Assembly: GCA_002841355.1 (NCBI GenBank)
Contig: PHFB01000002.1
Coordinates: 1 to 64,000, forward strand
Direction: 5' to 3'
Source: Actinobacteria bacterium HGW-Actinobacteria-1
GTDB taxonomy: Bacteria; Actinomycetota; Coriobacteriia; Anaerosomatales; Anaerosomataceae
Length of the DNA: 64,000 bases
A model generated the notes under the pieces. That model was not told the origin of the DNA, ran no database searches, and saw only the letters and a list, made by a program, of their open reading frames with translations. The position numbers and the translations under genes were made by a program. Positions 1 to 64,000 of this stretch are shown piece by piece (the stretch's first letter is position 1; every line of letters starts with the position of its first letter).

Positions 1-2229
1 CGCGTCAGCGCCCTCGGGGAAGGTGTCCATCGAGACCTCGATGGAGGTGCCGTAGCGGTCCTCGCCCTCGAGGGGGGTCTCGGTGACGTCGGAGGGCTCT
101 AGGCTGATGTAGCCCGCAAAGACGTCGGAGCAGTCGTTGGTGTCATCGGCCACGAGATTTGTGGCGTCGGATGTATACGCGATCACCATACCGTCACCAC
201 TGATCACGGGACCGTAGCTGGCGTCATCGGCAGGATTGCCCTCGCTCGAGACAGTGACCATGCTGACGGTGCCCGTCTGCATATCCTTGAGAACGATGTC
301 GTCTTCGTTGTTCACGTCCCCGTTGACAAGACTCAAGTCGCTCACAGAGACCGGCTTCATCTCGCCAGCTTCGTCCTCGAACGTGACGAAGCGGCCGTCG
401 GCGCTCATCGAAGGATCCTCTGGGTAGTCGTAGGTCTGCTCGCCCGCGGAGTTGAGGCTCACGAGAACGGTCTCGCCCGTCCCGAAGTCGTGCATGAAGA
501 CGTCCCGCTCGTCGTTGGCGTCGTCATCGACAAGGTTGCTCGCGCTGGAAATGAACACAACAAGCTGACCGTCTTCACTGAGCGCCGGGAAGTCGTAGTC
601 GCTTGAGCTGTCGTTCGCCTCGGTGCCATCCGAGGCAACGCTTGCGCGAGCGATCGAACCGTCCGCGAGCGTCTTCACGTACACGTCGGTGTAGCCGTTT
701 GAGTCGTCCTCAACCAACGAAGCGGCCGAGAGGAACGCTATCGTGCTGCCGTCGCCACTGATCTCGGAGGTACCACAGGATTCATTGGCCTGGCCACCTT
801 CTGCATCGACAGACACCCGGGTCGTGGTGCCCGTCTGCAGGTCATGGACGAAGACGTCGTTGTATCCGTTGTCGTCGCCCTCAACAAGGTTGGTTGCATC
901 CGAGGTGAACGACACATAGCGGCCGTCATCGCTGATCGACGGGTCCCAGCTGCCGTAGTCGGCCTCGGTGCCGTCGCTCGCGATGCTCACCCGTACAGTG
1001 GTCCCGTCCACGACATCGCGAACGAAGATGTCCTCGGAACCGTTGTTGTCCGCTTCCTCGCCGATCAGATTCGATGCGTAGGAATCGAATGCGACGTACC
1101 GTCCGTCGCCGCTGACCGAGGCACGGCCGTCACCTTCGCTGTAATCGTCGTTTGCGGGCGACTCATCATCGGCAACGCTCACAAGCGTCACGTCGCCGGT
1201 TGCGAGGTCCTTGAGATACCAGTCGCGGTAGTCGTTGGTGTCTTCCTCAACGAGAACGTTGCCTGTGTAGAACGCGACGAACTGGCCGTCGGCGCTAATT
1301 GCGGCAGAGCGGCTGCCTCGATTGCTTTCGTAGTCGTCCATGCCCTGCTCGCCATCGGCGTCCGTGCTCACACGGACGGTCTCGGTGACGAACGTATCAA
1401 GCGGTGGAAGCTCCTCAAGTTGTGCATCTATGCCGGTGATCGCATCGTCGGCCACTGCCGCAACAGCGTCGGCAGAGTCGAAGTACGGCTGCTGGTTGTA
1501 GTAGAGGTCGTAGTAGCCGTCTGCAAAGAAGCCAAGGAAGTTATCGCCGGCAGCGGCGGTGATCGTGTACGTACCGTCAGCCGCGGTCGTCGTTGATCCG
1601 ATCTCAGTGGTCAGGCTCGGGAACTCCGAATACCAGGGGTCTACGCCCCAGTCGATGACCTCTGCTCCCTCGACCGGATCGTCGTTTGCATCCGTCACGG
1701 TGCCCGAGATCGTTGCCTCGCCCACGCTGAAGTCAGCGGTGTCGTACGCACGAATGCCGTAAGGGCCAGACGTATAGTGACTGAGGTAGTTGGTCTTCAG
1801 GTAGTACGTGCCGTCGGACGACGGGGTGTACTCGATGAAGGAGAATAGCCCGTACCAGTCGTCATTCGCCCCAAGCTGCGACGACACCGTGGGGTCCCAG
1901 AGCTCGAGCCACACATCGCTCATGATGGTCGGCTGGTCGGTGTTGGGACCCATTTGGAAGCCGTACGTATGGCCGGCGAGCAGGTTCACGGCATACCAGT
2001 CGTCATCGGCGCCGCTACTGTAGGTTCCGTTCATGATGGTACCGTCTACGGCAAGCACGTTGGCCTGTGCCGAGTTGTCGTTCGGCTCCACCTCATACGT
2101 GGGCGTGCCCGGAGCGGCCATCGCGACAATCGGCGTGCCAACGAACGATGCGCACATCGCAATCGCAATCGCCACACTGCACACGCGCGACCACGATCGA
2201 CGTCGTGCTCCAACTAGAACATGGCTCAT
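1..2229 (-). CDS. Secreted beta-propeller (PD40/TolB-like) surface protein, C-terminus beyond window
   Basis: The first 743 codons of a gene that continues past the left edge. ATG at 2229 follows AAGGGGGT. Residues 1 to about 40 form a signal peptide with an Arg-rich start, an Ala-rich core and a likely AMA-A cleavage. Next come a PPC-like domain (opening EVEPNDN), a carboxypeptidase-regulatory-like fold (GTVTDANDDPVEGAEV, about 180-270), then about seven propeller repeats, each with a variant of 'ISxDGRYVAFxS' followed by 'NLVxDDxNxxxDVFVxD'. The last visible residues (DRYGTSIEVS) look like the start of a cell-wall-binding repeat type 2, which would attach the protein to the wall. Domain types are clear; biological role is unknown. 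It is divergent from the histidine kinase at 2448. Confidence 0.85.
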   Translation of the reverse strand, partial: MSHVLVGARRRSWSRVCSVAIAIAMCASFVGTPIVAMAAPGTPTYEVEPNDNSAQANVLAVDGTIMNGTYSSGADDDWYAVNLLAGHTYGFQMGPNTDQPTIMSDVWLELWDPTVSSQLGANDDWYGLFSFIEYTPSSDGTYYLKTNYLSHYTSGPYGIRAYDTADFSVGEATISGTVTDANDDPVEGAEVIDWGVDPWYSEFPSLTTEIGSTTTAADGTYTITAAAGDNFLGFFADGYYDLYYNQQPYFDSADAVAAVADDAITGIDAQLEELPPLDTFVTETVRVSTDADGEQGMDDYESNRGSRSAAISADGQFVAFYTGNVLVEEDTNDYRDWYLKDLATGDVTLVSVADDESPANDDYSEGDGRASVSGDGRYVAFDSYASNLIGEEADNNGSEDIFVRDVVDGTTVRVSIASDGTEADYGSWDPSISDDGRYVSFTSDATNLVEGDDNGYNDVFVHDLQTGTTTRVSVDAEGGQANESCGTSEISGDGSTIAFLSAASLVEDDSNGYTDVYVKTLADGSIARASVASDGTEANDSSSDYDFPALSEDGQLVVFISSASNLVDDDANDERDVFMHDFGTGETVLVSLNSAGEQTYDYPEDPSMSADGRFVTFEDEAGEMKPVSVSDLSLVNGDVNNEDDIVLKDMQTGTVSMVTVSSEGNPADDASYGPVISGDGMVIAYTSDATNLVADDTNDCSDVFAGYISLEPSDVTETPLEGEDRYGTSIEVSMDTFPEGADA

Positions 2230-2447
2230 AGCCGACCCCCTTCATCATGACCGGAAGTGCCCCTGCACCCCCAAGGACAAGAAACCTTTTCCAGAGTACG
2301 CCCGAAGGACTCACGGGTCACGACATAATCCACAAATCGCCTCCCTCGGCCATTTGGCGAGGAAACCCTCATGCGCGAGCAGGGATTAACCTTCGACAAG
2401 CGAATACGTCCGGGTGTAGAGGTATGCCCTGAAGGGGGTGGCTCGAC

Positions 2448-4619
2448 TTGCCGCAGAAAGCTGACGATCGTCGTTCCTTCCTGCACATCCGCGCGCTCAT
2501 GGCCACGACGAGCGAAGGCTTGATCGCGGTCGGACCAGACGGCGACGTCCGCGTCTTCAATGAGACCGCCGAGGAGCTGCTCGGCGTCCCTCGGTCGAGG
2601 GTTCACGGTAAGCTCTACACCTCGCTCAAACAGCCCAAGGTCGAGGCGGCGGTAGAGCGTCTGCTCCGGCCGAAAGCACGTAAGGAACCGATCGCCGTCC
2701 GGCTCACCCTGGGTGACCGCGTGATCGCGGCAACAGTAGCGCCGTACGACTGCTCTGGCCGCCGGGCTGCAGTCGTCACACTCCGGGACGATACCGCACT
2801 TGAGGCGTACCGGAAGCGCGCGGAGGCGATTCTGGCGAGCACAGGCGACGGGCTCATCGTCTTCGACCCCGAAGAGGCCATCACCTACATCAACCCGGCC
2901 GCCACGATGCTGGCAGGTCTGAAGCCCTCGAAGTTGCTCGGCAAGCGAACTCCCCTGTGGGAGATGCTTTCGATGATGCCCGAGGACAGCTTCTCCCCCG
3001 CCATCGACGGATCGCAAGTCCGCGAAGTGCGCATCGAGGAGCCCGAGCACCGCATCATGGACGTGCGCACCGACCCGGTTCTTGACGATAAGGGCGGATA
3101 TCTCGGCTATGTGGCCACGCTGCACGACGTGACCGCGGAGCGTGAAGTCGGACAGATGAAGAACGAGTTCGTCTCGACGGTCTCGCACGAGCTACGAACG
3201 CCGCTCACCTCGATCAAGGGATACATCGACCTGATCCTGGACGGAGAGGCTGGCGAGATCAATGAGATTCAGCGCGAGTTCCTCTCCATCGTGAAGCAGA
3301 ACTCCGACCGCCTGGTCGAGCTCATCAACGACATGCTCGATATCTCGCGCATCGAATCCGGCCGAATCCATCTCAAGATCCAGCCGCTCGACATGTGCGA
3401 TCTTATCGCCGGCGCCGTCGATACGTTCCAGGCGGTGTCTGACCAGAGTGGACACAAGCTGCTGCCGAAGGCGCCGCACGACTTGCCGAAGGCCGCTGGC
3501 GACCGCGACCGGGTCGGTCAGGTGCTGATGAACTTCATCAGCAACGCGATCAAATACTCACCCGAAGGCGGCAGCGTTACGGTCAAAGCGAAGCAGGAAG
3601 GCGACATGGTCGTGGTGGCGATCACCGACCAGGGCATCGGTATCGCGAAGGAAGACCAGGCCAAGCTGTTCACGAAGTTCTACCGCGTCGATTCGTCGCT
3701 GACCCGCGAGATCGGCGGCACCGGCCTTGGCCTTTCCATCTGCAAGAGCATCATCGAGTTGCTCGGCGGGAAAGTCGGCGTGAAGAGCAGCGCCGGCAAG
3801 GGCTCTACGTTCTGGTTCTCGCTGCCGGTCGCATCGAAGGATCTGGTGCGTACTCCGGACGTTGAGGGTCCCGCGGCGGCAGGCGGCACGGTCCTCGTCG
3901 TAGACCGCGACCCCGAGATCGCCAACCTCGTCGAGACCTACCTGGTCAAACAGGGCTACGACGTCGTGAAGGCGCACAACGCCACCGAGGCGCTTGAGAA
4001 GGCGATCGAGGTGCGTCCGCGCGTCATCACGCTGGACGTGATGCTGGATGATGGCGATGGCTTCGATCTGCTCCAGAAGCTCAAGGACACACCGGAGACG
4101 AGCGAGATACCCGTTCTCGTCCTGTCGATCGTCTGCGACGAGGGTCGCTCGTGTCGACTCGGCGCGGCAGACTACCTTGAGAAGCCGATCGACAAGGCAC
4201 GCCTCACGACCATCATCGATGACCTCGTCGGCAGCGTTGCGTCGCCCGTCGTTCTTGTAGTCGATGATGACCGCAACATCGTGGATCTCCTGTGCCGCAA
4301 CCTGAAGGCGAAGGGCTACTCGGTTGCAGCGGCCTACAATGGCGCCGAGGCAATGGCCGCACTCAGGAAGAAGCACCCTGACTTGATCTTGCTCGACCTG
4401 CAGATGCCGGTCATGGACGGGTATCAGGTCATTGAGAAAGTGAAAACGGACCCTGCGACGAAGGACATCCCGATCGTCGTGATGACCGCGCACCAGATCG
4501 ACCGCTCTCGGATCGATATCCTTGGACTCGCGCAGCAGAAGGTCGACAAGCCCTTCTCGGCAGAAGAACTGGCACGACGCGTGGAGTCCCTGCTTGAGAA
4601 CATGCTGGAGGAATCGTGA
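2448..4619 (+). CDS. Hybrid sensor histidine kinase, PAS-PAS-HisKA-HATPase-REC-REC
   Basis: Soluble two-component kinase of 723 residues with no membrane segment. TTG start at 2448, decided by the strong GAAGGGGGTG eight bases upstream. Domains: PAS about 15-100, PAS about 125-230, HisKA with SHELRTPL and phospho-acceptor His247, HATPase with N-box (NFISNAIKYSPEGG), G1 (DQGIGIA) and G2 (GGTGLGLSI), then two receivers with phospho-acceptor Asp530 and Asp650. No HPt or output domain is present, so phosphate probably moves to the three single-domain receivers directly downstream. The stop overlaps the GTG of the next gene. Signal unknown; the PAS domains suggest a cytoplasmic ligand or redox cue (inference). 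Confidence 0.95.
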   Translation: MPQKADDRRSFLHIRALMATTSEGLIAVGPDGDVRVFNETAEELLGVPRSRVHGKLYTSLKQPKVEAAVERLLRPKARKEPIAVRLTLGDRVIAATVAPYDCSGRRAAVVTLRDDTALEAYRKRAEAILASTGDGLIVFDPEEAITYINPAATMLAGLKPSKLLGKRTPLWEMLSMMPEDSFSPAIDGSQVREVRIEEPEHRIMDVRTDPVLDDKGGYLGYVATLHDVTAEREVGQMKNEFVSTVSHELRTPLTSIKGYIDLILDGEAGEINEIQREFLSIVKQNSDRLVELINDMLDISRIESGRIHLKIQPLDMCDLIAGAVDTFQAVSDQSGHKLLPKAPHDLPKAAGDRDRVGQVLMNFISNAIKYSPEGGSVTVKAKQEGDMVVVAITDQGIGIAKEDQAKLFTKFYRVDSSLTREIGGTGLGLSICKSIIELLGGKVGVKSSAGKGSTFWFSLPVASKDLVRTPDVEGPAAAGGTVLVVDRDPEIANLVETYLVKQGYDVVKAHNATEALEKAIEVRPRVITLDVMLDDGDGFDLLQKLKDTPETSEIPVLVLSIVCDEGRSCRLGAADYLEKPIDKARLTTIIDDLVGSVASPVVLVVDDDRNIVDLLCRNLKAKGYSVAAAYNGAEAMAALRKKHPDLILLDLQMPVMDGYQVIEKVKTDPATKDIPIVVMTAHQIDRSRIDILGLAQQKVDKPFSAEELARRVESLLENMLEES

Positions 4620-4981
4620 GCAAGATTCTGGTCGCGGATGACGAACCGCATATTCTCAAGCTTGTGTCGTTCACGCTTGGCAACCACGGTTGGGATATCG
4701 TGACGGCAGGCGACGGCGCGTCAGCGGCCGACCTGGCCGAGTCCGAGCAGCCCGACCTCATACTGCTCGACGTGATGATGCCGATCATGAACGGGTACGA
4801 TGCTGCGAAGAAGATCAGTGAGAACCCGAAGACATCACACATCCCGATCGTGATGTTGTCGGCAAAATCGCAGCAGCGGGAGATTGCGGAAGGTTTGACG
4901 TGTGGTGCAAGCGAATACATCTGTAAGCCGTTCACGCCCAAGGACCTGGTCCAGCGGGTGTCGGAGATCCTGGGCGAGTAG
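4616..4981 (+). CDS. Single-domain response regulator (REC only), copy 1
   Basis: A 121-residue CheY-like receiver without output domain. GTG start at 4616 overlaps the TGA of the kinase gene (GTGA), indicating translational coupling. The acidic pair is at DDE 8-10, phospho-acceptor Asp52 in LLDVMMP, the switch Ser in VMLSAKS and Lys104 in CKPF, so all receiver residues are intact. Probably a phosphorelay intermediate or a protein-binding switch for the adjacent hybrid kinase. No partner is identifiable from sequence. Confidence 0.93.
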   Translation: MSKILVADDEPHILKLVSFTLGNHGWDIVTAGDGASAADLAESEQPDLILLDVMMPIMNGYDAAKKISENPKTSHIPIVMLSAKSQQREIAEGLTCGASEYICKPFTPKDLVQRVSEILGE

Positions 4982-4996
4982 GGAGAGGTAGAGCAC

Positions 4997-5449
4997 ATGA
5001 AGAAGATCCTCGTAGTCGACGATGAGCCGTCGATCCAGAAGCTTCTCACGGTAGCGCTCACGAATCGCGGCTATACCATCGTGACCGCGGATAACGGCAT
5101 CGAGGCACTCGCGATGGCCGAGACCGAGAGGCCGTCGCTCATCGTGCTCGACGTCATGATGCCGAAGATGACCGGACACCAGGTGCGCGAGGAACTTCGC
5201 CGCCGCCCGGCCTTCAAGGAGATCCCGATTCTCTTCCTCTCGGCTGCAGGCACGTTCGAAGAGCAGGTCGAGCAGATGAAGGACGACTTCGTGGACTACA
5301 TCCCGAAGCCGTTCAAGCCGTCTGAAGTAGCCGACCACATCGAGGCTATGCTCGATCCCTCGAAGCGCGAGCAGGTCGCACGCGAGCGCGCGAAGCGAGA
5401 GGCCAAGCTGCACACGATCGTGAACATCATGCATCGGGATCGCGACTAG
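4997..5449 (+). CDS. Single-domain response regulator with charged C-terminal tail, copy 2
   Basis: 150 residues; ATG after GGGAGAGG. Receiver domain 1-120 with DDE 8-10, Asp52 in VLDVMMP, Ser in LFLSAAG and Lys in IPKPF. A 25-residue Lys/Arg/Glu-rich helix-forming tail follows (SKREQVARERAKREAKL), without a recognisable DNA-binding domain. It lies 15 bases after copy 1 in the same apparent operon. The tail could be a docking helix; this is inference. Confidence 0.92.
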   Translation: MKKILVVDDEPSIQKLLTVALTNRGYTIVTADNGIEALAMAETERPSLIVLDVMMPKMTGHQVREELRRRPAFKEIPILFLSAAGTFEEQVEQMKDDFVDYIPKPFKPSEVADHIEAMLDPSKREQVARERAKREAKLHTIVNIMHRDRD

Positions 5450-5482
5450 GTTCTGTCCGCACCGTCACGAGGAGGGGCGCCC

Positions 5483-5854
5483 GTGGCGACATGCAAGATA
5501 CTGGTTGCAGACGACAACCAGCAGATACGGCTGCTGGTAAGCGCTGCGCTACGCTCACTCGGACACGAGATACTCCAGGCGGTCGATGGTGAGACCGCCC
5601 TCGAGACCGCGATTGCCGAGCATCCCGACCTCGTGCTCCTCGACGTCACGATGCCCAAGCTGGATGGCTTTGAAGTGCTCTCCTTCCTCCGCAAGCGCCC
5701 AGAGACCGAGAGCGTCAAGGTCATCATGCTGACCACCGCGGCACAGAAGACCGACCTCAAGCATGGCGCCGATCTTGGCTGCGACGACTACATCACGAAG
5801 CCCTTCGAACCGAAGGTGCTTCGGGAAGTCGTCGAGCGCGTTTTGGCTGGTTAG
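5483..5854 (+). CDS. Single-domain response regulator, copy 3
   Basis: 123-residue receiver. GTG start at 5483 is preceded by GAGGAGGGG. Acidic pair near residues 10-11, phospho-acceptor Asp54 in LLDVTMP, Thr in MLTTAA, Lys in ITKPF. Third consecutive receiver-only gene after the hybrid kinase. The end of the gene is followed by a 16-base palindrome and then the cytochrome genes, so this is probably the last gene of the signalling operon. Confidence 0.93.
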   Translation: MATCKILVADDNQQIRLLVSAALRSLGHEILQAVDGETALETAIAEHPDLVLLDVTMPKLDGFEVLSFLRKRPETESVKVIMLTTAAQKTDLKHGADLGCDDYITKPFEPKVLREVVERVLAG

Positions 5855-5857
5855 AGA

Positions 5858-5873
5858 CACATCGCGCGATGTG
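5858..5873. repeat. 16-base perfect palindrome between receiver and cytochrome genes
   Basis: CACATCGCGCGATGTG reads the same on both strands. It lies 4 bases after the stop of the third receiver and about 70 bases before the first cytochrome gene. It may be an operator for the cytochromes or a weak transcript-end structure; no T-run follows. A TACTAT box at 5906-5911 could be the cytochrome -10, but no convincing -35 was found. Confidence 0.45.
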
Positions 5874-5944
5874 GCACGGCGCTAGCATACAACGCGTGCG
5901 CGGGGTACTATTTGGTTTGGACAAGACTCCTCTCTGAGGTGAGC

Positions 5945-7048
5945 ATGCGCTCGACTCTCAAACGCATCGCATTCATCGCGGCGTTCGCGGCCTTGATCAT
6001 CATGGCTCCGAGCGCGGCTTTGGCGTTCGATGAGACCACCTCGACGCTCCCGCCCGACATGGACGAAGCGACCTGCGGCGGCTGCCACGATCCGTGGCCG
6101 GATGCGATCTTCGTCGATCCGAATTCCGGAGTGCATGGCGGTTACACGATCACAACATCCAAGTGCTCAGAATGCCACTCCGTGCACCAGGCACCTGCCT
6201 CCGGCGTAATGCTGCTTCCCGGCGCGACCACCAAGGCTACCTGCCTCACCTGCCACGACGGCACTGCCGGCAGAGGCGTCTACGGCACCATCGCCGCTCG
6301 TGGTCTCACCGTCGGTTCGTCTCACAGCATCGAGGACACGACTGTGGTTCCCGGCGGCGACGAGAACACAGGCGGCGCGATCTCGGTGGCGTTTAGCGGT
6401 CCCGGCGGGACGCTCACCTGCACCTCATGCCACAGCCCGCACGGCGCAGATGTCGTGAACGCCTATGTCGGAGAACGTGAGCGCTCGTACACGTGGGGCG
6501 TCATCGGCACCACCAACTCAAGCAAGCTGCTGAAGCAGTCTCCCGGCAACTCGACGACGCCCACGGCAGACTACGGCTCGGATTGGTGCCTCGGCTGTCA
6601 TAAGGGTCGGAGTTCGGGACTGTCCGCAGCACACAACCATCCGGCAGACTCGAAGGCCACCACCACGACGCCGTTCATCTACACCAACGTCGCGAAGCTC
6701 AACAGCGACACCCTGACCGGCGTAACGGAGTTGGGGACACTCGCAGGCACGAACCGCGGCTATCTGATGCCGTTCCCCCGCACCGCCCAGCAGACCGGAC
6801 ACGCGCCGATCTGCCAGCAGTGCCACGAGGACTCGCGTATGGTCGGCACGCTGTCGGCGGATGGCACGCAGGGCGACGCTGCTGCATACACGATCACAAC
6901 GCCGGACGGCTGGACCGCAACGGACAACCCGCGGTTCCAGAACTTCCCGCATGAGACGCAGAACTACCGCATGCTCGTCGAGGCGACTTCGACCGCCTAC
7001 TACGACGACCTGTGCCTGAACTGCCACCCGGTTCAGCAGCTGCCGTAG
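5945..7048 (+). CDS. Seven-haem c-type cytochrome, exported (copy A)
   Basis: 367 residues from ATG 5945, preceded by GAGGTGA; an in-frame ATG at 5912 has no ribosome site and would precede the signal peptide. Signal peptide 1-29 (RSTLKR, hydrophobic core, AALA-F). Seven CxxCH haem sites start at Cys44, 74, 100, 159, 215, 290 and 357. No membrane anchor or wall-binding domain after the signal is visible. The haem spacing resembles doubled-CXXCH/cytochrome c3-like proteins. It probably carries electrons outside the membrane, for respiration or extracellular electron transfer (inference). Tandem paralogue of the next gene; last 58 bases identical. Confidence 0.93.
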   Translation: MRSTLKRIAFIAAFAALIIMAPSAALAFDETTSTLPPDMDEATCGGCHDPWPDAIFVDPNSGVHGGYTITTSKCSECHSVHQAPASGVMLLPGATTKATCLTCHDGTAGRGVYGTIAARGLTVGSSHSIEDTTVVPGGDENTGGAISVAFSGPGGTLTCTSCHSPHGADVVNAYVGERERSYTWGVIGTTNSSKLLKQSPGNSTTPTADYGSDWCLGCHKGRSSGLSAAHNHPADSKATTTTPFIYTNVAKLNSDTLTGVTELGTLAGTNRGYLMPFPRTAQQTGHAPICQQCHEDSRMVGTLSADGTQGDAAAYTITTPDGWTATDNPRFQNFPHETQNYRMLVEATSTAYYDDLCLNCHPVQQLP

Positions 7049-7049
7049 C
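6992..7049 (+). repeat. 58-base direct repeat, copy 1 (cytochrome 3' end)
   Basis: Identical to 8214-8271. It covers the codons of the last haem site (CLNCHPVQQLP) through the stop codon and one following base. The rest of the two genes is clearly more diverged, so this end looks recently homogenised or strongly constrained. Confidence 0.85.
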
Positions 7050-7178
7050 CTGAGGGTTCGGTCGCTACGCCGCACCTGCTATCACGCAACCCCCATATTT
7101 CTTCATTCTGCTTTACTTCCGTGCCCGTTATGCGAAACTACGCACAACGAAATCATGGAGAGCGGGAGGGGCGTATCC

Positions 7179-8270
7179 ATGGGGGCTCGGTCTTTGCGCA
7201 CGGTCTTCTTCCTTATTGCGGTGGCTATCTTGGCTTTTGCGAGCCCGGCGTACGCCTTCGATGAGACCACCAGCACCGCAGGTGACTGGGCCACGTGTGG
7301 CGAATGCCACCTCCCCGGTGCCATGGCCGGCACTGGCACGCGATGGGGACCGCACGGTGGCTACACCGCTACCACGCACGCATGCGAAGCGTGTCACACG
7401 CTGCACGACGCACCCACCGACTTCAACCTCCTCCCTGGCGAGACGATCTACGCCACGTGCATGACCTGCCATGACGGCACGTCCACAATCGGCGAAGGCG
7501 TGTACGGCGCAATCGCCGGGCGCGGCCTGAACGTCGCCTCGAGGCACGGCATCGAGACGACAACCGTCATCCCCGGAGGGAGTGCGTCCACGGGCGGCAG
7601 CTCGGTGGGGACGTTCGCCGGACCGGGCGGCAAGCTCACCTGCAGCGACTGCCACTCACCGCACGGCAACAATTGCGTCGCTCCTTTCTACGGCGAACGT
7701 CAGCGCTCGTACCGCTGGGGGATCATGACGCTCCAGACCCAGAACCGCCTGCTCAAGCAGCGACCGGGCAATGCGACGACGGCTACGCCAACCTACGGCT
7801 CAGACTGGTGCCTGACGTGTCACCAGGGTCGAGCTTCGACGCTAAGCGCGACGCACAACCACCCCGCCGAGTCCCTGGCTACTACAACCACGCCGTTCAC
7901 GTACAACAATGTCGCCCGCCTCGTGACGGGCGCGAACGCAACCACCACGACCCTCGGTCCGCTCGGTGCGAACAACGGCGGCTACCTGATGCCGTTCCCG
8001 CGCACACCGCAGCAGGCCGGACACGCGCCGATCTGCCAGCAGTGCCACGAGGATGCCCGAAACGTGGGTTCGCTCAGCGCGACCGGGAACGCCGGGACGG
8101 TCTCGCCGTATTTGGTGACGAGCGCAGACGGGCGCGTCGCCTCCGACAATCCGCGGTTCCAGAACTTCCCGCACGAGACGACGTCATACCGAATGCTCGT
8201 GGAGGCCACGGCTACCGCCTACTACGACGACCTGTGCCTGAACTGCCACCCGGTTCAGCAGCTGCCGTAG
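7179..8270 (+). CDS. Seven-haem c-type cytochrome, exported (copy B)
   Basis: 363 residues from ATG 7179 with GGGAGGGG eight bases upstream; the in-frame ATG at 7155 lacks a site. Signal peptide ends at PAYA-F and the mature protein opens with FDETTST exactly like copy A. Seven CxxCH sites: CGECH, CEACH, CMTCH, CSDCH, CLTCH, CQQCH, CLNCH. Collinear with copy A throughout, with conserved blocks such as YGSDWCL and PICQQCHED. Likely a duplication product serving the same extracytoplasmic electron-transfer role, possibly with shifted potential or partner. Convergent with the ABC permease; only three bases separate the stops. Confidence 0.93.
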   Translation: MGARSLRTVFFLIAVAILAFASPAYAFDETTSTAGDWATCGECHLPGAMAGTGTRWGPHGGYTATTHACEACHTLHDAPTDFNLLPGETIYATCMTCHDGTSTIGEGVYGAIAGRGLNVASRHGIETTTVIPGGSASTGGSSVGTFAGPGGKLTCSDCHSPHGNNCVAPFYGERQRSYRWGIMTLQTQNRLLKQRPGNATTATPTYGSDWCLTCHQGRASTLSATHNHPAESLATTTTPFTYNNVARLVTGANATTTTLGPLGANNGGYLMPFPRTPQQAGHAPICQQCHEDARNVGSLSATGNAGTVSPYLVTSADGRVASDNPRFQNFPHETTSYRMLVEATATAYYDDLCLNCHPVQQLP

Positions 8271-8271
8271 C
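8214..8271 (+). repeat. 58-base direct repeat, copy 2 (cytochrome 3' end)
   Basis: Second copy of the segment at 6992-7049, again ending one base after the stop codon. Confidence 0.85.
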
Positions 8272-8273
8272 GG

Positions 8274-9029
8274 CTACCGCTCGACGCGCGTCCAGCGGCA
8301 CACGCGTGCCTCGGCAACTTCGAGAAGCTCGTAGAGCACCACGCCGAGCATCGCCATGCTGATGATTCCGGCGAACATCTCGCTGTACGCGATGCGGCTC
8401 CAGGCGTCGATGATGTAGTAGCCAAGCCCCTCGCTTCCCGCCACGGTCTCCGAGAAGAAGAGCACGGCGATCGCGGTGCCGGTGCTGATTCGAAGCGCCG
8501 TGAAGATGTCGGGCAGCGCGGCCGGCACCACCACGTGACGGAAGACCTGCCAGCGCGTGGCGCCGAGCGAGCGAACAGAGAGCACCGCCGAGGCAGGAAT
8601 GCCGCGTGCCGCATCGCGTGCGGTCACGAGTATCTGGAAGAAGACGATGAGCGTGATGAGCGCGATCTTCGGCAGATTGCCGATGCCGAGAAGCACGAGC
8701 AGCACCGGCAGGAACACGACCTTCGGCACCGGATAGGTGAGGAACACGAGCGGTGCCGCGATGGCATCGACGCGCGGGCTGCGTCCGATCGAGAGCCCGA
8801 GCGGGGTCGCGATCGCCGCGCCGATCGTCATCGAAGCCACGACGCGCCACGCGCTGATCCCCGCGTGTGGCAGCAGGTCCGAGAAGAAGAGCCGCCCGAA
8901 GTCGGAGAGCGCCGGAATCGGACCCGGGAGCGCCTGCGAGCCGATCGCCATGGAGAGCAGCTGCCAGCCCGCCAGCAAGACAGCGCTGGCGATAGCATAG
9001 CCCCCGATCCGTCGCAGCCATGCGTTCAT
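8274..9029 (-). CDS. ABC transporter permease, SsuC/TauC type
   Basis: 251 residues; ATG after GGGAGGCG. About six membrane helices with the BPD_transp_1 coupling motif region (SVRSLGATRWQVFRHVVVPAALPDIF) typical of nitrate/sulfonate/taurine permeases. The start overlaps the stop of the ATPase gene by four bases. With the ATPase and lipoprotein it forms a complete importer. The substrate cannot be read from sequence; this family takes up sulfonates, nitrate, thiamine precursors and similar small molecules. Confidence 0.92.
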   Translation of the reverse strand: MNAWLRRIGGYAIASAVLLAGWQLLSMAIGSQALPGPIPALSDFGRLFFSDLLPHAGISAWRVVASMTIGAAIATPLGLSIGRSPRVDAIAAPLVFLTYPVPKVVFLPVLLVLLGIGNLPKIALITLIVFFQILVTARDAARGIPASAVLSVRSLGATRWQVFRHVVVPAALPDIFTALRISTGTAIAVLFFSETVAGSEGLGYYIIDAWSRIAYSEMFAGIISMAMLGVVLYELLEVAEARVCRWTRVER

Positions 9030-9814
9030 CGGACGCCTCCCGCAAGCGTCGCGTCACGGAACGCGCCCTCGGCAGCGAGCAGGCGCCGCAACTCGACGCA
9101 GCGCTCAAGGAACGCCGCCGTTTCTCGGTAACCCTCTTCGCCCATTCCGGGGTTATCGACGATGGAAGCGACGCGACCCGGACGCGGCGACATCACAACG
9201 ACTCGCCTGCCGAGGAACACCGCCTCTTCGATGGAGTGCGTCACAAGCACCGAGGTGTGCCGGCGCTGCTGCCAGATGCCCAGGAGCAGGTTCTGCAGGT
9301 CTTCGCGCGTCAGCGCATCAAGTGCCGAGAGCGGCTCGTCCATGAGCAGCAGGTCCGCGTCGAGCGCAAGCGCACGCGCGAGTGCGAGCCGCTGGCGCAT
9401 GCCGCCAGAGAGCTCGCCCGGGTACGCCTCGGCGAACTCTGCCAGGCCGAGACGCTCGAGCGCCTCGGCGACGACCGTGCGACGCGTACTGGCATCGACG
9501 CCGCGAACCTCGAGTCCGAGCGCGGCGTTATGCGCGACGGACTTCCATGGCAGCAGGCCGAAGTCCTGCAGGATCAGTGCCGTGCGTCTGCGGGGACGCG
9601 CGATCGCCTCGCCGCCCACCAGCACCTCGCCGGCGTCGGCGGGCAGCAGCCCCGCAAGCGCCAGAAGCAGTGTGGACTTGCCGCAGCCCGAGGGGCCGAT
9701 GATGGCGATAGGCTCGCCGTCACCGACCTCAAGACTCATTCCCGACAGAGCCGGGACGTCGCGACCCACGCCAGCATACGTGACGGCGAGGTCTCGGACC
9801 GATACGGCTGCCAC
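9026..9814 (-). CDS. ABC transporter ATP-binding protein, SsuB/TauB type
   Basis: 262 residues; GTG start at 9814 with AAGG seven bases upstream. Walker A GPSGCGKST about residue 39, Q-loop in LILQDFGLLPW, signature LSGGMRQR, Walker B LLLMDEP, and the switch His in VLVTHSIEEA. It energises the permease encoded immediately downstream. All catalytic motifs are intact. Confidence 0.95.
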   Translation of the reverse strand: MAAVSVRDLAVTYAGVGRDVPALSGMSLEVGDGEPIAIIGPSGCGKSTLLLALAGLLPADAGEVLVGGEAIARPRRRTALILQDFGLLPWKSVAHNAALGLEVRGVDASTRRTVVAEALERLGLAEFAEAYPGELSGGMRQRLALARALALDADLLLMDEPLSALDALTREDLQNLLLGIWQQRRHTSVLVTHSIEEAVFLGRRVVVMSPRPGRVASIVDNPGMGEEGYRETAAFLERCVELRRLLAAEGAFRDATLAGGVR

Positions 9815-9823
9815 GGGGTGTCC

Positions 9824-10822
9824 TTACTCGGGCAGAGCCTGCACGAGATCGGCGTACGTGACGTCGGCCTTGAGCAGCTCCTTGGACTTCATCCAGGTGA
9901 GCACCGCGTCGACCTCGGCCTGTGTGGGAGGCGCGGCCTTCGGGTACGCGTTGACCGGGTAGGTGTCCTTGAGCGGCTCAGGCAGGCGCGCCTTGTCGAC
10001 GAGCAGTGCGCGGAAAGCGTTCGGGTCGGCGTTGATGACGTCCACTGACTGATCCCACACGCCGAGCAGCTCCTTCACAGTGAGCATCCCGCCGGGGGTT
10101 GCCATGAACTTGTCCGATACACCCAGCACGGTCTGCGTGAGATTCGCGCCGGTAGTGTCATCGGCAATGAGCACGGCGCCCTGCGAGACCGCAAGCGTGA
10201 GGAACGGCTCGGGCAGCGCCGCGGCCTCGAGTTTGCCATTCATGAGCAGCTCGAAGCGAACCGGCACCTTGGCGACGACTTCCTTCTTCACGTTGTCGGC
10301 CGGGACGTTCGCAGCGGACATGAGGCCGTCGAGCACGTACTCCTGGATGGTCGCCGACGACGTAGCGACCGGCACGCCGGCAAGATCCGCAAGCGTCTTG
10401 GCCTTGGAGCCCGGCTTCGCGACGATGCCGAAGCGGCCTTCCTTGGCGGTGGCGCCGAGCATGACGGTGGCCATCGAGACCGGTGACCCGCCAGCCTCAA
10501 GAGCAGCTGACGCGATGATGTCGCCCATGTACGCATCGATGGCGCCGGATGCGAACGCAGCGTCGCGCTCCTGTGCGGCCTGGAAGATCAGGATCTCTAC
10601 CGAGAGACCGGCCTTCTCGAACAGCCCCTGCTGCTCGGCGACCCACAGCGGCAGCGAATCCTCGGTGGGAAGCGTTCCGATCTTGATCGGGACGGTCTCG
10701 GTGGTGATCGACGTACCGTCCGAGACGGCCGGCTCGTCCTTCTTGGCGCAGCCCACCAGTGCACCCGCTGCAAGCGCGATGACAAGGAGCAGGGCAAACA
10801 AGCGGATACGGGTGGTTCTCAC
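9824..10822 (-). CDS. ABC transporter substrate-binding lipoprotein, NMT1/SsuA-like
   Basis: 332 residues from GTG 10822, chosen because GAGGAGG lies just upstream and because it places a lipoprotein signal (RTTRIRLFALL...LVGC) at the N-terminus. The mature part has the NMT1/THI5-like pattern: a strand start PIKIGTLPTEDSLPLWVAEQ, then QAAQERDAAFASGAIDAYMGD, and LADLAGVPVATS. It captures the substrate outside the membrane for the permease/ATPase pair. The ligand is unknown. Nine bases separate it from the ATPase gene. Confidence 0.9.
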   Translation of the reverse strand: MRTTRIRLFALLLVIALAAGALVGCAKKDEPAVSDGTSITTETVPIKIGTLPTEDSLPLWVAEQQGLFEKAGLSVEILIFQAAQERDAAFASGAIDAYMGDIIASAALEAGGSPVSMATVMLGATAKEGRFGIVAKPGSKAKTLADLAGVPVATSSATIQEYVLDGLMSAANVPADNVKKEVVAKVPVRFELLMNGKLEAAALPEPFLTLAVSQGAVLIADDTTGANLTQTVLGVSDKFMATPGGMLTVKELLGVWDQSVDVINADPNAFRALLVDKARLPEPLKDTYPVNAYPKAAPPTQAEVDAVLTWMKSKELLKADVTYADLVQALPE

Positions 10823-10860
10823 AGGTCCTCCTCGGTAGGTACGTACGACGTCGATGGAGC

Positions 10861-11478
10861 TTACGGACACACGGGGCGGCGCAGGCGGATCTCGTCGCGC
10901 ACCGGGATTCCGGCGAAGCCGGGGATGGCCTCGCCATGATGGTCGATCAGGATGCCGGTCTCGATCTCGTAGATCGCGAAGCCGTGCCGCTGGTAGAAGT
11001 GCAGCGCGGGAATGTCATCGTTGGTGGTGGCCGTCTTGAGGGCGTTCACACCCTTATCGCGTGCGGCGGCCACAGCGGCCTCGATAAGCGCGGAGCCCAC
11101 ACCCGAGCCCTGGAAGCCCGGGTACACCGAGAGCAGCACGAGCGCGAGCTCGCCGCGGTCGAGCGCGAGCGACACGAGGCCGGCAAACTCCCCGTCGCGC
11201 TCGGCGACGAGGTTCTCGGCGGAGAGGACGTCGAACGTGCGTCCGAAGGCGTCGACATCGGTCTCGCCCCAGGCGCGGTCGCAGATCTCCTCGATGTCGT
11301 GTCGGTCGCCAGGCGTCGCCGGCCGCACCGTGTAGTCGGCGTGGTCGCGTCCGGGCCGATGCTCCTGGCAGGTGACCGTGAGGCGCGCCTCGGTCAGTGG
11401 CAGGTCTTTGCCGCACACGGCGCAGCGGTACTGCGGATACGGCATCTCAAGTGATTCGTCTGCCCGGTCGGGTGTCAC
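10861..11478 (-). CDS. GNAT acetyltransferase with N-terminal zinc-ribbon-like segment
   Basis: 205 residues from GTG 11478, preceded by GGAGG at seven bases. Residues about 15-45 hold CAVCGKDL...TCQEH, a C-x2-C...C-x2-H pattern likely to bind zinc. Residues about 50-200 are a GNAT fold with the acetyl-CoA loop PGFQGSGVGSALI and NDDIPALHFYQRHGF. It sits 38 bases upstream of the ABC lipoprotein and may share its operon. The acceptor is unknown. Confidence 0.85.
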   Translation of the reverse strand: MTPDRADESLEMPYPQYRCAVCGKDLPLTEARLTVTCQEHRPGRDHADYTVRPATPGDRHDIEEICDRAWGETDVDAFGRTFDVLSAENLVAERDGEFAGLVSLALDRGELALVLLSVYPGFQGSGVGSALIEAAVAAARDKGVNALKTATTNDDIPALHFYQRHGFAIYEIETGILIDHHGEAIPGFAGIPVRDEIRLRRPVCP

Positions 11479-11524
11479 CGTGGGTCCTCCGTCACGAAAA
11501 GCGCCCGGCGGGCGCACGCGTCAC

Positions 11525-11530
11525 ATTATA
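11525..11530 (-). promoter_or_regulatory. Candidate -10 box for the GNAT/ABC operon
   Basis: On the minus strand this reads TATAAT, the consensus -10, 47 bases before the GTG start. No good -35 was found at the expected spacing, so the assignment is tentative. Confidence 0.35.
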
Positions 11531-11576
11531 GAATAGTCGCGAAGCATTCGATGCACTCTACCTGCCGAGGAGCGCC

Positions 11577-12464
11577 ATGTCCCGCATCCTGCCCTATCTC
11601 GATGAGTCACCGCTGGCCGCCGACGTGCTTTCCCGGGCGCAGATCGCGCTCACGGACCTTGACGGCACACTGCTCGGCCTTGGCGGGTCCGTGCTCATCG
11701 ACGCGGCTGGCGCACCTGCACTCACGACAGTCACCGCCATCACCGAGGTGAACAAGGCAGGCTTCGAGGTTGTGGTGTGCACAGGGCGCAACCGCATCCA
11801 GGCGGGCGAGGTCAGCCGCATCCTCGGCTGGAGCTCATTCATCGCCGAGCTTGGCTGCATAATCATGTACGACCGCCGCGAACCCGCCGAGTATCTCCTC
11901 GGCGATTGGCCGGAAGGGATGCTGCTTGAAGACGAGACGCCGCACCAGGCGATGACACGCTACGGTGCGCTGCGTGTGCTCACCGAGGCGTTCCCGGGCA
12001 AGATCGAGGAGCACGACCCGTGGCATACCGACCGAGAGGTCACGCACGTGCTGCGCGGCAACATCGATCGTGCGGCGGCGCAGGAAGCGCTCGATACTCT
12101 CGAGGTTCCGATCGCGATCATCGACAACGGGATCGTGCACCCGCCGCGACACACGCTTGTGGACGTCGAGGAAGTGCACGTCTACCACCTCGTGCCCAAG
12201 GGGACTTCGAAGGAGGCTGCGATACGCGTGCTGCTCGAGCGCCGGGGGCTTACACCCGACGAAGCCGTCGCGATCGGTGACTCGGCGACCGACGTCGAGA
12301 TGATGAACGCGGCGGCGCTTGGCATCCTCGTGAACAACGCGCTCAAGGATCCAAAGGTGCTGGCGGCTACCGAGGGCTTCGACACGATCGTGGCGACGCG
12401 TGCCGAGCGGGGCGACGGCTGGGCGGAATTCGCCCATGCATGGCTGGCTGCCAGAGGCCGCTAG
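11577..12464 (+). CDS. HAD-superfamily IIB hydrolase (mannosyl-3-phosphoglycerate phosphatase-like)
   Basis: 295 residues; ATG after CGAGGAG. Motif I is LTDLDGTLLG with the nucleophile Asp near residue 26, motif II VVVCTGRN, a conserved Lys in HLVPKGTSKEAA, and motif IV AIGDSATDVEMMNAA. The C2-type cap lies between motifs II and III. This set is typical of Cof/MPGP-like sugar-phosphate phosphatases. The substrate is unknown; no glucosyl- or mannosyl-phosphoglycerate synthase is nearby. Confidence 0.88.
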   Translation: MSRILPYLDESPLAADVLSRAQIALTDLDGTLLGLGGSVLIDAAGAPALTTVTAITEVNKAGFEVVVCTGRNRIQAGEVSRILGWSSFIAELGCIIMYDRREPAEYLLGDWPEGMLLEDETPHQAMTRYGALRVLTEAFPGKIEEHDPWHTDREVTHVLRGNIDRAAAQEALDTLEVPIAIIDNGIVHPPRHTLVDVEEVHVYHLVPKGTSKEAAIRVLLERRGLTPDEAVAIGDSATDVEMMNAAALGILVNNALKDPKVLAATEGFDTIVATRAERGDGWAEFAHAWLAARGR

Positions 12465-12479
12465 CGCGATTCCCCGGGA

Positions 12480-12508
12480 TTGCATAACCGCTGCTCAAGG
12501 CATACAAT
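12480..12508 (+). promoter_or_regulatory. Promoter of the magnesium locus
   Basis: -35 TTGCAT at 12480-12485, a 17-base spacer, and -10 TACAAT at 12503-12508. Transcription would start near 12515, just ahead of the M-box leader. Confidence 0.7.
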
Positions 12509-12540
12509 CGTCGGTGCCCTCAGGGGCGTTGACAACGTGT

Positions 12541-12710
12541 AAGGCTCCGTTCCGTTAGGTGCGGCTCCTGTTCGAACATAGGCCACTGCCCGGAAATGTC
12601 GAGAGACGCCAATGGGTAGAACAGCCCTCGCCGGCTTAAGGCGAAGGATAAGGTGGCTGGGCATCATTCGCCCTACGTCGGACAGTGCTCAAACTATGAC
12701 GAGGGAAGGG
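12541..12710 (+). ncRNA. M-box (ykoK) magnesium riboswitch
   Basis: Matches the conserved M-box core in order: CGTTAGGTGCGGCTCCTG (12553-12570), CACTGCCC, AATGTCGAGAGACGCCAATG (12595-12614), AACAG, CGGCTTAAGGCG, GGTGGCTGGGCAT, and CAGTGCTCAAA near the 3' end. This class folds around Mg2+ and turns off downstream genes when Mg2+ is plentiful. It is followed by an intrinsic terminator at 12770-12799 and then two Mg-related genes, as expected. Confidence 0.95.
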
Positions 12711-12716
12711 ACGCTC

Positions 12717-12740
12717 CGGACGCGCATCACGGCGTCCGGG
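12717..12740 (+). other. Hairpin between M-box and terminator
   Basis: CCGGACGC pairs with GCGTCCGG around a short loop. It lies between the aptamer and the terminator stem and may be part of the expression platform. Confidence 0.5.
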
Positions 12741-12769
12741 CGATACGCGCGGTTCCTTCGCGCTTCCGG

Positions 12770-12799
12770 CCCCTCGTCCATGCGGACGCAGGGGTTTTT
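12770..12799 (+). terminator. Rho-independent terminator of the M-box leader
   Basis: Stem CCCCT-CGTCC (12770-12779), loop ATGC, GGACG-C-AGGGG (12784-12794), followed by five T at 12795-12799. It lies about 60 bases after the aptamer and 140 before the GTG of the MgtE-like gene, so it is well placed for Mg-dependent attenuation. Confidence 0.85.
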
Positions 12800-12904
12800 C
12801 ATTGTCGTCAGACCTATAGCCGTGAGAACAGGACCCTCGTGACTCCATTCAGTCCGTAGGTCCCGGCTCCCGAACTTCCGGGGGGCGCGGGACCCCCGAG
12901 AGCA

Positions 12905-12927
12905 CCTTTCGGACGCTGTCCGAAGGG
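12905..12927 (+). other. Hairpin abutting the ribosome binding site of the MgtE-like gene
   Basis: CCTTTCGGAC (12905-12914), loop GCT, GTCCGAAGGG (12918-12927), paired over ten positions including one G-T. Its 3' arm runs into the GGGAGGGA ribosome site at 12925-12932, so folding could reduce translation. The stretch 12465-12938 otherwise holds promoter, riboswitch and terminator and no gene. Confidence 0.5.
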
Positions 12928-12938
12928 AGGGAGCTAGC

Positions 12939-14774
12939 GTGTTCTACTTGACCCGCATGTTGGGCAGGCCGGTGGTCGATGCCGCCGGTGAGACCATCGG
13001 TGCAATCAGCGACGTCGCCATCGCCACGCGCGAGGTATTCCCTCGCGTGACCTCACTCGCCTTCCTCGGCCCCGAGAAGACGCCGTTCATGCTGTCGTGG
13101 CGCAAGTACGTGGAGGCGATTGACGACGACCAGATCGTCCTGAACGTCACCCGCGACGCGCTTCGCTTCAGCTATCTGCAGCCGGACGAGATCCTGCTTG
13201 CCCGCGACCTACTCAACCAGCAGATCGTCGACACGCAGGGCATGAAGGTCGTGCGCGTAAACGACCTCAAGCTCTCCGAGTCGCGCCACCAGCTGCGCCT
13301 TCTCGGCGCGGAAGTGGGCGTCCGCGGTATCCTGCGCGGCCTGCATCCAGCGCTCGAACGGACCGTCGAGCGCATCGTGAAGCTCTTCGGTGGCTCCCTT
13401 GCCGAGGACATCATCGCGTGGAACTACATGGACCTGCTCGATCGCGACCTGTCGCACGTGCAGCTCTCGGTCACGCACAAGCGCCTGCACGAACTGCACC
13501 CGGCCGACATCGCCGACGTTCTCGAGCAGCTCTCCCCCGCCCAGCGGGCGAAGGTCTTCGAGCACCTCGACAACTCGCAGGCGGCCGACACGATCTCCGA
13601 GCTCGAAGACGCGTTCCAGGCCGACGTCATCGACGACCTCGGCAGCCAGCGTGCCTCGGACATCCTCGAGATCATGGACCCGGACGATGCCGCCGACATC
13701 ATCGGCGACCTCCCATACGACAAGGCCGAGGCGCTCCTTCGGCTCATGGGCGTTGAGGAGTCGGGCGCGGTCCGCGGGCTGCTCGGCTATCGAGAGAAGA
13801 CGGCCGGCGGCATCATGACGCCGGAGGTCACGACCGTGACCGAGGAGATGACCGTGCAGCAGGTCATCGACCACCTGCGCGGTGAGGCCGCCGAGAACGA
13901 GAGCATCTACTACATCTACGTCACCGACGAGACCGACCACCTGGAGGGCGTGATCTCCCTTCGCGACCTCGTGGTAAGCGACCCGGAGACGCTCGTCGCC
14001 GATATCGTCACCAAAGAGGTCATCACCGCGTATGTGGAGGATGACCAGGAAGACGTCGCCGAGACGATGAGCAAGTACGACCTGCTCGCCATGCCGGTCG
14101 TGGACGAGACGAACAAGCTTCTCGGCATCGTCACCGTCGACGACGCCCTCGACGTCCTCGAAGAGGAATCCGCCGAGGACCTCGAACTGGCGACCGGCCA
14201 GCGTGCCAAGACCGGCATCACCGGTATCTGGCGCTGGGTGTCGCGCAACGGCTGGCTCGTGGTGTGGGGCGCGCTCTTCCTGGTGGCCGCGATGATACCG
14301 TTTCCGGGAATCGCCATGCTCGTCCTGTTCGCAACGATCATCCTGCGCATCGCCGAGGACGTTGCCTCCCACGCGCTCTCGCGCGTGATCGAAACCGAAG
14401 ATGAAGAGGAGCGCACGCCGCTGTGGCGCCGCTTCGCAAGCGACGCGCTCGCCGGAACGGCGCTCGGTGTGCTCGTGGGCCTCGTAGCCGGCGCTGTGAC
14501 GTGGCTCGTGGAGGAGCCGTCCGGCGTGCTCGACCAGGGCCCTCGCATCGAGCTGGCGATCCTCGTAGGCCTCGTGTACGCGCTCGCCGTGCTCACGGTG
14601 TCGCTTATCGGGACACTCGTTGCGCGTGTTGCCGAGGGCGTCGCCCGGCGCGGACGGCGTGTCTCGGGCACCGCCATCACAGTCGTGCTCATGCTTGCGG
14701 GCATGCTCGTGTTCGCTGGACTCGCACTCGTCGCGTGGTACGTGCTCGCGTCCCAGGGCCTCGCCGGAATGTAG
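12939..14774 (+). CDS. PRC-barrel/MgtE_N/CBS protein with divergent membrane domain
   Basis: 611 residues from GTG 12939 with GGGAGGGA seven bases upstream. Order: PRC-barrel-like segments about 1-130, MgtE_N superhelix about 185-285 (LHPADIADVLEQL, then IMDPDDAADIIGDLP), a CBS pair about 290-405 (GGIMTPEVTTVTEE; VVDETNKLLGIVTVDD), and a C-terminal region of about 4-5 helices at 430-611. The glycine-rich GGNxGxQ-like signature of the MgtE pore was not found in the membrane part. It may therefore be a Mg2+-sensing regulator or partner rather than a channel (inference). It is under the M-box and 6 bases from the NRMT gene. Confidence 0.85.
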   Translation: MFYLTRMLGRPVVDAAGETIGAISDVAIATREVFPRVTSLAFLGPEKTPFMLSWRKYVEAIDDDQIVLNVTRDALRFSYLQPDEILLARDLLNQQIVDTQGMKVVRVNDLKLSESRHQLRLLGAEVGVRGILRGLHPALERTVERIVKLFGGSLAEDIIAWNYMDLLDRDLSHVQLSVTHKRLHELHPADIADVLEQLSPAQRAKVFEHLDNSQAADTISELEDAFQADVIDDLGSQRASDILEIMDPDDAADIIGDLPYDKAEALLRLMGVEESGAVRGLLGYREKTAGGIMTPEVTTVTEEMTVQQVIDHLRGEAAENESIYYIYVTDETDHLEGVISLRDLVVSDPETLVADIVTKEVITAYVEDDQEDVAETMSKYDLLAMPVVDETNKLLGIVTVDDALDVLEEESAEDLELATGQRAKTGITGIWRWVSRNGWLVVWGALFLVAAMIPFPGIAMLVLFATIILRIAEDVASHALSRVIETEDEEERTPLWRRFASDALAGTALGVLVGLVAGAVTWLVEEPSGVLDQGPRIELAILVGLVYALAVLTVSLIGTLVARVAEGVARRGRRVSGTAITVVLMLAGMLVFAGLALVAWYVLASQGLAGM

Positions 14775-14780
14775 CTGGAT

Positions 14781-16034
14781 ATGACCGAGGCGAAGACCAG
14801 GACCCGCAAGCGCACCGGCCTCTTCGCGCTGCTCGCCGTCATTGGCCCGGGCATCATCGCGGCCTCGGCCGGGAACGACTCCGGCGGCATCTCCACGTAC
14901 TCGGTTGCTGGCGCGAAGTACGGCTACACCATGCTGTGGATGATGCTCGCCATGACGCCCTCCTTCGCGATCGTACAGGAGATGGCGGGCCGCATGGGCG
15001 CCGTCACCGGCAAGGGGTTCTCGGCGCTGATCAGGGAGCGCTTCGGGGTGCGACCCACGTTCTTTGCGATGCTCATGCTGCTGGCAAGCAACGCCGCCAC
15101 CACGATCGCCGAGTTCGCCGGTATCGCGGCCGCTATGCAGCTCTTCGGCGTGTCGAAGTACATCTCCGTGCCGATCGCGGCCGTTGTGGTGTGGCTGCTC
15201 GTCGTGCGCGGCAGCTACCGCAACGTCGAGAAGGTGCTGCTGGCGCTCTCCTCGGTGTTCATCGCGTACGTCATTGCGGCCTTCCTCGCGAAGCCCGACC
15301 TCGGCACCGTGGCGACGGCGTTCGTCGTGCCGAGGATCGTCCCCACCCAGGCGTTCATCGCGCTCGCCATCGGTCTTACCGGCACGACGATCGCACCATG
15401 GATGCAGTTCCTGGTGCAGAGCAACATCGTGGACAAGGGCACGACGGTGAAGGAATGGGCGCTCGCACGCTGGGACGTCATCGTGGGCGCGATCGCAGCC
15501 AACGTGATCGCGTGCTTCATCATCATCACCACCGCGACCGTACTGCACCCGGCCGGCATCGAGGTCACCGGCGCCGGCGAAGCGGCACGCGCACTCGCGC
15601 CGCTTGCAGGCCACTATGCCGAGGCGCTCTTCGCCATCGGGCTCCTCTCGGCATCGGTGCTGGCGGCGGCAGTGCTGCCACTGACCGCAAGCTACGCGAT
15701 TTGCGAGGCGTTCGGCTGGGAGTCGGGCCTCGACCGCTCGTGGAGCGAAGCGCCGCTCTTCAACGGCCTCTACACCTTCGTCATCCTTGCCGGCGCCGCG
15801 GTCATCCTGCTGCCGGGTTTGAGCCTGATCGCGATCATGCTCGTGTCGCAGGTGGTCAACGGCATGCTCCTGCCGTTTTTGCTCATCTTCATGATGATCA
15901 TCATCAACGACCGCAAGATCATGGGTCGACACGTGAACGGGCCCGTCAACAACGTCTTCGCGTGGACCACCATCGTGGTCGTGATAACGCTCACCGTGCT
16001 GTTGCTCGGTATGACGCTCCTTGGGATTGGCTAA
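14781..16034 (+). CDS. NRAMP-related magnesium transporter (SLC11/NRMT type)
   Basis: 417 residues, about 11 helices, NRAMP fold. In helix 1 the canonical metal site DPGN is replaced by DSGG (within AGNDSGGIST). In helix 6 the canonical MPH is replaced by APW (GTTIAPWMQF). Loss of the helix-6 Met, which selects transition metals, is the hallmark of NRMT proteins shown to carry Mg2+ in Clostridium and Eggerthella. The M-box upstream independently supports Mg2+. Inner membrane uptake; cotranscribed with the MgtE-like gene. Confidence 0.9.
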   Translation: MTEAKTRTRKRTGLFALLAVIGPGIIAASAGNDSGGISTYSVAGAKYGYTMLWMMLAMTPSFAIVQEMAGRMGAVTGKGFSALIRERFGVRPTFFAMLMLLASNAATTIAEFAGIAAAMQLFGVSKYISVPIAAVVVWLLVVRGSYRNVEKVLLALSSVFIAYVIAAFLAKPDLGTVATAFVVPRIVPTQAFIALAIGLTGTTIAPWMQFLVQSNIVDKGTTVKEWALARWDVIVGAIAANVIACFIIITTATVLHPAGIEVTGAGEAARALAPLAGHYAEALFAIGLLSASVLAAAVLPLTASYAICEAFGWESGLDRSWSEAPLFNGLYTFVILAGAAVILLPGLSLIAIMLVSQVVNGMLLPFLLIFMMIIINDRKIMGRHVNGPVNNVFAWTTIVVVITLTVLLLGMTLLGIG

Positions 16035-16083
16035 CGCGAAATCTTAACGGCTGGAAAGTTCTATGAATGTCAGCTGCCTGCGC

Positions 16084-16089
16084 TATACT
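16084..16089 (+). promoter_or_regulatory. Candidate -10 box of the cyclo-ligase gene
   Basis: TATACT, 30 bases before the ATG at 16119. The -35 at proper spacing is poor. Confidence 0.4.
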
Positions 16090-16118
16090 TCCGAGGTCGA
16101 AGGGGGGAGGTCACCGAC

Positions 16119-16703
16119 ATGGCCGACAGCGAGAATGTCGCGTACTTGAAATCCGAAATGCGTTTGCGTGCGCGCGCCGCTCGCCGTGCAGTCATGCCCG
16201 AGCAGCGCGAAGCCGCATCCCACGCGGTCACCGAGGCGCTCCTCGCCCTTCCCGAGATGGTTGCGGCTCGCGCCGTCCTCGTCTACGGCTCCATGCCCGA
16301 GGAGGTCGACACCGCCGAGCTGATAGAGTCACTCTGGAGTCGCGGTGTTCGCGTTGCGCTCCCCCGCGTGCGCGGACGCCGAGATCTGCAACTGCACTGG
16401 CACGAGCGGGACCGGGAGCTCTGCATTGGCGCATATGGACTCAAGGAGCCGTGCCCCAAGGCACCCGAAGCGCTGCCCTCGGAGATCGATCTCGTCGTCG
16501 TGCCCGGCGTTGCATACGACCTCGAGTGCCGTCGCCTCGGACTGGGCGCCGGATACTACGACACCCTGCTGGCGGAGATGCGTGGCACGGCGGTCACGGT
16601 GGGAGTCGCCTTCGATGAACAGCTCGCACGCGAGGTGCCGTGCGGCGCGCATGATGAGCGCGTCGACGTGCTCGTCACCCCAACGCGGGTGGTCCGGCGG
16701 TAG
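16119..16703 (+). CDS. 5-formyltetrahydrofolate cyclo-ligase
   Basis: 194 residues; ATG after GGGGGGAGG. Converts 5-formyl-THF to 5,10-methenyl-THF using ATP. N-terminal KSEMRLRARAARRA binds nucleotide, and the C-terminal core VVVPGVAYDLECRRLGLGAGYYD is the family signature. Full length for the family (about 190). Convergent with the deacetylase gene, two bases between stops. Confidence 0.93.
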   Translation: MADSENVAYLKSEMRLRARAARRAVMPEQREAASHAVTEALLALPEMVAARAVLVYGSMPEEVDTAELIESLWSRGVRVALPRVRGRRDLQLHWHERDRELCIGAYGLKEPCPKAPEALPSEIDLVVVPGVAYDLECRRLGLGAGYYDTLLAEMRGTAVTVGVAFDEQLAREVPCGAHDERVDVLVTPTRVVRR

Positions 16704-16705
16704 GG

Positions 16706-17845
16706 CTACCAGCTCGACTTCGGCGCACTCGGTAAGTCATCGAGGAGCACGAACTCGTACCCCTTCTTCTTGAGCTCGTGGATGATCCACGGCAGCGCCT
16801 TGATGGTCTGCGCGCGATCACCTCCACCGTCGTGGAGCAAGATCACAGAACCGGGTTTGGCAGCCGCGATCACCGACTTCGCTATGGCGCCCGCCTCGGC
16901 ACCCTTCCGCCAGTCCTGCGGATCGACGGTCCATAAGACCGGCCGGAGGCCTGCCGCCTTGATCGCCTTGTACGCCGGGCCGTCGATCTTGCCCATCGGC
17001 GGCCGGAACCACTTGGGCGTCGCACCGGTCATCCAACGCACCATGTCGCTCTCGCCGTCGAGTTCGCGCTTCAGAACCTCCGGCGTCGCCCCCGTGAGGT
17101 CGATGTGATGGTAGGTGTGGTTCCCGATGGCGTGACCCTCGTCCACGATGCGCTTCGCGAGCTTCGGCTCGCGCTTCACGCGCAGGCCGACGGTGAAGAA
17201 CGTCGCAGGTACGCGTTCGGTCTTGAGAATATCGAGGATCTTCGCCGTCTGGGTGGGCCAGGGCCCATCGTCGAAGGTAAGTGCAACGACCTTTTTGCCG
17301 CCGCCGTTCACCCGCCGAAGCACCATGGGCGTGGCAGGCAGCACGGTTTCGCTCGCAACCACATCGCCGGAGACTGCACCCACGACCACGCGCTCGATGC
17401 CGGCCGAACCCGGAGCGGCCATGGTGAGCACAGCACCCTTACCGACGATCGTCGTGGGCACGGGGATCGCACGCGTCTCCTCGGCGGTGGGCTCGACCTT
17501 GTCGACGCCGGGGATCAGCTCGAGCGTGTCGCCGGGTCGAACGCGCTCGTCCAGCCGCGCTTCGGTGCCGTTGACACGCACCTCCACCTGCTCGCCGCCA
17601 CCGGCGACGATCACGCGTCGGTCGGTCGCCGAGAGAAGGTCGCCCGGGTGCGCTGCGATGGGCTGCTCGGCGATGATCTCCGCCACGCTGTCGCCCACAC
17701 CGACCAGATACTCGCGTCCGTCGATCTGCACCGGAACGCGTCCGAACACACCTTGCGCCAGGAACGCGAACAGGCCGAATGCCGCAAGGATTCCTGCGGC
17801 CTTCAGCGCGGTGCGTGCGGTGTGCGAGTGGATGTACGTTGCCAT
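16706..17845 (-). CDS. Membrane-anchored polysaccharide deacetylase with N-terminal DUF348-like part
   Basis: About 379 residues from ATG 17845. A GTG at 17884 is an alternative start overlapping the YbaK gene; neither has a good ribosome site. One membrane helix about 15-35 puts the rest outside. Residues about 40-130 resemble DUF348/resuscitation-factor-type wall domains. The NodB deacetylase domain (about 190-375) has TFDDGPWPTQT, metal ligands in HAIGNHTYHH, RPPMGKID, and the terminal VILLHDGGGDR. It probably removes acetyl or similar groups from wall glycan. Confidence 0.9.
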   Translation of the reverse strand: MATYIHSHTARTALKAAGILAAFGLFAFLAQGVFGRVPVQIDGREYLVGVGDSVAEIIAEQPIAAHPGDLLSATDRRVIVAGGGEQVEVRVNGTEARLDERVRPGDTLELIPGVDKVEPTAEETRAIPVPTTIVGKGAVLTMAAPGSAGIERVVVGAVSGDVVASETVLPATPMVLRRVNGGGKKVVALTFDDGPWPTQTAKILDILKTERVPATFFTVGLRVKREPKLAKRIVDEGHAIGNHTYHHIDLTGATPEVLKRELDGESDMVRWMTGATPKWFRPPMGKIDGPAYKAIKAAGLRPVLWTVDPQDWRKGAEAGAIAKSVIAAAKPGSVILLHDGGGDRAQTIKALPWIIHELKKKGYEFVLLDDLPSAPKSSW

Positions 17846-17855
17846 AGCCGTGTGA

Positions 17856-18356
17856 CTATCGCGCGATTTCGCAGAGCTGTCCACCGGTGATCTCGATGAG
17901 TTTCGGAAGCGTCATACGTACCATCGAGCTTGGCGTGCCGCCGGCAGGGTAGATGACTTCGAAGCGGGTCAGCGACTCGTCGATGAACACCGGGAGGTCC
18001 GCCGGAAGGGCGAACGGGGACACGCCGCCGATGGCGAAACCCGTGGCCGAGCGAACCGTCTCGGCATCCGCGAACGCAGCTGACCCGGCCTCCATGAGCG
18101 CCGCGATTGCCGCCGAATCTCCGCGGCGATCGCCTGCGACGAGCGCGAGGAGCGGCCGCCCGTCGGCGACGAAGACGAGCGACTTCACGATCTGGCCAAG
18201 CTCACAGCCCATGGCGTCAGCGGCCATCTGGGCGGTCTTGGTCGACTGCTCGAAATGAACGAGCCCATCCGCAAGCCCGTGGCTCTCGAGAAAGGCCAGG
18301 ACACGCCCGGCCGAACCCGTGCGTTTTGGCTCAACGGTACCGTTGCCCTCGCTCAT
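17856..18356 (-). CDS. YbaK/EbsC-family aminoacyl-tRNA deacylase
   Basis: 166 residues; ATG after AAAGGGAG, overlapping the upstream GNAT stop (ATGA). Matches YbaK: AADAMGCELGQIVKSLVFV, the conserved Lys there, ATGFAIGGVSPFALP and FEVIYPAGGTPSSMVRM. This family edits mischarged tRNA, for example Cys-tRNA(Pro), in trans. The exact tRNA is not inferable. Confidence 0.92.
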   Translation of the reverse strand: MSEGNGTVEPKRTGSAGRVLAFLESHGLADGLVHFEQSTKTAQMAADAMGCELGQIVKSLVFVADGRPLLALVAGDRRGDSAAIAALMEAGSAAFADAETVRSATGFAIGGVSPFALPADLPVFIDESLTRFEVIYPAGGTPSSMVRMTLPKLIEITGGQLCEIAR

Positions 18357-18997
18357 GCGCTCCCTTTCTGCCTGATGTTCGGCACCGGTGTCCGCTGTGG
18401 AACCCGCAGCGGAAGCCGGAGTGATTCCAGCACGACTTCGAGATTCTCCGTCCAGGCCGCCAGCGAGCGCAAGTCAAGCTGCATGAGCGGCATCGTCGGG
18501 TGCGGTTTCGCAACGGTGAACCCCATACGCAGCAAGAACTCCACGCCAACGACCGGCGAGAGCGCGTAGTCGGTGCGCGAAGTCGTGGCGTACGCCTGGA
18601 CGGTGCGCTCGCCCCGCGTCACCAGATCGCGTAGGGCTGCCTGCATGAGCAGCTTCCCCAGACCGCGTTGCCGGGCCTCCGGCGTGATGTGCATGCACAT
18701 GATGAGCACGGCGCGCTGATTCGGCGGACCAGCCGGCATGACCTGGGCCTGCGGCACGAGCGAAGCCGGCGCGTACTTGATGAAGCCGAGCACCTCGCCG
18801 TCGACGACCGCGATGCGCCCGCAGTCGCCCCACTCGTCGTTCACGCGATCGATCCACGCACGCGCAAGCTCGCCGTCGCACCGCTCTCCACATCGTGGCG
18901 CAAGCGGCTCGGCGGTCTCCCAGAACACGCAGCCCGGGCAGCCCGGAGGAAGCTGCTCGATCAGGCCGCCGACCAGAGGTCGGAACTTTCGCGCCAC
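18353..18997 (-). CDS. GNAT-family N-acetyltransferase
   Basis: 214 residues. N-terminal Cys-rich segment (GCPGCVFWE, then CGERCDGEL) followed by GNAT core with acetyl-CoA loop ITPEARQRGLGKLLMQAAL and C-terminal LLRMGFTVAKPHPTMPLMQ. Similar proteins occur in many Gram-positive anaerobes without assigned substrate. Translationally coupled to the YbaK gene. Confidence 0.85.
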   Translation of the reverse strand: MARKFRPLVGGLIEQLPPGCPGCVFWETAEPLAPRCGERCDGELARAWIDRVNDEWGDCGRIAVVDGEVLGFIKYAPASLVPQAQVMPAGPPNQRAVLIMCMHITPEARQRGLGKLLMQAALRDLVTRGERTVQAYATTSRTDYALSPVVGVEFLLRMGFTVAKPHPTMPLMQLDLRSLAAWTENLEVVLESLRLPLRVPQRTPVPNIRQKGSA

Positions 18998-19007
18998 CGT
19001 TGCACCT

Positions 19008-19697
19008 TCATTCGTCGTCGTCGCGCGTCATTTCCTTGAACTTATCGAGCATACGCCGCCCGGTTCCACTCTTGAACGACTTGCCGACGGCGATCGCCGC
19101 CGACATGCCCGCGTCGTACGCCTGCTTCGCGACCTTCGCGCCAGCGTCCTTGGCAACCGCAGCGCCTTTCGCGGCAGCTTTCGCGGCGCCGCCCGACGAC
19201 TGCAGGTCGGCGTAGCGGGCCGAGATGATCACCGCGCCGCCGTCGAACCCCTCTACAAGCTCACCAGGCACCTCGAGACGCCCGACAGCCACGTCTCCGA
19301 GGATACCCGTGGAAACCCGCATCATAGACAGCGAGCCGTCCTTGAGTGCGAACGTGACGTCATCGACCGCGCCAACGGCACCTCCGTCCGCCGAGCGAAC
19401 CGGCATGCCGCTCCATTGCACCGTCACGTCCCAGCTGTAGCCGAGTACCCGCGCGCCGTCCGACTCGGACGGAAGGGACTTGGCATCGAGCGCGAAGCCG
19501 TCGTCGTTCGGCGTCAGTTGCGTGAGCGGCACGTACATCGGCGCTCGCGCGATCACGTTGGCCATGCGCGGGCGCGTGACCGAAACGCCGATCGCGCGCG
19601 GCTCGGAGGGATGGAAGAGCACCTCGGACACCGTGCCGAGGAGCTTCCCGCGACTGCTGACTATGGTTGCGCCCTCAACGGCGGAGACACGTGGCAC
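19008..19697 (-). CDS. PRC-barrel domain protein
   Basis: 229 residues from GTG 19697, with GGGAG seven bases upstream. Two PRC-barrel-like units: VEGATIVSSRGKLLGTVSEVLFHP at the start and SADGGAVGAVDDVTFALKDG around 115-160. An Ala/Lys-rich helix about 165-215 follows. No membrane segment. PRC barrels bind RNA or protein partners; role unknown. It follows the YtxH gene in the same direction. Confidence 0.75.
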   Translation of the reverse strand: MPRVSAVEGATIVSSRGKLLGTVSEVLFHPSEPRAIGVSVTRPRMANVIARAPMYVPLTQLTPNDDGFALDAKSLPSESDGARVLGYSWDVTVQWSGMPVRSADGGAVGAVDDVTFALKDGSLSMMRVSTGILGDVAVGRLEVPGELVEGFDGGAVIISARYADLQSSGGAAKAAAKGAAVAKDAGAKVAKQAYDAGMSAAIAVGKSFKSGTGRRMLDKFKEMTRDDDE

Positions 19698-19718
19698 GGC
19701 AACACTCCCTGTTAACGA

Positions 19719-19747
19719 CGAGACCGACCGCATGGCGGCCGGTCTCG
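19719..19747 (-). other. Stem-loop between YtxH and PRC genes
   Basis: CGAGACCG...CGGTCTCG with an inner CCGC/GCGG stem and ATG loop. No T-run follows, so it is more likely an mRNA-stabilising or processing hairpin than a terminator. Confidence 0.5.
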
Positions 19748-19769
19748 GACAGCACGTCATAGAGAGAGT

Positions 19770-20282
19770 TTACTCGGGAAGGTCCAGTTCGGGCTCGGGA
19801 TTCTTCACGGCGACCTTCTCGGCCACCTTGTCGAGCAGATCCTCGGCCTTCGTCTCGGCGGTCTCGACACCGCTCTTCACGGCCTCGCCGACCTTGTGCA
19901 CGGTCTCCTTGGCGACCGGCGCATACTCAACGACCTTGTCCTTCGCCTGGAGCGACACGGTCTCGACTTGCTCGCGCAGACGGTCGCGCGCGGCGTCGAT
20001 CTTCACCCGAAGCTCCTCGGCGGTCTCCGTGGCCTTCTCCTTGCCGGTCTCGTAGACACCGGAGACCTTCTCGCGGCCGGTCTCGTAGACTTCCGCTACC
20101 TTCTCGCGGCCGGTCTCGTAGAACTCCATGCCTTCGCCCCAGTAGTCCTTCGCCTTCTCGGCGATGAACTCGCGGTTCTCCTTGCCGGAGCGCGGCGCGA
20201 ACAGCAGCCCGAGAACGGCACCGACGATGCCGCCGAGCAGGAACGCGCCGAGGATGCTTTCACCTCTGCGATAGTCGTACAT
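19770..20282 (-). CDS. YtxH-like membrane protein with amphipathic 11-residue repeats
   Basis: 170 residues from ATG 20282 after GGAGGTG. One membrane segment at about 10-28 (LGAFLLGGIVGAVLGLLFAP), as in YtxH general-stress proteins, then a long charged helical tail. Near residues 53-85 an 11-residue unit repeats: VYETGREKVSG and variants. It may span the membrane and act as an envelope or stress protein; no direct function known. Confidence 0.8.
   Translation of the reverse strand: MYDYRRGESILGAFLLGGIVGAVLGLLFAPRSGKENREFIAEKAKDYWGEGMEFYETGREKVAEVYETGREKVSGVYETGKEKATETAEELRVKIDAARDRLREQVETVSLQAKDKVVEYAPVAKETVHKVGEAVKSGVETAETKAEDLLDKVAEKVAVKNPEPELDLPE
20043..20127 (-). repeat. 33-base tandem repeat in the YtxH-like gene
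   Basis: Two full 33-base units (20043-20075, 20076-20108) and a 19-base partial unit, each opening GCCGGTCTCGTAGA on the plus strand. They encode the YETGREK repeats. The high DNA identity suggests recent expansion. Confidence 0.8.
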
Positions 20283-20311
20283 CACACACCTCCGTCGTCG
20301 GGCAACGTCTC

Positions 20312-20332
20312 ACGGAAGCTAGTGGCTTCCGT
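20312..20332 (-). other. Hairpin after the D-Ala-D-Ala ligase gene
   Basis: ACGGAAGC-N5-GCTTCCGT, eight perfect pairs, 17 bases after the stop of ddl. No T-run, so its role as terminator is uncertain. Confidence 0.45.
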
Positions 20333-20349
20333 ACCTACTCCTATACCCA

Positions 20350-21300
20350 TCACTCTATCCCATCGAGCGCTGCACGGGCGAGAAGCTCTACCAACTCTTG
20401 GAAGTTGATGCCCACCGCTGCGGCGGCCATCGGGAGAAGCGACGTCTCGGTCATGCCCGGCGACGTGTTCACTTCCAGCACCTGCGGAACGCCATCCGCA
20501 CCCACCACCATATCCACGCGACTGACATGCCGACAGCCGAGGAGCCGGTGCACTTCGGCCGCCAGCCGCACGACTTCGGCCATCACGGCATCGTCGAGGC
20601 GGGCTGGAACGTAGTACTCGGTCTCACCCGGCGTATACATAGCCGAGAAGTCGAAGAGCCCCGAGAGGGCGACCATCTCGACCGGCGGCAACACGCGCAG
20701 CCCGTCGGGCCCGTCGAGCACGGAGACCGCCAGCTCGGCGCCATCGATCCAGCGCTCCACGATCGCCTTGTCGCCGTAGCTGAGCGCGTTCATGAGCGCG
20801 TTGGGGAGCTCGGCGGCCTCGGTGACGCGCGTAAGCCCCAGCGCCGAGCCCTGCTCGGCGGGCTTCACGACAAGCGGGAAGCCACCCACGGCGTCCGGGA
20901 CGAGATCGAGCGCGGTCGCCGCGCCCATCTCCTTGAAAGCCGCTGTGCTGAACGTCACCCACGCGGGCGTGGGGATGCCGTTCTCGGCGAAGAGGCGCTT
21001 GGAGACCGCCTTGTCCCACGCGAGCGTCGATGCGACCACGCCCGGTCCGGTATACGGGATGCCGAGGAACTCGAGCACCTCCTGGATGGTGCCGTCCTCG
21101 CCGTACTTGCCGTGCAGCGCGATGTACGCCGCATCCGGGCGCTCCGAGCGAAGCGCCGGCACGAGGTCGGCGGTGACGTCGAGCGGCACCACGCGGTAGC
21201 CGCGCTCGGTGAGCGCCTCGCACACGCGACGGCCGCTCCTGAGCGACACCTCGCGCTCCAGCGAACGCCCGCCCATGAGGACCGCTATCTTCTCTTTCAT
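20350..21300 (-). CDS. ddl: D-alanine--D-alanine ligase
   Basis: 316 residues; ATG 21300 after AGGGGAGG, overlapping the upstream stop. Cytoplasmic ATP-grasp enzyme joining two D-Ala for peptidoglycan. N-terminal VLMGGRSLEREVSLRSG, GIPYTGPGVVAS, ATP-binding FPLVVKPAEQGSALG, and C-terminal metal/substrate loop EVNTSPGMTETSLLP. Full length. Coupled to a T-box-regulated aminotransferase, so it likely shares that control. Confidence 0.92.
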   Translation of the reverse strand: MKEKIAVLMGGRSLEREVSLRSGRRVCEALTERGYRVVPLDVTADLVPALRSERPDAAYIALHGKYGEDGTIQEVLEFLGIPYTGPGVVASTLAWDKAVSKRLFAENGIPTPAWVTFSTAAFKEMGAATALDLVPDAVGGFPLVVKPAEQGSALGLTRVTEAAELPNALMNALSYGDKAIVERWIDGAELAVSVLDGPDGLRVLPPVEMVALSGLFDFSAMYTPGETEYYVPARLDDAVMAEVVRLAAEVHRLLGCRHVSRVDMVVGADGVPQVLEVNTSPGMTETSLLPMAAAAVGINFQELVELLARAALDGIE

Positions 21301-22565
21301 GCGGACTTGGCCTCCCCTTCAAGCACACCCGCGGCCTGGAAGGCGCGGTAGAGCTCCAGTCGGTCTTCCAGCACTTCGGCAAGGCGACGTACGCCTTCCC
21401 GGATATCGTCGGGCTCCGCGAAGCAGAACGCCAGCCGCATGCAGTTCCGACCGCGGCCGTCGGGGAAGAACGCGTCGCCGGGCACGTACGTGACGCCCGC
21501 CTCGACCGCCTCAGCAAGAAGCGGCTTCACATCGAGGAACTCGGGCAGCTCGACCCACACGAAGAAGCCGCCCTCGGGGCGCGTGTAGCGCACTTCCAGT
21601 GGCAGGTGCTCGGCAAGCGCTTCGAGCATGGCGTCGCGGCGCTCGGCGTACGTGCGCGTGAGGTCTTGGAGCACGCGGCGCCAGCGGGTGCCCGAGAAGT
21701 ACTTCTCGGCAGTGACCTGCGCGTATGCGCTGCCGCAGAGATCGGCGGCCTGCTTCGCGAGGAGCAGCTTGCCGAGGATCGGCGCTGGCGCCGCCACCCA
21801 CCCGAGGCGCAGGCCCGGCGCGAAGATCTTGCTCATCGTGCCCAGGTAGATGACGTCGTCGTCGAGCGCGCGCAGGGGCTTGGCGTGCCCACCCTCGAAG
21901 CGCAGGCGCCCGTACGGGTCGTCCTCTACGAGCGGGATGTCGTACTCGCGCGAGAGCTCGACGAGCCTGCGGCGGCGCTCCGGCGTGAGCGTCACGCCCG
22001 CGGGGTTCTGGAAGTTGGGGATCGTGTAGATGAACTTCGCGCCGCGCGGTCCAAGCTCGCGGAGCTTCTCCTCGAGCAGGTCCACGCGCATGCCGTCCTC
22101 GTCCATCGGGATGCACACGACATTCGGCTGATACGCCGAGAACGCCTGCAGCGCGCCGAGGTACGTAGGCCCCTCGGTGATGATCGTATCGCCGGGGTCG
22201 ATGAAGATCTTCGCGATGAGATCGAGCGCCTGCTGCGCGCCCGCGGTCACGATGAGGTCCTCGGCCTTGAGGCGTACGCCGTTCTCGGCCATGAGCTCGA
22301 CGATGATGGAGCGCAGCTGGCCGCGGCCCTCGGAAGAGCCATACTGGAGCGCCTCGGCGCCGTGCTCGCGGATGGCGGCGGCCGCGGCGCGCGCGACGGC
22401 CTCGGTGGGGACGCGGGAGACTTCGGGCATGCCGCCCGAGAGCGAGATGATGTCGGGACGCGATGCTGCGGCGAACAGGTCGCGCACTGCCGAGGAGCGA
22501 ATGGCGCCCATGCGCTCGGCGTAACGGCCGTCCCACCTGTCGAAGACCACTCTCGCGGTACCCAT
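21297..22565 (-). CDS. PLP-dependent aminotransferase, class I (2-aminoadipate/LysN-like)
   Basis: 422 residues from ATG 22565 with GAGGGTG upstream; an in-frame reading extending to 22718 would run through the T-box leader and is rejected. Signature parts: SLSGGMPEVSRVPT, QYGSSEGRGQLR, TIPNFQNPAGVTL, the PLP-Lys in YLGTMSKIFAPGLRLGW, and CMRLAFCFAEPDDIREG. This subgroup transaminates aromatic, branched-chain or aminoadipate substrates. The T-box leader shows that expression follows the charging of one tRNA. Confidence 0.92.
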   Translation of the reverse strand: MGTARVVFDRWDGRYAERMGAIRSSAVRDLFAAASRPDIISLSGGMPEVSRVPTEAVARAAAAAIREHGAEALQYGSSEGRGQLRSIIVELMAENGVRLKAEDLIVTAGAQQALDLIAKIFIDPGDTIITEGPTYLGALQAFSAYQPNVVCIPMDEDGMRVDLLEEKLRELGPRGAKFIYTIPNFQNPAGVTLTPERRRRLVELSREYDIPLVEDDPYGRLRFEGGHAKPLRALDDDVIYLGTMSKIFAPGLRLGWVAAPAPILGKLLLAKQAADLCGSAYAQVTAEKYFSGTRWRRVLQDLTRTYAERRDAMLEALAEHLPLEVRYTRPEGGFFVWVELPEFLDVKPLLAEAVEAGVTYVPGDAFFPDGRGRNCMRLAFCFAEPDDIREGVRRLAEVLEDRLELYRAFQAAGVLEGEAKSA

Positions 22566-22846
22566 CGCGATCACCCTCACCCGGGCAACGTGCCCCGGAA
22601 ACGAAGAAACGGCCTCCCCTGGGAACAGGGCGAGGGCCGCTCGCGGTACCACCTGTCTTCTACCGGACGCCGATAGCGCGCCTGGTCTCGAATCCGGAGG
22701 TAACGGCTCCTGGTGCACCGTCCGCTTCCTTCGACTCCCGGGAGTCGCCCTGGCGGAGAACCTGTGGAGGGGTGGCCGGGCCGATGGTGCCCTCTTCCCT
22801 CACGTTCACGAGATGTGATCGGCGAAAGCCGCCGAGTGTTGGGGGA
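22566..22846 (-). ncRNA. T-box leader of the aminotransferase-ddl operon
   Basis: Leader of about 280 bases. The diagnostic T-box AGGTGGTACCGCG is at 22654-22642, preceded by a conserved stem III-type element around CCGTTACCTCC (about 22709-22699). The T-box can pair with the terminator's 5' arm region to form an antiterminator. Uncharged tRNA would allow read-through. The specifier codon in stem I could not be assigned by eye. Confidence 0.88.
22603..22639 (-). terminator. Terminator of the T-box leader
   Basis: On the minus strand CGGCC...CCCTG-TTC-CCAGGGG...GGCCG followed by TTTCTTC. It lies directly after the T-box sequence and is the competing structure to the antiterminator. Confidence 0.8.
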
Positions 22847-22847
22847 C

Positions 22848-22877
22848 ACCTTAGCGCGCGCGGGGGGTGAGGGTCAA
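22848..22877 (-). promoter_or_regulatory. Promoter of the T-box operon
   Basis: -35 TTGACC at 22877-22872, 18-base spacer, -10 TAAGGT at 22853-22848 on the minus strand. It places the transcript start just ahead of the leader. Confidence 0.5.
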
Positions 22878-22968
22878 GGGAAGGAGCCGAGGCAACACCC
22901 CGGTTGAGCACACCGCGCGCGTGCCGCATACTTCGGGCAATCAGCACCGCTGCACCGGAGGAGGCGAC

Positions 22969-23916
22969 ATGACCCGCACCCGATCGCTCGTGCGCTCCCT
23001 CGCAGGGTCACTGCCAGACACCCTCCGCTTCGGTCGCGTCCCGACCGCCCGCGACTACCCCTCCCCGATCGCGACTGGCGCCGCAGGCAACGCCGTCATC
23101 GCCGAGACGCTCCGCGCTGGCAAGCCCTGCCTCGTCACGCGGCTGGGGCTCTCGGAAGTGAGCTGCGTGAGCCACTATCGCCGTTGGCGCCGACCGGCGC
23201 TCCTGAACGCCGCCTACCCGCCGTACGTGCGCGAGCTCATCCACGTGAACGCCGGCGTCTTCCCCGATGACGACGGGACGCTGGATCGCTTCTCGGCGCA
23301 GTTCCTGAAGGCAGCCGAAGCAGCCGACGTGATGGCGGTGTGGCTCAACCGAGGCGAGGACGCTGTGGTGCGCGAACGTTGCCCGCACGCGCGACTCGTC
23401 GACCTGCCCTCGCTTGATTCCATGTGCTTCGAGCAGCCATGGTCGGCGGAGCTGGCGGGCAGGCGAGTGCTCGTCGTCCACCCATTTGCCGAGACGATCT
23501 CATCGCAGTACCGCGACCACCGGCGCGAGCTGTTCGACGACCCGCTGGTACTGCCTGAGTTCGAGCTCAAGACGCTCATGCCGCCGCAGTCCATCGCCGG
23601 TGCACGATGCGGCTTCTCCGACTGGTTCGCTGCACTTGAGGACACCTGCGAGCGCATCGCCAAGCACGATTTCGACATCGCGATCATCGGCGCAGGCGCC
23701 TACGGTCTGCCCATCGGCGCGTTCGTGAAAGGTCTCGGCAAACAGGCGGTGCACATGGGCGGTGCGACCCAGCTCCTCTTCGGCATCATCGGACGCCGCT
23801 GGGAGGTCGAGTACGCCGACACGATCGTGCCGCTCGTGAACGAGCACTGGACGCGGCCCTCTCCTGCCGAGACGCCCACGGGCGCCGACTCGGTGGAGTC
23901 GGGCTGCTACTGGTAG
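22969..23916 (+). CDS. Conserved protein, possible GT-D-fold glycosyltransferase
   Basis: 315 residues from ATG 22969 after GGAGGAGG. No signal peptide or helix. The segment near residues 235-285 (DIAIIGAGAYGLPIGAFVKG, then QAVHMGGATQLLFGI) is characteristic of a widespread family that resembles GT-D/SP_1767-type glycosyltransferases. The N-terminal half has CLVTRLGLSEVSCV. Function unproven; glycan-related activity is the best guess. Stops face the idi-like gene, four bases apart. Confidence 0.7.
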   Translation: MTRTRSLVRSLAGSLPDTLRFGRVPTARDYPSPIATGAAGNAVIAETLRAGKPCLVTRLGLSEVSCVSHYRRWRRPALLNAAYPPYVRELIHVNAGVFPDDDGTLDRFSAQFLKAAEAADVMAVWLNRGEDAVVRERCPHARLVDLPSLDSMCFEQPWSAELAGRRVLVVHPFAETISSQYRDHRRELFDDPLVLPEFELKTLMPPQSIAGARCGFSDWFAALEDTCERIAKHDFDIAIIGAGAYGLPIGAFVKGLGKQAVHMGGATQLLFGIIGRRWEVEYADTIVPLVNEHWTRPSPAETPTGADSVESGCYW

Positions 23917-23920
23917 ACGC

Positions 23921-24490
23921 TCAGCACGCGGCGACCAGTGCGTGCGGGGGATAGACGCTCAGAGCTTCCAACAGCCAGGGCGCGAACGTCTCTGGCGCTG
24001 ACGCCGCGAGCGTATCGAGCATCTCCGCGTCGAAAGCGCGCACCTCGGCGACCTCGGCCGGATCCGGATTGTGAAGATCGCGCACGCGTCCGACCAGGAT
24101 GTGACACAGCTCGTGCTCGGCGCCAAGTCCTTTGAAGCCGGCCTGGTAGATGATTCTCCCCACCGGACGAAGGGCGTCGGCGGTGCAGCGCAGCTCCTCC
24201 GTGATACGTCGCGATGCCGCCTCCACAATATCCTCACCCGGCTCCGGATGTCCGGCGCAACTATCTGCCCAGAACAATGGCCACAGCCGTTTGTGTGCAC
24301 TCCTTCGCGCCAGCACTATGCGGTCAGCGTCGTCGACGAGCAGGACCATGAACGCTCGATGCAACAAACCACGCCGCGAATGCGCCTCGGCCCGCGACAG
24401 ACAGCCAAGCACATTGTCATGAGCGTCGACTGCGATCACTCGCTCGTCATCGACCCAAGCAGCTCGGGCGGTCGTTGCGCTATCCAGCAT
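23921..24490 (-). CDS. NUDIX protein of the isopentenyl-diphosphate isomerase family
   Basis: 189 residues. Start at 24490 lies inside the ribBA 3' end (11-base overlap), so it is coupled to ribBA. Idi-type features: RRSAHKRLWPLFWADSCAGHPEPGE with NUDIX helix EAASRRITEEL, acidic pair Glu125/Glu127 in AEHELCH, and Trp172 in FAPWLL. The catalytic Cys that directly precedes GHP in type 1 isomerases is Ala79 here, with Cys78 one place earlier. It may isomerise IPP to DMAPP for prenyl-FMN synthesis, or be a changed NUDIX enzyme. Confidence 0.75.
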   Translation of the reverse strand: MLDSATTARAAWVDDERVIAVDAHDNVLGCLSRAEAHSRRGLLHRAFMVLLVDDADRIVLARRSAHKRLWPLFWADSCAGHPEPGEDIVEAASRRITEELRCTADALRPVGRIIYQAGFKGLGAEHELCHILVGRVRDLHNPDPAEVAEVRAFDAEMLDTLAASAPETFAPWLLEALSVYPPHALVAAC

Positions 24491-25745
24491 GGTCGTAGCC
24501 CACGTCCATTCCTTCTGCCGGCGGCGTGTCCGACAAGGTCAGCGTATGCGCCATTCTATCCTTCTTGGTGCGCAGATAGGCGTAGTTCGACGCGCACGCC
24601 ACCGTTTCAAGCGGAACCTGCTCAGAGATCTCGAGCCCGTGCCCCTTGAGCCCGGCTATCTTGCGCGGATTGTTCGTGAGGAGTCGGATGGACTTCAATC
24701 CCAGGTCACTGAGGATCTGAGCTCCAATCCCGTAGTCCCTCAGGTCGGCGGCAAATCCCAACGACTCGTTGGCTTCAACGGTGTCCTGACCAAGCTCCTG
24801 TAGCTCGTACGCCCTGAGTTTGTTCTCAAGGCCGATGCCGCGCCCCTCGTGACCGGACATGTAGAGCACCACGCCCTGCCCCGCATCCGAGACGATCTGC
24901 ATGGCCTGCTCAAGCTGCGTGCCGCAATCGCAGCGCAGTGAGTGGAAGACATCGCCCGTCAGACACTCGGAGTGCACCCGCACAAGTACGTCCTCGGCAT
25001 CCCGCACATCCCCGGAGACAAGTGCCAGGTGCGTGCGCCCATCGATGCTACTGGTGTACCCGTGCGCCGTGAACTCACCGTAGCGAGTTGGGAAGCGGAC
25101 GGTCGATGTCCGGGTCACCAATGTGTCCTGGCGTCGTCTATAGCGAATAAGATCCGCGACCGTGACCATCTTGAGGCTATGTTCCGCGACGAACTTCTCC
25201 AATTGCGGGCGTCGCGCCATAGTGCCGTCGGGGTTGATGATCTCGCAAATGGTGCCCGCCGGTTCCAGCCCGGCCAGGCGCGCCAGATCGACTGCGGCCT
25301 CGGTGTGCCCCGCTCGCTCGAGCACGCCACCCGGACGCGCCCGCAGCGGAAACACGTGGCCGGGCATCGAGATTCCCTCGGGTCCTACGTCGGGATCGAC
25401 GGATGCCAGGATGGTCGCACAGCGGTCGGCAGCGGAGATGCCCGTGGTTATCTTGCCTTTGGCACCGATGGATACGTGGAACGCGGTGCCCTGCTCGGAT
25501 GTGTTCACGGCGACCATCGGCGGGATGCTCAGGGCATCGAGCCGCTCCCCGGAAAGCGGGAGGCACACCAGTCCGCGACCGTACGTGATCATGAAGTTGA
25601 TCGAGTCCGGCGTGACCTTGGCAGCAGCCATCACTAGGTCGCCCTCGTTCTCGCGATCCTCATCATCGACGACGACAAGCATGCGGCCGGCGGCGATTTC
25701 GGCGATGCCCTCATCGATCGTGGCGAACGGCGAATTCTGGATCAT
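24480..25745 (-). CDS. ribBA: Bifunctional DHBP synthase / GTP cyclohydrolase II
   Basis: 421 residues; ATG 25745 after GGAAGGAAG. N-terminal RibB (residues 1-200): VDDEDRENEGDLVMAA with acidic metal loop, and GHTEAAVDLARLAG. C-terminal RibA (205-400): zinc ligands in SLRCDCGTQLEQAM, GHEGRGIGLENKLRAY, and LLTNNPRKI. It makes both precursors of riboflavin, hence FMN. No FMN riboswitch precedes it. It follows the decarboxylase genes on the same strand, 122 bases away across a perfect hairpin. Confidence 0.96.
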   Translation of the reverse strand: MIQNSPFATIDEGIAEIAAGRMLVVVDDEDRENEGDLVMAAAKVTPDSINFMITYGRGLVCLPLSGERLDALSIPPMVAVNTSEQGTAFHVSIGAKGKITTGISAADRCATILASVDPDVGPEGISMPGHVFPLRARPGGVLERAGHTEAAVDLARLAGLEPAGTICEIINPDGTMARRPQLEKFVAEHSLKMVTVADLIRYRRRQDTLVTRTSTVRFPTRYGEFTAHGYTSSIDGRTHLALVSGDVRDAEDVLVRVHSECLTGDVFHSLRCDCGTQLEQAMQIVSDAGQGVVLYMSGHEGRGIGLENKLRAYELQELGQDTVEANESLGFAADLRDYGIGAQILSDLGLKSIRLLTNNPRKIAGLKGHGLEISEQVPLETVACASNYAYLRTKKDRMAHTLTLSDTPPAEGMDVGYDHAG

Positions 25746-25767
25746 GGCGCTTCCTTCCGTTGAGGGT

Positions 25768-25804
25768 GATGGACCCCGCCGGGACACCGCCGGCGGGGTC
25801 CATC
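25768..25804 (-). other. 15-base-pair perfect hairpin upstream of ribBA
   Basis: Arms 25768-25782 and 25790-25804 are perfectly complementary around a seven-base loop. No T-run follows on either strand. It may attenuate, protect or process the message between the decarboxylase genes and ribBA. Confidence 0.7.
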
Positions 25805-25867
25805 CAGAGGGGCTCCCGGGGCCCGGCAACCACCGAGAGCATAGGTATGGCTGGCTGGTTCCGTGAC

Positions 25868-27358
25868 TTACTTCTGGAAGAGCGAGGGCGCCCACTTTGC
25901 GGGATCGACTTCCATGAACGAGCAGCGTTTGAACTTGTCCTTCAGATTGAACGGCACCGTGCAGTCGAAGATGACCTTGCACGAGATACCCTTGTCGCGA
26001 AGCGCAGGGTTGTACTCGACGGTCTGCGACGGATCGAGCGGATGGCAGCGCACGCCCGGAATCATGATGGTGTCGATGTCACCTTGGTAGCGCGTGTTCA
26101 TCGACCACAGCACATCGTTGCTGTCGAACGGATCCACATCCTCATCAACGAGGATCACGTGCTTGAGCTCGGAGAATGCCGAGAAGGCCAAGAGCGCGGC
26201 CTGGCGCTGGCGTCCCTCGTCGCTCGGGATGCTCTTCTTGAACTGCATGACGGCCATATACTTGCCGCCGCCAGCGGAGTGCGAATACACGTTCACAAGA
26301 CGACCGGGCATCGCGCGCTCCACCATCGCCAGGATGCTGGCCTCGGTGGGGATACCGGCCATGCTGACGTGCTCCTCGCTGGGGCCGATCACGGTCTGCA
26401 TGATCGGGTTCACGCGGTGCGTGATGGCCTTGACCTTGATGACCGGCAGCTCCGGATTGGCGCCCCCTGTGTAGCCGGGGAATTCCGGCATTGCCTTGCC
26501 AGTGTTGGTGTTCTGGTCCTCGCGAACGCGCACGTTCGGGAGAAGCTCTCCCTCGATGACGTACTCGGCGTTAGCGATGGCCTTCTCGGCGATCGTCACG
26601 CACTGGACCAGCTCAACCGGCTTGTTCCGGATCGCGCCGGCGATGCTCAACTCATTGAAGCCCAGCGGCGTCGTCGGCGGCTCGAAACACGCCGCGATCT
26701 CGATTGCGGGATCCACCCCGATGCTGACGGATATCGGCAGCGGCTTGCCAGCAGCCTCGGCCTTCTCGCGGAAGACCGTCAGGTGGCGCGCCCCGGGCAC
26801 GAAGTACATGGAAATCTCATCGGCACTCTGCAGACAGAGGCGGTGGATCGTGACGTCGGAATCGCCGTTCTCCGGATCGGTCGCATAGCACATGCCCATC
26901 GTCACATACGGACCAGCGTCTTCGGTGGTATTCGTGGGCGCGGGCAGCAACTTGCGAATGTCGAAGCCCGGGTCGGTCGCGAGGTGCACGACCTCCTGGC
27001 ACACGGCCTCATCTTGGGGGATGGTCACCGGTTCGATCGGGTTCGCGACCGAGTCTTTGAGCAGGAATCCAAGGCGCTTCGGATCCGTCCCGAGCATGAT
27101 TCCGACGCGCTCGCGGCTTGCGAGCAGGCCGGTAACGACCCGCGCGCCTTCGTGACCGTTGACCTTGTTGAAGATCATGGCCGGCCCTATCCTCGTCGGG
27201 CGCTGCACCGTGCCCCAGGCGCCAACGTGGCGGTACACACCCGAGAGCTCGGCGTGCGGATCGACCGGGACATCAGTCTCGATCAGCTGACCCGGGTGCG
27301 ACTTTAGCAGTTCTAGCATTGAGCGCATGTCCGTGGGCATGCCTTTGTCTTCAGACAT
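25868..27358 (-). CDS. UbiD-family decarboxylase, gallate/protocatechuate type (LpdC/AroY-like)
   Basis: 496 residues from ATG 27358 after GAAGGAG; overlaps the LpdD-like gene by 8 bases. Prenyl-FMN-dependent, non-oxidative decarboxylase of hydroxyarylic acids. The segment VREDQNTNTGKAMPEFPGY, followed by AITHRVNPIMQTVIGPSEEH and SMAGIPTEASI, is specific to the LpdC/AroY branch and differs from the GPFGEFPG form of the other UbiD here. C-terminal VILVDEDVDPFDSNDVLW is also diagnostic. Substrate probably gallate, protocatechuate or a related phenolic acid (inference). Confidence 0.92.
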   Translation of the reverse strand: MSEDKGMPTDMRSMLELLKSHPGQLIETDVPVDPHAELSGVYRHVGAWGTVQRPTRIGPAMIFNKVNGHEGARVVTGLLASRERVGIMLGTDPKRLGFLLKDSVANPIEPVTIPQDEAVCQEVVHLATDPGFDIRKLLPAPTNTTEDAGPYVTMGMCYATDPENGDSDVTIHRLCLQSADEISMYFVPGARHLTVFREKAEAAGKPLPISVSIGVDPAIEIAACFEPPTTPLGFNELSIAGAIRNKPVELVQCVTIAEKAIANAEYVIEGELLPNVRVREDQNTNTGKAMPEFPGYTGGANPELPVIKVKAITHRVNPIMQTVIGPSEEHVSMAGIPTEASILAMVERAMPGRLVNVYSHSAGGGKYMAVMQFKKSIPSDEGRQRQAALLAFSAFSELKHVILVDEDVDPFDSNDVLWSMNTRYQGDIDTIMIPGVRCHPLDPSQTVEYNPALRDKGISCKVIFDCTVPFNLKDKFKRCSFMEVDPAKWAPSLFQK

Positions 27359-27764
27359 CCAGGTCTCCTTCACGTGTTGAATCGCGCATCAGCGAGATGC
27401 GCTGTTTCACCTCAGTGAGAACCTCGCGGTAATTCGCATCGAGCAGACGAATATCTGCATCGGAAGCAAGATCGACGTGAAGCCCTACGGTCACGTTGAT
27501 GCGGCAACCAAAGTCGGTAGCGAGCTCCAGCGCGGCCGAACGTGCGAGCAGGTCTTCCTTGTGGCCAGTTACGCACAGGACGCTGGCCGAGGCGGAGGCG
27601 ACCGAGCTGTCAGCCAGACTTGGCCGCGGTATCCCTAAGGCTATAGCTCCGATGTGAGGCCCCTCCCCGCCAACGAAGCACACCGAGATATCTGGACCGC
27701 AGATGACTATCGAGGCTTCAACGCGGTGCGGGATCTCGCCGTGGCCGACAGCGTCGATTCTCAC
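27351..27764 (-). CDS. LpdD-like small protein (prenyl-flavin chaperone family)
   Basis: 137 residues, cytoplasmic. Contains GPDISVCFVGGEGPHIGAIAL, matching the GGxxPHIGA pattern of LpdD, the partner of gallate decarboxylase. Start overlaps the UbiX stop (ATGA) and its stop overlaps the LpdC-type UbiD start, so stoichiometric coupling with both is likely. LpdD is thought to help load or protect the prenylated flavin. Confidence 0.8.
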   Translation of the reverse strand: MRIDAVGHGEIPHRVEASIVICGPDISVCFVGGEGPHIGAIALGIPRPSLADSSVASASASVLCVTGHKEDLLARSAALELATDFGCRINVTVGLHVDLASDADIRLLDANYREVLTEVKQRISLMRDSTREGDLDV

Positions 27765-28330
27765 GCCACCTCAACACCCTTCCACGACACGAATCGCGAA
27801 TGCTCTAGCCCGAACTGACGAAGGACCTTCCCGATCACGTGATTGATCTGATCCTCCATGGTCTGCGGGCCGTTATAGAACGTGAGCATCGGCGGCACGA
27901 TACTGCAGCCGAGTTCAGCTGCCTCCTTGAGGTTGCGCAGGTGGAGTTTGCCGAACGGCATCTCTCTCGGTACGAGCACTACCTTTCGGTCTTCCTTCAG
28001 ACAGACGTCGACTGCTCTCACCAGCAGGTTGGCTGCGTAGCCGGCCGTGATGGCGGCGAGCGTCTTCATCGAGCAGGGGATCACGATCATGCCATCGGTC
28101 GTGAAGGATCCGCTGGAAATCGACGCGGCAAGGTTCTTGTCGCTGTGGTAGACATCGGCCATCGCGACAAGCTCTATCAGCGGGACGTCGCACTCCAGCT
28201 CCCATGTCTTCTGGGCACCTTCGGTGACGATCAGGTGTACCTCGACATCCTCGTGCTGCTTGAGCGCCGATACCAGGTAGTAGCCAAGCACGACGCCACT
28301 GGCTCCTGATATCCCAACGATGATGCGCAT
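27761..28330 (-). CDS. UbiX-family flavin prenyltransferase
   Basis: 189 residues from ATG 28330 after AGGAG. Makes prenylated FMN from FMN and dimethylallyl (pyro)phosphate. Motifs: IIVGISGASGVVLGYYL (FMN site), GSFTTDGMIVIPCSMKTLAAI, VVLVPREMPFGKLHLRNL and IVPPMLTFYNGPQT. It is the only UbiX here and must serve both UbiD enzymes. Equivalent to VdcB/LpdB. Confidence 0.95.
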   Translation of the reverse strand: MRIIVGISGASGVVLGYYLVSALKQHEDVEVHLIVTEGAQKTWELECDVPLIELVAMADVYHSDKNLAASISSGSFTTDGMIVIPCSMKTLAAITAGYAANLLVRAVDVCLKEDRKVVLVPREMPFGKLHLRNLKEAAELGCSIVPPMLTFYNGPQTMEDQINHVIGKVLRQFGLEHSRFVSWKGVEVA

Positions 28331-28371
28331 GATCGGATCTCCTACTCTTCGTGCGGGTCGGATATGCAGGG

Positions 28372-29829
28372 TTACTTGATGAGGCCGGTCAGGTTCCACC
28401 AAGGAACCATGACCCCCACGGTCACGATGAACATGACGATGGTCAGCGGCAGGCCGAGACGAATGGTCTCCTTCTGGGTGTAGCCGCCGGTGTCCTCAGC
28501 CGCACCGACCAGCATGTTCAGGTGCTGGAACGGCAGAACGAAGTGCCCCGCGATCGCCATGTACGCGAGCAAGGTCGGGACGATCGGGCTGATACCCATG
28601 GGAGCCGTGAACGCGATGATCGCGGGTACCGCTACGCCCATAACGGCGATGACACTGCCGAGGAGCATGTGAAGCGCGACTGCGATCAGCGTGATCAGTG
28701 CTGCGAGCAAGAACAGGTTCGACGGAGCCGTGGACGGCAAGAGGGTCGCCGCGATCCAGGAGTTCATGCCCGTGACGCCGCCGACGACGCCGATGGCGAT
28801 CGCGGCGGTTAGGAACATGAGCGTCTGCATGGGAACGGCCGACCAATCCTTGGGAGTGAGCACTCCGCCGATGATCGGCATGGACATCAGCATGGCGATG
28901 ATCATGGTGATCCATCCGATGTTGATGCCATGCACGGTGTCCGTCATCCACAGGACGATGGCGATCACGAGCCAGATGATGGTGCGCGTCTCAACCGCGG
29001 TCAGTTTGCCCATCGAGCCCAGCTTGGACCGAATCTCGTCCTTGTTGATTGTGACCTCCTGCGTGGGCCTGAACAGCGCCAGGATCAGCAGGCAGGTTAG
29101 AACCGCCGCGACCATCGCGGGCGGACCCATGTTGATGAACCAGCTGGCGAATCCCATCGTCTGACCCGACGCAGCGACTGCGAGCGGGTTGATGACGGCG
29201 TCGCCCGTGAGGAAGATCAGCGAGACCGGCACGGATGCTGCGAACACCGCAAGGCCGATCTTCAGACCGTCCTCTTTCGGTATCCCGGAAGACTTGATGA
29301 TGACTGCCATGACCGACATGATCAGGAACGCGCGAGGCCATGGGTGCGGGATCAGGAGACTCAGCACGAACGTGAGGACGAATATCCCGATGATGATGCT
29401 CTTGAACGAGCTCACGAACCGGAGCATGTAGTTGTACGCGATGCGCTCGCCAAGACCCGAGGTCTTAACGGCCGTCGCGATCAGATAGGCCCCGATGACG
29501 AGCCACATCGTGGTCCCGGTCCAAGACTTGAACGCAACGGCCGCCGTGGCCGCGGCAGCAGAGACGGCCTTGGTCGTCTCAGTGGCTGCGGTGCCGGGCA
29601 CGACCTGGAAGATAACGAGCAACGCCAGGAAGATGCCGGACGTGTACGCGGGCTGGGAGATCTGGAACGCCCACCACACAACCGTCATCAGAGTGAGCGC
29701 CAGCGTGATGTGACCGCCAGTGCTCAGGTCGGCAACGGGAATCGGTACCATCCAGATCGCGAGACCCACGAGGATTCCGAGCACGAAGCCGATTTCACGC
29801 TTGCCGAATGCACGCTTTGCTTCTGACAC
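28372..29829 (-). CDS. DASS/SLC13-like anion transporter
   Basis: 485 residues from GTG 29829 with AAGGAGG just upstream. About 12 helices, including TGTTMWLVIGAYLIA and the hairpin-type LTGDAVINPLAVAASGQT and FVLPFQHLNMLVGAAEDTG. This is the divalent-anion/ion-transporter superfamily fold. Its place between the two decarboxylase sets suggests uptake of the aromatic acid substrate, or product/substrate exchange; not proven. Confidence 0.87.
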   Translation of the reverse strand: MSEAKRAFGKREIGFVLGILVGLAIWMVPIPVADLSTGGHITLALTLMTVVWWAFQISQPAYTSGIFLALLVIFQVVPGTAATETTKAVSAAAATAAVAFKSWTGTTMWLVIGAYLIATAVKTSGLGERIAYNYMLRFVSSFKSIIIGIFVLTFVLSLLIPHPWPRAFLIMSVMAVIIKSSGIPKEDGLKIGLAVFAASVPVSLIFLTGDAVINPLAVAASGQTMGFASWFINMGPPAMVAAVLTCLLILALFRPTQEVTINKDEIRSKLGSMGKLTAVETRTIIWLVIAIVLWMTDTVHGINIGWITMIIAMLMSMPIIGGVLTPKDWSAVPMQTLMFLTAAIAIGVVGGVTGMNSWIAATLLPSTAPSNLFLLAALITLIAVALHMLLGSVIAVMGVAVPAIIAFTAPMGISPIVPTLLAYMAIAGHFVLPFQHLNMLVGAAEDTGGYTQKETIRLGLPLTIVMFIVTVGVMVPWWNLTGLIK

Positions 29830-29915
29830 GTTCCCTCCTTGCTTGACTCGAAGGAAGAACGAGGGCATTCCGTGCCGCCCGTCTTCCGGTTGTCGCTAGC
29901 ACGAACATCCGCACC

Positions 29916-29950
29916 CGCCCGGGGCGAAGAGAGGGGACTCGCCCCGGGCG
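29916..29950 (-). other. 12-base-pair perfect hairpin between vdcD-like and transporter genes
   Basis: Arms 29916-29927 and 29939-29950 pair perfectly around 11 bases. It starts 10 bases after the VdcD-like stop. No T-run, so it is likely an intercistronic mRNA structure or a partial attenuator. Confidence 0.65.
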
Positions 29951-29960
29951 ATTCGGCGAT

Positions 29961-30167
29961 CTAGACGTCGAGCGGCGGAATCGGCGGAATCACGCCGAGA
30001 GCAGCGATCGACTCTTCGGTGAGCTTGAACTTGGGGAGAACGACCGGGTTCTCGGTCGAACGCCACGAGTACCAGCACACTTCGCACACGTACACTTCCC
30101 ACACATCTCCAACCGGGGACTTGACCATCGTCCGGGTGTTCTCGCTATCGCAGCGCGGGCATTTCAT
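29961..30167 (-). CDS. vdcD: Hydroxyarylic acid decarboxylase subunit D (VdcD/BsdD-like)
   Basis: 68 residues or fewer (ATG after AGGAGGT). Two CxxC pairs, MKCPRCDSE and VCEVCWYSW, form a zinc ribbon; the SPVGDVWEVYVCEVCWYSWR arrangement and C-terminal IPPIPPLDV fit subunit D of phenolic acid decarboxylases. It accompanies subunit C encoded 71 bases upstream. Confidence 0.92.
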   Translation of the reverse strand: MKCPRCDSENTRTMVKSPVGDVWEVYVCEVCWYSWRSTENPVVLPKFKLTEESIAALGVIPPIPPLDV

Positions 30168-30238
30168 CTAGTACCTCCTTAATGAGTTCCGGGTTCACCC
30201 TGAAAGAACCAGGTGAGTCACACATCCGATCGAGCGGA

Positions 30239-31681
30239 CTACTTCTCATCCATCGCGGCCTGAAGACCCTTGATGATCGTTGTCCACTCGGCCGTGCCAA
30301 CCGGGTCCTTGAGCAACTCGACTGCGCGCGGATTCGGCTCCGGAGCAACCGGAGTAGTAGCGTCGATGATGAGCTTGGTCGTCATGCCGGCGGGGTTGCT
30401 CGAGGGATCGAGCGGCATACCCGGGGCGTTCTCGATCATCGTGACGTCCTTGTGCGGAAGTACGCGCGTGGTGAGCGCCCACATGACCTGCTCCAGGTTG
30501 AACGGGTCGACGAACTCGTCGACGACGATCACGATCTTCGAGTAGGGCATTCCGTGAGGAGTGGACAGCAGGCGCATCGCCACGCCCTTGCCGTAGCCAC
30601 CGTAGCGGCACTTCGTGGAGATGATGACGCCGATGCCGTGGGTGTACATGGCATTGACGGCGACGACCTCCGGGAAGCTTTCCTTGATCTGCTTGTACAG
30701 CGGCACGCTCGTATTCAGTGCCATCAGGTAGTCGATCTCGGTCCAAGGCATTCCGAGATACAGGTTCTCGAAGATCGGATCGGTCCGATGTGTGATCCTC
30801 GTGACCTGGATCTCGCACTGCAGACGGGAGCCCGAGTACGAGCCCGGGAACTCGCCGAAGGGACCTTCGACCACGCGAACGCGCGGGATGATGTAGCCCT
30901 CGAGCACGACTTCTGCGCCCGCAGGTACGAACAGGTGCTCTGCGGTGTCCGCCCTGACGATGTCAGTTGGAACGCCGTCCTGCAGTGCGCCGACGAACTC
31001 GTACTCGTTCTGGCTGTAGCCGACCGGCGTCGAGGCCATGAACGTCACGAGCGGGTTGTTGCCAAGTGCGATCGCGACAGGCAGCGGCTCGTTCTTGCGC
31101 TCGGCTTTCGCGAGCTGGACTGCGATGTCGTGCATCGGAAGCGCCTGGATCCCGATACGGTCCTTGTCCTTGACCTGGATGCGATAGGTGCCGACGTTCT
31201 GGCGACCGAAGTCGTCAAGCGCATCCGGGTCGCCCGAGATGACCGACGCCTTGGAGATGAAGAACCCGCCGTCCTGCTCATTGATGCGATAGAGCGGCAG
31301 AACCTCGAACAGGTTGATGTCCTCGGTGATGACGTTCTCCTTGCAGGGCGCCTCTTCACGCGAGACGACATTCGGCGGAACCGGGAACTTATCCCACCGG
31401 GCGTTGAGTTCCTCAAACTGTTCCTTGGTGGGAGTGTCCTTCGGCATACCCATCATCAGCGCGTGGTTCTGCCACGATCCGTGAACATTCGTGACAACCG
31501 AGCCCTTGTAGCCCTTGATGTTCTCGAAGAGCACGGCCGGGCCGTTCGGCATGCTCGAAGCAGCGCGCCCTGCGGCACCGATGTCCGGCTCCGGGTTCAC
31601 CTCTTCTTTGACTCGGACCAGCTGCCCCTCCTCTTCCAGAGTCTGGAGGAACTCCCGGAGGTCCTTGTAGACTTTCGCCAT
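30239..31681 (-). CDS. vdcC: UbiD-family decarboxylase subunit C (VdcC/BsdC type)
   Basis: 480 residues from ATG 31681 after GAAAGGAG. Prenyl-FMN-dependent decarboxylation of a hydroxybenzoate-type acid. Motifs: FENIKGYKG near 52, NPLVTFMAS, RVRVVEGPFGEFPGSYSG with catalytic Glu/Arg region, VTRITHRTDPIFENLYLG and VIVVDEFVDPFNLEQVMW. The GPFGEFPG form separates it from the LpdC-type UbiD at 25868. First gene of the decarboxylase transcript, divergent from the LysR gene. Confidence 0.94.
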   Translation of the reverse strand: MAKVYKDLREFLQTLEEEGQLVRVKEEVNPEPDIGAAGRAASSMPNGPAVLFENIKGYKGSVVTNVHGSWQNHALMMGMPKDTPTKEQFEELNARWDKFPVPPNVVSREEAPCKENVITEDINLFEVLPLYRINEQDGGFFISKASVISGDPDALDDFGRQNVGTYRIQVKDKDRIGIQALPMHDIAVQLAKAERKNEPLPVAIALGNNPLVTFMASTPVGYSQNEYEFVGALQDGVPTDIVRADTAEHLFVPAGAEVVLEGYIIPRVRVVEGPFGEFPGSYSGSRLQCEIQVTRITHRTDPIFENLYLGMPWTEIDYLMALNTSVPLYKQIKESFPEVVAVNAMYTHGIGVIISTKCRYGGYGKGVAMRLLSTPHGMPYSKIVIVVDEFVDPFNLEQVMWALTTRVLPHKDVTMIENAPGMPLDPSSNPAGMTTKLIIDATTPVAPEPNPRAVELLKDPVGTAEWTTIIKGLQAAMDEK

Positions 31682-31763
31682 CTGAACTCCTTTCTCCGTG
31701 CTTGCGAATGCCCGTCTTTGCGGGCTCTGAGGCGGATCGCGAGCGATGGAATAAACGCGACAT

Positions 31764-31803
31764 GCCCCCACTCGTACGACCATGTGGGTCGTCAAGCGGG
31801 GGC
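31764..31803 (-). promoter_or_regulatory. Nested dyad upstream of the VdcC-like gene
   Basis: Outer arms GCCCCC/GGGGGC (31764-31769, 31798-31803) enclose a perfect ACGACC-ATGTG-GGTCGT dyad at 31776-31792. It lies 83-122 bases before the VdcC-like start, in the 367-base divergent region with lysR. It could be an operator or a leader hairpin. Confidence 0.5.
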
Positions 31804-31822
31804 GCAATTCCGAGTGAGCATG

Positions 31823-31839
31823 CCGCGATTCCTACGCGG
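31823..31839. promoter_or_regulatory. Dyad CCGCG-N7-CGCGG in the lysR/vdcC intergenic region
   Basis: Perfect five-base inverted repeat with AT-containing centre, spaced like a LysR-type site. A second, ATGCT-N8-AGCAT, lies at about 31937-31954, nearer lysR. Either may bind the LysR protein. Confidence 0.4.
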
Positions 31840-32048
31840 AATAAGGGCAGGAACGGCACGTCCGCGATTCACAGGCGGCATCGGAGGATGCCGCAATGGA
31901 ATGGCGCGAGCGCAGCAGACACATCAGCTGCAAGGTATGCTGAATCAGGAGCATGGTGTGTTCGGCTGGAACATGCTCAGCGCAGACAAGTCGGACTAGC
32001 ACTTCGGACACCGACCCGAATCGGCGATCCGGAGAAGGAGTGGTGCCG

Positions 32049-32978
32049 ATGAACATCGCCCAAGTGCAGTACTTCTTGGAGATTGCTCGGCATGGCAAGT
32101 TCAGTAGTGCGGCCGAGCACGCGTACGTCTCTCAGTCGTCTCTGTCCAAGCAGATCAAGGCGCTTGAAGAAGAACTCGGCGTTGAGCTATTCGTGCGCGC
32201 ATCATGCGGAGTGAGGCTCACCCCGGCGGGCGAGATGTTCCTAGAATTCGCGAGCAAGACCTTCCGGGACTACGAAAGCATCATTCTGCGGTTGGAGCGC
32301 TACAACGCGCAGGCGCAGTTCAGGGTCCGCGTAGGTGCGCTGCCCCTCCTCAGCTCGTACGACCTTCACACTGACCTTGCTGATTTCCAGGTCGATAACA
32401 TGACGATTCAGCTCGATCTCTACGAACGCAACCAGTCCGAGATACTCAAGCGACTCGAACTCAACCGTCTCGATGTCGCCATCCTGCGCACGGATCTCTT
32501 GTCGGCGGAGGACTACGACTGGATTCCCCTGATTCGAGATGAAATCGTCGTGGTGTGCTCCAACCAGCACCCGCTCTGCCGGACACGCCGTGTCGCGACG
32601 GTCGATCTGAAAGACGAGCGGTTCGTGATGCTCGAGCCCCAATCGGCTATCTACACTGCGTTCGTGGAACGATGCCGCGAGGTCGGATTCTTCCCGAACA
32701 TCACCTTCACGCATGCACGCCACGAACCGCTGCTTGCCGCCGTCGGACGGGGCATCGGGATTACCGCGCTGCCAAGAGGGCTCACACACGGGCGCAACGA
32801 GTCCGAGCTCACGTGCATTCCGCTGCAGACCCCTCTTTACACCGACATCGGCCTGGTCGTCCCAAGGAACAGAACGTTGACACCCTGGGCGCAGAAGCTC
32901 GTCGACTTCTTCAAGAAGACATACACGTACGCGACCGCGTGGGTTGCGCCATCAGACGAGTGCGAGCAGCCGACATAA
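32049..32978 (+). CDS. LysR-family transcriptional regulator
   Basis: 309 residues from ATG 32049 after GAAGGAG. N-terminal winged helix: MNIAQVQYFLEIARHGKFSS, then YVSQSSLSKQIKALEEELG. The effector domain spans about 90-300. Divergent from the decarboxylase operon, it very likely senses the aromatic acid and activates vdcC and following genes. Effector unknown. Confidence 0.92.
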   Translation: MNIAQVQYFLEIARHGKFSSAAEHAYVSQSSLSKQIKALEEELGVELFVRASCGVRLTPAGEMFLEFASKTFRDYESIILRLERYNAQAQFRVRVGALPLLSSYDLHTDLADFQVDNMTIQLDLYERNQSEILKRLELNRLDVAILRTDLLSAEDYDWIPLIRDEIVVVCSNQHPLCRTRRVATVDLKDERFVMLEPQSAIYTAFVERCREVGFFPNITFTHARHEPLLAAVGRGIGITALPRGLTHGRNESELTCIPLQTPLYTDIGLVVPRNRTLTPWAQKLVDFFKKTYTYATAWVAPSDECEQPT

Positions 32979-32997
32979 GCACGTTCGTCAAGGCGCG

Positions 32998-33465
32998 CTA
33001 CGCGCTTGCCGGAACCTGCCGCAGGGTCCGCAGGCGTACGGTCTCGGCTTCTGTGTCGGGAGCCGGGCCTGTCCCGGTGATGTAGCTCATCACCTTGCTC
33101 GCTGCCTTGATCGCGCCGAGGCAGACGAGGTCGTCGTCGTACTCGAACGAGACCCGGAAGATGCCGTGTCCGTCTCGGCGGAAGTCCCACGACGTTTCGC
33201 CCCGCAGCGAGCGCGGCGACCCCGCCTTCGCCATGAGCTCCATCACTACGTGCTCGAACAGATGCGGCACCTCCGTATCGCCGATCTCCTCGGCGAAGGT
33301 GCGCTCGTCACCATTCTTGCAGGCGTGCTCCTCAAGACCCGGCAGAAGCGCGATGGCGCGCTCGGCGATTGCAGCGTCGGACGTGGTCCTCAAGGCTTCG
33401 GCGTCGCCCACATCGACGATCACGTCGATGCGGTCGGCGCACACCGTCACGCTGTGCACCCGCAT
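32998..33465 (-). CDS. Stand-alone cyanophycin-synthetase N-domain-like protein
   Basis: 155 residues. The centre, PHLFEHVVMELMAKAG and then GIFRVSFEYDDDLVCLGAIKAA, matches the pattern of the N-terminal domain of cyanophycin synthetase, but no ATP-grasp or Mur-ligase domain follows. Likely a free-standing domain with unknown activity. It converges on lysR, 19 bases away. Family assignment is moderately sure. Confidence 0.6.
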   Translation of the reverse strand: MRVHSVTVCADRIDVIVDVGDAEALRTTSDAAIAERAIALLPGLEEHACKNGDERTFAEEIGDTEVPHLFEHVVMELMAKAGSPRSLRGETSWDFRRDGHGIFRVSFEYDDDLVCLGAIKAASKVMSYITGTGPAPDTEAETVRLRTLRQVPASA

Positions 33466-33487
33466 GAGTACCCCCTACTCAGCTCTG

Positions 33488-33679
33488 CTAGCCGCGGCTG
33501 CGGCGTCCCAGGTAGTACGCGAGCGCGACCGCAGCGCACACAGCGGCAACGCCCACGACGATGACCTTCGTCGCCTGCTCCCCCTGCAGGTGACGGACCT
33601 CGGCCCCGGCCATGTCTTTGATGCGCACGGCTTTGCGGCGCAGGTCCTCAACGGTTATCGGCCGCTCGGCTTCGGTCAT
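33488..33679 (-). CDS. Small single-helix membrane protein
   Basis: 63 residues from ATG 33679. A charged N-terminal helix (MTEAERPITVEDLRRKAVRI) and one membrane segment, KVIVVGVAAVCAAVALAYYL, ending in RRSRG. The start overlaps the stop of the holin-like gene (ATGA), so the two are probably partners. No family function known. Confidence 0.7.
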   Translation of the reverse strand: MTEAERPITVEDLRRKAVRIKDMAGAEVRHLQGEQATKVIVVGVAAVCAAVALAYYLGRRSRG

Positions 33680-34059
33680 TTCTGCATCATCCTCACTTTG
33701 ATGACGATGAACACTAGGGCGCCGAGCAGGTACACGCCACCGATGGCGAGCAGCGCGCCGGGGTACGTGAGCCATTCGGCAAGCAGCAGGAAGAGCGCCA
33801 CAGCGATGAAGATGAGGCCGACAACGGCCAGACAGCCGGCCGCCGAGGCGGATGCTAGGGTGAGTCCAAGCTTCTGGATGGGAAGGACGATCTTCTCGCG
33901 AACGACAGCCTCCGCCTCCTGGCGAACCCAGTCGGTGGCGGTCTGCAGCAGGTCGGCGATCGAGTCGATGATCTCGCCGACGGCGTCCTTCTTCGGTTCG
34001 GCCTGCTTGGGCGCGGCCTTCTTCTTGGGCTCGGCCTTCTTCTTGCCGGGATCCGGCAT
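33676..34059 (-). CDS. Holin-like (phage_holin_3_6-type) membrane protein
   Basis: 127 residues from ATG 34059 after GAGGAGG. Lys/Pro-rich start (PDPGKKKAEPKKKA), an amphipathic helix about 25-60, and two close membrane helices about 65-122. This resembles the actinobacterial holin-X/phage-holin-family proteins that occur in chromosomes outside prophages. No lysin or phage gene is adjacent. Probably an envelope protein. Confidence 0.7.
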   Translation of the reverse strand: MPDPGKKKAEPKKKAAPKQAEPKKDAVGEIIDSIADLLQTATDWVRQEAEAVVREKIVLPIQKLGLTLASASAAGCLAVVGLIFIAVALFLLLAEWLTYPGALLAIGGVYLLGALVFIVIKVRMMQK

Positions 34060-34136
34060 GCGCGACGACCTCCTCGGGCAGGTGCAACGGTTCCTACATA
34101 CCCTAACCGAAGCGGGCTTGTGCGGCACCCCGCCAT

Positions 34137-34178
34137 GAAAAGACGAACGGCGCCGGAAGCAGATGCTCCCGACGCCGT
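34137..34178 (-). terminator. Terminator after the RlpA-like gene
   Basis: Stem ACGGCG...CGCCGT with inner GGGAGC/GCTTCC pairs, followed by TTCGTCTTTTC on the minus strand, 26 bases after the stop. Confidence 0.7.
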
Positions 34179-34203
34179 CGGATCTCGTGCGATTGAGCGA
34201 TCG

Positions 34204-34845
34204 CTACTTCACGACACGCCACTGGACAGTGCCTACGCCCGAGAAGCCGAGCGCCTTGGCGGTGCCAGGGCCGAGGTCGAACGTGCGACCCGCCACGTAC
34301 GGTCCGCGGTCACGTACGACCGCCACGACCGTCTTGCCGCCATAGCTGATCTGAACCTTGGTGCCGAACGCCATTGTCCGGTGAGCGACGACCATGCTCG
34401 TGGGAGTCAGGGTGCCGCCGCCAGCCATCGTGTGGCCGTAGAAACCCGGGCCGTACCACGAGACCTTCGCGGACTTCCAGCTCGTCAGCGCCACGATCGC
34501 GGTTCTCTTTGCAGCAGCCGCCTTCTTTGCGGCTTCGATGGCCTTGAACGCCGCTAGGCGCTGGGCCTTGTCTTGAACAGTCGTTGGCGTCTTCGCGGCG
34601 AGCCGAATGCCCGCTGATGCGACGACGTCGGGAGTACTCTCGATCGAGCTGACCTTGTCTCGGACGACTTGCGCCGCACTTGTTGTTGCAAGGCGGACGC
34701 GTGCGCCCGTTCCGGTTGTAGCTGCGGTTGCCGCGCTTGCGCGCTGCGTGGGGAGAAAACCGGTGCCCAATGCTGCGGTTACTGCAATCGCGAGCACAGT
34801 CGCGACCACCGTAGTGGGCTTCAAGAACAGACTTCGAACCTTCAC
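34204..34845 (-). CDS. Secreted RlpA-like double-psi beta-barrel protein
   Basis: 213 residues from GTG 34845 after GGAGG. N-terminal signal/anchor about 10-38 (VVATVLAIAVTAALGTGF), an Ala/Lys-rich helix about 90-120, then the RlpA-like domain (about 125-213): KVSWYGPGFYGHTMAGGG, MAFGTKVQISYGGKTVVAVVRDRGPY and FDLGPGTAKALGF, with the catalytic-type Asp in VRDRGPY. Likely acts on peptidoglycan glycan strands. It is preceded by a 402-base leader rich in hairpins. Confidence 0.88.
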   Translation of the reverse strand: MKVRSLFLKPTTVVATVLAIAVTAALGTGFLPTQRASAATAATTGTGARVRLATTSAAQVVRDKVSSIESTPDVVASAGIRLAAKTPTTVQDKAQRLAAFKAIEAAKKAAAAKRTAIVALTSWKSAKVSWYGPGFYGHTMAGGGTLTPTSMVVAHRTMAFGTKVQISYGGKTVVAVVRDRGPYVAGRTFDLGPGTAKALGFSGVGTVQWRVVK

Positions 34846-35026
34846 ACATGACCTCCGGGTCCGGTTACAGGACAGGCGGCACCCCGGGGCGAGGACATAC
34901 GTCACGTGTAGACAGGGAGTTGGAGAAGAAGAGCTAGCTGTCTCGGCCCGGTCGCGCGGATCGGCACTACGCCGCCTAACGACCTAACAAGCACAAGCTA
35001 TGCTGTTGGTGTTTGGACCGTGATCC

Positions 35027-35137
35027 GACTCCCGGCAGGCCTTGATGCCCGCGCACGGAGTCCTCTCTTTTCAGGGCGTCGACACCCTTAGCGCCGGTCC
35101 GATGTCATCCGCATGGGGGCAGATGACAAACGCTAAG
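35027..35137 (-). other. Structured leader upstream of the RlpA-like gene
   Basis: In the 402 bases between UPF0182 and RlpA-like genes. Helices on the minus strand: CTTAGCG with CGCTAAG (35137-35131 / 35093-35087) enclosing GTCATC with GATGAC (35127-35122 / 35109-35104), then GGACTCC with GGGAGTC (around 35062-35057 / 35032-35027). Wall hydrolase genes in actinobacteria often carry a c-di-AMP riboswitch, but its conserved core was not convincingly found. No other gene is visible here. Confidence 0.45.
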
Positions 35138-35195
35138 TGGCGTCCTTCAAGCACAACAGGGACGAACATTAGCACAGGTCGTGCCAGAAACGCCA

Positions 35196-35236
35196 CCCCG
35201 GAGGGCATCCGACGGTGTGTCGGTGACCCTCCGGGG
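35196..35236 (-). terminator. Hairpin terminator of the UPF0182 gene
   Basis: Arms CCCCGGAGGG (35196-35205) and CCCTCCGGGG (35227-35236) with an inner CCGAC/GTCGG stem, 11 bases after the stop. Only a weak T-run (TGGCGTTTCT) follows. Confidence 0.65.
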
Positions 35237-35247
35237 TGATGGTTGCG

Positions 35248-37968
35248 CTATGGCGTGACGGTCGTCTCGGCGCTGCCCGAGAGCTGCTCGAGCGCTTTGC
35301 CGAGCTCATCGATAGCGCTGCCGTACGCCGCCCAATCGCCCGCCTTCTGCGCCTCGATCGCCTTCAGGTACAGCTCGCGCGCCGCGCCCACGGTGACCGC
35401 GGTGCCCCCCTCCGTCGGCTGCGTCGGTGCAGCGCCGAAGACGGCCGCCAGCGCACTCGTCAGGTCTGGCTGCATCGCAACCGAGTCGCCGTACGCGACC
35501 AGCACGCGCGTAAGCTGCGGCATAGCGGTCTGCTCGGCTTGGAGGTAGAGCGGCTGGATGTACACGATTGAGTTCTCGATGGGGATGACGAGCATGTTGC
35601 CAAAGAGCACGCCGCTCCCCCGCTGATTCCAAAGCGTGAGCTGCTGGCTGATGATCGGGTCCTGGTTCACCCGCGCGCTCACCTGCTGCGGGCCGAGAAC
35701 GAGCTTCTGCTTCGGGAATGTGTAGACGATGCGGCGCCCGTAGTTGGCCGGGTCCGAGGAAGCGGACATCCAGCCGATCATGTTGTCCTTGTTCCGAGGC
35801 GTGAACGGCAACATGAGCATGAAGTCCTCAACGGGCTCCTGCGGAAGCTTCATGAGCACGTAGAACGGATCCATAGGCGCGCTGTCCGCCTCGCCCGGCA
35901 GTGCCCACTGGTCTTCTTTGTTGTAGAACACGAGCGGATCGAGCATGTGGTACGTCTTGTAGACCTCGGCCTGCACGCGGAAGAGGTCCTCCGGATAGCG
36001 CAGGTGCGCCCGAACACCGTCGGGCATCTCGGAGCCGTCGACAATGAGATCCGGGAACACCGCTCGCCATGTGGCAAGCAGCGGATCGGTCTCGTCGAAC
36101 GCGTACATCGTGACCGTGCCGTCGTACGCATCCACGGTGATCTTCACCGAGTTACGCATGTAGTTCACGCCACCGATCCGCTCCGAGTACGGGTAGCGGT
36201 CAGACGTCGTGTAAGCGTCCACGATCCAAACGAGCTTCCCGTCGATGATCGCAGCGTACGGGTCACGGTCGAGCGTGAGGAACGGCGCCAGCGCGCCGAT
36301 GCGCTCATTGAGCGAGCGGCGGAAGAGCACCTTGCTGTCAGGCGTGATGTAGCTGCTGAAGAGCATCTGCGGTGCCGAGAAGCGTAGCGCGAACGCGGCT
36401 CTCCGGACTATGTTGCCAACCGCTATGCCGGTCTTACCCTCGTACGACGTCGTGGCGTTCTGGTCGCCGACCGGGTAATCGAACTCCTTGATCTGCGTGG
36501 CGGCCACCACGTAGTTGTTCGTGAGCTCACCGTAGTACACGGCGGGACGGTCGACCTTGAGGTCGGTCGAGCCGGTTGGCGGGATGTCGCGAACCATGAA
36601 CTTCGGTAGCCCCTGACCGCTCGACTCGTTCACCGGGCTCACGACGGCACCGTAGCCGTGCGTGTACACGAGGTGCTGGTTCACCCACGTCTTGGCCTGC
36701 TCGGCAAGCTGGTCGACGTTCATCTCACGAAGTGAAACGAGCACCTGGCGCCGTTCGCCGTCGATGGTGTAGCGGTCGACATCCACATCCACGAAGTCGT
36801 AGTACGGCCGAATGCCCTGGAGCTGCTGGTACGACTGCGACACGATGCTTGGGTCCCACAGGCGCACGTTCTTGATGGTGTCGGTATCGCCGGCGACCGC
36901 CGAGGCGGTGAGGCTTTCCTCGGCGGGGAACGCCCGCACGGTGACGTCCTCGATCTTGAACGCCTTGCGTGTCATTGCGATGTTGCGCTCGATGTACGGC
37001 GCCTCGGCGGCGACTTCGTTCGGCGAGACGCGGAACTGCTGGATGAGCGCGGGGTAGATGCCGCCCACCAGGATCGAGGCGCTCACCCAGACGCCGAGGG
37101 CGACAGCGGGGAGCCTCCACCCCTTGAAGCGGATGTTGATCATGAGCGCGATGCCCGAGAGGACCGCGATCACGATGAGGATCTGATACGCGGGAATCTG
37201 CGCGTGCACGTCGGTGTACGACGCTCCCAGAACCTGACCGCGCGGCGAGAAGCTGAGCTCGAAGATGTCGAGCCAGTACTTGAAGCCTTGCACCACGATC
37301 ATCAATCCCGCGAGCACCGACAGGTGCGCTTTCACATGCGGGTCGAAGCCCTTCAGACGCGCCCACGGACGAATCGCCCCGGTGAGCACATGAACGACGG
37401 CCGTGACAACGAGTGTGAACGCGAGCGCTCCCATCAGCCAATCGGCCGCCGTGCGCAGCGCCGGCATGGTGAAGAAGTAGAACGACAGGTCACGCCCGAA
37501 CTGTGGATCCTTCTCGCCGAACGGAACCGCGACCATCGCAAGACGGAACACCGTCCACTGCGAGGACATCGCTGCGCCGGATATGAGCGCGGCAACCGCG
37601 CTGATCGCCACGAGCGCGACCCCCGAGATCTTCTCGAGCACCTCCCGGACCTGCTGCAGCGCCATCTCGAATCGGAAGCCGACCTCATCGGTCGCGCGCA
37701 AGACCACCTTCGGTGCCATACGGCGTGCGATGAGCACGTTCACGTACAGGATCACGAAGAAGAGTGCGAAAAAGACGATGCCCGTCACCCAACCCGCGGT
37801 GATCCGGGTCCAGAAGACGCCGGATTGCCCCAGGTCGTTGTACCAGAGCGCGTCGGTGTAAAACGTCGCCACACCCCCAGAGATGGCGAACAACAGCACA
37901 ATGACACCGATGAGAATCGGCACCACCGGGCGGGCGCGCCGAGGACTCGTTGCAGTCATGTCAGGCAT
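35248..37968 (-). CDS. UPF0182-family integral membrane protein
   Basis: 906 residues; ATG 37968 after CGGAGGAATCC. About seven membrane helices in the first 320 residues, then a large extracytoplasmic domain of about 550. Family hallmarks: SFYFFTMPALR, NEVAAEAPYIERNIAMTRKAF, YTHGYGAVVSPVNE and YYGELTNNYVVA. The family is widespread in actinobacteria and Firmicutes with no assigned biochemical function. Full length. Single-gene transcript with its own terminator. Confidence 0.93.
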   Translation of the reverse strand: MPDMTATSPRRARPVVPILIGVIVLLFAISGGVATFYTDALWYNDLGQSGVFWTRITAGWVTGIVFFALFFVILYVNVLIARRMAPKVVLRATDEVGFRFEMALQQVREVLEKISGVALVAISAVAALISGAAMSSQWTVFRLAMVAVPFGEKDPQFGRDLSFYFFTMPALRTAADWLMGALAFTLVVTAVVHVLTGAIRPWARLKGFDPHVKAHLSVLAGLMIVVQGFKYWLDIFELSFSPRGQVLGASYTDVHAQIPAYQILIVIAVLSGIALMINIRFKGWRLPAVALGVWVSASILVGGIYPALIQQFRVSPNEVAAEAPYIERNIAMTRKAFKIEDVTVRAFPAEESLTASAVAGDTDTIKNVRLWDPSIVSQSYQQLQGIRPYYDFVDVDVDRYTIDGERRQVLVSLREMNVDQLAEQAKTWVNQHLVYTHGYGAVVSPVNESSGQGLPKFMVRDIPPTGSTDLKVDRPAVYYGELTNNYVVAATQIKEFDYPVGDQNATTSYEGKTGIAVGNIVRRAAFALRFSAPQMLFSSYITPDSKVLFRRSLNERIGALAPFLTLDRDPYAAIIDGKLVWIVDAYTTSDRYPYSERIGGVNYMRNSVKITVDAYDGTVTMYAFDETDPLLATWRAVFPDLIVDGSEMPDGVRAHLRYPEDLFRVQAEVYKTYHMLDPLVFYNKEDQWALPGEADSAPMDPFYVLMKLPQEPVEDFMLMLPFTPRNKDNMIGWMSASSDPANYGRRIVYTFPKQKLVLGPQQVSARVNQDPIISQQLTLWNQRGSGVLFGNMLVIPIENSIVYIQPLYLQAEQTAMPQLTRVLVAYGDSVAMQPDLTSALAAVFGAAPTQPTEGGTAVTVGAARELYLKAIEAQKAGDWAAYGSAIDELGKALEQLSGSAETTVTP

Positions 37969-38004
37969 GGATTCCTCCGGTCAGATCGCGCCGCATATGC
38001 GACG

Positions 38005-39492
38005 TCACAGAAAGTCCGAGACCTCCACGTTCAGGCCTGCCGGGTCGATACAGCGTTCGATGGTGCGCCCCTCATTATCCTCCGAGAGGTCGATGTCGAT
38101 CGGCGTCATCAAATCGCCGCTTGCCGCGGCAATGATCCGGACCCGCGGGAGCGAGACGTCGCGCGGGTTCGGTGAAACGACGATACCCGTCTCACCGGAG
38201 CTGAGTAACACGACCGAGCGAGGCGGGTAGAGCCCCATGAGTCCCACGAAGAGGCGGACAAGCGTGGGATCGAGCGCCGTGTCCGCGTTCTTGATGAGCG
38301 TCAGGATGGCGTCGTCCTGCGGTCGGGGTGCGCTGTACGTGCGCTGCGATGTCATCGCATCGTACGCGTCGGCAACGGCAACGATCCTGCTCGCCAGATG
38401 CTGCTTGCGCGGCGGCACCCGCTGCGGATAGCCGGTGAGGTCGTAGCGCATGTGGTGTTCGAGCACGATCACCGTGGCGGCCTTGTCGAGGCCCGGCGTG
38501 AGCGCGGTGTTCTCGGCACCGAAGATGGGATGCTGGCGAATCTGCGCCCACTCATCGGAGGTGAGCGGACCTGGCTTGTTCAGTACCTTCAGGTCCACCG
38601 TCATCTTGCCGACGTCGTGCAGAAGCGCGCCAGTGCCAAGCGTTGAGAGAAACCGGTAGTCGTGCGTGATCATCGAACCGAGCGCCAGCGAGAGGATCGC
38701 CACGTTGACCGAGTGGTAGAACGTGTACTCATCGAAGCTCTTGAGGCCGGTCAGCTCGAGCGTGGCGTACCGGTTGTTGAGCACGTTCTCGATGAGGCTT
38801 CGAACGGTCCCTTTCACGCGAGGAACGTTGATCACCTGGCTTGAGCGGATGAGCCGCTCGAGCTCGCGCATGAGCTCCAGGGCGTTCGAGTACGCAGCGC
38901 GCGCAAGCTTGCCGCTGTCCTCCTGCTTGATCTCCGCCGGCTCGCGGTAGACCGCCACGTCGCTCACGGCGATGCGCTCGAGCCTGGCCGCGGCAACCAT
39001 CGCCGCGACCCCGCCTTGAGCCGCAACGGCCTCGGGATCGCTGCTGATGATCTTTGCGAAACGTTCGATCTCACTGCGGGTGACGCCCTGGTGGAAGACC
39101 ACGTTGCCCGCGCCAATCGCTGTCATATCGCGAATGAGCTGGTCGAACAACACGCTGTCCTCGGCAAGAAGCTGCTCGCCAAGAAGCAGCTCATCTTCGT
39201 AGAAAGTGAGCGGCACATCGACGCCCTCGTCGTGGAACTGCCCGAGAACGCTCGCGAGCTCGTCGATCGCCTGACCGACTGCCGGGTGTTCCGGCGGGTA
39301 GAATCGCTCGGCTCGCCGAAGCGCATACAGCCTTGCGAGAACGTCCCGTGCGCGTCGGACCTGCTTGGCCGAGAACGCTGTCGTGGGCCCGGCTGGCCTC
39401 GCGCCGTCGTCCTCGATCACGTCGCGCAGACCTTCGGCGCCAAGCGCCCCGGCTGCTTCTCGGATGATGTCCGAGGAGGTGTCGTCGTCCAT
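38005..39492 (-). CDS. HD-GYP domain protein with N-terminal YPP domain (copy 1)
   Basis: 495 residues from ATG 39492 after GGAGGTG; the start overlaps the HEAT gene stop (ATGA). N-terminal region about 40-200 contains FYPPEHP (Tyr65) and matches the N-termini of the adjacent HEAT protein and of the second gene pair. HD-GYP domain about 235-400: HSVNVAILSLALG, LLHDVGK, EHHMRYDLTGYP, RIVAVADAYDAMTSQRTY. Metal-binding His/Asp are present; the usual HHExxDG is HHMxxDL. Probably degrades c-di-GMP or a related nucleotide, or acts as a sensor. Confidence 0.9.
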   Translation of the reverse strand: MDDDTSSDIIREAAGALGAEGLRDVIEDDGARPAGPTTAFSAKQVRRARDVLARLYALRRAERFYPPEHPAVGQAIDELASVLGQFHDEGVDVPLTFYEDELLLGEQLLAEDSVLFDQLIRDMTAIGAGNVVFHQGVTRSEIERFAKIISSDPEAVAAQGGVAAMVAAARLERIAVSDVAVYREPAEIKQEDSGKLARAAYSNALELMRELERLIRSSQVINVPRVKGTVRSLIENVLNNRYATLELTGLKSFDEYTFYHSVNVAILSLALGSMITHDYRFLSTLGTGALLHDVGKMTVDLKVLNKPGPLTSDEWAQIRQHPIFGAENTALTPGLDKAATVIVLEHHMRYDLTGYPQRVPPRKQHLASRIVAVADAYDAMTSQRTYSAPRPQDDAILTLIKNADTALDPTLVRLFVGLMGLYPPRSVVLLSSGETGIVVSPNPRDVSLPRVRIIAAASGDLMTPIDIDLSEDNEGRTIERCIDPAGLNVEVSDFL

Positions 39493-41657
39493 CACACACC
39501 TCCGTTCGATGCGGCGGAGATGGCGGCCAGTGCGGATTCCGCAGCCGCACGGATCTCTTTCACGCGGCCCGAGCGGATGATCGCCCGTCGGCCAGCAAGG
39601 TCGTTAAGCAGCGGGATCGCCTCGGTGGCGCCCATACGTCCAAGCGCCTCGATCGCCTCGACGCGAGGCGGCACATCGCGGTTGCCTCGGCCGTCACCGC
39701 GGGCAACGGCCATCAGCGCCTGCGCGGCACCACGCGCGCCGACGATGCCGAGGTACCGGGCAGCGAGCTGCACGTTCTGGGCATCCGAATCGCCAAGCGA
39801 CGCCGCGAGCATCTCATCGGCCATACGGTCGCGGATATTGGAAAGTGCGCGGATCGTCTCGCGCCGCACGCGTGCGTCGTTGTGGCGTAGCGTGCGCCCG
39901 AGATACGGCAGCGTGTCCGCCCCATGCGTGGAGCCGAGGATGCTGACCACGTTTCGCACGAAGTACCAGCGGGAATCGCTGACGCGCTCGCCGAGCCGCT
40001 GCACGTGACCGGGCGCCAAGTCGGTAACCAGATCGACAAGCGCCTTCCTTGCGGACATGTCCGGCTCATCGGCCAGCACTTCCAGGAGCGAGTCGATCGT
40101 CTGCCCGCCCAGCACGTTGAGCAGCCTACGGCACGTCGCATGCTCGGGGGAGTCCGCCGAGAACACGCGCATCGCCCGTGCAATCAGGCGGATCTGCTTC
40201 GGCTCGGCCAGACCATTGAGCACCTGCAACACGCGCTCTCGTTGCGGTTGGGCAAGGCCATCCTCGTTGGAGAGCGCATAGAGCGCGGTGGCAGCGTCGG
40301 CGGCGATCTCGAAATCGCCCCACTCGATAAGCATGCTCAGGTTGTCTTCAACGTTCGCGAGAATCGAGCCGAAGACGTCGGGCCTGCGCTCGAGCGTTGC
40401 CAGCGTCACGAGACTGGCGATGACCTCGCCGTCAGAGACGTTGGCGAGCGCTTCCTCGCGAAGCTCCCGCAGCTCAGGATCGCTCTCATCGCTCACGAGG
40501 TCGCGCGATGGTGCCAGGTCGATCAGCTTGAGCACGCTGTCGATCTCGGTGTCTCTCGGCTCTTCGTTCTTGCGCATCACGTGAATGTGAGTCGGCAGCG
40601 CCTGCTCGATGATCTGATCGACTTCAGGTGCGGCGAGGCCGGCAGCAGTTAGGGCCTGCTGTGCAGCCACAGACACCTCGTCTTTTGCCGCCATCGAGAT
40701 CAGCGCAAGGTTGCGAAGCGCTCGCGAGATGCCGTCGCGGCTCACCGGATCGGGGCCGAGACCCTCGGCCAACGCGCTGCACACCTCGTTGAGGTCAAGC
40801 TGGCGGATGACCTCAGCGATCGCATCGTCGATGCGCGCGTCGGCAAGCAGCCGATCGACGAGAAGTTGGTGACGGGTCTCCGGGTCGAGGCCCATGACCG
40901 CCTCGGCGATCGACCGGAAGAGCGCGTGGCGGTCCTCGGCAAGCTCTCCGTTTGCGAGACGCGACATCGTGGCGATCCGCTCGGCAAGCGCAGATGCGGG
41001 GCCTGACGCCGCACGGGCGAGCGCAACGTCAGTCAGGTATCGGTTGAGGAGTTTGGGGTTGGCGACGAATCGAACGAGCAGTCGCTGCTCGCGCGGCTTG
41101 ATGCCGAAGCGATCGCCGAGAAGCTCATCGATGCGCCCGGTGTCGGGCGGCCAGGGCTCGGCGGAGACCGGGAGTTCCTCCAGCGCCTCGGGAATCTCGG
41201 CATCCACGATCTTCGTCGATACGGCGCTGACCGTGATGCCGTCGACCTGTCGCTCCCAGAGTCGAGCCTCGAAGCCACCTGCGGACTCGATATCCTCCGG
41301 GCTCTCGAGGAGCACGCCGAGGAATGCCGTCACTTCTTCTTCACTCACGCCTGCATGGAAGCGGACGTCTGAGAGCCGACGACCGTAGAACTCACGTGCA
41401 AACGACGCGAAGGCCGGCTGTCCGGGGAGGATGGGGAGCGATTCGAAGAACAACCCGTCGCGCGTGACCACAAGTCGCACTCCCGATCGCTCTCGCAGCT
41501 GGAGCCGAAGCGCGCTCACTACCTCGCGGGCGTTCTCGCGAGGAATCGTGCTTGTCGGCGGGTACAACTTCACCGCTTTGTAGGTGACGAGCAGCTGCTT
41601 CACGAGACTTTCGATAGCAGCAGGTGCGCGCTCGCCGGATGTCTTGGCTTCCGCCAC
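39492..41657 (-). CDS. HEAT-repeat protein with N-terminal YPP domain (copy 1)
   Basis: 721 residues from GTG 41657 with GGAGG upstream. Residues 15-160 are the YPP domain (KLYPPTSTIPREN, Tyr32); the remaining about 550 residues are helical repeats, clearest near the end (AADTLPYLGRTLRHND-like units, AARYLGIVGARGAAQALM, EALGRMGATEAIPLL). No signal peptide or membrane helix. A scaffold probably working with the HD-GYP partner whose start overlaps its stop. Diverged paralogue at 47565. Confidence 0.85.
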   Translation of the reverse strand: MAEAKTSGERAPAAIESLVKQLLVTYKAVKLYPPTSTIPRENAREVVSALRLQLRERSGVRLVVTRDGLFFESLPILPGQPAFASFAREFYGRRLSDVRFHAGVSEEEVTAFLGVLLESPEDIESAGGFEARLWERQVDGITVSAVSTKIVDAEIPEALEELPVSAEPWPPDTGRIDELLGDRFGIKPREQRLLVRFVANPKLLNRYLTDVALARAASGPASALAERIATMSRLANGELAEDRHALFRSIAEAVMGLDPETRHQLLVDRLLADARIDDAIAEVIRQLDLNEVCSALAEGLGPDPVSRDGISRALRNLALISMAAKDEVSVAAQQALTAAGLAAPEVDQIIEQALPTHIHVMRKNEEPRDTEIDSVLKLIDLAPSRDLVSDESDPELRELREEALANVSDGEVIASLVTLATLERRPDVFGSILANVEDNLSMLIEWGDFEIAADAATALYALSNEDGLAQPQRERVLQVLNGLAEPKQIRLIARAMRVFSADSPEHATCRRLLNVLGGQTIDSLLEVLADEPDMSARKALVDLVTDLAPGHVQRLGERVSDSRWYFVRNVVSILGSTHGADTLPYLGRTLRHNDARVRRETIRALSNIRDRMADEMLAASLGDSDAQNVQLAARYLGIVGARGAAQALMAVARGDGRGNRDVPPRVEAIEALGRMGATEAIPLLNDLAGRRAIIRSGRVKEIRAAAESALAAISAASNGGV

Positions 41658-41732
41658 GCCTGAGATCCTCCCACGTCCATGACCCGAAACCCGCCCTCAG
41701 CTTCGATTATGCCCCCTAGCGCCCGCCGGTGC

Positions 41733-41738
41733 TATTAT
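41733..41738 (+). promoter_or_regulatory. -10 box of maf, implying a leaderless transcript
   Basis: TATTAT ends seven bases before the maf ATG, and no ribosome site lies between. A transcript would begin at or next to the start codon. No good -35 was seen. Confidence 0.4.
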
Positions 41739-41745
41739 CGCGCCC

Positions 41746-42417
41746 ATGGAATCCTCATCAGCACGCATACTTCTCGCATCCGCATCTCCCCGTCGGCGAC
41801 GCCTCATCGGCTGGCTCGGTCTCGCGGTCGATGTCACCTCGGTCGACACCCCCGAGGAACTCGATTCGCCGCTGGCGGCCGTCCCGGGACAGCTCGCCGC
41901 TTCGATCGCCGCCGAGAAGGCCCTGGCCGCCCGCGAAGCGGGCGAGCGTGGCCGGCTCGTATTCGGCCTCGACACGATCGTCGTGGCCGACGGCGAGGTT
42001 CTCGGCAAGCCTGCAGACCTGGACGACGCGTACCGCATGCTGCGCACGCTCTCGGGACGCACGCACCACGTCGTGACCGGCATCGCACTCTTGGAGCCTG
42101 GTGCCGAGGCGCCACGCACCTTCGCGGTGACGACCCGCGTGCAGATGCGCGAGCTCACCGACGCCGATATCGCCGAGTGGGCCGAGAAGGGCGAGCTCAT
42201 GGGGTGCGCTGGCGCGTACAACATCGAGCACCACCTGGCGTCCGTGGGCCTCGACGAGTGCTACCAGAACGTCGCGGGGATGCCACTCTGTCACCTGCAC
42301 GCCGCCCTCGCGTCGGGCGGGATCGTAGGTGTGCCGGAGGGTCTGGCGTCGCCGGTCGCCGCGTGCGACGCGGCGCTCGGGAGGCGCTGCGCGCTCGGGC
42401 CCACGCTCGTTCGCTAG
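41746..42417 (+). CDS. maf: Maf-family nucleoside triphosphate pyrophosphatase
   Basis: 223 residues. Hydrolyses non-canonical or pyrimidine NTPs to NMP and pyrophosphate. N-terminal ILLASASPRRRRLI substrate loop, IAAEKALAA, GLDTIVVADGEVLGKP with catalytic Asp, SGRTHHVVTGIALL and AGAYNIEHH. The C-terminus is about 20 residues longer than average. No ribosome site; likely leaderless. Ends overlap the methyltransferase stop by four bases. Confidence 0.92.
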   Translation: MESSSARILLASASPRRRRLIGWLGLAVDVTSVDTPEELDSPLAAVPGQLAASIAAEKALAAREAGERGRLVFGLDTIVVADGEVLGKPADLDDAYRMLRTLSGRTHHVVTGIALLEPGAEAPRTFAVTTRVQMRELTDADIAEWAEKGELMGCAGAYNIEHHLASVGLDECYQNVAGMPLCHLHAALASGGIVGVPEGLASPVAACDAALGRRCALGPTLVR

Positions 42418-43241
42418 GCGCGGACTGCCGTCACGATCATCGACTCGTCCTTCTCGGCATCAAGCTCGCGGCCGGTGTGATCGCCGAGGAAGCGCACGTC
42501 ACCGAAGCCCGCATGCTCAAGCTCGGCGCGAATGAGCGCGGGCGGCATCGCGAAATGCAGCGAGCGGCGGGTGCGCAGTCTCCAGCCGCCAGTCGGATCG
42601 GCCTCGAGCGTCTTCGGCCAGTCCTCGATCGTGTGCGGCGCCTCGCGCACCGACGGGTCGCGCACGAGCGTCACGAAGTCGAAGAGCACGCCGTCGCCCT
42701 CCGGCGTGTAGTCGAGCAGCCGCAAGAAGAACTTGTCGCCGCCGGGAGTCTCTCGGAAGACGGGGCTCATCGTGCGCACGTGCTGCGTGATGAGCCGCTC
42801 GTGGTTGAGGTAGTGCAGCACAAGGACGCCACCCGACCGAAGCGCTGCCGAGAAGTCCTCGAGCGCCTCGCGCAGACCCGCAAGCGAGCGCACGTGCGGG
42901 AGCGCGTTGCCCGTGCACGTGAGCGCGTCGACCTGCCCGCCGAGCATCCCCGCGACCTGTCCGAAGCCACCCTCGACGATCCGGAGGTCGCTTCCGGCCG
43001 CCTCGACGTTCTCGCGGGCGAGCGCGAGCATGTCCTCGCTTGGGTCGATGGCGGTGACGTCGAGGCCCCAGGAGCGGAACATGATCGCGTGCCGCGCACT
43101 GCCAGCGCCCACATCAGCCACCGAGCGAACCCCGTGCGCCGAGAACAGCTCGCGGAAGAACGGTCCTTCGCGGGTCAGCCGACGGTCCCAGTCGACGAGC
43201 TCGTCGTACTCGCGCTCCTCGTTGTGCTTCGCGTCGAACAC
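42414..43241 (-). CDS. Class I SAM-dependent methyltransferase
   Basis: 275 residues from GTG 43241, one base after the amidohydrolase stop. Motif I VADVGAGSARHAIMF, motif II Asp in VTAIDPSEDML, and post-motif VDALTCTGNALPHV. C-terminal part about 180-275 is a small beta domain. Small-molecule methyltransferase; acceptor unknown. Last gene of the CNNM-PspC operon. Confidence 0.88.
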   Translation of the reverse strand: MFDAKHNEEREYDELVDWDRRLTREGPFFRELFSAHGVRSVADVGAGSARHAIMFRSWGLDVTAIDPSEDMLALARENVEAAGSDLRIVEGGFGQVAGMLGGQVDALTCTGNALPHVRSLAGLREALEDFSAALRSGGVLVLHYLNHERLITQHVRTMSPVFRETPGGDKFFLRLLDYTPEGDGVLFDFVTLVRDPSVREAPHTIEDWPKTLEADPTGGWRLRTRRSLHFAMPPALIRAELEHAGFGDVRFLGDHTGRELDAEKDESMIVTAVRA

Positions 43242-43242
43242 G

Positions 43243-44169
43243 CTAGTCGTCCAGGTGGTAGATGCGCACCGCGTTGCCGCGCAGGATCAGGTCCCGGTCG
43301 CGATCCGAGAGCCCGAGCTCCTCAAGCGTGCGAACTTGCTGGAATTTGATCCACTTCCGGTACTGCGCAGTCGTGCCCGAGTCCGTGCCGAAGAGCACGC
43401 GCTCGGGCCCGAACGCGGTGAGCGCACGGTCGAACACCTGCGGAAGCGTATAGCCGTGCGGGTCGTAATCCATCCAGTTGTTCGTCCCCGAGGAGTCGAA
43501 CGACACGTTTTTGCACTGATAGCCCAGACGGAGCGCCTCGTGCAGGTACCCGGCCCCGAAATGTGCGATCACGAACGGCATGTCCGGGTAGTCGCGCGCC
43601 ACAGGCGAGAGGTCCGTCGGGTCCGCGTAGCGCAGGTCGCCCGTCGGATCCACGGTCACGCCGTAGTGGATGCAGATGGACGCGCCAAGCTCGGCCGCCT
43701 TCTCGAAGAACGGCCGACACGCCGGGTCCGACAGGTGGAAGCAGCGGTTCACCGGCAGCAGCTTCACGCCCTTGAACCCCGCCGCCATCTCACGCTCGAG
43801 CAGCGCGGGGGCATCCGGCGTGCGCGGGTCGATGTTGCAGAGCGCAGCCACCCGCCCGCCCGAGGCTGCGATGAAGTCGCGCGAATACTGCAAGTCGGGA
43901 AGCACCGACATCACGACGGCCTTCGCAACGCCGGCGTCGTCCAGGCGCTCCGCATACCACGCGGCCATCTCGGCGGCGTCGAGGTCCGGTAGCGTCTCTT
44001 GCCTGCGACCGAACTTGCCCTCTTCGAGCGCCTTCTTCCAGCGCGGGTTCGCGTCGGGATCCCGCTCGACGAACTCGCGGAAGAGCGGCAGCGCGAACAT
44101 ATGGACGTGCGCGTCGACCACATCGCCCGCGCGTGTCGCAGGTGCGAGCTTCTCTTCGGGAGCTCTCAC
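43243..44169 (-). CDS. Amidohydrolase-family (TIM-barrel) hydrolase
   Basis: 308 residues from GTG 44169, eight bases after the PspC stop; a longer in-frame reading to 44352 lies inside that gene. Metal motif VDAHVHMF near residue 20, FKGVKLLPVN, SICIHYGV, VIAHFGAGY and the final Asp in RVLFGTDSGTT. This matches amidohydrolase_2 proteins acting on decarboxylations or cyclic amides. Substrate unknown. Confidence 0.85.
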   Translation of the reverse strand: MRAPEEKLAPATRAGDVVDAHVHMFALPLFREFVERDPDANPRWKKALEEGKFGRRQETLPDLDAAEMAAWYAERLDDAGVAKAVVMSVLPDLQYSRDFIAASGGRVAALCNIDPRTPDAPALLEREMAAGFKGVKLLPVNRCFHLSDPACRPFFEKAAELGASICIHYGVTVDPTGDLRYADPTDLSPVARDYPDMPFVIAHFGAGYLHEALRLGYQCKNVSFDSSGTNNWMDYDPHGYTLPQVFDRALTAFGPERVLFGTDSGTTAQYRKWIKFQQVRTLEELGLSDRDRDLILRGNAVRIYHLDD

Positions 44170-44177
44170 GCCGCCCA

Positions 44178-44612
44178 CTATCCTGCCTGCGGGACTTTGG
44201 GTTCCTCGGGAATCACGATCGCGAGGATGATGTACGCGACGATCCCGGAACCGAAGTTGCCGAGGAACACCAGGGCGAGGAAGGCGATGCGCAACAGCAC
44301 CGCATCGATGCCGAGATACCGCGCCAAGCCACCAAGTACGCCCGAGACCCACTTGTCGTCACGCGAGCGGTACAGCCGAGTCCCCTTCGCTGGCATATTC
44401 ATCTTGCCGCCGCGACCCGCGAGCACGATCACGACGATGCCGATGAGCACGAGTGCGATGGCCCCTCGAGACGCCCGGACCGTATCCCACACAGCGTAGA
44501 TCGGCTCGGGGATGAGACCGAACTGCCTCGCCATCAGCCAACCGCCCACGACGATCAACAGCCCGCCGATGATCAGCAGCGGCCCATTCTGGTCGTTACG
44601 TTCGTCAGACAT
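44178..44612 (-). CDS. PspC-domain membrane protein, C-terminal PspC
   Basis: 144 residues; ATG after CTAGGAGG. Two N-terminal helices (LLIIGGLLIVVGGWLMA; GAIALVLIGIVVIVL), then a PspC domain at about 75-140: RLYRSRDDKWVSGVLGGLARYLGID and a membrane helix ending in IPEEP. PspC proteins sense envelope stress. The order (helices first) is the mirror of the upstream PspC protein. Confidence 0.9.
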   Translation of the reverse strand: MSDERNDQNGPLLIIGGLLIVVGGWLMARQFGLIPEPIYAVWDTVRASRGAIALVLIGIVVIVLAGRGGKMNMPAKGTRLYRSRDDKWVSGVLGGLARYLGIDAVLLRIAFLALVFLGNFGSGIVAYIILAIVIPEEPKVPQAG

Positions 44613-44620
44613 TCTGCCTC

Positions 44621-45565
44621 CTAGTAGAACTCGACGCGAACGCTGCTGATGCCCGCATCAAGCGTGATGTCCCAGAACTCCCGGTTCTCGGAGAACCCAT
44701 CCGTCTCGTACACGTCCTCGCTGCCATCGACCAACGAAAGTCCTGACGGCCTGTTGACCGAGCTGAGTCCCTTGTCGACGCGAAGGCGGACGTTCTCGCC
44801 CTCCTTGATGCGGAGCGTGAACGTGGAGACGCCGCTATCGATCAGGACCGGCACACCACCGTGGGCGACCATCGAGTCGACGGCCCCAAGCGTGAGCGTC
44901 CCCTTCGAGACGCCCGCTTTGAGCGTGACGCCCGAAAGCGAGAGATTGCTGAGATCCGCATCGATCTGGCTCACGCCGCCATCGATCGTGACGTCCCAGG
45001 TCACCGTGCGATCGAGCTTCACGTCGAGACGTGCGTTGTCGCGCGGGGCGACCCAGTTGCCGTTCCCCATCCCGACCGAGACGTCAGCACCTCGCGCCGA
45101 GGAGCGCACATCGAAGATCGGCTCGAACGGGCTCTCGCCCGATGCGCGGACCAGATCCGAGCCGTCGGTGACGGTCAGTGTCCCCACGCCGCCGTTGATC
45201 TGCGCCGTGCCCGTGAGCACGGCCGAGTCGTGCTGCGTCGTGTTGTCGAACGGCTCAGCGTTAGCCGAGCGGGACATCGGCGTGACCACGAACGGTCCGA
45301 ACGGGCTCCAGTTCCCGCCGTTCACCGGCATTGCGAAGACGCCCCACGCAAGCCCGGCAATCACGAGCAGGCTAGAGAGCACGCGCAGCCACGTGTTGTC
45401 GGTGCCCCTCCCGATAACGTCGATGCCGGCCGCGATGAGCAGCAACGGCCAGAGCGTGAACACGTTCCACCACACACCCCACGGGATCACCCCGAACGTA
45501 TTGCCCAGGAAGATCAGACCGATCGCGATGACCGTGAGCCCTTCCGCGATTCGCTTCAGCTCCAT
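44621..45565 (-). CDS. Toast_rack (LiaF-like/DUF2154) envelope protein
   Basis: 314 residues from ATG 45565, which overlaps the upstream stop (TGATG). N-terminal helices about 8-70 (IAIGLIFLGNTFGVIPW), then a repetitive beta domain with VTIDGGVSQIDADLSNLSLSG, VTLKAGVSKGTLTLG and ITLDAGISSVRVEFY, the toast_rack fold. With two PspC genes it forms a cell-envelope stress module. Confidence 0.87.
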   Translation of the reverse strand: MELKRIAEGLTVIAIGLIFLGNTFGVIPWGVWWNVFTLWPLLLIAAGIDVIGRGTDNTWLRVLSSLLVIAGLAWGVFAMPVNGGNWSPFGPFVVTPMSRSANAEPFDNTTQHDSAVLTGTAQINGGVGTLTVTDGSDLVRASGESPFEPIFDVRSSARGADVSVGMGNGNWVAPRDNARLDVKLDRTVTWDVTIDGGVSQIDADLSNLSLSGVTLKAGVSKGTLTLGAVDSMVAHGGVPVLIDSGVSTFTLRIKEGENVRLRVDKGLSSVNRPSGLSLVDGSEDVYETDGFSENREFWDITLDAGISSVRVEFY

Positions 45566-46104
45566 CAGCGACGCGCCCCCTTGAAGAGCGCGCTGATGCC
45601 GACCGCGATGATGATGAGCGGCCAGAAGCGCCACAGGTCGATCCCGGGCAGGAACTGATTTGCCAGCAGCAGCCCGCCGATGACGATGAGTGCGACGCCG
45701 AACCCGACCCCGCCATGGCGGTCATGCTCGACCGGTGCGGGCGGCGTCCAACTGGGTGCCGCCGGCATGGCAGTGGGCGCGTTGGCTGGCTCGGCTACCG
45801 TCTCTGGCGCCGGAACGACATCCGGAGCCTTCGGTATCCCACTGTCAATCGGTTCGTTGGTATCGCTCACAAAGACCCCTCCTTGTTCGCTCACGCCCGT
45901 CGAAACAGCAGCTCCAACAGGTTCCTCGGGGACGACGATCGCCATCACGAGGTAGGCAACCCCGACCGCGCCCTGGGTGAGTATGCCCAACAGCACGACG
46001 CCTACGCGTACCAGCGTCGGATCCACCGAGAAGTACTCGGCAATGCCACCGCAGACCCCCGCGACCATTCGATCGCTACGGCTCCTGTACAGCGTCCGCT
46101 CCAT
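45565..46104 (-). CDS. PspC-domain membrane protein, N-terminal PspC
   Basis: 179 residues; ATG 46104 after GAGGATC. PspC domain 1-60: TLYRSRSDRMVAGVCGGIAEYFSVD, helix, IVVPEEP. A Pro/Ala-rich linker (about 80-130) and two close C-terminal helices (VALIVIGGLLLANQF; WPLIIIAVGISALF) follow. The start lies 29 bases inside the CNNM gene end. Confidence 0.9.
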   Translation of the reverse strand: MERTLYRSRSDRMVAGVCGGIAEYFSVDPTLVRVGVVLLGILTQGAVGVAYLVMAIVVPEEPVGAAVSTGVSEQGGVFVSDTNEPIDSGIPKAPDVVPAPETVAEPANAPTAMPAAPSWTPPAPVEHDRHGGVGFGVALIVIGGLLLANQFLPGIDLWRFWPLIIIAVGISALFKGARR

Positions 46105-47422
46105 GAGATCCTCCGTGCTTCGTCTCCTCCGCGTGCGTCCGGACGACGCGCAATCGCGCGATCCTCCGCCGACGCACCGCTTCCACCTTCACGTTCAACG
46201 ACCCGTGCACCACGACTTCGCCCGGCACGGGAATATGTCCTAGTTTCACCAGAATCCAACCGGCGATCGTCTCGTACTCGTCGGATACCGGCAGATCCAG
46301 ACCGAGCATATCGCGAGCTTCTTCGACCGACAGCTGACCGTCGACCACCCACTCGTCAGGTCCAAGCGTGGTGATGTAGCGCCGCTCCTTGTCGAACTCG
46401 TCGGCAACCTCGCCGATGATTTCCTCGACGATGTCCTCGATGGTGACCAGTCCTGCGGTGCCGCCGTACTCATCGACGACCACAGCAAGGTGGTTGTGCG
46501 CTCGCTGCATGTCACTGAGCATCGCCAGAATAGGCTTGGTCTCGGGCACGAACACCGCCGGTCGCATGTACGGCGTCACGAGGCTATCGATCTTGCCGGA
46601 TGACGCCGGACCTACCAGGTCCTTCAGCAGCACGATGCCGATCACCGAGTCGGGATCGTCGTGGTAGACAGGCAGTCGCGAGTACCCGGAGCTTTGGAAC
46701 ATCACGATAGCCTCGCGCACGGTGGTTGTGTCCTCGAGCATCGCGGCGTCCACACGGGGAACCATCACTTCCTTGGCGACCGTGTCGCCAAGCTCGAAGA
46801 TCTCGTGGATCATCCGCTTCTCTTCTTCGAGCAGCGTTCCCTGCTCGGTCACCAGAAGCTTGATCTCCTCCTCGGTCACACCCGGGCGTATCGAGCCGGG
46901 CTTCACGCCAAGGAGGCGTGCAACGCCATCAGTGGAGCGCGAGAGCAGCCAGATGAGCGGTGCTGTCAGGCGCTGAAGGAGCGTGATCGGTCCGGCGACG
47001 GCCTTCGCGACGCTCTCCGCGCGCTGCAGCCCAAGCCGCTTTGGGGCAAGTTCGCCAAATACGAGCGTGAGATACGAGATAACGACGGTGACGAGGAAGA
47101 TCGACAGCCCACTGGCTATGTTCGTCATCCAGCCAAGACCGAGCCCGCGCAGCCACGCCGCGAGCGGCGTAGCCAGGGTGACCGCGGCAGTAGCCGATGC
47201 ACCAAAACCGACGAGCGTTATGCCGACCTGCGTCGCCGCGAGGAACCGTGACGGGTCGCTTGTCAGCGCAAGCACCGCACGTGCTTTCGACGAGCCCTCC
47301 TCGGCCTCTGCCTGAAGCGCGGCGCGGCGTGCGCTCACAAGCGCGATCTCGGCCGCGGCAAAGTAGCCGTTCAGGACGACCAGCACTGCCACGAGGAATA
47401 TCTCTCCAATATATGCATCCAT
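46076..47422 (-). CDS. CNNM/CorC (hemolysin-C family) membrane protein
   Basis: 448 residues. DUF21 membrane domain about 1-195 (NGYFAAAEIALVSARRA; LVFGELAPKRLGLQ), CBS pair about 215-340 (KEVMVPRVDAAML; VVVDEYGGTAGLVTIEDIVEEIIGEV), and CorC_HlyC transporter-associated domain about 350-430. Linked in other bacteria to Mg2+ efflux or balance. No ribosome site before ATG 47422; possibly leaderless. Head of the operon that continues with PspC and toast_rack genes. Confidence 0.93.
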   Translation of the reverse strand: MDAYIGEIFLVAVLVVLNGYFAAAEIALVSARRAALQAEAEEGSSKARAVLALTSDPSRFLAATQVGITLVGFGASATAAVTLATPLAAWLRGLGLGWMTNIASGLSIFLVTVVISYLTLVFGELAPKRLGLQRAESVAKAVAGPITLLQRLTAPLIWLLSRSTDGVARLLGVKPGSIRPGVTEEEIKLLVTEQGTLLEEEKRMIHEIFELGDTVAKEVMVPRVDAAMLEDTTTVREAIVMFQSSGYSRLPVYHDDPDSVIGIVLLKDLVGPASSGKIDSLVTPYMRPAVFVPETKPILAMLSDMQRAHNHLAVVVDEYGGTAGLVTIEDIVEEIIGEVADEFDKERRYITTLGPDEWVVDGQLSVEEARDMLGLDLPVSDEYETIAGWILVKLGHIPVPGEVVVHGSLNVKVEAVRRRRIARLRVVRTHAEETKHGGSHGADAVQEP

Positions 47423-47517
47423 GCCGATAAGGTTACCGTAAGTGGGCGGACCAAAACGACGTCATGTTCTTGAGCATGGCGAAGCGGGGATGTGGGTTTA
47501 CGCGGGCGGGCGGTTAG

Positions 47518-47531
47518 CGGAGAATTCTCCG
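47518..47531. repeat. 14-base palindrome upstream of the second HEAT gene
   Basis: CGGAGAATTCTCCG, 33 bases before the GTG at 47565, in the 142-base divergent region with the CNNM gene. Possibly an operator. No clear promoter could be assigned. Confidence 0.4.
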
Positions 47532-47564
47532 AGGCCGCGGTGAATACCTGGGGGTGAGAGCACG

Positions 47565-49541
47565 GTGTCAGACGAGCAGGTGAAACGCGCGGTCGACACC
47601 GTTGTCCGCTCGCTTGCCACCTCGGCGAAGACACTCCGTCTCTACCCTCCCTCAAGCCCGATTCCGAGGCAGACCGCGGACGCAGCGCTCGAAGCCCTCA
47701 GCCAGTTCCTGGTAGACGAGCCTGTGCTCACGCTCACTGTGGCCCGCGAGGGCTTCTCGTTCCGGAACTCGGCGGTGAACGCCCCAGGCTCCAGTGAACT
47801 CGCCGATATGCTGACTCGCCACGGTGTCGCCGAGATGAGCGTGCTGCCCGGCGCCAACGTTGACGAGCTGATCTCGTTCGTCGGCGCGGTGCTGAAGGAT
47901 CCGCTCGAAGTGCGCGGGGTCGGCGGAATGGGCGCTGTGCTCGCCGCCGAAGGCGTCGAGTGCGTTCGCGTCTCCGATGTCTCACTGACCGTCGCCGAGA
48001 TCGAGACGCTCGATCAGGGCGATGACGTCGACGAGTTCCTCCGCGAACTCGCCAACAATCCCGACAAGCTCGCGCTGTGGCTTGCAAGCGCCACTTCCGG
48101 AGATCCGGCGGCCCTCGCCGAAGGACTCACGGAGCTAGCCGATGTCGTTGGCCCAGGCGGCCTGGACCGCCTCGTCGCCTCGCTCTCATCGGCGTTCCTG
48201 CAACAGCAACCCGATGGCCGAGACGCGCTGCTGGGTCTCTCGGTCAAGAACACCGACGTCCGCTCGCTCATGGGCGCTGTTCTCGGGTCTATCGGCACGC
48301 CGGATATCGCACAGTCGCTCGCTGGCGGACTGTTCGGCAAGAACGTTCTCTCGATGTCGAACATGCTTGCCGGACTGCCGCTTGGCGAGCGCGTCTCGGA
48401 GATACTGGCCGAGGTCAAGCCGCTGCTGGCGTCGGCCGGGCACACCAATCGGGAGATGGCCTTCCTCGAGCACATGCTGGAGCTGCGGGGGAAAGAAGAA
48501 CCCGAGGCTCCCCTGGTGAATCAGCGCCCGGATTACACCAAAGTCGCGAAGATCGCCGACGTCCGCCCCGAGGAAGTCGAGAAGGTCCGGGGCGAGGTCC
48601 AGTCCTCAATGGCCAAGATGAACGCGCGCAGCGTCACCACGATGCTGCAGCTCCTCGATCAGCAGGAGGATTTCGCGCTCTACTGCAAGACGCTCGACGG
48701 ACTCGCCTCCACGGTGCCGGCTCTGTTCGAGATGCGCGATTTTCGGCTGGCCGAGCAGGTCCTGTCGGAACTGGCAGGCCGAGAGGCGCGGACCGACCAA
48801 CCGTGGCCAGAGCTGACCGAGAAGCTACGCGAAGCGATCAGCAAAGCGACAGGCCCGAGGTCGATGTCGGCGCTGCTGCATGCGGTCGGTGACGATCCAT
48901 CGCTCATGCCGGCGGCGCGCGACATCCTTCGCCGGACCGGCGCCCCCGCCCAGACCGCGTTCCTGCACGAAGCCCTCAACGTCAGGGACTCCGATGGTCT
49001 GGCTATCGCCGGAGATGCACTCGGTCGCCGCCTGCTCGATCTGCTCGTGGCCGAGGCCCCGAACGCGCAGTGGTTCAACATCGCTCCCATCGTCCAACGT
49101 CTCGCTACCGAGGGCGACCCGCGCTCAAGCCAGACGGTCGACGCCATACTCCGGAGGCCCGACGAACAATCTCGCCAAGAGGCAGCAAAGGGGCTCGCAG
49201 GCGTTGGCACGTCCATGGCGGTTCGGCAGCTTGCCTCCCTCACCCGCGACCCAAGCCCCGAAGTCGCGCTCGTAGCGATTCGTGCAGCGGGACGCTCGGT
49301 CGCGCCGGGTTCGGCGAACATGCTGGGTACCCGCTTCGATGAGCTCGACTGCGATGGCAAGGACTTCACAGCGTGCCGGGAGATCATCAACGCGCTCACG
49401 CGCTCGGTCGACCCCGACGCGACCGCGGTGCTGTCGCGCATCGCCGCGCGCAAGGCGCTCATCAAGCGCGGCCACTTCGCCGAGATCACCGATCTTGCGC
49501 GTCAGGCGCTGACGACACGCAACGCTGGAGGTGAGCGGTGA
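47565..49541 (+). CDS. HEAT-repeat protein with N-terminal YPP domain (copy 2)
   Basis: 658 residues from GTG 47565 after GGGGGTGAG. YPP domain about 8-150 (RLYPPSSPIPRQT, Tyr27; later GANVDELISFVGAVL), then helical repeats; the last 100 residues (SMAVRQLASLTRDPSPEVALVAIRAAG and RKALIKRGHFAEI) align with the end of copy 1. No signal or membrane helix. Its stop overlaps the start of the HD-GYP partner as in copy 1, so gene order and coupling are conserved. Confidence 0.85.
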   Translation: MSDEQVKRAVDTVVRSLATSAKTLRLYPPSSPIPRQTADAALEALSQFLVDEPVLTLTVAREGFSFRNSAVNAPGSSELADMLTRHGVAEMSVLPGANVDELISFVGAVLKDPLEVRGVGGMGAVLAAEGVECVRVSDVSLTVAEIETLDQGDDVDEFLRELANNPDKLALWLASATSGDPAALAEGLTELADVVGPGGLDRLVASLSSAFLQQQPDGRDALLGLSVKNTDVRSLMGAVLGSIGTPDIAQSLAGGLFGKNVLSMSNMLAGLPLGERVSEILAEVKPLLASAGHTNREMAFLEHMLELRGKEEPEAPLVNQRPDYTKVAKIADVRPEEVEKVRGEVQSSMAKMNARSVTTMLQLLDQQEDFALYCKTLDGLASTVPALFEMRDFRLAEQVLSELAGREARTDQPWPELTEKLREAISKATGPRSMSALLHAVGDDPSLMPAARDILRRTGAPAQTAFLHEALNVRDSDGLAIAGDALGRRLLDLLVAEAPNAQWFNIAPIVQRLATEGDPRSSQTVDAILRRPDEQSRQEAAKGLAGVGTSMAVRQLASLTRDPSPEVALVAIRAAGRSVAPGSANMLGTRFDELDCDGKDFTACREIINALTRSVDPDATAVLSRIAARKALIKRGHFAEITDLARQALTTRNAGGER

Positions 49542-50863
49542 TGGAAGAGCGAGTCGCACTTGAGATGATCACCGCGCTCTCCGCCGCCCGGAAGGCGACG
49601 CACCTCTACCCGCCGGCACACCCGAAGTACCAGCAGGCCGTCGCCGAACTCACCGCGGCCGTGCACGAGTGCGTGCTCGAGGGCCCCTTCACGCTCAACG
49701 TGCATCTGGGCAGGCTGTATCAGGACAGTCGCGTGCTTTCCTCGGAGGTCTCCGGATCCCACGCGATCGCCGAAGCGCTCGAAGCGCACCGCGTTGAGAG
49801 CATCACGTTCGAACCCGATGTCTCCGAGCATGACGCCATCACCCTCGTCGAGGTGCTCGCGATGCGACCCACGCCCAGCCTCGATGTCGCGGAGGAGCTC
49901 GAGCGCCGGGGCGCAACCGCCATCGTGGTCGCCGCGATCGTGGATGAGGAAGCCGAAGAGGCCGAGGAGCGCGATCGCATCCGCGAGCAAGACCGCGCAC
50001 TCTACAAGCGGCTGCTCGGCGTGCTGCGCACGCTGACCGCGCGCATTCAGCAGACCGGCGACCCGAACGTCGGCGAGGCCGGGATGGTCGTGGAGGGCAT
50101 CCTTGCCCGGCTGATGGACGACAGCGCCGCGGTTCTGGGACTCGCGACCATGAACGGGCAGAGTGAGACGAACCTCTTCCACTCGATCAACACGATGATC
50201 TACGCGCTGATCGTGGGCAATGAGCTTGGCATTCCCGAGGAGGGCCTTACCTCCCTCGGCGTCGCAGCGCTACTGCACGACATCGGCAAGGTCGCCTTCG
50301 ACACCACCGACCCGGCGCAGGTCGAGCAGGCGCGCTACTTGCATCCCAAGATTGGCGCGGACATCCTGTCGCGTTTGCCCGAGCAGGACCGGACGCCGAT
50401 GCTCGTGGCATACGAGCACCACATGGCAGCGGACGGCTCCGGATACCCCGAGCGCGAAGCCGGCTACGTCACGCATCCGTATAGCCGGATGGTAGCCATC
50501 GCTGATCGCTACGACCGACTCACCACGGTGAAGCCGGAAGGGTTCGCCATGACGCCGGACCAGGCCGTGATCCAGCTGCTCAGAGACACGGCGAGCTTGC
50601 TCGACCAGACGTTGACGCGCCTATTCGTGAAGTCGCTTGGCGTCTTCCCCGTCGGTTGCGTTGTTCGGCTCACCGACCACTCGGTTGGGGTCGTCTGCGC
50701 CCGCGGAGCAGACTCTCTCCACCCGAGAGTACGCCTGATGTACGACGCGGATGGGTTGCTCCTGGAGTCCGAGAGAGAGATCGAGACGGCGGAGGCCGAG
50801 ATCGGCATCGTTGAGATCGTTGATCCGGAGAGCCTCGCGGTGACCGTTTCGGATCACCTCTGA
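49541..50863 (+). CDS. HD-GYP domain protein with N-terminal YPP domain (copy 2)
   Basis: 440 residues from ATG 49541 (TGATG overlap; GGAGGTG seven bases before). YPP domain 1-150 with HLYPPAHP (Tyr23). HD-GYP about 205-370: FHSINTMIYALIVG, AALLHDIGKVAFD, LHPKIGADIL, EHHMAADGSGYP, RMVAIADRYDRLTT. Closer to consensus than copy 1, sharing HHM in place of HHE. Predicted cyclic-dinucleotide phosphodiesterase or sensor. The C-terminal about 70 residues form a small beta domain shared with copy 1. Confidence 0.9.
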   Translation: MEERVALEMITALSAARKATHLYPPAHPKYQQAVAELTAAVHECVLEGPFTLNVHLGRLYQDSRVLSSEVSGSHAIAEALEAHRVESITFEPDVSEHDAITLVEVLAMRPTPSLDVAEELERRGATAIVVAAIVDEEAEEAEERDRIREQDRALYKRLLGVLRTLTARIQQTGDPNVGEAGMVVEGILARLMDDSAAVLGLATMNGQSETNLFHSINTMIYALIVGNELGIPEEGLTSLGVAALLHDIGKVAFDTTDPAQVEQARYLHPKIGADILSRLPEQDRTPMLVAYEHHMAADGSGYPEREAGYVTHPYSRMVAIADRYDRLTTVKPEGFAMTPDQAVIQLLRDTASLLDQTLTRLFVKSLGVFPVGCVVRLTDHSVGVVCARGADSLHPRVRLMYDADGLLLESEREIETAEAEIGIVEIVDPESLAVTVSDHL

Positions 50864-50869
50864 TCGAGG

Positions 50870-51226
50870 CTACGCTCCGACGTGCGGATTGATCTTGTGC
50901 AGCACGAGCGCGATGAGCGCCAGCCTGCGGCCCCGGTCCTGGCAGCTATCGACGAACGCACTAACGATCTCGCGCATCTCCGGGGAAGGCTTGTAGCGGA
51001 TGAGTCCTCCCGCGAGCGCGAGGATGCGACCATCTGCGAGGGCGTCGATCTCGGGCTCAAGCTCCTCGACCCGCCTGCCCAAACGTGAAGCGAGACCCTC
51101 GATGTCGAGAACGGCATCGGGATTGCGATGGAAGAAAACCAGGATGTCCCACGTCAGCAGCGAGCGAACGTGTTTATCTACGAAGGACATGACGGAGGGC
51201 CCGAGAACCCCTTCCAGGTCGTACAC
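50870..51226 (-). CDS. Small winged-helix-like protein
   Basis: 118 residues from GTG 51226 with AGGAAGG upstream; a shorter start at the Met of SVMSFVDK is possible. The middle (TWDILVFFHRNP, DIEGLASRLGRRVEELEPEI, ALADGRILALAGGLIRYKP) has the layout of a winged helix. No effector domain. Probably a DNA-binding or adaptor protein; unknown. Its stop faces the HD-GYP stop, six bases apart. Confidence 0.65.
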   Translation of the reverse strand: MYDLEGVLGPSVMSFVDKHVRSLLTWDILVFFHRNPDAVLDIEGLASRLGRRVEELEPEIDALADGRILALAGGLIRYKPSPEMREIVSAFVDSCQDRGRRLALIALVLHKINPHVGA

Positions 51227-51460
51227 CCGTCGCCTTCCTCGAAGTGGAACAGAACCAGTCCGTGAGTCAGCGCACCATTCGCGTACGGATGCGGCAAGTG
51301 CCCGTGTTTCCCGCATATCGCGTGCTGCCGAGTGCGGGCAGACGCCCGGTGCAAGTGTACCGCATGTTGCAGAATTCGCCAGAGGAGCAGTATGAGCGGG
51401 CTCACTAGCCATACGAACGGATGCTTGTTCTGACAAACGGACAGACGAGCGGTGGTGCGC

Positions 51461-51859
51461 CTAGTCTTTCAATTCACAGATTCGCTGCATGCGCGCTGCC
51501 AGGAAGAACAAGAGAGCCGAGATGGCCATCGGGCCGATAAGCACTCCCGCCATCACCCACCAGACACCCGCTTCCCATCCGGTCACCACGCCCCACACGA
51601 CCGCCCCGGCAACGCCGGCGAGCAGAAGGACAGCCGCAAGGTTCTCGTAGAACCACCCGATGCCGAGAGCGATTGCGGCGATCGCGAGCGGGATGAGCGC
51701 ACTCTGCGCCGCACCGAAGATGCCCTTGTCACGGTAGCCCAGATCCATGCCCAGTACTGCGGCGACCCAGAACAACCCGCCGGCGGCAACGAAGATCCGC
51801 GCCGCCAGTCTTTCGAAGTTCATTTCCTCGGACTTACACACCTTGGACATGAGCTCCAT
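51461..51859 (-). CDS. Hypothetical four-helix membrane protein
   Basis: 132 residues; ATG 51859 after AAGGAG. Four predicted helices: AARIFVAAGGLFWVAAVLG, LIPLAIAAIALGIGWFY, LAAVLLLAGVAGAVVWGVV and WVMAGVLIGPMAISALLFFLA. No recognised family. Forty-two bases after the flavin reductase gene and on the same strand. Confidence 0.7.
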   Translation of the reverse strand: MELMSKVCKSEEMNFERLAARIFVAAGGLFWVAAVLGMDLGYRDKGIFGAAQSALIPLAIAAIALGIGWFYENLAAVLLLAGVAGAVVWGVVTGWEAGVWWVMAGVLIGPMAISALLFFLAARMQRICELKD

Positions 51860-51901
51860 GTGATACTCCTTGTTGATCGATGGCCTGAACCTACGCGGTA
51901 T

Positions 51902-52615
51902 CTACCCGTTTGGCCCATATCCCGCGAACAGCTCGTAGAAAACGGACTCGGACGGCAGTCCGAGGTCCGCCACGACGCGCTTCATCGCATCCACCATCGG
52001 CGGCGGACCCGCGACTATCCAGTGGCGGTTCTCCGGTTGCGCGACATGCCTGCGCACCAGATCCGCCGTTATGAAGCCGGATTCACCCCGCCATCCGGCC
52101 TCTGGATGGTCGAGTGTCTCCACGTAGAGCAGTGCGCCGGCCTCGGCATAACTGCGGAACTCGTCACCGTACGGGATGCACTGCTCATCCCGGTTGCCAT
52201 AGATGAGCACGATGTCCAGTCCGGTCGATCGCTGCATGGCGTCCCTGATGATGCTGTGCGCCGGCGTGATCCCCACCCCACCCGTGAGGAACCCGACGCT
52301 GTCGGCTCCTTCGGGGACGCCGAGACGGCCCTTGGGTCCGCTCACTGTGACCGTCGCTCCCGGCTGCAGCTCGACGAGCGCCCTCTTGAAGAGCGAGTCG
52401 CTCAGGCGGGTCGTCAACTCGATGGCTGCATCTGCGGGCGCATCGGCGTGCGAGAAGAACTTGGACTCGGCGCCATCATTCGTGACCAGCGTCAGGGCGA
52501 AGAACTGCCCCGGGGTAAACGAATAGCCCTCCGGCCGCGAAAAGCGGAACGACGCGACCCCCTCGGCGCACGGACGGGTTCCCAGATAGACGACTTCGTA
52601 CTCGGCGGCGCTCAT
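51902..52615 (-). CDS. FAD-binding (ferredoxin-NADP reductase-like) oxidoreductase
   Basis: 237 residues from ATG 52615, overlapping the upstream stop (ATGA). FAD part about 1-95 (FTPGQFFALTLV, then KGRLGVPEG), NAD part with GFLTGGVGITPAHSIIRDAM, IYGNRDEQC and IVAGPPPMVDAMKRVV. Terminal FYELFAGYGPNG. Transfers electrons between NAD(P)H and a partner; no fused ferredoxin. Coupled to the GGDEF-EAL gene. Confidence 0.9.
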   Translation of the reverse strand: MSAAEYEVVYLGTRPCAEGVASFRFSRPEGYSFTPGQFFALTLVTNDGAESKFFSHADAPADAAIELTTRLSDSLFKRALVELQPGATVTVSGPKGRLGVPEGADSVGFLTGGVGITPAHSIIRDAMQRSTGLDIVLIYGNRDEQCIPYGDEFRSYAEAGALLYVETLDHPEAGWRGESGFITADLVRRHVAQPENRHWIVAGPPPMVDAMKRVVADLGLPSESVFYELFAGYGPNG

Positions 52616-54303
52616 GACAGACCTGACCAAGGCGTGCCCCGGCGCATGATGCCGGCGAAGTCATCTGCGGGAATGGGTTTGCTGAAGTAGAACCCTTGGG
52701 CCATATCACACCTCAATAGTCGCAGGTACTGGAGCTGCTCCGGTGTCTCGACGCCCTCACCGACAGCGCGTGACTTGAAGCTGTGGGCAAGCGCGATGAC
52801 GGCAGCGACGATAGAGGCATCGCCGGCGCTCCGGTCGATACCATCGATGAACGACCGGTCGATCTTCAGCGAGTCGAAGTTGAACCGCTTCAGGTAGCTC
52901 AGCGACGAGTACCCCGTGCCGAAATCGTCCATCGCCAATCCGACGCCAAGCGCGCTGATCTCGGTCATGATCTCGATCGATGCTGCCGGGTCCTCCATGA
53001 CGATGCTCTCTGTAAGTTCTGCCGTGAGGAAACGAGCATCCATACCGGAGTCCTTGAGGGCATCCTTCAGGGTGGAAACGACGTCACCGTCGCGGAATTG
53101 CCGGGCGCTCACATTCACGGAGACGGACAGGTCGGGCAAACCCTCGTCGCGCCATTCGCGCATCTGCCGACATGCATCGTGGATGACCCACTCGCCGAGC
53201 GGAACTATCAGCCCGCTGTCCTCGGCAACGGATATGAACGCCCCGGGCGCGAGAACGCCCTCCTCCGGCTTGATCCAGCGTAGCAGCGCCTCGGCACCAT
53301 GCATCCCGCCGCCGGCGACCGTCACGATCGGCTGGTAGTACAGCGCGAATTCGTTCTGTTTCAGGCCGAGGCGCAACTCCGCCTCGGTGCGCGCGTATTC
53401 GACAGCACGCTGGTGAAGGCTTTCGTCGAACAGCTCGTAGCGCCCGCGACCCTGCTGCTTCGCGCGGTGCATAGCAGCGTCAGCGTTTCGGATGATCGCA
53501 TCGGTCTGAAGAACGGGCTCGCCGCCACCGACGACTACCCCGATGCTCGCCGACAGCGAGATCGAGGACTTGCCGGCAACGAACGGCTCACCGAGTGCCT
53601 GCAGCATGCGCTCCGCAAGTCTCAGCGAGCCGCTGCCCGCTGCATCGATGTCGGACAGCACGCCGAATTCGTCGCCGCCCACGCGCGCGACGAGCTCGCC
53701 GGGGCGCGCCGCCGCCGTCAGCCTTGCGCCGACCTCGGCAAGGACTTTATCGGCAGCGATGTGACCGAGGCGCTCGTTGGCTTCCCGGAAGCGGTCGAGG
53801 TCGAGGTAGAGAACCGTGAACCGGTAGTCGGGCTCGTGCGTGGCACGACCGACCATCTGCCGGAGCCGATCGAGGAAGTACGCGCTGTTCGCGACGCCGG
53901 TGAGCGTGTCCTTCGAAGCGCCCTCGACGAGCGCGCGCTCTCGGGCAAGGTCGTCGGTAAGGTCAGCGACCACCAGCAGGAGCGCGTCGACACCCTCGTA
54001 CACGAGCTCACTGCAGTAGACCCCGACGTCGTGGGTGTTTCCCGTTTCGTCTATGTGGGTCCACGGTCCCGAGCGATGTCGCACCGCTGCCGCCTCAGCG
54101 AGAAGACCCTCAAGGTCGGGCCGCTCGGACTCCCGCCACAGCTGGGCAGCAGACCATCCGATGAGCCCGCCGGGCACGCCATACATGCGCTCGGCGCTCT
54201 TGTTGACCGCAAGCACGCGCAGCCCCTCGCGCTCGACGACGAGCATCGGCAGAGGGTTGCTGTAGAACAGGTCCTGCATACCATCCGTCGGAGAACCTGC
54301 CAT
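52612..54303 (-). CDS. PAS-GGDEF-EAL cyclic-di-GMP enzyme
   Basis: 563 residues from ATG 54303, six bases after GGAG; ATG 54306 and TTG 54315 are alternatives. PAS about 10-115, GGDEF about 125-285 with intact RVGGDEFGVL, EAL about 300-555 with GAEALLRW, ELTES, DDFGTGYSSL, DRSFIDGI and EGVET all present. It can in principle make and break c-di-GMP. No membrane part. Its presence with two HD-GYP proteins shows an active c-di-GMP network. Confidence 0.95.
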   Translation of the reverse strand: MAGSPTDGMQDLFYSNPLPMLVVEREGLRVLAVNKSAERMYGVPGGLIGWSAAQLWRESERPDLEGLLAEAAAVRHRSGPWTHIDETGNTHDVGVYCSELVYEGVDALLLVVADLTDDLARERALVEGASKDTLTGVANSAYFLDRLRQMVGRATHEPDYRFTVLYLDLDRFREANERLGHIAADKVLAEVGARLTAAARPGELVARVGGDEFGVLSDIDAAGSGSLRLAERMLQALGEPFVAGKSSISLSASIGVVVGGGEPVLQTDAIIRNADAAMHRAKQQGRGRYELFDESLHQRAVEYARTEAELRLGLKQNEFALYYQPIVTVAGGGMHGAEALLRWIKPEEGVLAPGAFISVAEDSGLIVPLGEWVIHDACRQMREWRDEGLPDLSVSVNVSARQFRDGDVVSTLKDALKDSGMDARFLTAELTESIVMEDPAASIEIMTEISALGVGLAMDDFGTGYSSLSYLKRFNFDSLKIDRSFIDGIDRSAGDASIVAAVIALAHSFKSRAVGEGVETPEQLQYLRLLRCDMAQGFYFSKPIPADDFAGIMRRGTPWSGLS

Positions 54304-54339
54304 CATTCGCTCCAAGTGAGTCTGAGGACGCGCACAACG

Positions 54340-54345
54340 ATTGTA
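54340..54345 (-). promoter_or_regulatory. Candidate -10 box of the GGDEF-EAL gene
   Basis: TACAAT on the minus strand, about 37 bases before the start. The -35 is weak. Confidence 0.4.
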
Positions 54346-54398
54346 CCCGCGCAGGCAGCGCGCAGGCGCACTGGGTAAAGACTACCCGGAGGTGTGCG

Positions 54399-55076
54399 AT
54401 GACCAAGCAGGCGCTCGCAATCATGGTGGTACTCGTTCTTCTGCTCTCGGGGTGCGCAGCCAACAGCGGAGGTGGCGTCTCGCCGAGCGGAGGGGTCCGT
54501 CTCGACGGCGTCGAGGTTCGCGAGTACAAGGGTGAGAAACTCGGCTCGGTCAACGAATTCCGCGAGAACTCGATCAAGGGACCGCAGACCGTCGATCAGG
54601 CCTCATACCGGCTCACCATTAACGGACTCGTCGACACGCCGCAGGAGTACACGTACTCGCAGGTGACGAGCGACCACGCGGCCTACGAGAAGGTCGTGCA
54701 GCTCGACTGCGTCGAGGGCTGGAGCGTCAAGGTGCTGTGGGCAGGCGTGCTCGTAAGCGACCTCATCAAGGACGCCGGGGCCAAAGATGCGGCGAACACA
54801 GTCATCTTCAGAGCGGCGGACGGCTACTCGACGTCACTGCCGCTCGCGTACATCGAGGAGAACGACATCCTTCTCGCGTACAAGATGAACGGGGTGACGC
54901 TCCCTGCCGAGCGAGGGTTCCCCTTCCAGCTCGTCGCCCAGGACAAGTGGGGCTACAAGTGGATCAAGTGGGTAACCGAGATCGAGCTCTCAAGCGACAC
55001 CGCGTACGAAGGATATTGGGAGAGTCGCGGCTACACGAACTCGGGCGATCGGGACAAACCCTCGCTCGGCCAATAG
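54399..55076 (+). CDS. Molybdopterin-dependent oxidoreductase-like lipoprotein
   Basis: 225 residues; ATG after CGGAGGTG. Lipoprotein signal with lipobox LLSGC (Cys19). The rest is one sulfite-oxidase/YedY-type molybdopterin domain: YRLTINGLVDTPQEYTY, Cys ligand in VVQLDCVEGWSVKVLWAGV, then ADGYSTSLPL and FPFQLVAQDKWGYKWIKWV. The Moco would face outside. No haem subunit is adjacent. Reductase or oxidase of unknown substrate. Confidence 0.9.
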   Translation: MTKQALAIMVVLVLLLSGCAANSGGGVSPSGGVRLDGVEVREYKGEKLGSVNEFRENSIKGPQTVDQASYRLTINGLVDTPQEYTYSQVTSDHAAYEKVVQLDCVEGWSVKVLWAGVLVSDLIKDAGAKDAANTVIFRAADGYSTSLPLAYIEENDILLAYKMNGVTLPAERGFPFQLVAQDKWGYKWIKWVTEIELSSDTAYEGYWESRGYTNSGDRDKPSLGQ

Positions 55077-55228
55077 CCGCACTGCATCAATGTCCGGTCA
55101 TCAGCGCATAGGAACCGTCTGCCCTGCGGTGTCGCCGTCGGTCTGATGGCACTTCCGAAACATGCGAACGCACCCTATACTCTCGCCCAATACCGCCTGC
55201 TGGGGGGCGGAGGTTCTCGGGGGTACGT

Positions 55229-56077
55229 TTGTTCAAGCGAGCAGTCATCTGTACCGATCTTTCTCCATCATCGGAGAGTCTCATAGCCTGCGCTGGTGCG
55301 CTTGGCGCCATCGGCGTCCAGGAGGCGGTGCTGGCCTACGTCATCGACATCGGAGCGCCAGGCGCCGGCATGATCGATGGAAGCACGGACGCGGCATTCG
55401 CCAGGCAAGCCGAAGCAATCGAGCGCGCGGGAATTCGTGTCCACGTGGATACGACGGTGGGCTACCCGCCGTACGCGATCGAACAGATCGCCGAGCAGCA
55501 CGACGCCTCGCTCATCGTCATCGGCTCGCACGGCAAGGGTCTGTTCGTGAGCGCCTTTTCGGGAAGCGTGTCCTCCGACCTGGTGCGCATCAGCGCGCGG
55601 CCGGTGCTGCTGGCGGTTCTCTCGGCGCTGGGCTCGAACGATGAGAGCTCGGCCGTTTGCGGACGGCTGCTCTCCCGCGTGCTCTTCCCTACCGATCTCA
55701 CCGCGGTCTCGGCGATGGCCGCGAACTACCTCGTGCGGCTGGCGCCGCACGGCCTCGGAACCGTCGACATCGTGCACGTGGTCGACAACACCGTTGGGAA
55801 TGGGATCGAGTTCCGGCGATGCGATGCGCAGGAGCGACTTGCCGTACTCGAGGGCGACCTGCTGGCGGCCGGTGCCGCCGCTGTGACCACCGAAGTGCTC
55901 GTCGGCTCGCCCGAGCGAGAGACGGCGCGTCGCTGCGCGATGGACGGACACTCGATGATCGTCATGGCGCCGCGATGCGACGAGGACCCCGGTCACCCGC
56001 TTGGCGGCGTGACACACGCGGTCATCCAGTCAACGCACACGCCGGTGCTGCTGATTCCGCCCGGCTGCCGCCGCTAG
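55229..56077 (+). CDS. Tandem-domain universal stress protein
   Basis: 282 residues from TTG 55229 with CGGGGGT upstream. Two UspA domains (1-140 and 150-282). Domain 1 has the ATP-type GSHGKG and SSDLVR segment; domain 2 has MAPRCDEDPGHPLGGVTHAVIQ, less typical. Both end in PVLLxxxx strands. Convergent with the hemolysin III gene. Confidence 0.88.
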   Translation: MFKRAVICTDLSPSSESLIACAGALGAIGVQEAVLAYVIDIGAPGAGMIDGSTDAAFARQAEAIERAGIRVHVDTTVGYPPYAIEQIAEQHDASLIVIGSHGKGLFVSAFSGSVSSDLVRISARPVLLAVLSALGSNDESSAVCGRLLSRVLFPTDLTAVSAMAANYLVRLAPHGLGTVDIVHVVDNTVGNGIEFRRCDAQERLAVLEGDLLAAGAAAVTTEVLVGSPERETARRCAMDGHSMIVMAPRCDEDPGHPLGGVTHAVIQSTHTPVLLIPPGCRR

Positions 56078-56081
56078 GGAA

Positions 56082-56771
56082 CTACGGCGTGGGCAGCACG
56101 AAGAGCATCACTGCGAGGAAGTGGCAGACGCTCCCTGCGAGCACAAACAGGTGCCACACGGCATGGGTGTACGGAACCTTCTTGAGCACGTAGAACACCG
56201 TGCCGAGCGTGTACGCCAGACCGCCAGCGACAAGCAGCCACACACCCGCCGAGGGCAAGTTCGCCACAAGCGGGTTGATTGCGACGATGACGAGCCAGCC
56301 CATCGCGAGGTAGACCACCGCCGAGACCCACTTCGGGCGATACACCCAGAACGCCTCAAGTGCGACGCCCGCTACGGCAAGGGTCCACACGATCCCGAAG
56401 AGCCACCATCCACCTGATTCGCGAAGCGTCACCAGCGTGAACGGCGTGTACGTACCGGCTATCAGCAGGTAGATGCTTGAGTGGTCGATGATCTTGAAGA
56501 TGTGGCGCGCCTTCTCGCCGGGAACGCTGTGGTAGAGCGTCGAGGACACGTAGAGCAGCAGCATCGTCACGCCGTACACGATGGCGCTTGCGAGGTGCCA
56601 TCCGTTCCCCCAGATAGCAGCGAACGCTACGAGCAACGTGAGCGCCGCGATGCTTAGCCCGACGCCGACGCCGTGTGTCACGGCGTTCGCGATCTCCTCG
56701 CCGAGCGAGTAGCGCCGCTTCGGATCCGCCGTTGCCAGGACTTCTTCGTTGTCAGTCGACAGAGATGACAT
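56082..56771 (-). CDS. Hemolysin III / YqfA (PAQR-like) membrane protein
   Basis: 229 residues from ATG 56771 after GGAGG. Seven helices. Family motifs: GEEIANAVTHGVGVGLS, SSTLYHS, KIIDHSSIYLLIAGTYTPF and C-terminal HAVWHLFVLAGSVCHFLAV, with the conserved His/Asp/Ser residues that bind zinc. Start overlaps the end of the monohaem gene by 20 bases. Confidence 0.93.
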   Translation of the reverse strand: MSSLSTDNEEVLATADPKRRYSLGEEIANAVTHGVGVGLSIAALTLLVAFAAIWGNGWHLASAIVYGVTMLLLYVSSTLYHSVPGEKARHIFKIIDHSSIYLLIAGTYTPFTLVTLRESGGWWLFGIVWTLAVAGVALEAFWVYRPKWVSAVVYLAMGWLVIVAINPLVANLPSAGVWLLVAGGLAYTLGTVFYVLKKVPYTHAVWHLFVLAGSVCHFLAVMLFVLPTP

Positions 56772-56973
56772 CGACACCCTCCGCTATGAAGTGGCAGGAC
56801 CAGCAGGGTCCACCGAAGTGACCTGTGGGTGCCGGTTGATCGGGCGTGATCGGGCTGATCATCACGTGGACCGCGAGCAGAACGAGCAGGGCGACGGCGA
56901 CGGCTGCAGCAAGCCACAACGCGATGCGCAGCGCCAGCGGGCGCGCAGGGGCGGCGGCGAGGTTCTCGGACAT
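56752..56973 (-). CDS. 73-residue membrane-anchored monohaem protein
   Basis: From ATG 56973 after AGGAGG. One helix about 15-38 (IALWLAAAVAVALLVLLAVHV), then an outside tail with a single haem site in GGPCWSCHF. This small size with one CxxCH near the C-terminus matches no family I can name. It could be a haem-bearing electron-transfer subunit. Divergent from the Fe-S protein at 57074; a dyad lies between. Confidence 0.8.
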   Translation of the reverse strand: MSENLAAAPARPLALRIALWLAAAVAVALLVLLAVHVMISPITPDQPAPTGHFGGPCWSCHFIAEGVDVISVD

Positions 56974-56989
56974 CGGCATCCTCCTGAAC

Positions 56990-57018
56990 GTGACGTACAC
57001 TGAGCACTGTACCATCAC
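56990..57018. promoter_or_regulatory. Dyad between the monohaem and Fe-S protein genes
   Basis: GTACA...TGTAC (56995-57012; 8 of 9 pairs complementary) flanked by GTGA (56990) and TCAC (57015). The symmetrical layout in the 100-base divergent region suggests an operator serving both genes, for example of CRP/FNR type. Confidence 0.45.
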
Positions 57019-57073
57019 GACCGTGTCTCAAGTCATACATGATCACGCGAACCCGCACGGAAACGAGGGTGGC

Positions 57074-57910
57074 ATGTGCGAATTCTGCACGCAGCACGGC
57101 GACGGCAAGAAGTGGTACCTGGAGGCCTCGAACTACGCGAGCGATCTTGAGACCGACCTCGAGCGACGGGGCTACATGGTCGACTTCGTCACGGAGTTCG
57201 ACCGGAGGATGAGTCGCAACATCAGACTGCTCGACATCGTGAAGGCCTCGCCGAAGCCGATTCGCAAGGCCGTTCGTTCCGTGACGGCGCGAAGCCAGAA
57301 GCGCGACCACTTCGGCCAGCCCGTTCCACTCGAGGACTGCGAGCAGATTCTCGACATCGCCACGAGCATCGTGCAGCTCCCCTGTGTGTGCCGGCACTTC
57401 GCGAAGCAACCCGAGCGCGGCTACTGCCTGGCCATCACAGTCAACCCTGCCGACGGTGCGCTTGCCGAGGCGTTCCGTGACTACGACGACGGACCCGACA
57501 CCTCCGCATTCCAGCGCCTCACCAAAGAAGAAGCACTCGCGGTGCTCCGCCGGTGTGAGTCCGAGGGGCTCATGCACTCGATTTGGACGTTCAAGACGCC
57601 GTTCATCTCGGCTATCTGCAACTGCGACCTGGGCTCAGGCTGTATGGCGATGAAGACGACCGTGGAGTACGGCCTGCAGGTCATGTGGAAGGGCGAGTAC
57701 GTAGCCAGCGTCGATGCTGATACATGTGTCGCCTGCGGAGCGTGCTTCGAGCGGTGTCCGTTCTCGGCCATTGCTCCCGATGCGTCACGTCGCGCGGTCG
57801 TCGACCAGCACGCGTGCTACGGCTGCGGCACCTGTCGCTCCGCCTGCAAGAAGGGTTCGATCAGCTTGGCCGAGCGGGCGCTCACTCCGGCGGTCGCGAC
57901 CGACTGGTAG
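57074..57910 (+). CDS. Fe-S protein with C-terminal double [4Fe-4S] ferredoxin domain
   Basis: 278 residues from ATG 57074 (GAGGGTGGC); a GTG at 57023 would add 17 residues. C-terminal Cys sets CVACGACFERCP and CYGCGTCRSACKK (about 215-260) bind two [4Fe-4S] clusters. Three further Cys groups lie upstream: CEFCTQHG at residue 2, LPCVCRHF near 100, and CNCDLGSGC near 185, which could hold another cluster or metal. No membrane part. Electron transfer is likely; the partner is unknown. Confidence 0.85.
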   Translation: MCEFCTQHGDGKKWYLEASNYASDLETDLERRGYMVDFVTEFDRRMSRNIRLLDIVKASPKPIRKAVRSVTARSQKRDHFGQPVPLEDCEQILDIATSIVQLPCVCRHFAKQPERGYCLAITVNPADGALAEAFRDYDDGPDTSAFQRLTKEEALAVLRRCESEGLMHSIWTFKTPFISAICNCDLGSGCMAMKTTVEYGLQVMWKGEYVASVDADTCVACGACFERCPFSAIAPDASRRAVVDQHACYGCGTCRSACKKGSISLAERALTPAVATDW

Positions 57911-57912
57911 TG

Positions 57913-58461
57913 CTACTCGGCGCGCTTGCCTCGGCTGAAGATCACGAAGAGTCCGGCGACGATGAGCCCGGCCGGCACCACCGACTCGACGACAGGGCCG
58001 AACCCGTTACCGCCGATGCCGATCAGACGCACGAAGACCCACTCGCCCACCAGCGTGAAGAGCAGACCAAGTCCGAGGAGCCAGCCACCGGTCCGGCGCA
58101 CGGTCGGCTCCCCCTCGCGCGTTCCCGCGATGAGCAGTCCGAGTCCAACGGCGCCTGGCGCGACAAGTCCCCACGCGTACGACCAGCTCTGCCAGTCGCC
58201 GGTGAAGTTCTGGTATGCCAGCAACAGGCCGACCGAGGTGATCACGCTACCTGGGACAGCGAGGTAGCTCAGCCCATTTCGGTGCCCGCCGACGGCCATT
58301 CCAGCAAAGAAGAGCAGGCCCGGGACGATCACGAACAGCGGCCACCCGAGTCCGATGAGGTCGACGTCCCAGAACTGGAACCCGAACAGGATGATTCCGA
58401 GCACCACCAGGAAGACACCGAGCATCACCATCGGTGCGTTGCGATTACCGTCACTAGTCAT
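57913..58461 (-). CDS. Hypothetical membrane protein, about six helices
   Basis: 182 residues; ATG 58461 after AGAGGAGG. Helices at about 10-30, 38-60, 65-85, 98-115, 126-145 and 155-175, with VVPAGLIVAGLFVIFSRGK at the end. Resembles LiaI/LiaF-type membrane parts in layout only. No function known. Three bases from the Fe-S gene stop. Confidence 0.7.
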   Translation of the reverse strand: MTSDGNRNAPMVMLGVFLVVLGIILFGFQFWDVDLIGLGWPLFVIVPGLLFFAGMAVGGHRNGLSYLAVPGSVITSVGLLLAYQNFTGDWQSWSYAWGLVAPGAVGLGLLIAGTREGEPTVRRTGGWLLGLGLLFTLVGEWVFVRLIGIGGNGFGPVVESVVPAGLIVAGLFVIFSRGKRAE

Positions 58462-58488
58462 GCCGCCTCCTCTTGCTGGCGCGCCTGT

Positions 58489-60516
58489 CTAGGCGCAGCG
58501 ACGCGGGAACGTCAGCGTGAATGTCGACCCCGCGCCCAGCTCACTTTCGACCTCGATGGTCCCACCGAGGATGTGCGCGAGGCGCAGACACACGGCGAGC
58601 CCGAGCCCTGTACCTTCATGTGTTCCCGAAACGCGCCGTGCGACCTGTCGGAACTCGTCGAAGATATGCGGGATCTCTGAGGCTTCGATGCCGACGCCGG
58701 TGTCAACGACTCGCACGACCGCCGTGCTCTCATCGACCTCGACCACCATGCGAACGGTGCCTTCTGAGGTGTACTTGAGCGCATTGGATATGAGTTGCAG
58801 CAGAATCTGCTCGACCTTGTTGCGGTCGGTGAAGAGCTCTACCGCTTGCTCGGGACAGGACACCTCGAACGCAAGGTGGCTCGCCTCGGCGGTCTGACGC
58901 ACGCCGACGGCGATGGAGCGCACCAGCTCGGCAAGATCGAACTCCTCGGGCTCACAGGCCTCGACGCCCGTCTGCAGGCGCGACAGCTCGAGCACGTCGT
59001 CGACGAGCGCCGCGAGCTGGCGCCCGGCATCGCGGATCATGTCGACCTGCCGGACCTGCTCCTCGTTGAGCTCGCCGACCATCCCGCGAGCGAGGAGGTC
59101 GCTGAAGCCGATGATCGTGTGCAGCGGCGTGCGGAACTCGGCACCCACGTTCTCGTAGAACGCGTCGCTCGCAGCGGTCGTCTGCTGCAACTCCACGTTC
59201 GTACGCATGAGGTCATCGGTTCGACGCTGCAGGAGGCTCTCGAGCTGTTGCTTGTACCGCTCAAGCTCCGACTCGGTACGGTGCCGGTCGGTGACGTCGT
59301 GCACGATGTCGAAGAGCAGCTCGCGCGAGTGGACCGAGATGGGGTTGGAGTACACCTCGACGTCCCGAACCGATCCATCGGCAAGCCGGTGGTGGAACTG
59401 GAAGTAGTTGCGCGTGCGGTTCGCAGCCCGCGCAAGTTCTTCTCGGGTATCGTCCGGCGCAAGCGTGTTGATCTGCAGCGCACTCATCGCGGTAAGGTCA
59501 TCGTAGCCGAAGCCGTAGAAGTTGCACGCAGCATCGTTCGCGTCGACGATCTGTGTCGATGCCGGGTCGATCAGGAGCATCGGCAGGTGGCTGTGCTCAA
59601 AGAGCGCCGAGTAGCGCTCTTCGCTCTCGCGCAAAGAGCGATCGCCGATAAGGTGGCGGAGCGCCGGAAGCAGCCGAGCCGCGAACAGCCTGAGCATCCC
59701 GGCCATGGCCTCCGGGGCTTCGATCGGATCGCGAGAGTACACAGCCAGAATCCCCGCTCGGCGTCCTGCCACGTCGGTGAGGAACACCGCAGCGAAGGAG
59801 TCGAATCCCTCGGCCGCCGCCCATGTGTCGTCGGGAAACGCCTGCCGAAGCCCGTGTCGTACGGTGATCGCCCGCTTGCCTGCGGTCGACATCACGGGGG
59901 TCCCGGGCAACGACCACTCGAATCCTTCAAGCGATTGACCGTCCTGCACCGCGGCGATGGTCCTCGCCGAGAGCGGGCGATCCGGGTCCACCTCGGCGAA
60001 GACGGCAGCGTCGGCGCCAAGGTCCTCGGCAAGCAACCTGACAATCGGAGCGAACTGCTGCCGCTCCGGGAACAGGGTCCCGTCAAGCGGATGGGGGTGC
60101 TGTCCAACGAGATCACGCTCATCGGGAGCGTCATACGCCATAGCGAAGACGCCGCCATCACTGCCCTCGTGACCGCCGAGCGTTGAGACGACGAATGTTA
60201 CGTCGACCGAGCGGTTCGCCGACGTGCGGATCCTCGCGGGCACCTCGGTGATCATGAGTTCGCCGGAGCGCCGCTTGGCTGCGATCACGTCCCACAGATC
60301 CGTACCATCGAACGTGAGCACGCGACGATCGATCTGCTCGGGCGATACCACCAGAAGCTGCCCGGCAAGTCGATTAGAGATGATGATAGCGCCATGCGAA
60401 TCGAAGACGATGACGGGAACCGGCACCATCTCCGCAAGGGCGGTCATGAATGCATAAGGGCCGAGCGCTGCGGCGCTCGGGCGTGAACCGCCGGACTGCT
60501 GGTCGGGCTCGATCAC
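58489..60516 (-). CDS. PAS/GAF sensor kinase homologue lacking the phospho-acceptor histidine
   Basis: 675 residues from GTG 60516 with AAGGGTG upstream. Domains: PAS about 20-130, GAF-like about 155-305, PAS about 315-425, HisKA-like about 445-515, HATPase about 550-670. The H-box reads GAEFRTPL, so the phospho-acceptor His is Ala459. The ATPase boxes are intact (SNALKYTSEG, VDTGVGIEASEI, GTGLGLAV). It may signal by binding or modulate other kinases; see findings. No response regulator adjacent. Confidence 0.9.
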   Translation of the reverse strand: MIEPDQQSGGSRPSAAALGPYAFMTALAEMVPVPVIVFDSHGAIIISNRLAGQLLVVSPEQIDRRVLTFDGTDLWDVIAAKRRSGELMITEVPARIRTSANRSVDVTFVVSTLGGHEGSDGGVFAMAYDAPDERDLVGQHPHPLDGTLFPERQQFAPIVRLLAEDLGADAAVFAEVDPDRPLSARTIAAVQDGQSLEGFEWSLPGTPVMSTAGKRAITVRHGLRQAFPDDTWAAAEGFDSFAAVFLTDVAGRRAGILAVYSRDPIEAPEAMAGMLRLFAARLLPALRHLIGDRSLRESEERYSALFEHSHLPMLLIDPASTQIVDANDAACNFYGFGYDDLTAMSALQINTLAPDDTREELARAANRTRNYFQFHHRLADGSVRDVEVYSNPISVHSRELLFDIVHDVTDRHRTESELERYKQQLESLLQRRTDDLMRTNVELQQTTAASDAFYENVGAEFRTPLHTIIGFSDLLARGMVGELNEEQVRQVDMIRDAGRQLAALVDDVLELSRLQTGVEACEPEEFDLAELVRSIAVGVRQTAEASHLAFEVSCPEQAVELFTDRNKVEQILLQLISNALKYTSEGTVRMVVEVDESTAVVRVVDTGVGIEASEIPHIFDEFRQVARRVSGTHEGTGLGLAVCLRLAHILGGTIEVESELGAGSTFTLTFPRRCA

Positions 60517-60600
60517 TCGGCCACCCTTCGGGGTGCGTTCGAAACAGGCGTATCCTTGATGATGACGTGTGAAACGGCCTTGCGCAACGAGAGGAGCGTC

Positions 60601-60876
60601 ATGACCGAACGGGTCCGGGCGCATGTGATGATCGATGGCGTCGTACAGGGTGTGTATTTCAGGGCCTCGACCGCGAAGATGGCGATGAGCCTGAAGCTGG
60701 ACGGGTGGGTCCGCAACCTGCCAGACGGACGCGTCGAAGCAACCTTCGAGGGACCAGCGGGAGCAGTCACACAGGCAATCGCCTGGGTTCGCACGGGTCC
60801 ACCCCGCGCTGTTGTGGAGTCAGCCGAGATCCAGTTCGAGGAACCACGCGCCGAGCACGGATTCCGCATCCTCTAG
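60601..60876 (+). CDS. acyP: Acylphosphatase
   Basis: 91 residues from ATG 60601 after AGAGGAG. Hydrolyses acyl phosphates. Signature VQGVYFRAST with the phosphate-binding Arg, and GWVRNLPDGRVEATFEG with the catalytic Asn. Normal family length. Overlaps the EamA gene by four bases, tail to tail. Confidence 0.95.
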   Translation: MTERVRAHVMIDGVVQGVYFRASTAKMAMSLKLDGWVRNLPDGRVEATFEGPAGAVTQAIAWVRTGPPRAVVESAEIQFEEPRAEHGFRIL

Positions 60877-61757
60877 CGCCCTCTGACGCGCCCCCGCGTG
60901 GACACGAGCGCCACGCCGACCAGGGCGACCGCGCCACCGGCGAGCGTGATGAGCGAGGGCACCTCTCGGATCCAGAACCATGCGATGATCGTGGCCGAGA
61001 CCGGCTGCACGTACAGGAAGCTCGAGGCGATCGATGCCGGCAGCTTCGAGAGCACATGCGAGTAGAGCGCGTACGCTATCGCGCCCGGGAACACGCCCAG
61101 GTAAACGACCGCGATCGTGGCCGACACCGGCGCCTCCGGCAGCTGAGCGAGCAGCCCCGGCAAGAAGACGAGCATCGGCAGCGTCCCAAGCCAGATCGAG
61201 TACGACGTGAACTCGAGCGGCGTGTACTTGTCGAGCAGCGGCTTCGAGACCACGAAGTACCCCGCGGTCGCGATCGCCGCCACCAGCACGAGCATCGCGG
61301 CCGGCTCGAACGTGAGGCCGCCCGATCCCTCGCCGAGCGTGATGAGCGCGACTCCTGAGAACGCGACGATGATGCCGCCCCAGCCCCACAGCGTGAGCCG
61401 CTCGCGCAGGAACACCATGGCCAGCAGCGCGGTGAAGATCGGTCCGGACGCGATGATCAGGCTCGCGGCACCGGCCGTGACGCTCATTTCGCCGAAGTTG
61501 AGGCACACGTGGTACACGGTAATGCCGAGTGCACCCGCGAGTCCGATTCTGGGCACGTCGGCAAGATCAGGCAAACGCATGCGCGTCAGGGCAGCGTAGA
61601 CCATGAGCACGACCGAGGCCGTGCCGAAGCGGAGCAGCGCGAGCTGCCCGGGGCCGAAGCCTTTGAGGCCGGCCTTGATGCCGGCGAATGCCGAGGCCCA
61701 CAGCAGGAGCGCGACGGCGACCGAGATGCCTGTAGCGGCGTCGAGCTTCTTCGGCAC
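60873..61757 (-). CDS. EamA/DMT-family transporter
   Basis: 294 residues; GTG 61757 with GAGGT upstream. Ten helices in two EamA repeats (LLLWASAFAGIKAGLKGF; VVYLGVFPGAIAYALYSHVL). Exports or imports small metabolites; substrate unknown. One base after the ABC-2 permease stop, so cotranscription is possible. Confidence 0.9.
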   Translation of the reverse strand: MPKKLDAATGISVAVALLLWASAFAGIKAGLKGFGPGQLALLRFGTASVVLMVYAALTRMRLPDLADVPRIGLAGALGITVYHVCLNFGEMSVTAGAASLIIASGPIFTALLAMVFLRERLTLWGWGGIIVAFSGVALITLGEGSGGLTFEPAAMLVLVAAIATAGYFVVSKPLLDKYTPLEFTSYSIWLGTLPMLVFLPGLLAQLPEAPVSATIAVVYLGVFPGAIAYALYSHVLSKLPASIASSFLYVQPVSATIIAWFWIREVPSLITLAGGAVALVGVALVSTRGRVRGR

Positions 61758-61758
61758 G

Positions 61759-62940
61759 CTACTCGAACCTCAACAGACGCGCGCCGAGAACGAGCGACGC
61801 GACTGCGAAGGCGAGCAGCACGAGCGACGGCACGAGCGCCGCCTGCATGCCCTGGTTGCGCGCGACCACATCGGTAAGCCCCATGACCGCCCAACCCGTC
61901 GGCGTGAACTTGGCGACCGTCTGCATGAACGGTGCGATGACCTCGAGCGGCCACAGGCAGCCACCAAGCATGGCGAGTCCGGTCGAGATGAGCGGGCTCA
62001 GGCCACTCAGTTGATCGCGGGTGCGAACCAGTGCCGAGACCAGCACGGCCAGTCCCGTACCTGCAAGCACATACGAGCCGAGCACCACGAAGACGGCGAG
62101 CGGGTCGCGGCCCCAGGGGACGCCGAACGCAAGCGCACCGACGCCGACAAGCACGAGCGCCTGAACCGACGCCGCGAGCACGATGCCGACGATCTTGCCG
62201 CTCACGATCGTCCCGCGCGAGATGGGCGCGACCAGCATGCGGCGAAGCGTGCCTTGCTCGCGCTCCTCCAGGATGCCGCCCGCGCTACCGAACGTCATGA
62301 ACAGGATGAACCACACCGTGAATCCGATGGAGCTCAGTGTCGCGCCCTCGGCCAAGACGGAGTCCCCCCGGACCTCGGAGGCGATGACCGTCTCCCCCTG
62401 CGCGTACACGGGAGGTTTCGGCTCCCACTTCGCATCGGCGGTGTTGTAGATGGTATCGAAGCTCACCGAACCGGGCGGCATCGCGCCGACGACGACCTTG
62501 GCCGCCTGCACGTCACCGGACATGCGCATCGCGACACCCTGCACCACAGAGATCACCGCGAACGAGCTCTCCGAGGCCGGGTCGCGCAGCACCTCGATCT
62601 CGGCGCCGGTTCCCTTGAGAGCATCCTGGAAGCCCTCAGGCACCAGCACCGCTACCGACGCCTCGCCTTTCGCGATGAGGTCCTCGGCCTGCGCGCGCGT
62701 GACGGCGCTCGTCTCGAAGGACTCCTCGGCATCGAGAAGCCTGCCGACCTGCGCCGAATACACGGTGGAGTCCTCATCGACGAGCAACACGCTCATCGGC
62801 TTCTCGCCGGCACCGGAGTACGCCGAGCCGAACAGCATCGTAAGCGCGAGCGGCAGCACGAGCACCCCGACCACTTCGCCGGGATTGCGCAAGAGCTGCA
62901 GCGCGTTGAGCCACGCGAGGGCGAGTATCTTGCGTATCAT
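61759..62940 (-). CDS. ABC-2 type permease, first
   Basis: 393 residues. N-terminal helix LLRNPGEVVGVLVLPLALTM, an outside domain about 45-190, then five helices including GILEEREQGTLRRMLVAPISRGTIVSGK, the hallmark of the YhgE/DrrB/NatB-type permeases, and ending LLRFE. Start overlaps the stop of the second permease. The ATPase gene is presumably beyond the window. Confidence 0.9.
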   Translation of the reverse strand: MIRKILALAWLNALQLLRNPGEVVGVLVLPLALTMLFGSAYSGAGEKPMSVLLVDEDSTVYSAQVGRLLDAEESFETSAVTRAQAEDLIAKGEASVAVLVPEGFQDALKGTGAEIEVLRDPASESSFAVISVVQGVAMRMSGDVQAAKVVVGAMPPGSVSFDTIYNTADAKWEPKPPVYAQGETVIASEVRGDSVLAEGATLSSIGFTVWFILFMTFGSAGGILEEREQGTLRRMLVAPISRGTIVSGKIVGIVLAASVQALVLVGVGALAFGVPWGRDPLAVFVVLGSYVLAGTGLAVLVSALVRTRDQLSGLSPLISTGLAMLGGCLWPLEVIAPFMQTVAKFTPTGWAVMGLTDVVARNQGMQAALVPSLVLLAFAVASLVLGARLLRFE

Positions 62941-64000
62941 TCGAACCTCAGCCGCCAGACGCCGAAGGCAAAGAGCACGGCGCCGATCGCCAGGACGGCT
63001 CCCGCCCCGGGAAGTACGTCAGCAACCGACGCGCCGCGCATGACATCCAGGAACCCGTTCACGGTCCAGTACACCGGCGACACGACCTGTACGGGCAGGA
63101 GGAACTTCGGGAGCTGCTCGGTGGGGACCATAGAGCCGCCGGTCGCCGCGAAGAGCATGATCGCCGCAGGAGCGATGCCGCCGATAGCGCGCTCGGACTT
63201 GCCGAGCGCTGCAAGCGTCATGGCGAGCCCGGCGGCGGCGATCGCCTCGGCAGCACCGACAAGGATGGTCGCGCCGATGTTCTGGCCCCAATCCACGCCG
63301 AACAGCATCTGTGTGCCGATGAGCAGCACGGCGAACTGACCAGCACCGATCATGAGCACGCCGATGGCCTTGCCGCCGACGATGGCGAGCTTGCTCGCGG
63401 GCGTGGAGAGCATGCGCGCAAGCGTCTGCTCGCGGCGCTCCTTCACGAACGAGAACGCTCCGAACATGCTGCCGAAGAGCAGGAACATCCCGGTCATGCC
63501 CGCCGAGTAGTACGAGATCATCGAGATCCGCTTGTCGACCTGGGCCTCGATCTCCCGGACGGCCACCGCATCGAACGTCATCGGGGGCATCTCGGGCGCC
63601 GCACCCTGCGGCGCTGACGGCTGCGCGCCGGCTCCCGCTGCCGCGAGTTCCTCTTGCAGCGTCTGCACCGCGATGATCTGCGCCGAGGCGCTCGACACAC
63701 CTGCGCGGACCACGCCCGCCCAGATTCCGCCCGCTATCTTCGAGCCGGGGTCCTGCAGCACTTCGAGGCCGACCGGCTCGCCGGCTGTGATCTTTTCAGT
63801 CAGGTCCGAGGGGATGATGAGCGCAGCCGTGAGGTCGCCCTTCTCCACGGCTGTTCGTACAGCATCGGCGTCGTCGCTCACCTCGATGTTGAAGAGCGCG
63901 TCGATCTCCTTGGAGCCGGTAAGACCGTCGACGAAGCGCTGGCCCGTGTCCCCTGCATCCTGGTTCACGATCGCCACATCGATGTCGAGCGAGTCGCCCT
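62937..64000 (-). CDS. ABC-2 type permease, second, N-terminus beyond window
   Basis: 354 codons visible; the gene enters from the right edge. Outside domain, then SMFGAFSFVKERREQTLARMLSTPASKLAIVGGK and further helices, ending WRLRFE like the neighbour. The pair forms a heteromeric export permease, possibly for a drug, lipid or peptide. The first residues and start cannot be seen. Confidence 0.88.
   Translation of the reverse strand, partial: GDSLDIDVAIVNQDAGDTGQRFVDGLTGSKEIDALFNIEVSDDADAVRTAVEKGDLTAALIIPSDLTEKITAGEPVGLEVLQDPGSKIAGGIWAGVVRAGVSSASAQIIAVQTLQEELAAAGAGAQPSAPQGAAPEMPPMTFDAVAVREIEAQVDKRISMISYYSAGMTGMFLLFGSMFGAFSFVKERREQTLARMLSTPASKLAIVGGKAIGVLMIGAGQFAVLLIGTQMLFGVDWGQNIGATILVGAAEAIAAAGLAMTLAALGKSERAIGGIAPAAIMLFAATGGSMVPTEQLPKFLLPVQVVSPVYWTVNGFLDVMRGASVADVLPGAGAVLAIGAVLFAFGVWRLRFE

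Follow-up and report, generated by a model that had tools for sequence, protein, structure and literature searches.

The gene that precedes the NRAMP-related Mg2+ transporter (NRMT) in an M-box-controlled operon of Actinobacteria bacterium HGW-Actinobacteria-1, an uncultured member of the Coriobacteriia, encodes a protein that is, judged from its sequence, a pore-dead MgtE. We consider it reasonably probable that this protein (ORF1, the partner) serves as a Mg2+-responsive regulatory subunit of the NRMT (ORF2) within an operon that would control uptake at two levels; in that role it is probably the importer's feedback governor. The conservation pattern behind this mechanism is threefold: the acidic residues of the sensor are kept, the acid of the pore is lost, and the acids of the plug helix are kept only in partners with five membrane helices. 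Comparison among relatives establishes the RNA parts of the operon, the membership of ORF2 in the NRMT family, the conservation of the sensor residues, the loss of the pore residues and the conserved adjacency of the two genes. The features discussed below lie in the window, the whole 64,000-nucleotide stretch of DNA that was analysed.

An M-box, an MgtE-like gene and an NRMT in one operon were described by Shin et al. 2014 (PMC4072509), who proposed feedback control and found that the partner is not needed for transport. The riboswitch, the MgtE-like gene and the NRMT are common to those operons and the window; the partner in those operons, however, is described as a homologue of the cytoplasmic N-domain only, whereas the partner in the window carries a complete, pore-dead MgtE membrane domain. 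What is new is the pore-dead membrane domain; the pairing and the idea of feedback were already known. In the literature open to readers without subscription, we found no published description of a five-helix partner with a dead pore, of the plug-helix pattern or of the sensor-ATPase fusion reported here. The preliminary description had proposed a sensor-transporter unit, a reading that is plausible and is strengthened by the adjacency of the two genes in all 48 operons compared, by the Mg-site residues and by the MgtA-type fusion; the idea itself dates from 2014, the partner was dispensable for transport in that work, and the pore-dead domain had been missed. The role of the MgtE-like gene beside nrmT was left open in 2014, and the conservation pattern now makes a mechanism testable. 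It also suggests that NRMT structures and assays so far have been obtained without a natural subunit, and that the partner may be a case of a channel turned regulatory subunit.

Table 1. Features of the operon, with positions in the window.
Feature	Position	Strand	Evidence or remark
Promoter TTGCAT-N17-TACAAT	12480..12508	+	most of 47 leaders of the order share its type and spacing
M-box (ykoK leader) Mg2+ riboswitch aptamer	12544..12713	+	RF00380, 139 bits, E 2.8e-31, model 1-169
Antiterminator 5' strand GACGAGGG, inside the 3' (P1) strand of the aptamer	12698..12705	+	
Antiterminator 3' strand CCCTCGTC, equal to the terminator 5' arm	12771..12778	+	
Intrinsic terminator, hairpin (about 12769-12794) and T5	12769..12799	+	folding
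RBS of ORF1, GGGAGGG	12925..12931	+	sequence inspection
ORF1, 611 aa: PRC, MgtE_N, CBS pair, plug helix, membrane domain of MgtE type with five helices that lacks the pore residues	12939..14774	+	
ORF1 predicted Mg2+ sensor (MgtE_N and CBS pair, residues 186-412)	13494..14174	+	
ORF1 plug helix (about residues 400-419; E410/E413/D414 equivalent to Glu255/Glu258/Asp259)	14136..14195	+	
ORF1 membrane domain, five helices	14226..14768	+	
Met585, at the place of MgtE Asp432	14691-14693	+	
ORF2, predicted NRMT (SLC11/NRAMP-related Mg2+ transporter), 417 aa	14781..16034	+	

ORF1 and ORF2 are read from the same strand and are separated by 6 bp. Within the window's order, an NRMT match was found in 54 of 69 genomes and an M-box in 51, and wherever the positions of both genes could be determined (48/48 operons) they are same-strand neighbours, the partner coming first in 47, with gaps of -7 to 36 bp. 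No single-frame fusion of partner and NRMT occurred among the loci retrieved. Canonical-type MgtE is present in 12 of the 15 genomes of the order that lack an NRMT versus 3 of the 54 that possess one, a difference that follows family lines and is no independent test.

Pfam recognizes PRC, MgtE_N and CBS domains in ORF1 and, barely, the MgtE membrane domain PF01769 (27.9 bits, cut-off 27.6). The preliminary description of ORF1 as an MgtE sensor half thus captured the MgtE_N and CBS domains that are present, and left aside the PRC-barrel sequence at the N terminus and the five-helix membrane domain at the C terminus. With the MgtE channel of T. thermophilus (TtMgtE; 2zy9/4u9l), ORF1 has in common the N domain, the CBS pair, the plug helix and the membrane fold; it differs in the added PRC-barrel sequence and in the absence of Asp432, Asn424, Pro425 and the GGN motif. 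The cytosolic Mg-site residues of MgtE are mostly retained in partners, and the equivalents of TtMgtE Asp91, Asp95, Asp214, Glu216, Asp247, Glu255, Glu258 and Asp259 are kept in 49 of 49 partners of the window's order. The corresponding acids of ORF1 are D217 (equivalent to Glu59), D249, D253, D369, E371, D381, D402, D405, E410, E413 and D414, with D249 and D402 in the places of Asp91 and Asp247. Mutations of the Mg4-Mg6 sites in TtMgtE (Asp91/Asp247, Asp226/Asp250, Asp95) impair closing (PMC5882242).

A role for the partner other than the gating of Mg2+ import, whether as a chaperone of the NRMT, in metal delivery or buffering, or in using the CBS pair to read nucleotide energy charge, is in our judgment unlikely. 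No part of the partner is more invariant than the Mg-coordinating acids, which counts against such roles, although the partner of Shin et al. was dispensable for transport and a chaperone role was raised there as possible (PMC4072509). Of the ATP-site equivalents, Tyr170 and Arg187 are kept and Asp188 is kept in most of the window's order, as energy-charge reading would have it, but Phe227, which is required for ATP binding in TtMgtE (PMC5529423), is Leu in ORF1.

The membrane domain departs from MgtE at the pore. An AlphaFold2 model of ORF1 (mean pLDDT 84.6; overall pTM only 0.46, so that domain placement is uncertain) folds residues 430-610 into five long C-terminal helices, and the predicted domain overlays both 4u9l (Z 14.6, 2.5 A over 134 residues, 13% identity) and 4u9n (Z 14.3), the two overlays spanning 2.4-2.5 A over 134 residues at 11-13% identity. 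TtMgtE Asp432 marks the pore Mg site (Mg1), whose loss abolishes conduction in TtMgtE (PMC5882242); Asp occurs at the aligned position in none of the 74 five-helix partners of the phylum versus all 12 canonical MgtEs. The GGN(T/S)G(N/S)Q (GGNTGNQ) motif of helix 2 is likewise missing in five-helix partners; in the window's order R-x-x-E/D-D/E-x-x-S-H/R stands in its place, represented in ORF1 by R470-E473-D474-H478. The TIGR00400 equivalog scores 220.7 bits on ORF1, below its cut-off of 232.75. Across partners, the N-terminal and sensor domains average 76-84% identity to ORF1 and the membrane domain 34%, and dN/dS of the membrane domain is about 0.1-0.5 in close pairs, indicating purifying selection.

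Three other accounts of these observations were rejected. An ordinary MgtE co-transporter is ruled out by the missing pore residues; an alignment artefact at Asp432 is ruled out because the canonical MgtEs in the same alignment all keep the Asp and the predicted fold overlays MgtE membrane structures; and a decaying pseudo-domain is countered by the dN/dS values of close pairs. If the partner were itself a channel or transporter for Mg2+ whose pore is altered, the operon would hold a pair of independent importers; this reading would account for the retained five-helix MgtE fold, the purifying selection on the membrane domain and the PF01769 score just over its cut-off. We nevertheless hold it to be quite improbable, given the absence of Asp432 in 74/74 partners, the disappearance of the GGN motif, the charged R/E/D/H residues that occupy helix 2 in the window's order, and the failure of TtMgtE to conduct without Mg1 (PMC5882242). 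Moreover, in relatives the membrane domain has shrunk to one helix or is gone, and the gene still stands beside the NRMT.

The partner occurs in three forms. Most Coriobacteriia, and some actinomycetes outside that class, have five-helix partners; Eggerthellaceae-type genomes typically encode a form whose C terminus has one hydrophobic helix; and the partners found in other phyla are all soluble. In a tree with canonical MgtE as outgroup, the soluble form makes up one clade (support 100/99); the one-helix form makes up a second, which lies within the five-helix partners. The data do not reject the alternative topology that unites every membrane-bound partner in a single clade (p-AU 0.28), and helix loss rather than gain is therefore argued from parsimony and domain homology. 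The equivalents of Glu255, Glu258 and Asp259 are invariant in 41 of 41 five-helix partners and in those canonical MgtEs that are aligned at these positions, and are mostly or wholly lost in the one-helix, soluble and P-type-ATPase-fused forms. This conservation pattern suggests that in the five-helix form the sensor and the membrane domain are still mechanically coupled.

Upstream of both genes, the RF00380 covariance model is matched at full length at 139 bits (gathering score 44), the sole Rfam match in the window. In most of the 47 leaders of the window's order a TTG-type hexamer is separated by 17-18 bp from TACAAT or a close variant, mostly 35-52 bases 5' of the aptamer. A generic scan for promoters and terminators detected neither the promoter, which is too weak for such a scan, nor the terminator of the leader; the promoter call derives from conservation among relatives and the terminator call from folding. 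The 8-bp antiterminator uses the 3' strand of aptamer P1 and is mutually exclusive with the terminator stem. Exact pairing of GACGAGGG with CCCTCGTC occurs in 20 of the order's 47 leaders, and in others the letters are changed yet complementary, for example GGGACGGGG with CCCCGTCTC or GGGATGAG with CTCATCCC. A shuffle test on single antiterminators is significant in only 13/47 leaders; the argument draws on the recurrence of the same pairing at the same position. The promoter-aptamer-terminator set that the preliminary description had placed ahead of both genes is borne out by the covariance match, the promoters of relatives, the folding and the antiterminator. Beyond the order, an M-box lies beside the NRMT in clostridial, acidobacterial and other loci; none was found in the tested Eggerthellaceae-, Collinsella- and other Coriobacteriales-type loci, except in the nearest relative of the window.

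The closest solved relative of ORF2 is EleNRMT from Eggerthella lenta (7qia; 478 bits, E 2.9e-142), versus 122 bits for the best MntH, and the NCBIfam MntH model reaches 160 bits on ORF2 against a cut-off of 430. As described from the letters of the sequence beforehand, helix 1 reads D-S-G-G and helix 6 carries APW (T-x-x-A-P-W), and the assignment as an NRMT is confirmed. The second histidine of NRAMP is Val in ORF2 and Asn in EleNRMT. EleNRMT Asp55, Gly58, Glu133, Thr224, Ala227, Trp229 and Gln379 correspond, at a constant alignment offset of 22, to D33, G36, E111, T202, A205, W207 and Q357 of ORF2, all identical. These residues are nearly invariant across the window's order and class, the Gln379 equivalent being invariant in a separate comparison. 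Among the hits, the nearest relative with a name is a Coriobacteriia metagenome bin, at 72% NRMT identity. EleNRMT transports both Mg2+ and Mn2+, excludes Ca2+ and works without proton coupling (Ramanadane et al. 2022, PMC8806188). It resembles ORF2 in ion-site residues and fold family; it differs in having been studied without a partner, and the partners of the sampled Eggerthella-type genomes have one C-terminal hydrophobic helix. The M-box and this ion-site identity support the earlier view of ORF2 as a Mg-regulated NRMT. They also make it very improbable that the transporter is mainly an importer of Mn2+ or Fe2+ with a purely regulatory link to Mg, even though EleNRMT moves Mn2+ too (PMC8806188) and the relative from A. 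capsulatum preferred Mn2+ (PMC4072509).

A plausible cycle for an operon with a regulatory subunit would run as follows. At low cytosolic Mg2+ the M-box would be unfolded, its P1 3' strand would pair with the 5' arm of the terminator, and both genes would be transcribed; at high Mg2+ the terminator would form. The NRMT would import Mg2+. The partner, a former MgtE channel that would no longer conduct, would bind Mg2+ through its N and CBS domains and close up, and once Mg2+ is sufficient it would slow or lock the NRMT by way of the conserved plug helix and the membrane domain, much as the sensor of MgtE closes its own pore. Mg2+ binding by the partner, its physical contact with the NRMT and inhibition as the sign of its effect are what we infer.

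Several observations count against a subunit. NRMTs transport Mg2+ without a partner (PMC4072509; EleNRMT in liposomes, PMC8806188), and co-expression of the A. capsulatum partner gave no extra rescue, with a transporter that preferred Mn2+ (PMC4072509); better rescue, however, is not what one would expect a brake to bring. The fast evolution of the membrane domain, at 34% identity, would be odd for a tight conserved interface. That the genome has a Mg2+ route besides the operon, a CorA, is a further point on this side.

The same sensor module is also fused to an MgtA-type Mg2+ P-type ATPase in a protein of 1317 aa, found in at least two assemblies of the phylum; the count is a lower bound, few candidates per genome having been scored. 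The fused sensor is 60-61% identical to ORF1, and the ATPase part matches TIGR01524 with 1077 bits. MgtA/MgtB is absent from the window's operon. Both fusion assemblies are fragmented, and binning errors may affect the assignment of the host, not the fusion. We give slightly less than an even chance to a broader reading, in which the cytosolic half of MgtE is a portable Mg2+ governor: a channel that lost its pore would have become the obligate regulatory subunit of the NRMT in the membrane, would later have been cut back to a single helix or a soluble protein, and would separately have been fused to the Mg2+ P-type ATPase. If so, one sensor would control three unrelated Mg2+ importers.

In the window's genome (assembly of 2.44 Mb, 98% complete), no MgtE membrane domain other than that of ORF1 was found. 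The genome encodes one CorA, and the operon is therefore not its sole route for Mg2+.

The PRC, MgtE_N and CBS sensor is also found joined to an MgtA-type Mg2+ P-type ATPase, in a 1317-aa fusion protein encoded in at least 2 of 396 genomes, a lower bound given that few candidates were scored per genome. The two proteins are 87% alike.

Coordinates of the fusion genes and of the genes flanking the window operon.
Feature	Location	Strand	Source
Sensor-ATPase fusion	L335:1590-5543	-	first of two assemblies (phylum)
Sensor-ATPase fusion	L336:1778-5731	-	second of two assemblies (phylum)
Permease-like, ABC-ATPase-like and substrate-binding-like genes	8274-10870	-	window
HAD-IIB phosphatase	11577-12464	+	window
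5-formyltetrahydrofolate cyclo-ligase	16119-16703	+	window

Gene order is reversed at L127, a locus from one genome of the order, where the M-box is followed by the NRMT and then the partner. Some actinomycete families, f33 among them, place a short PRC-like ORF (~190-215 aa) after the NRMT (loci L231, L234, L239 and L240); the five-helix partner of f33 lies at other loci (L250-L254).

Upstream of the window operon, on the opposite strand, the permease-like, ABC-ATPase-like and substrate-binding-like genes apparently encode an ABC importer. The phosphatase gene, on the operon's strand, ends shortly before the operon promoter. Downstream, the cyclo-ligase gene follows the NRMT after ~85 bp and is not clearly an operon member.
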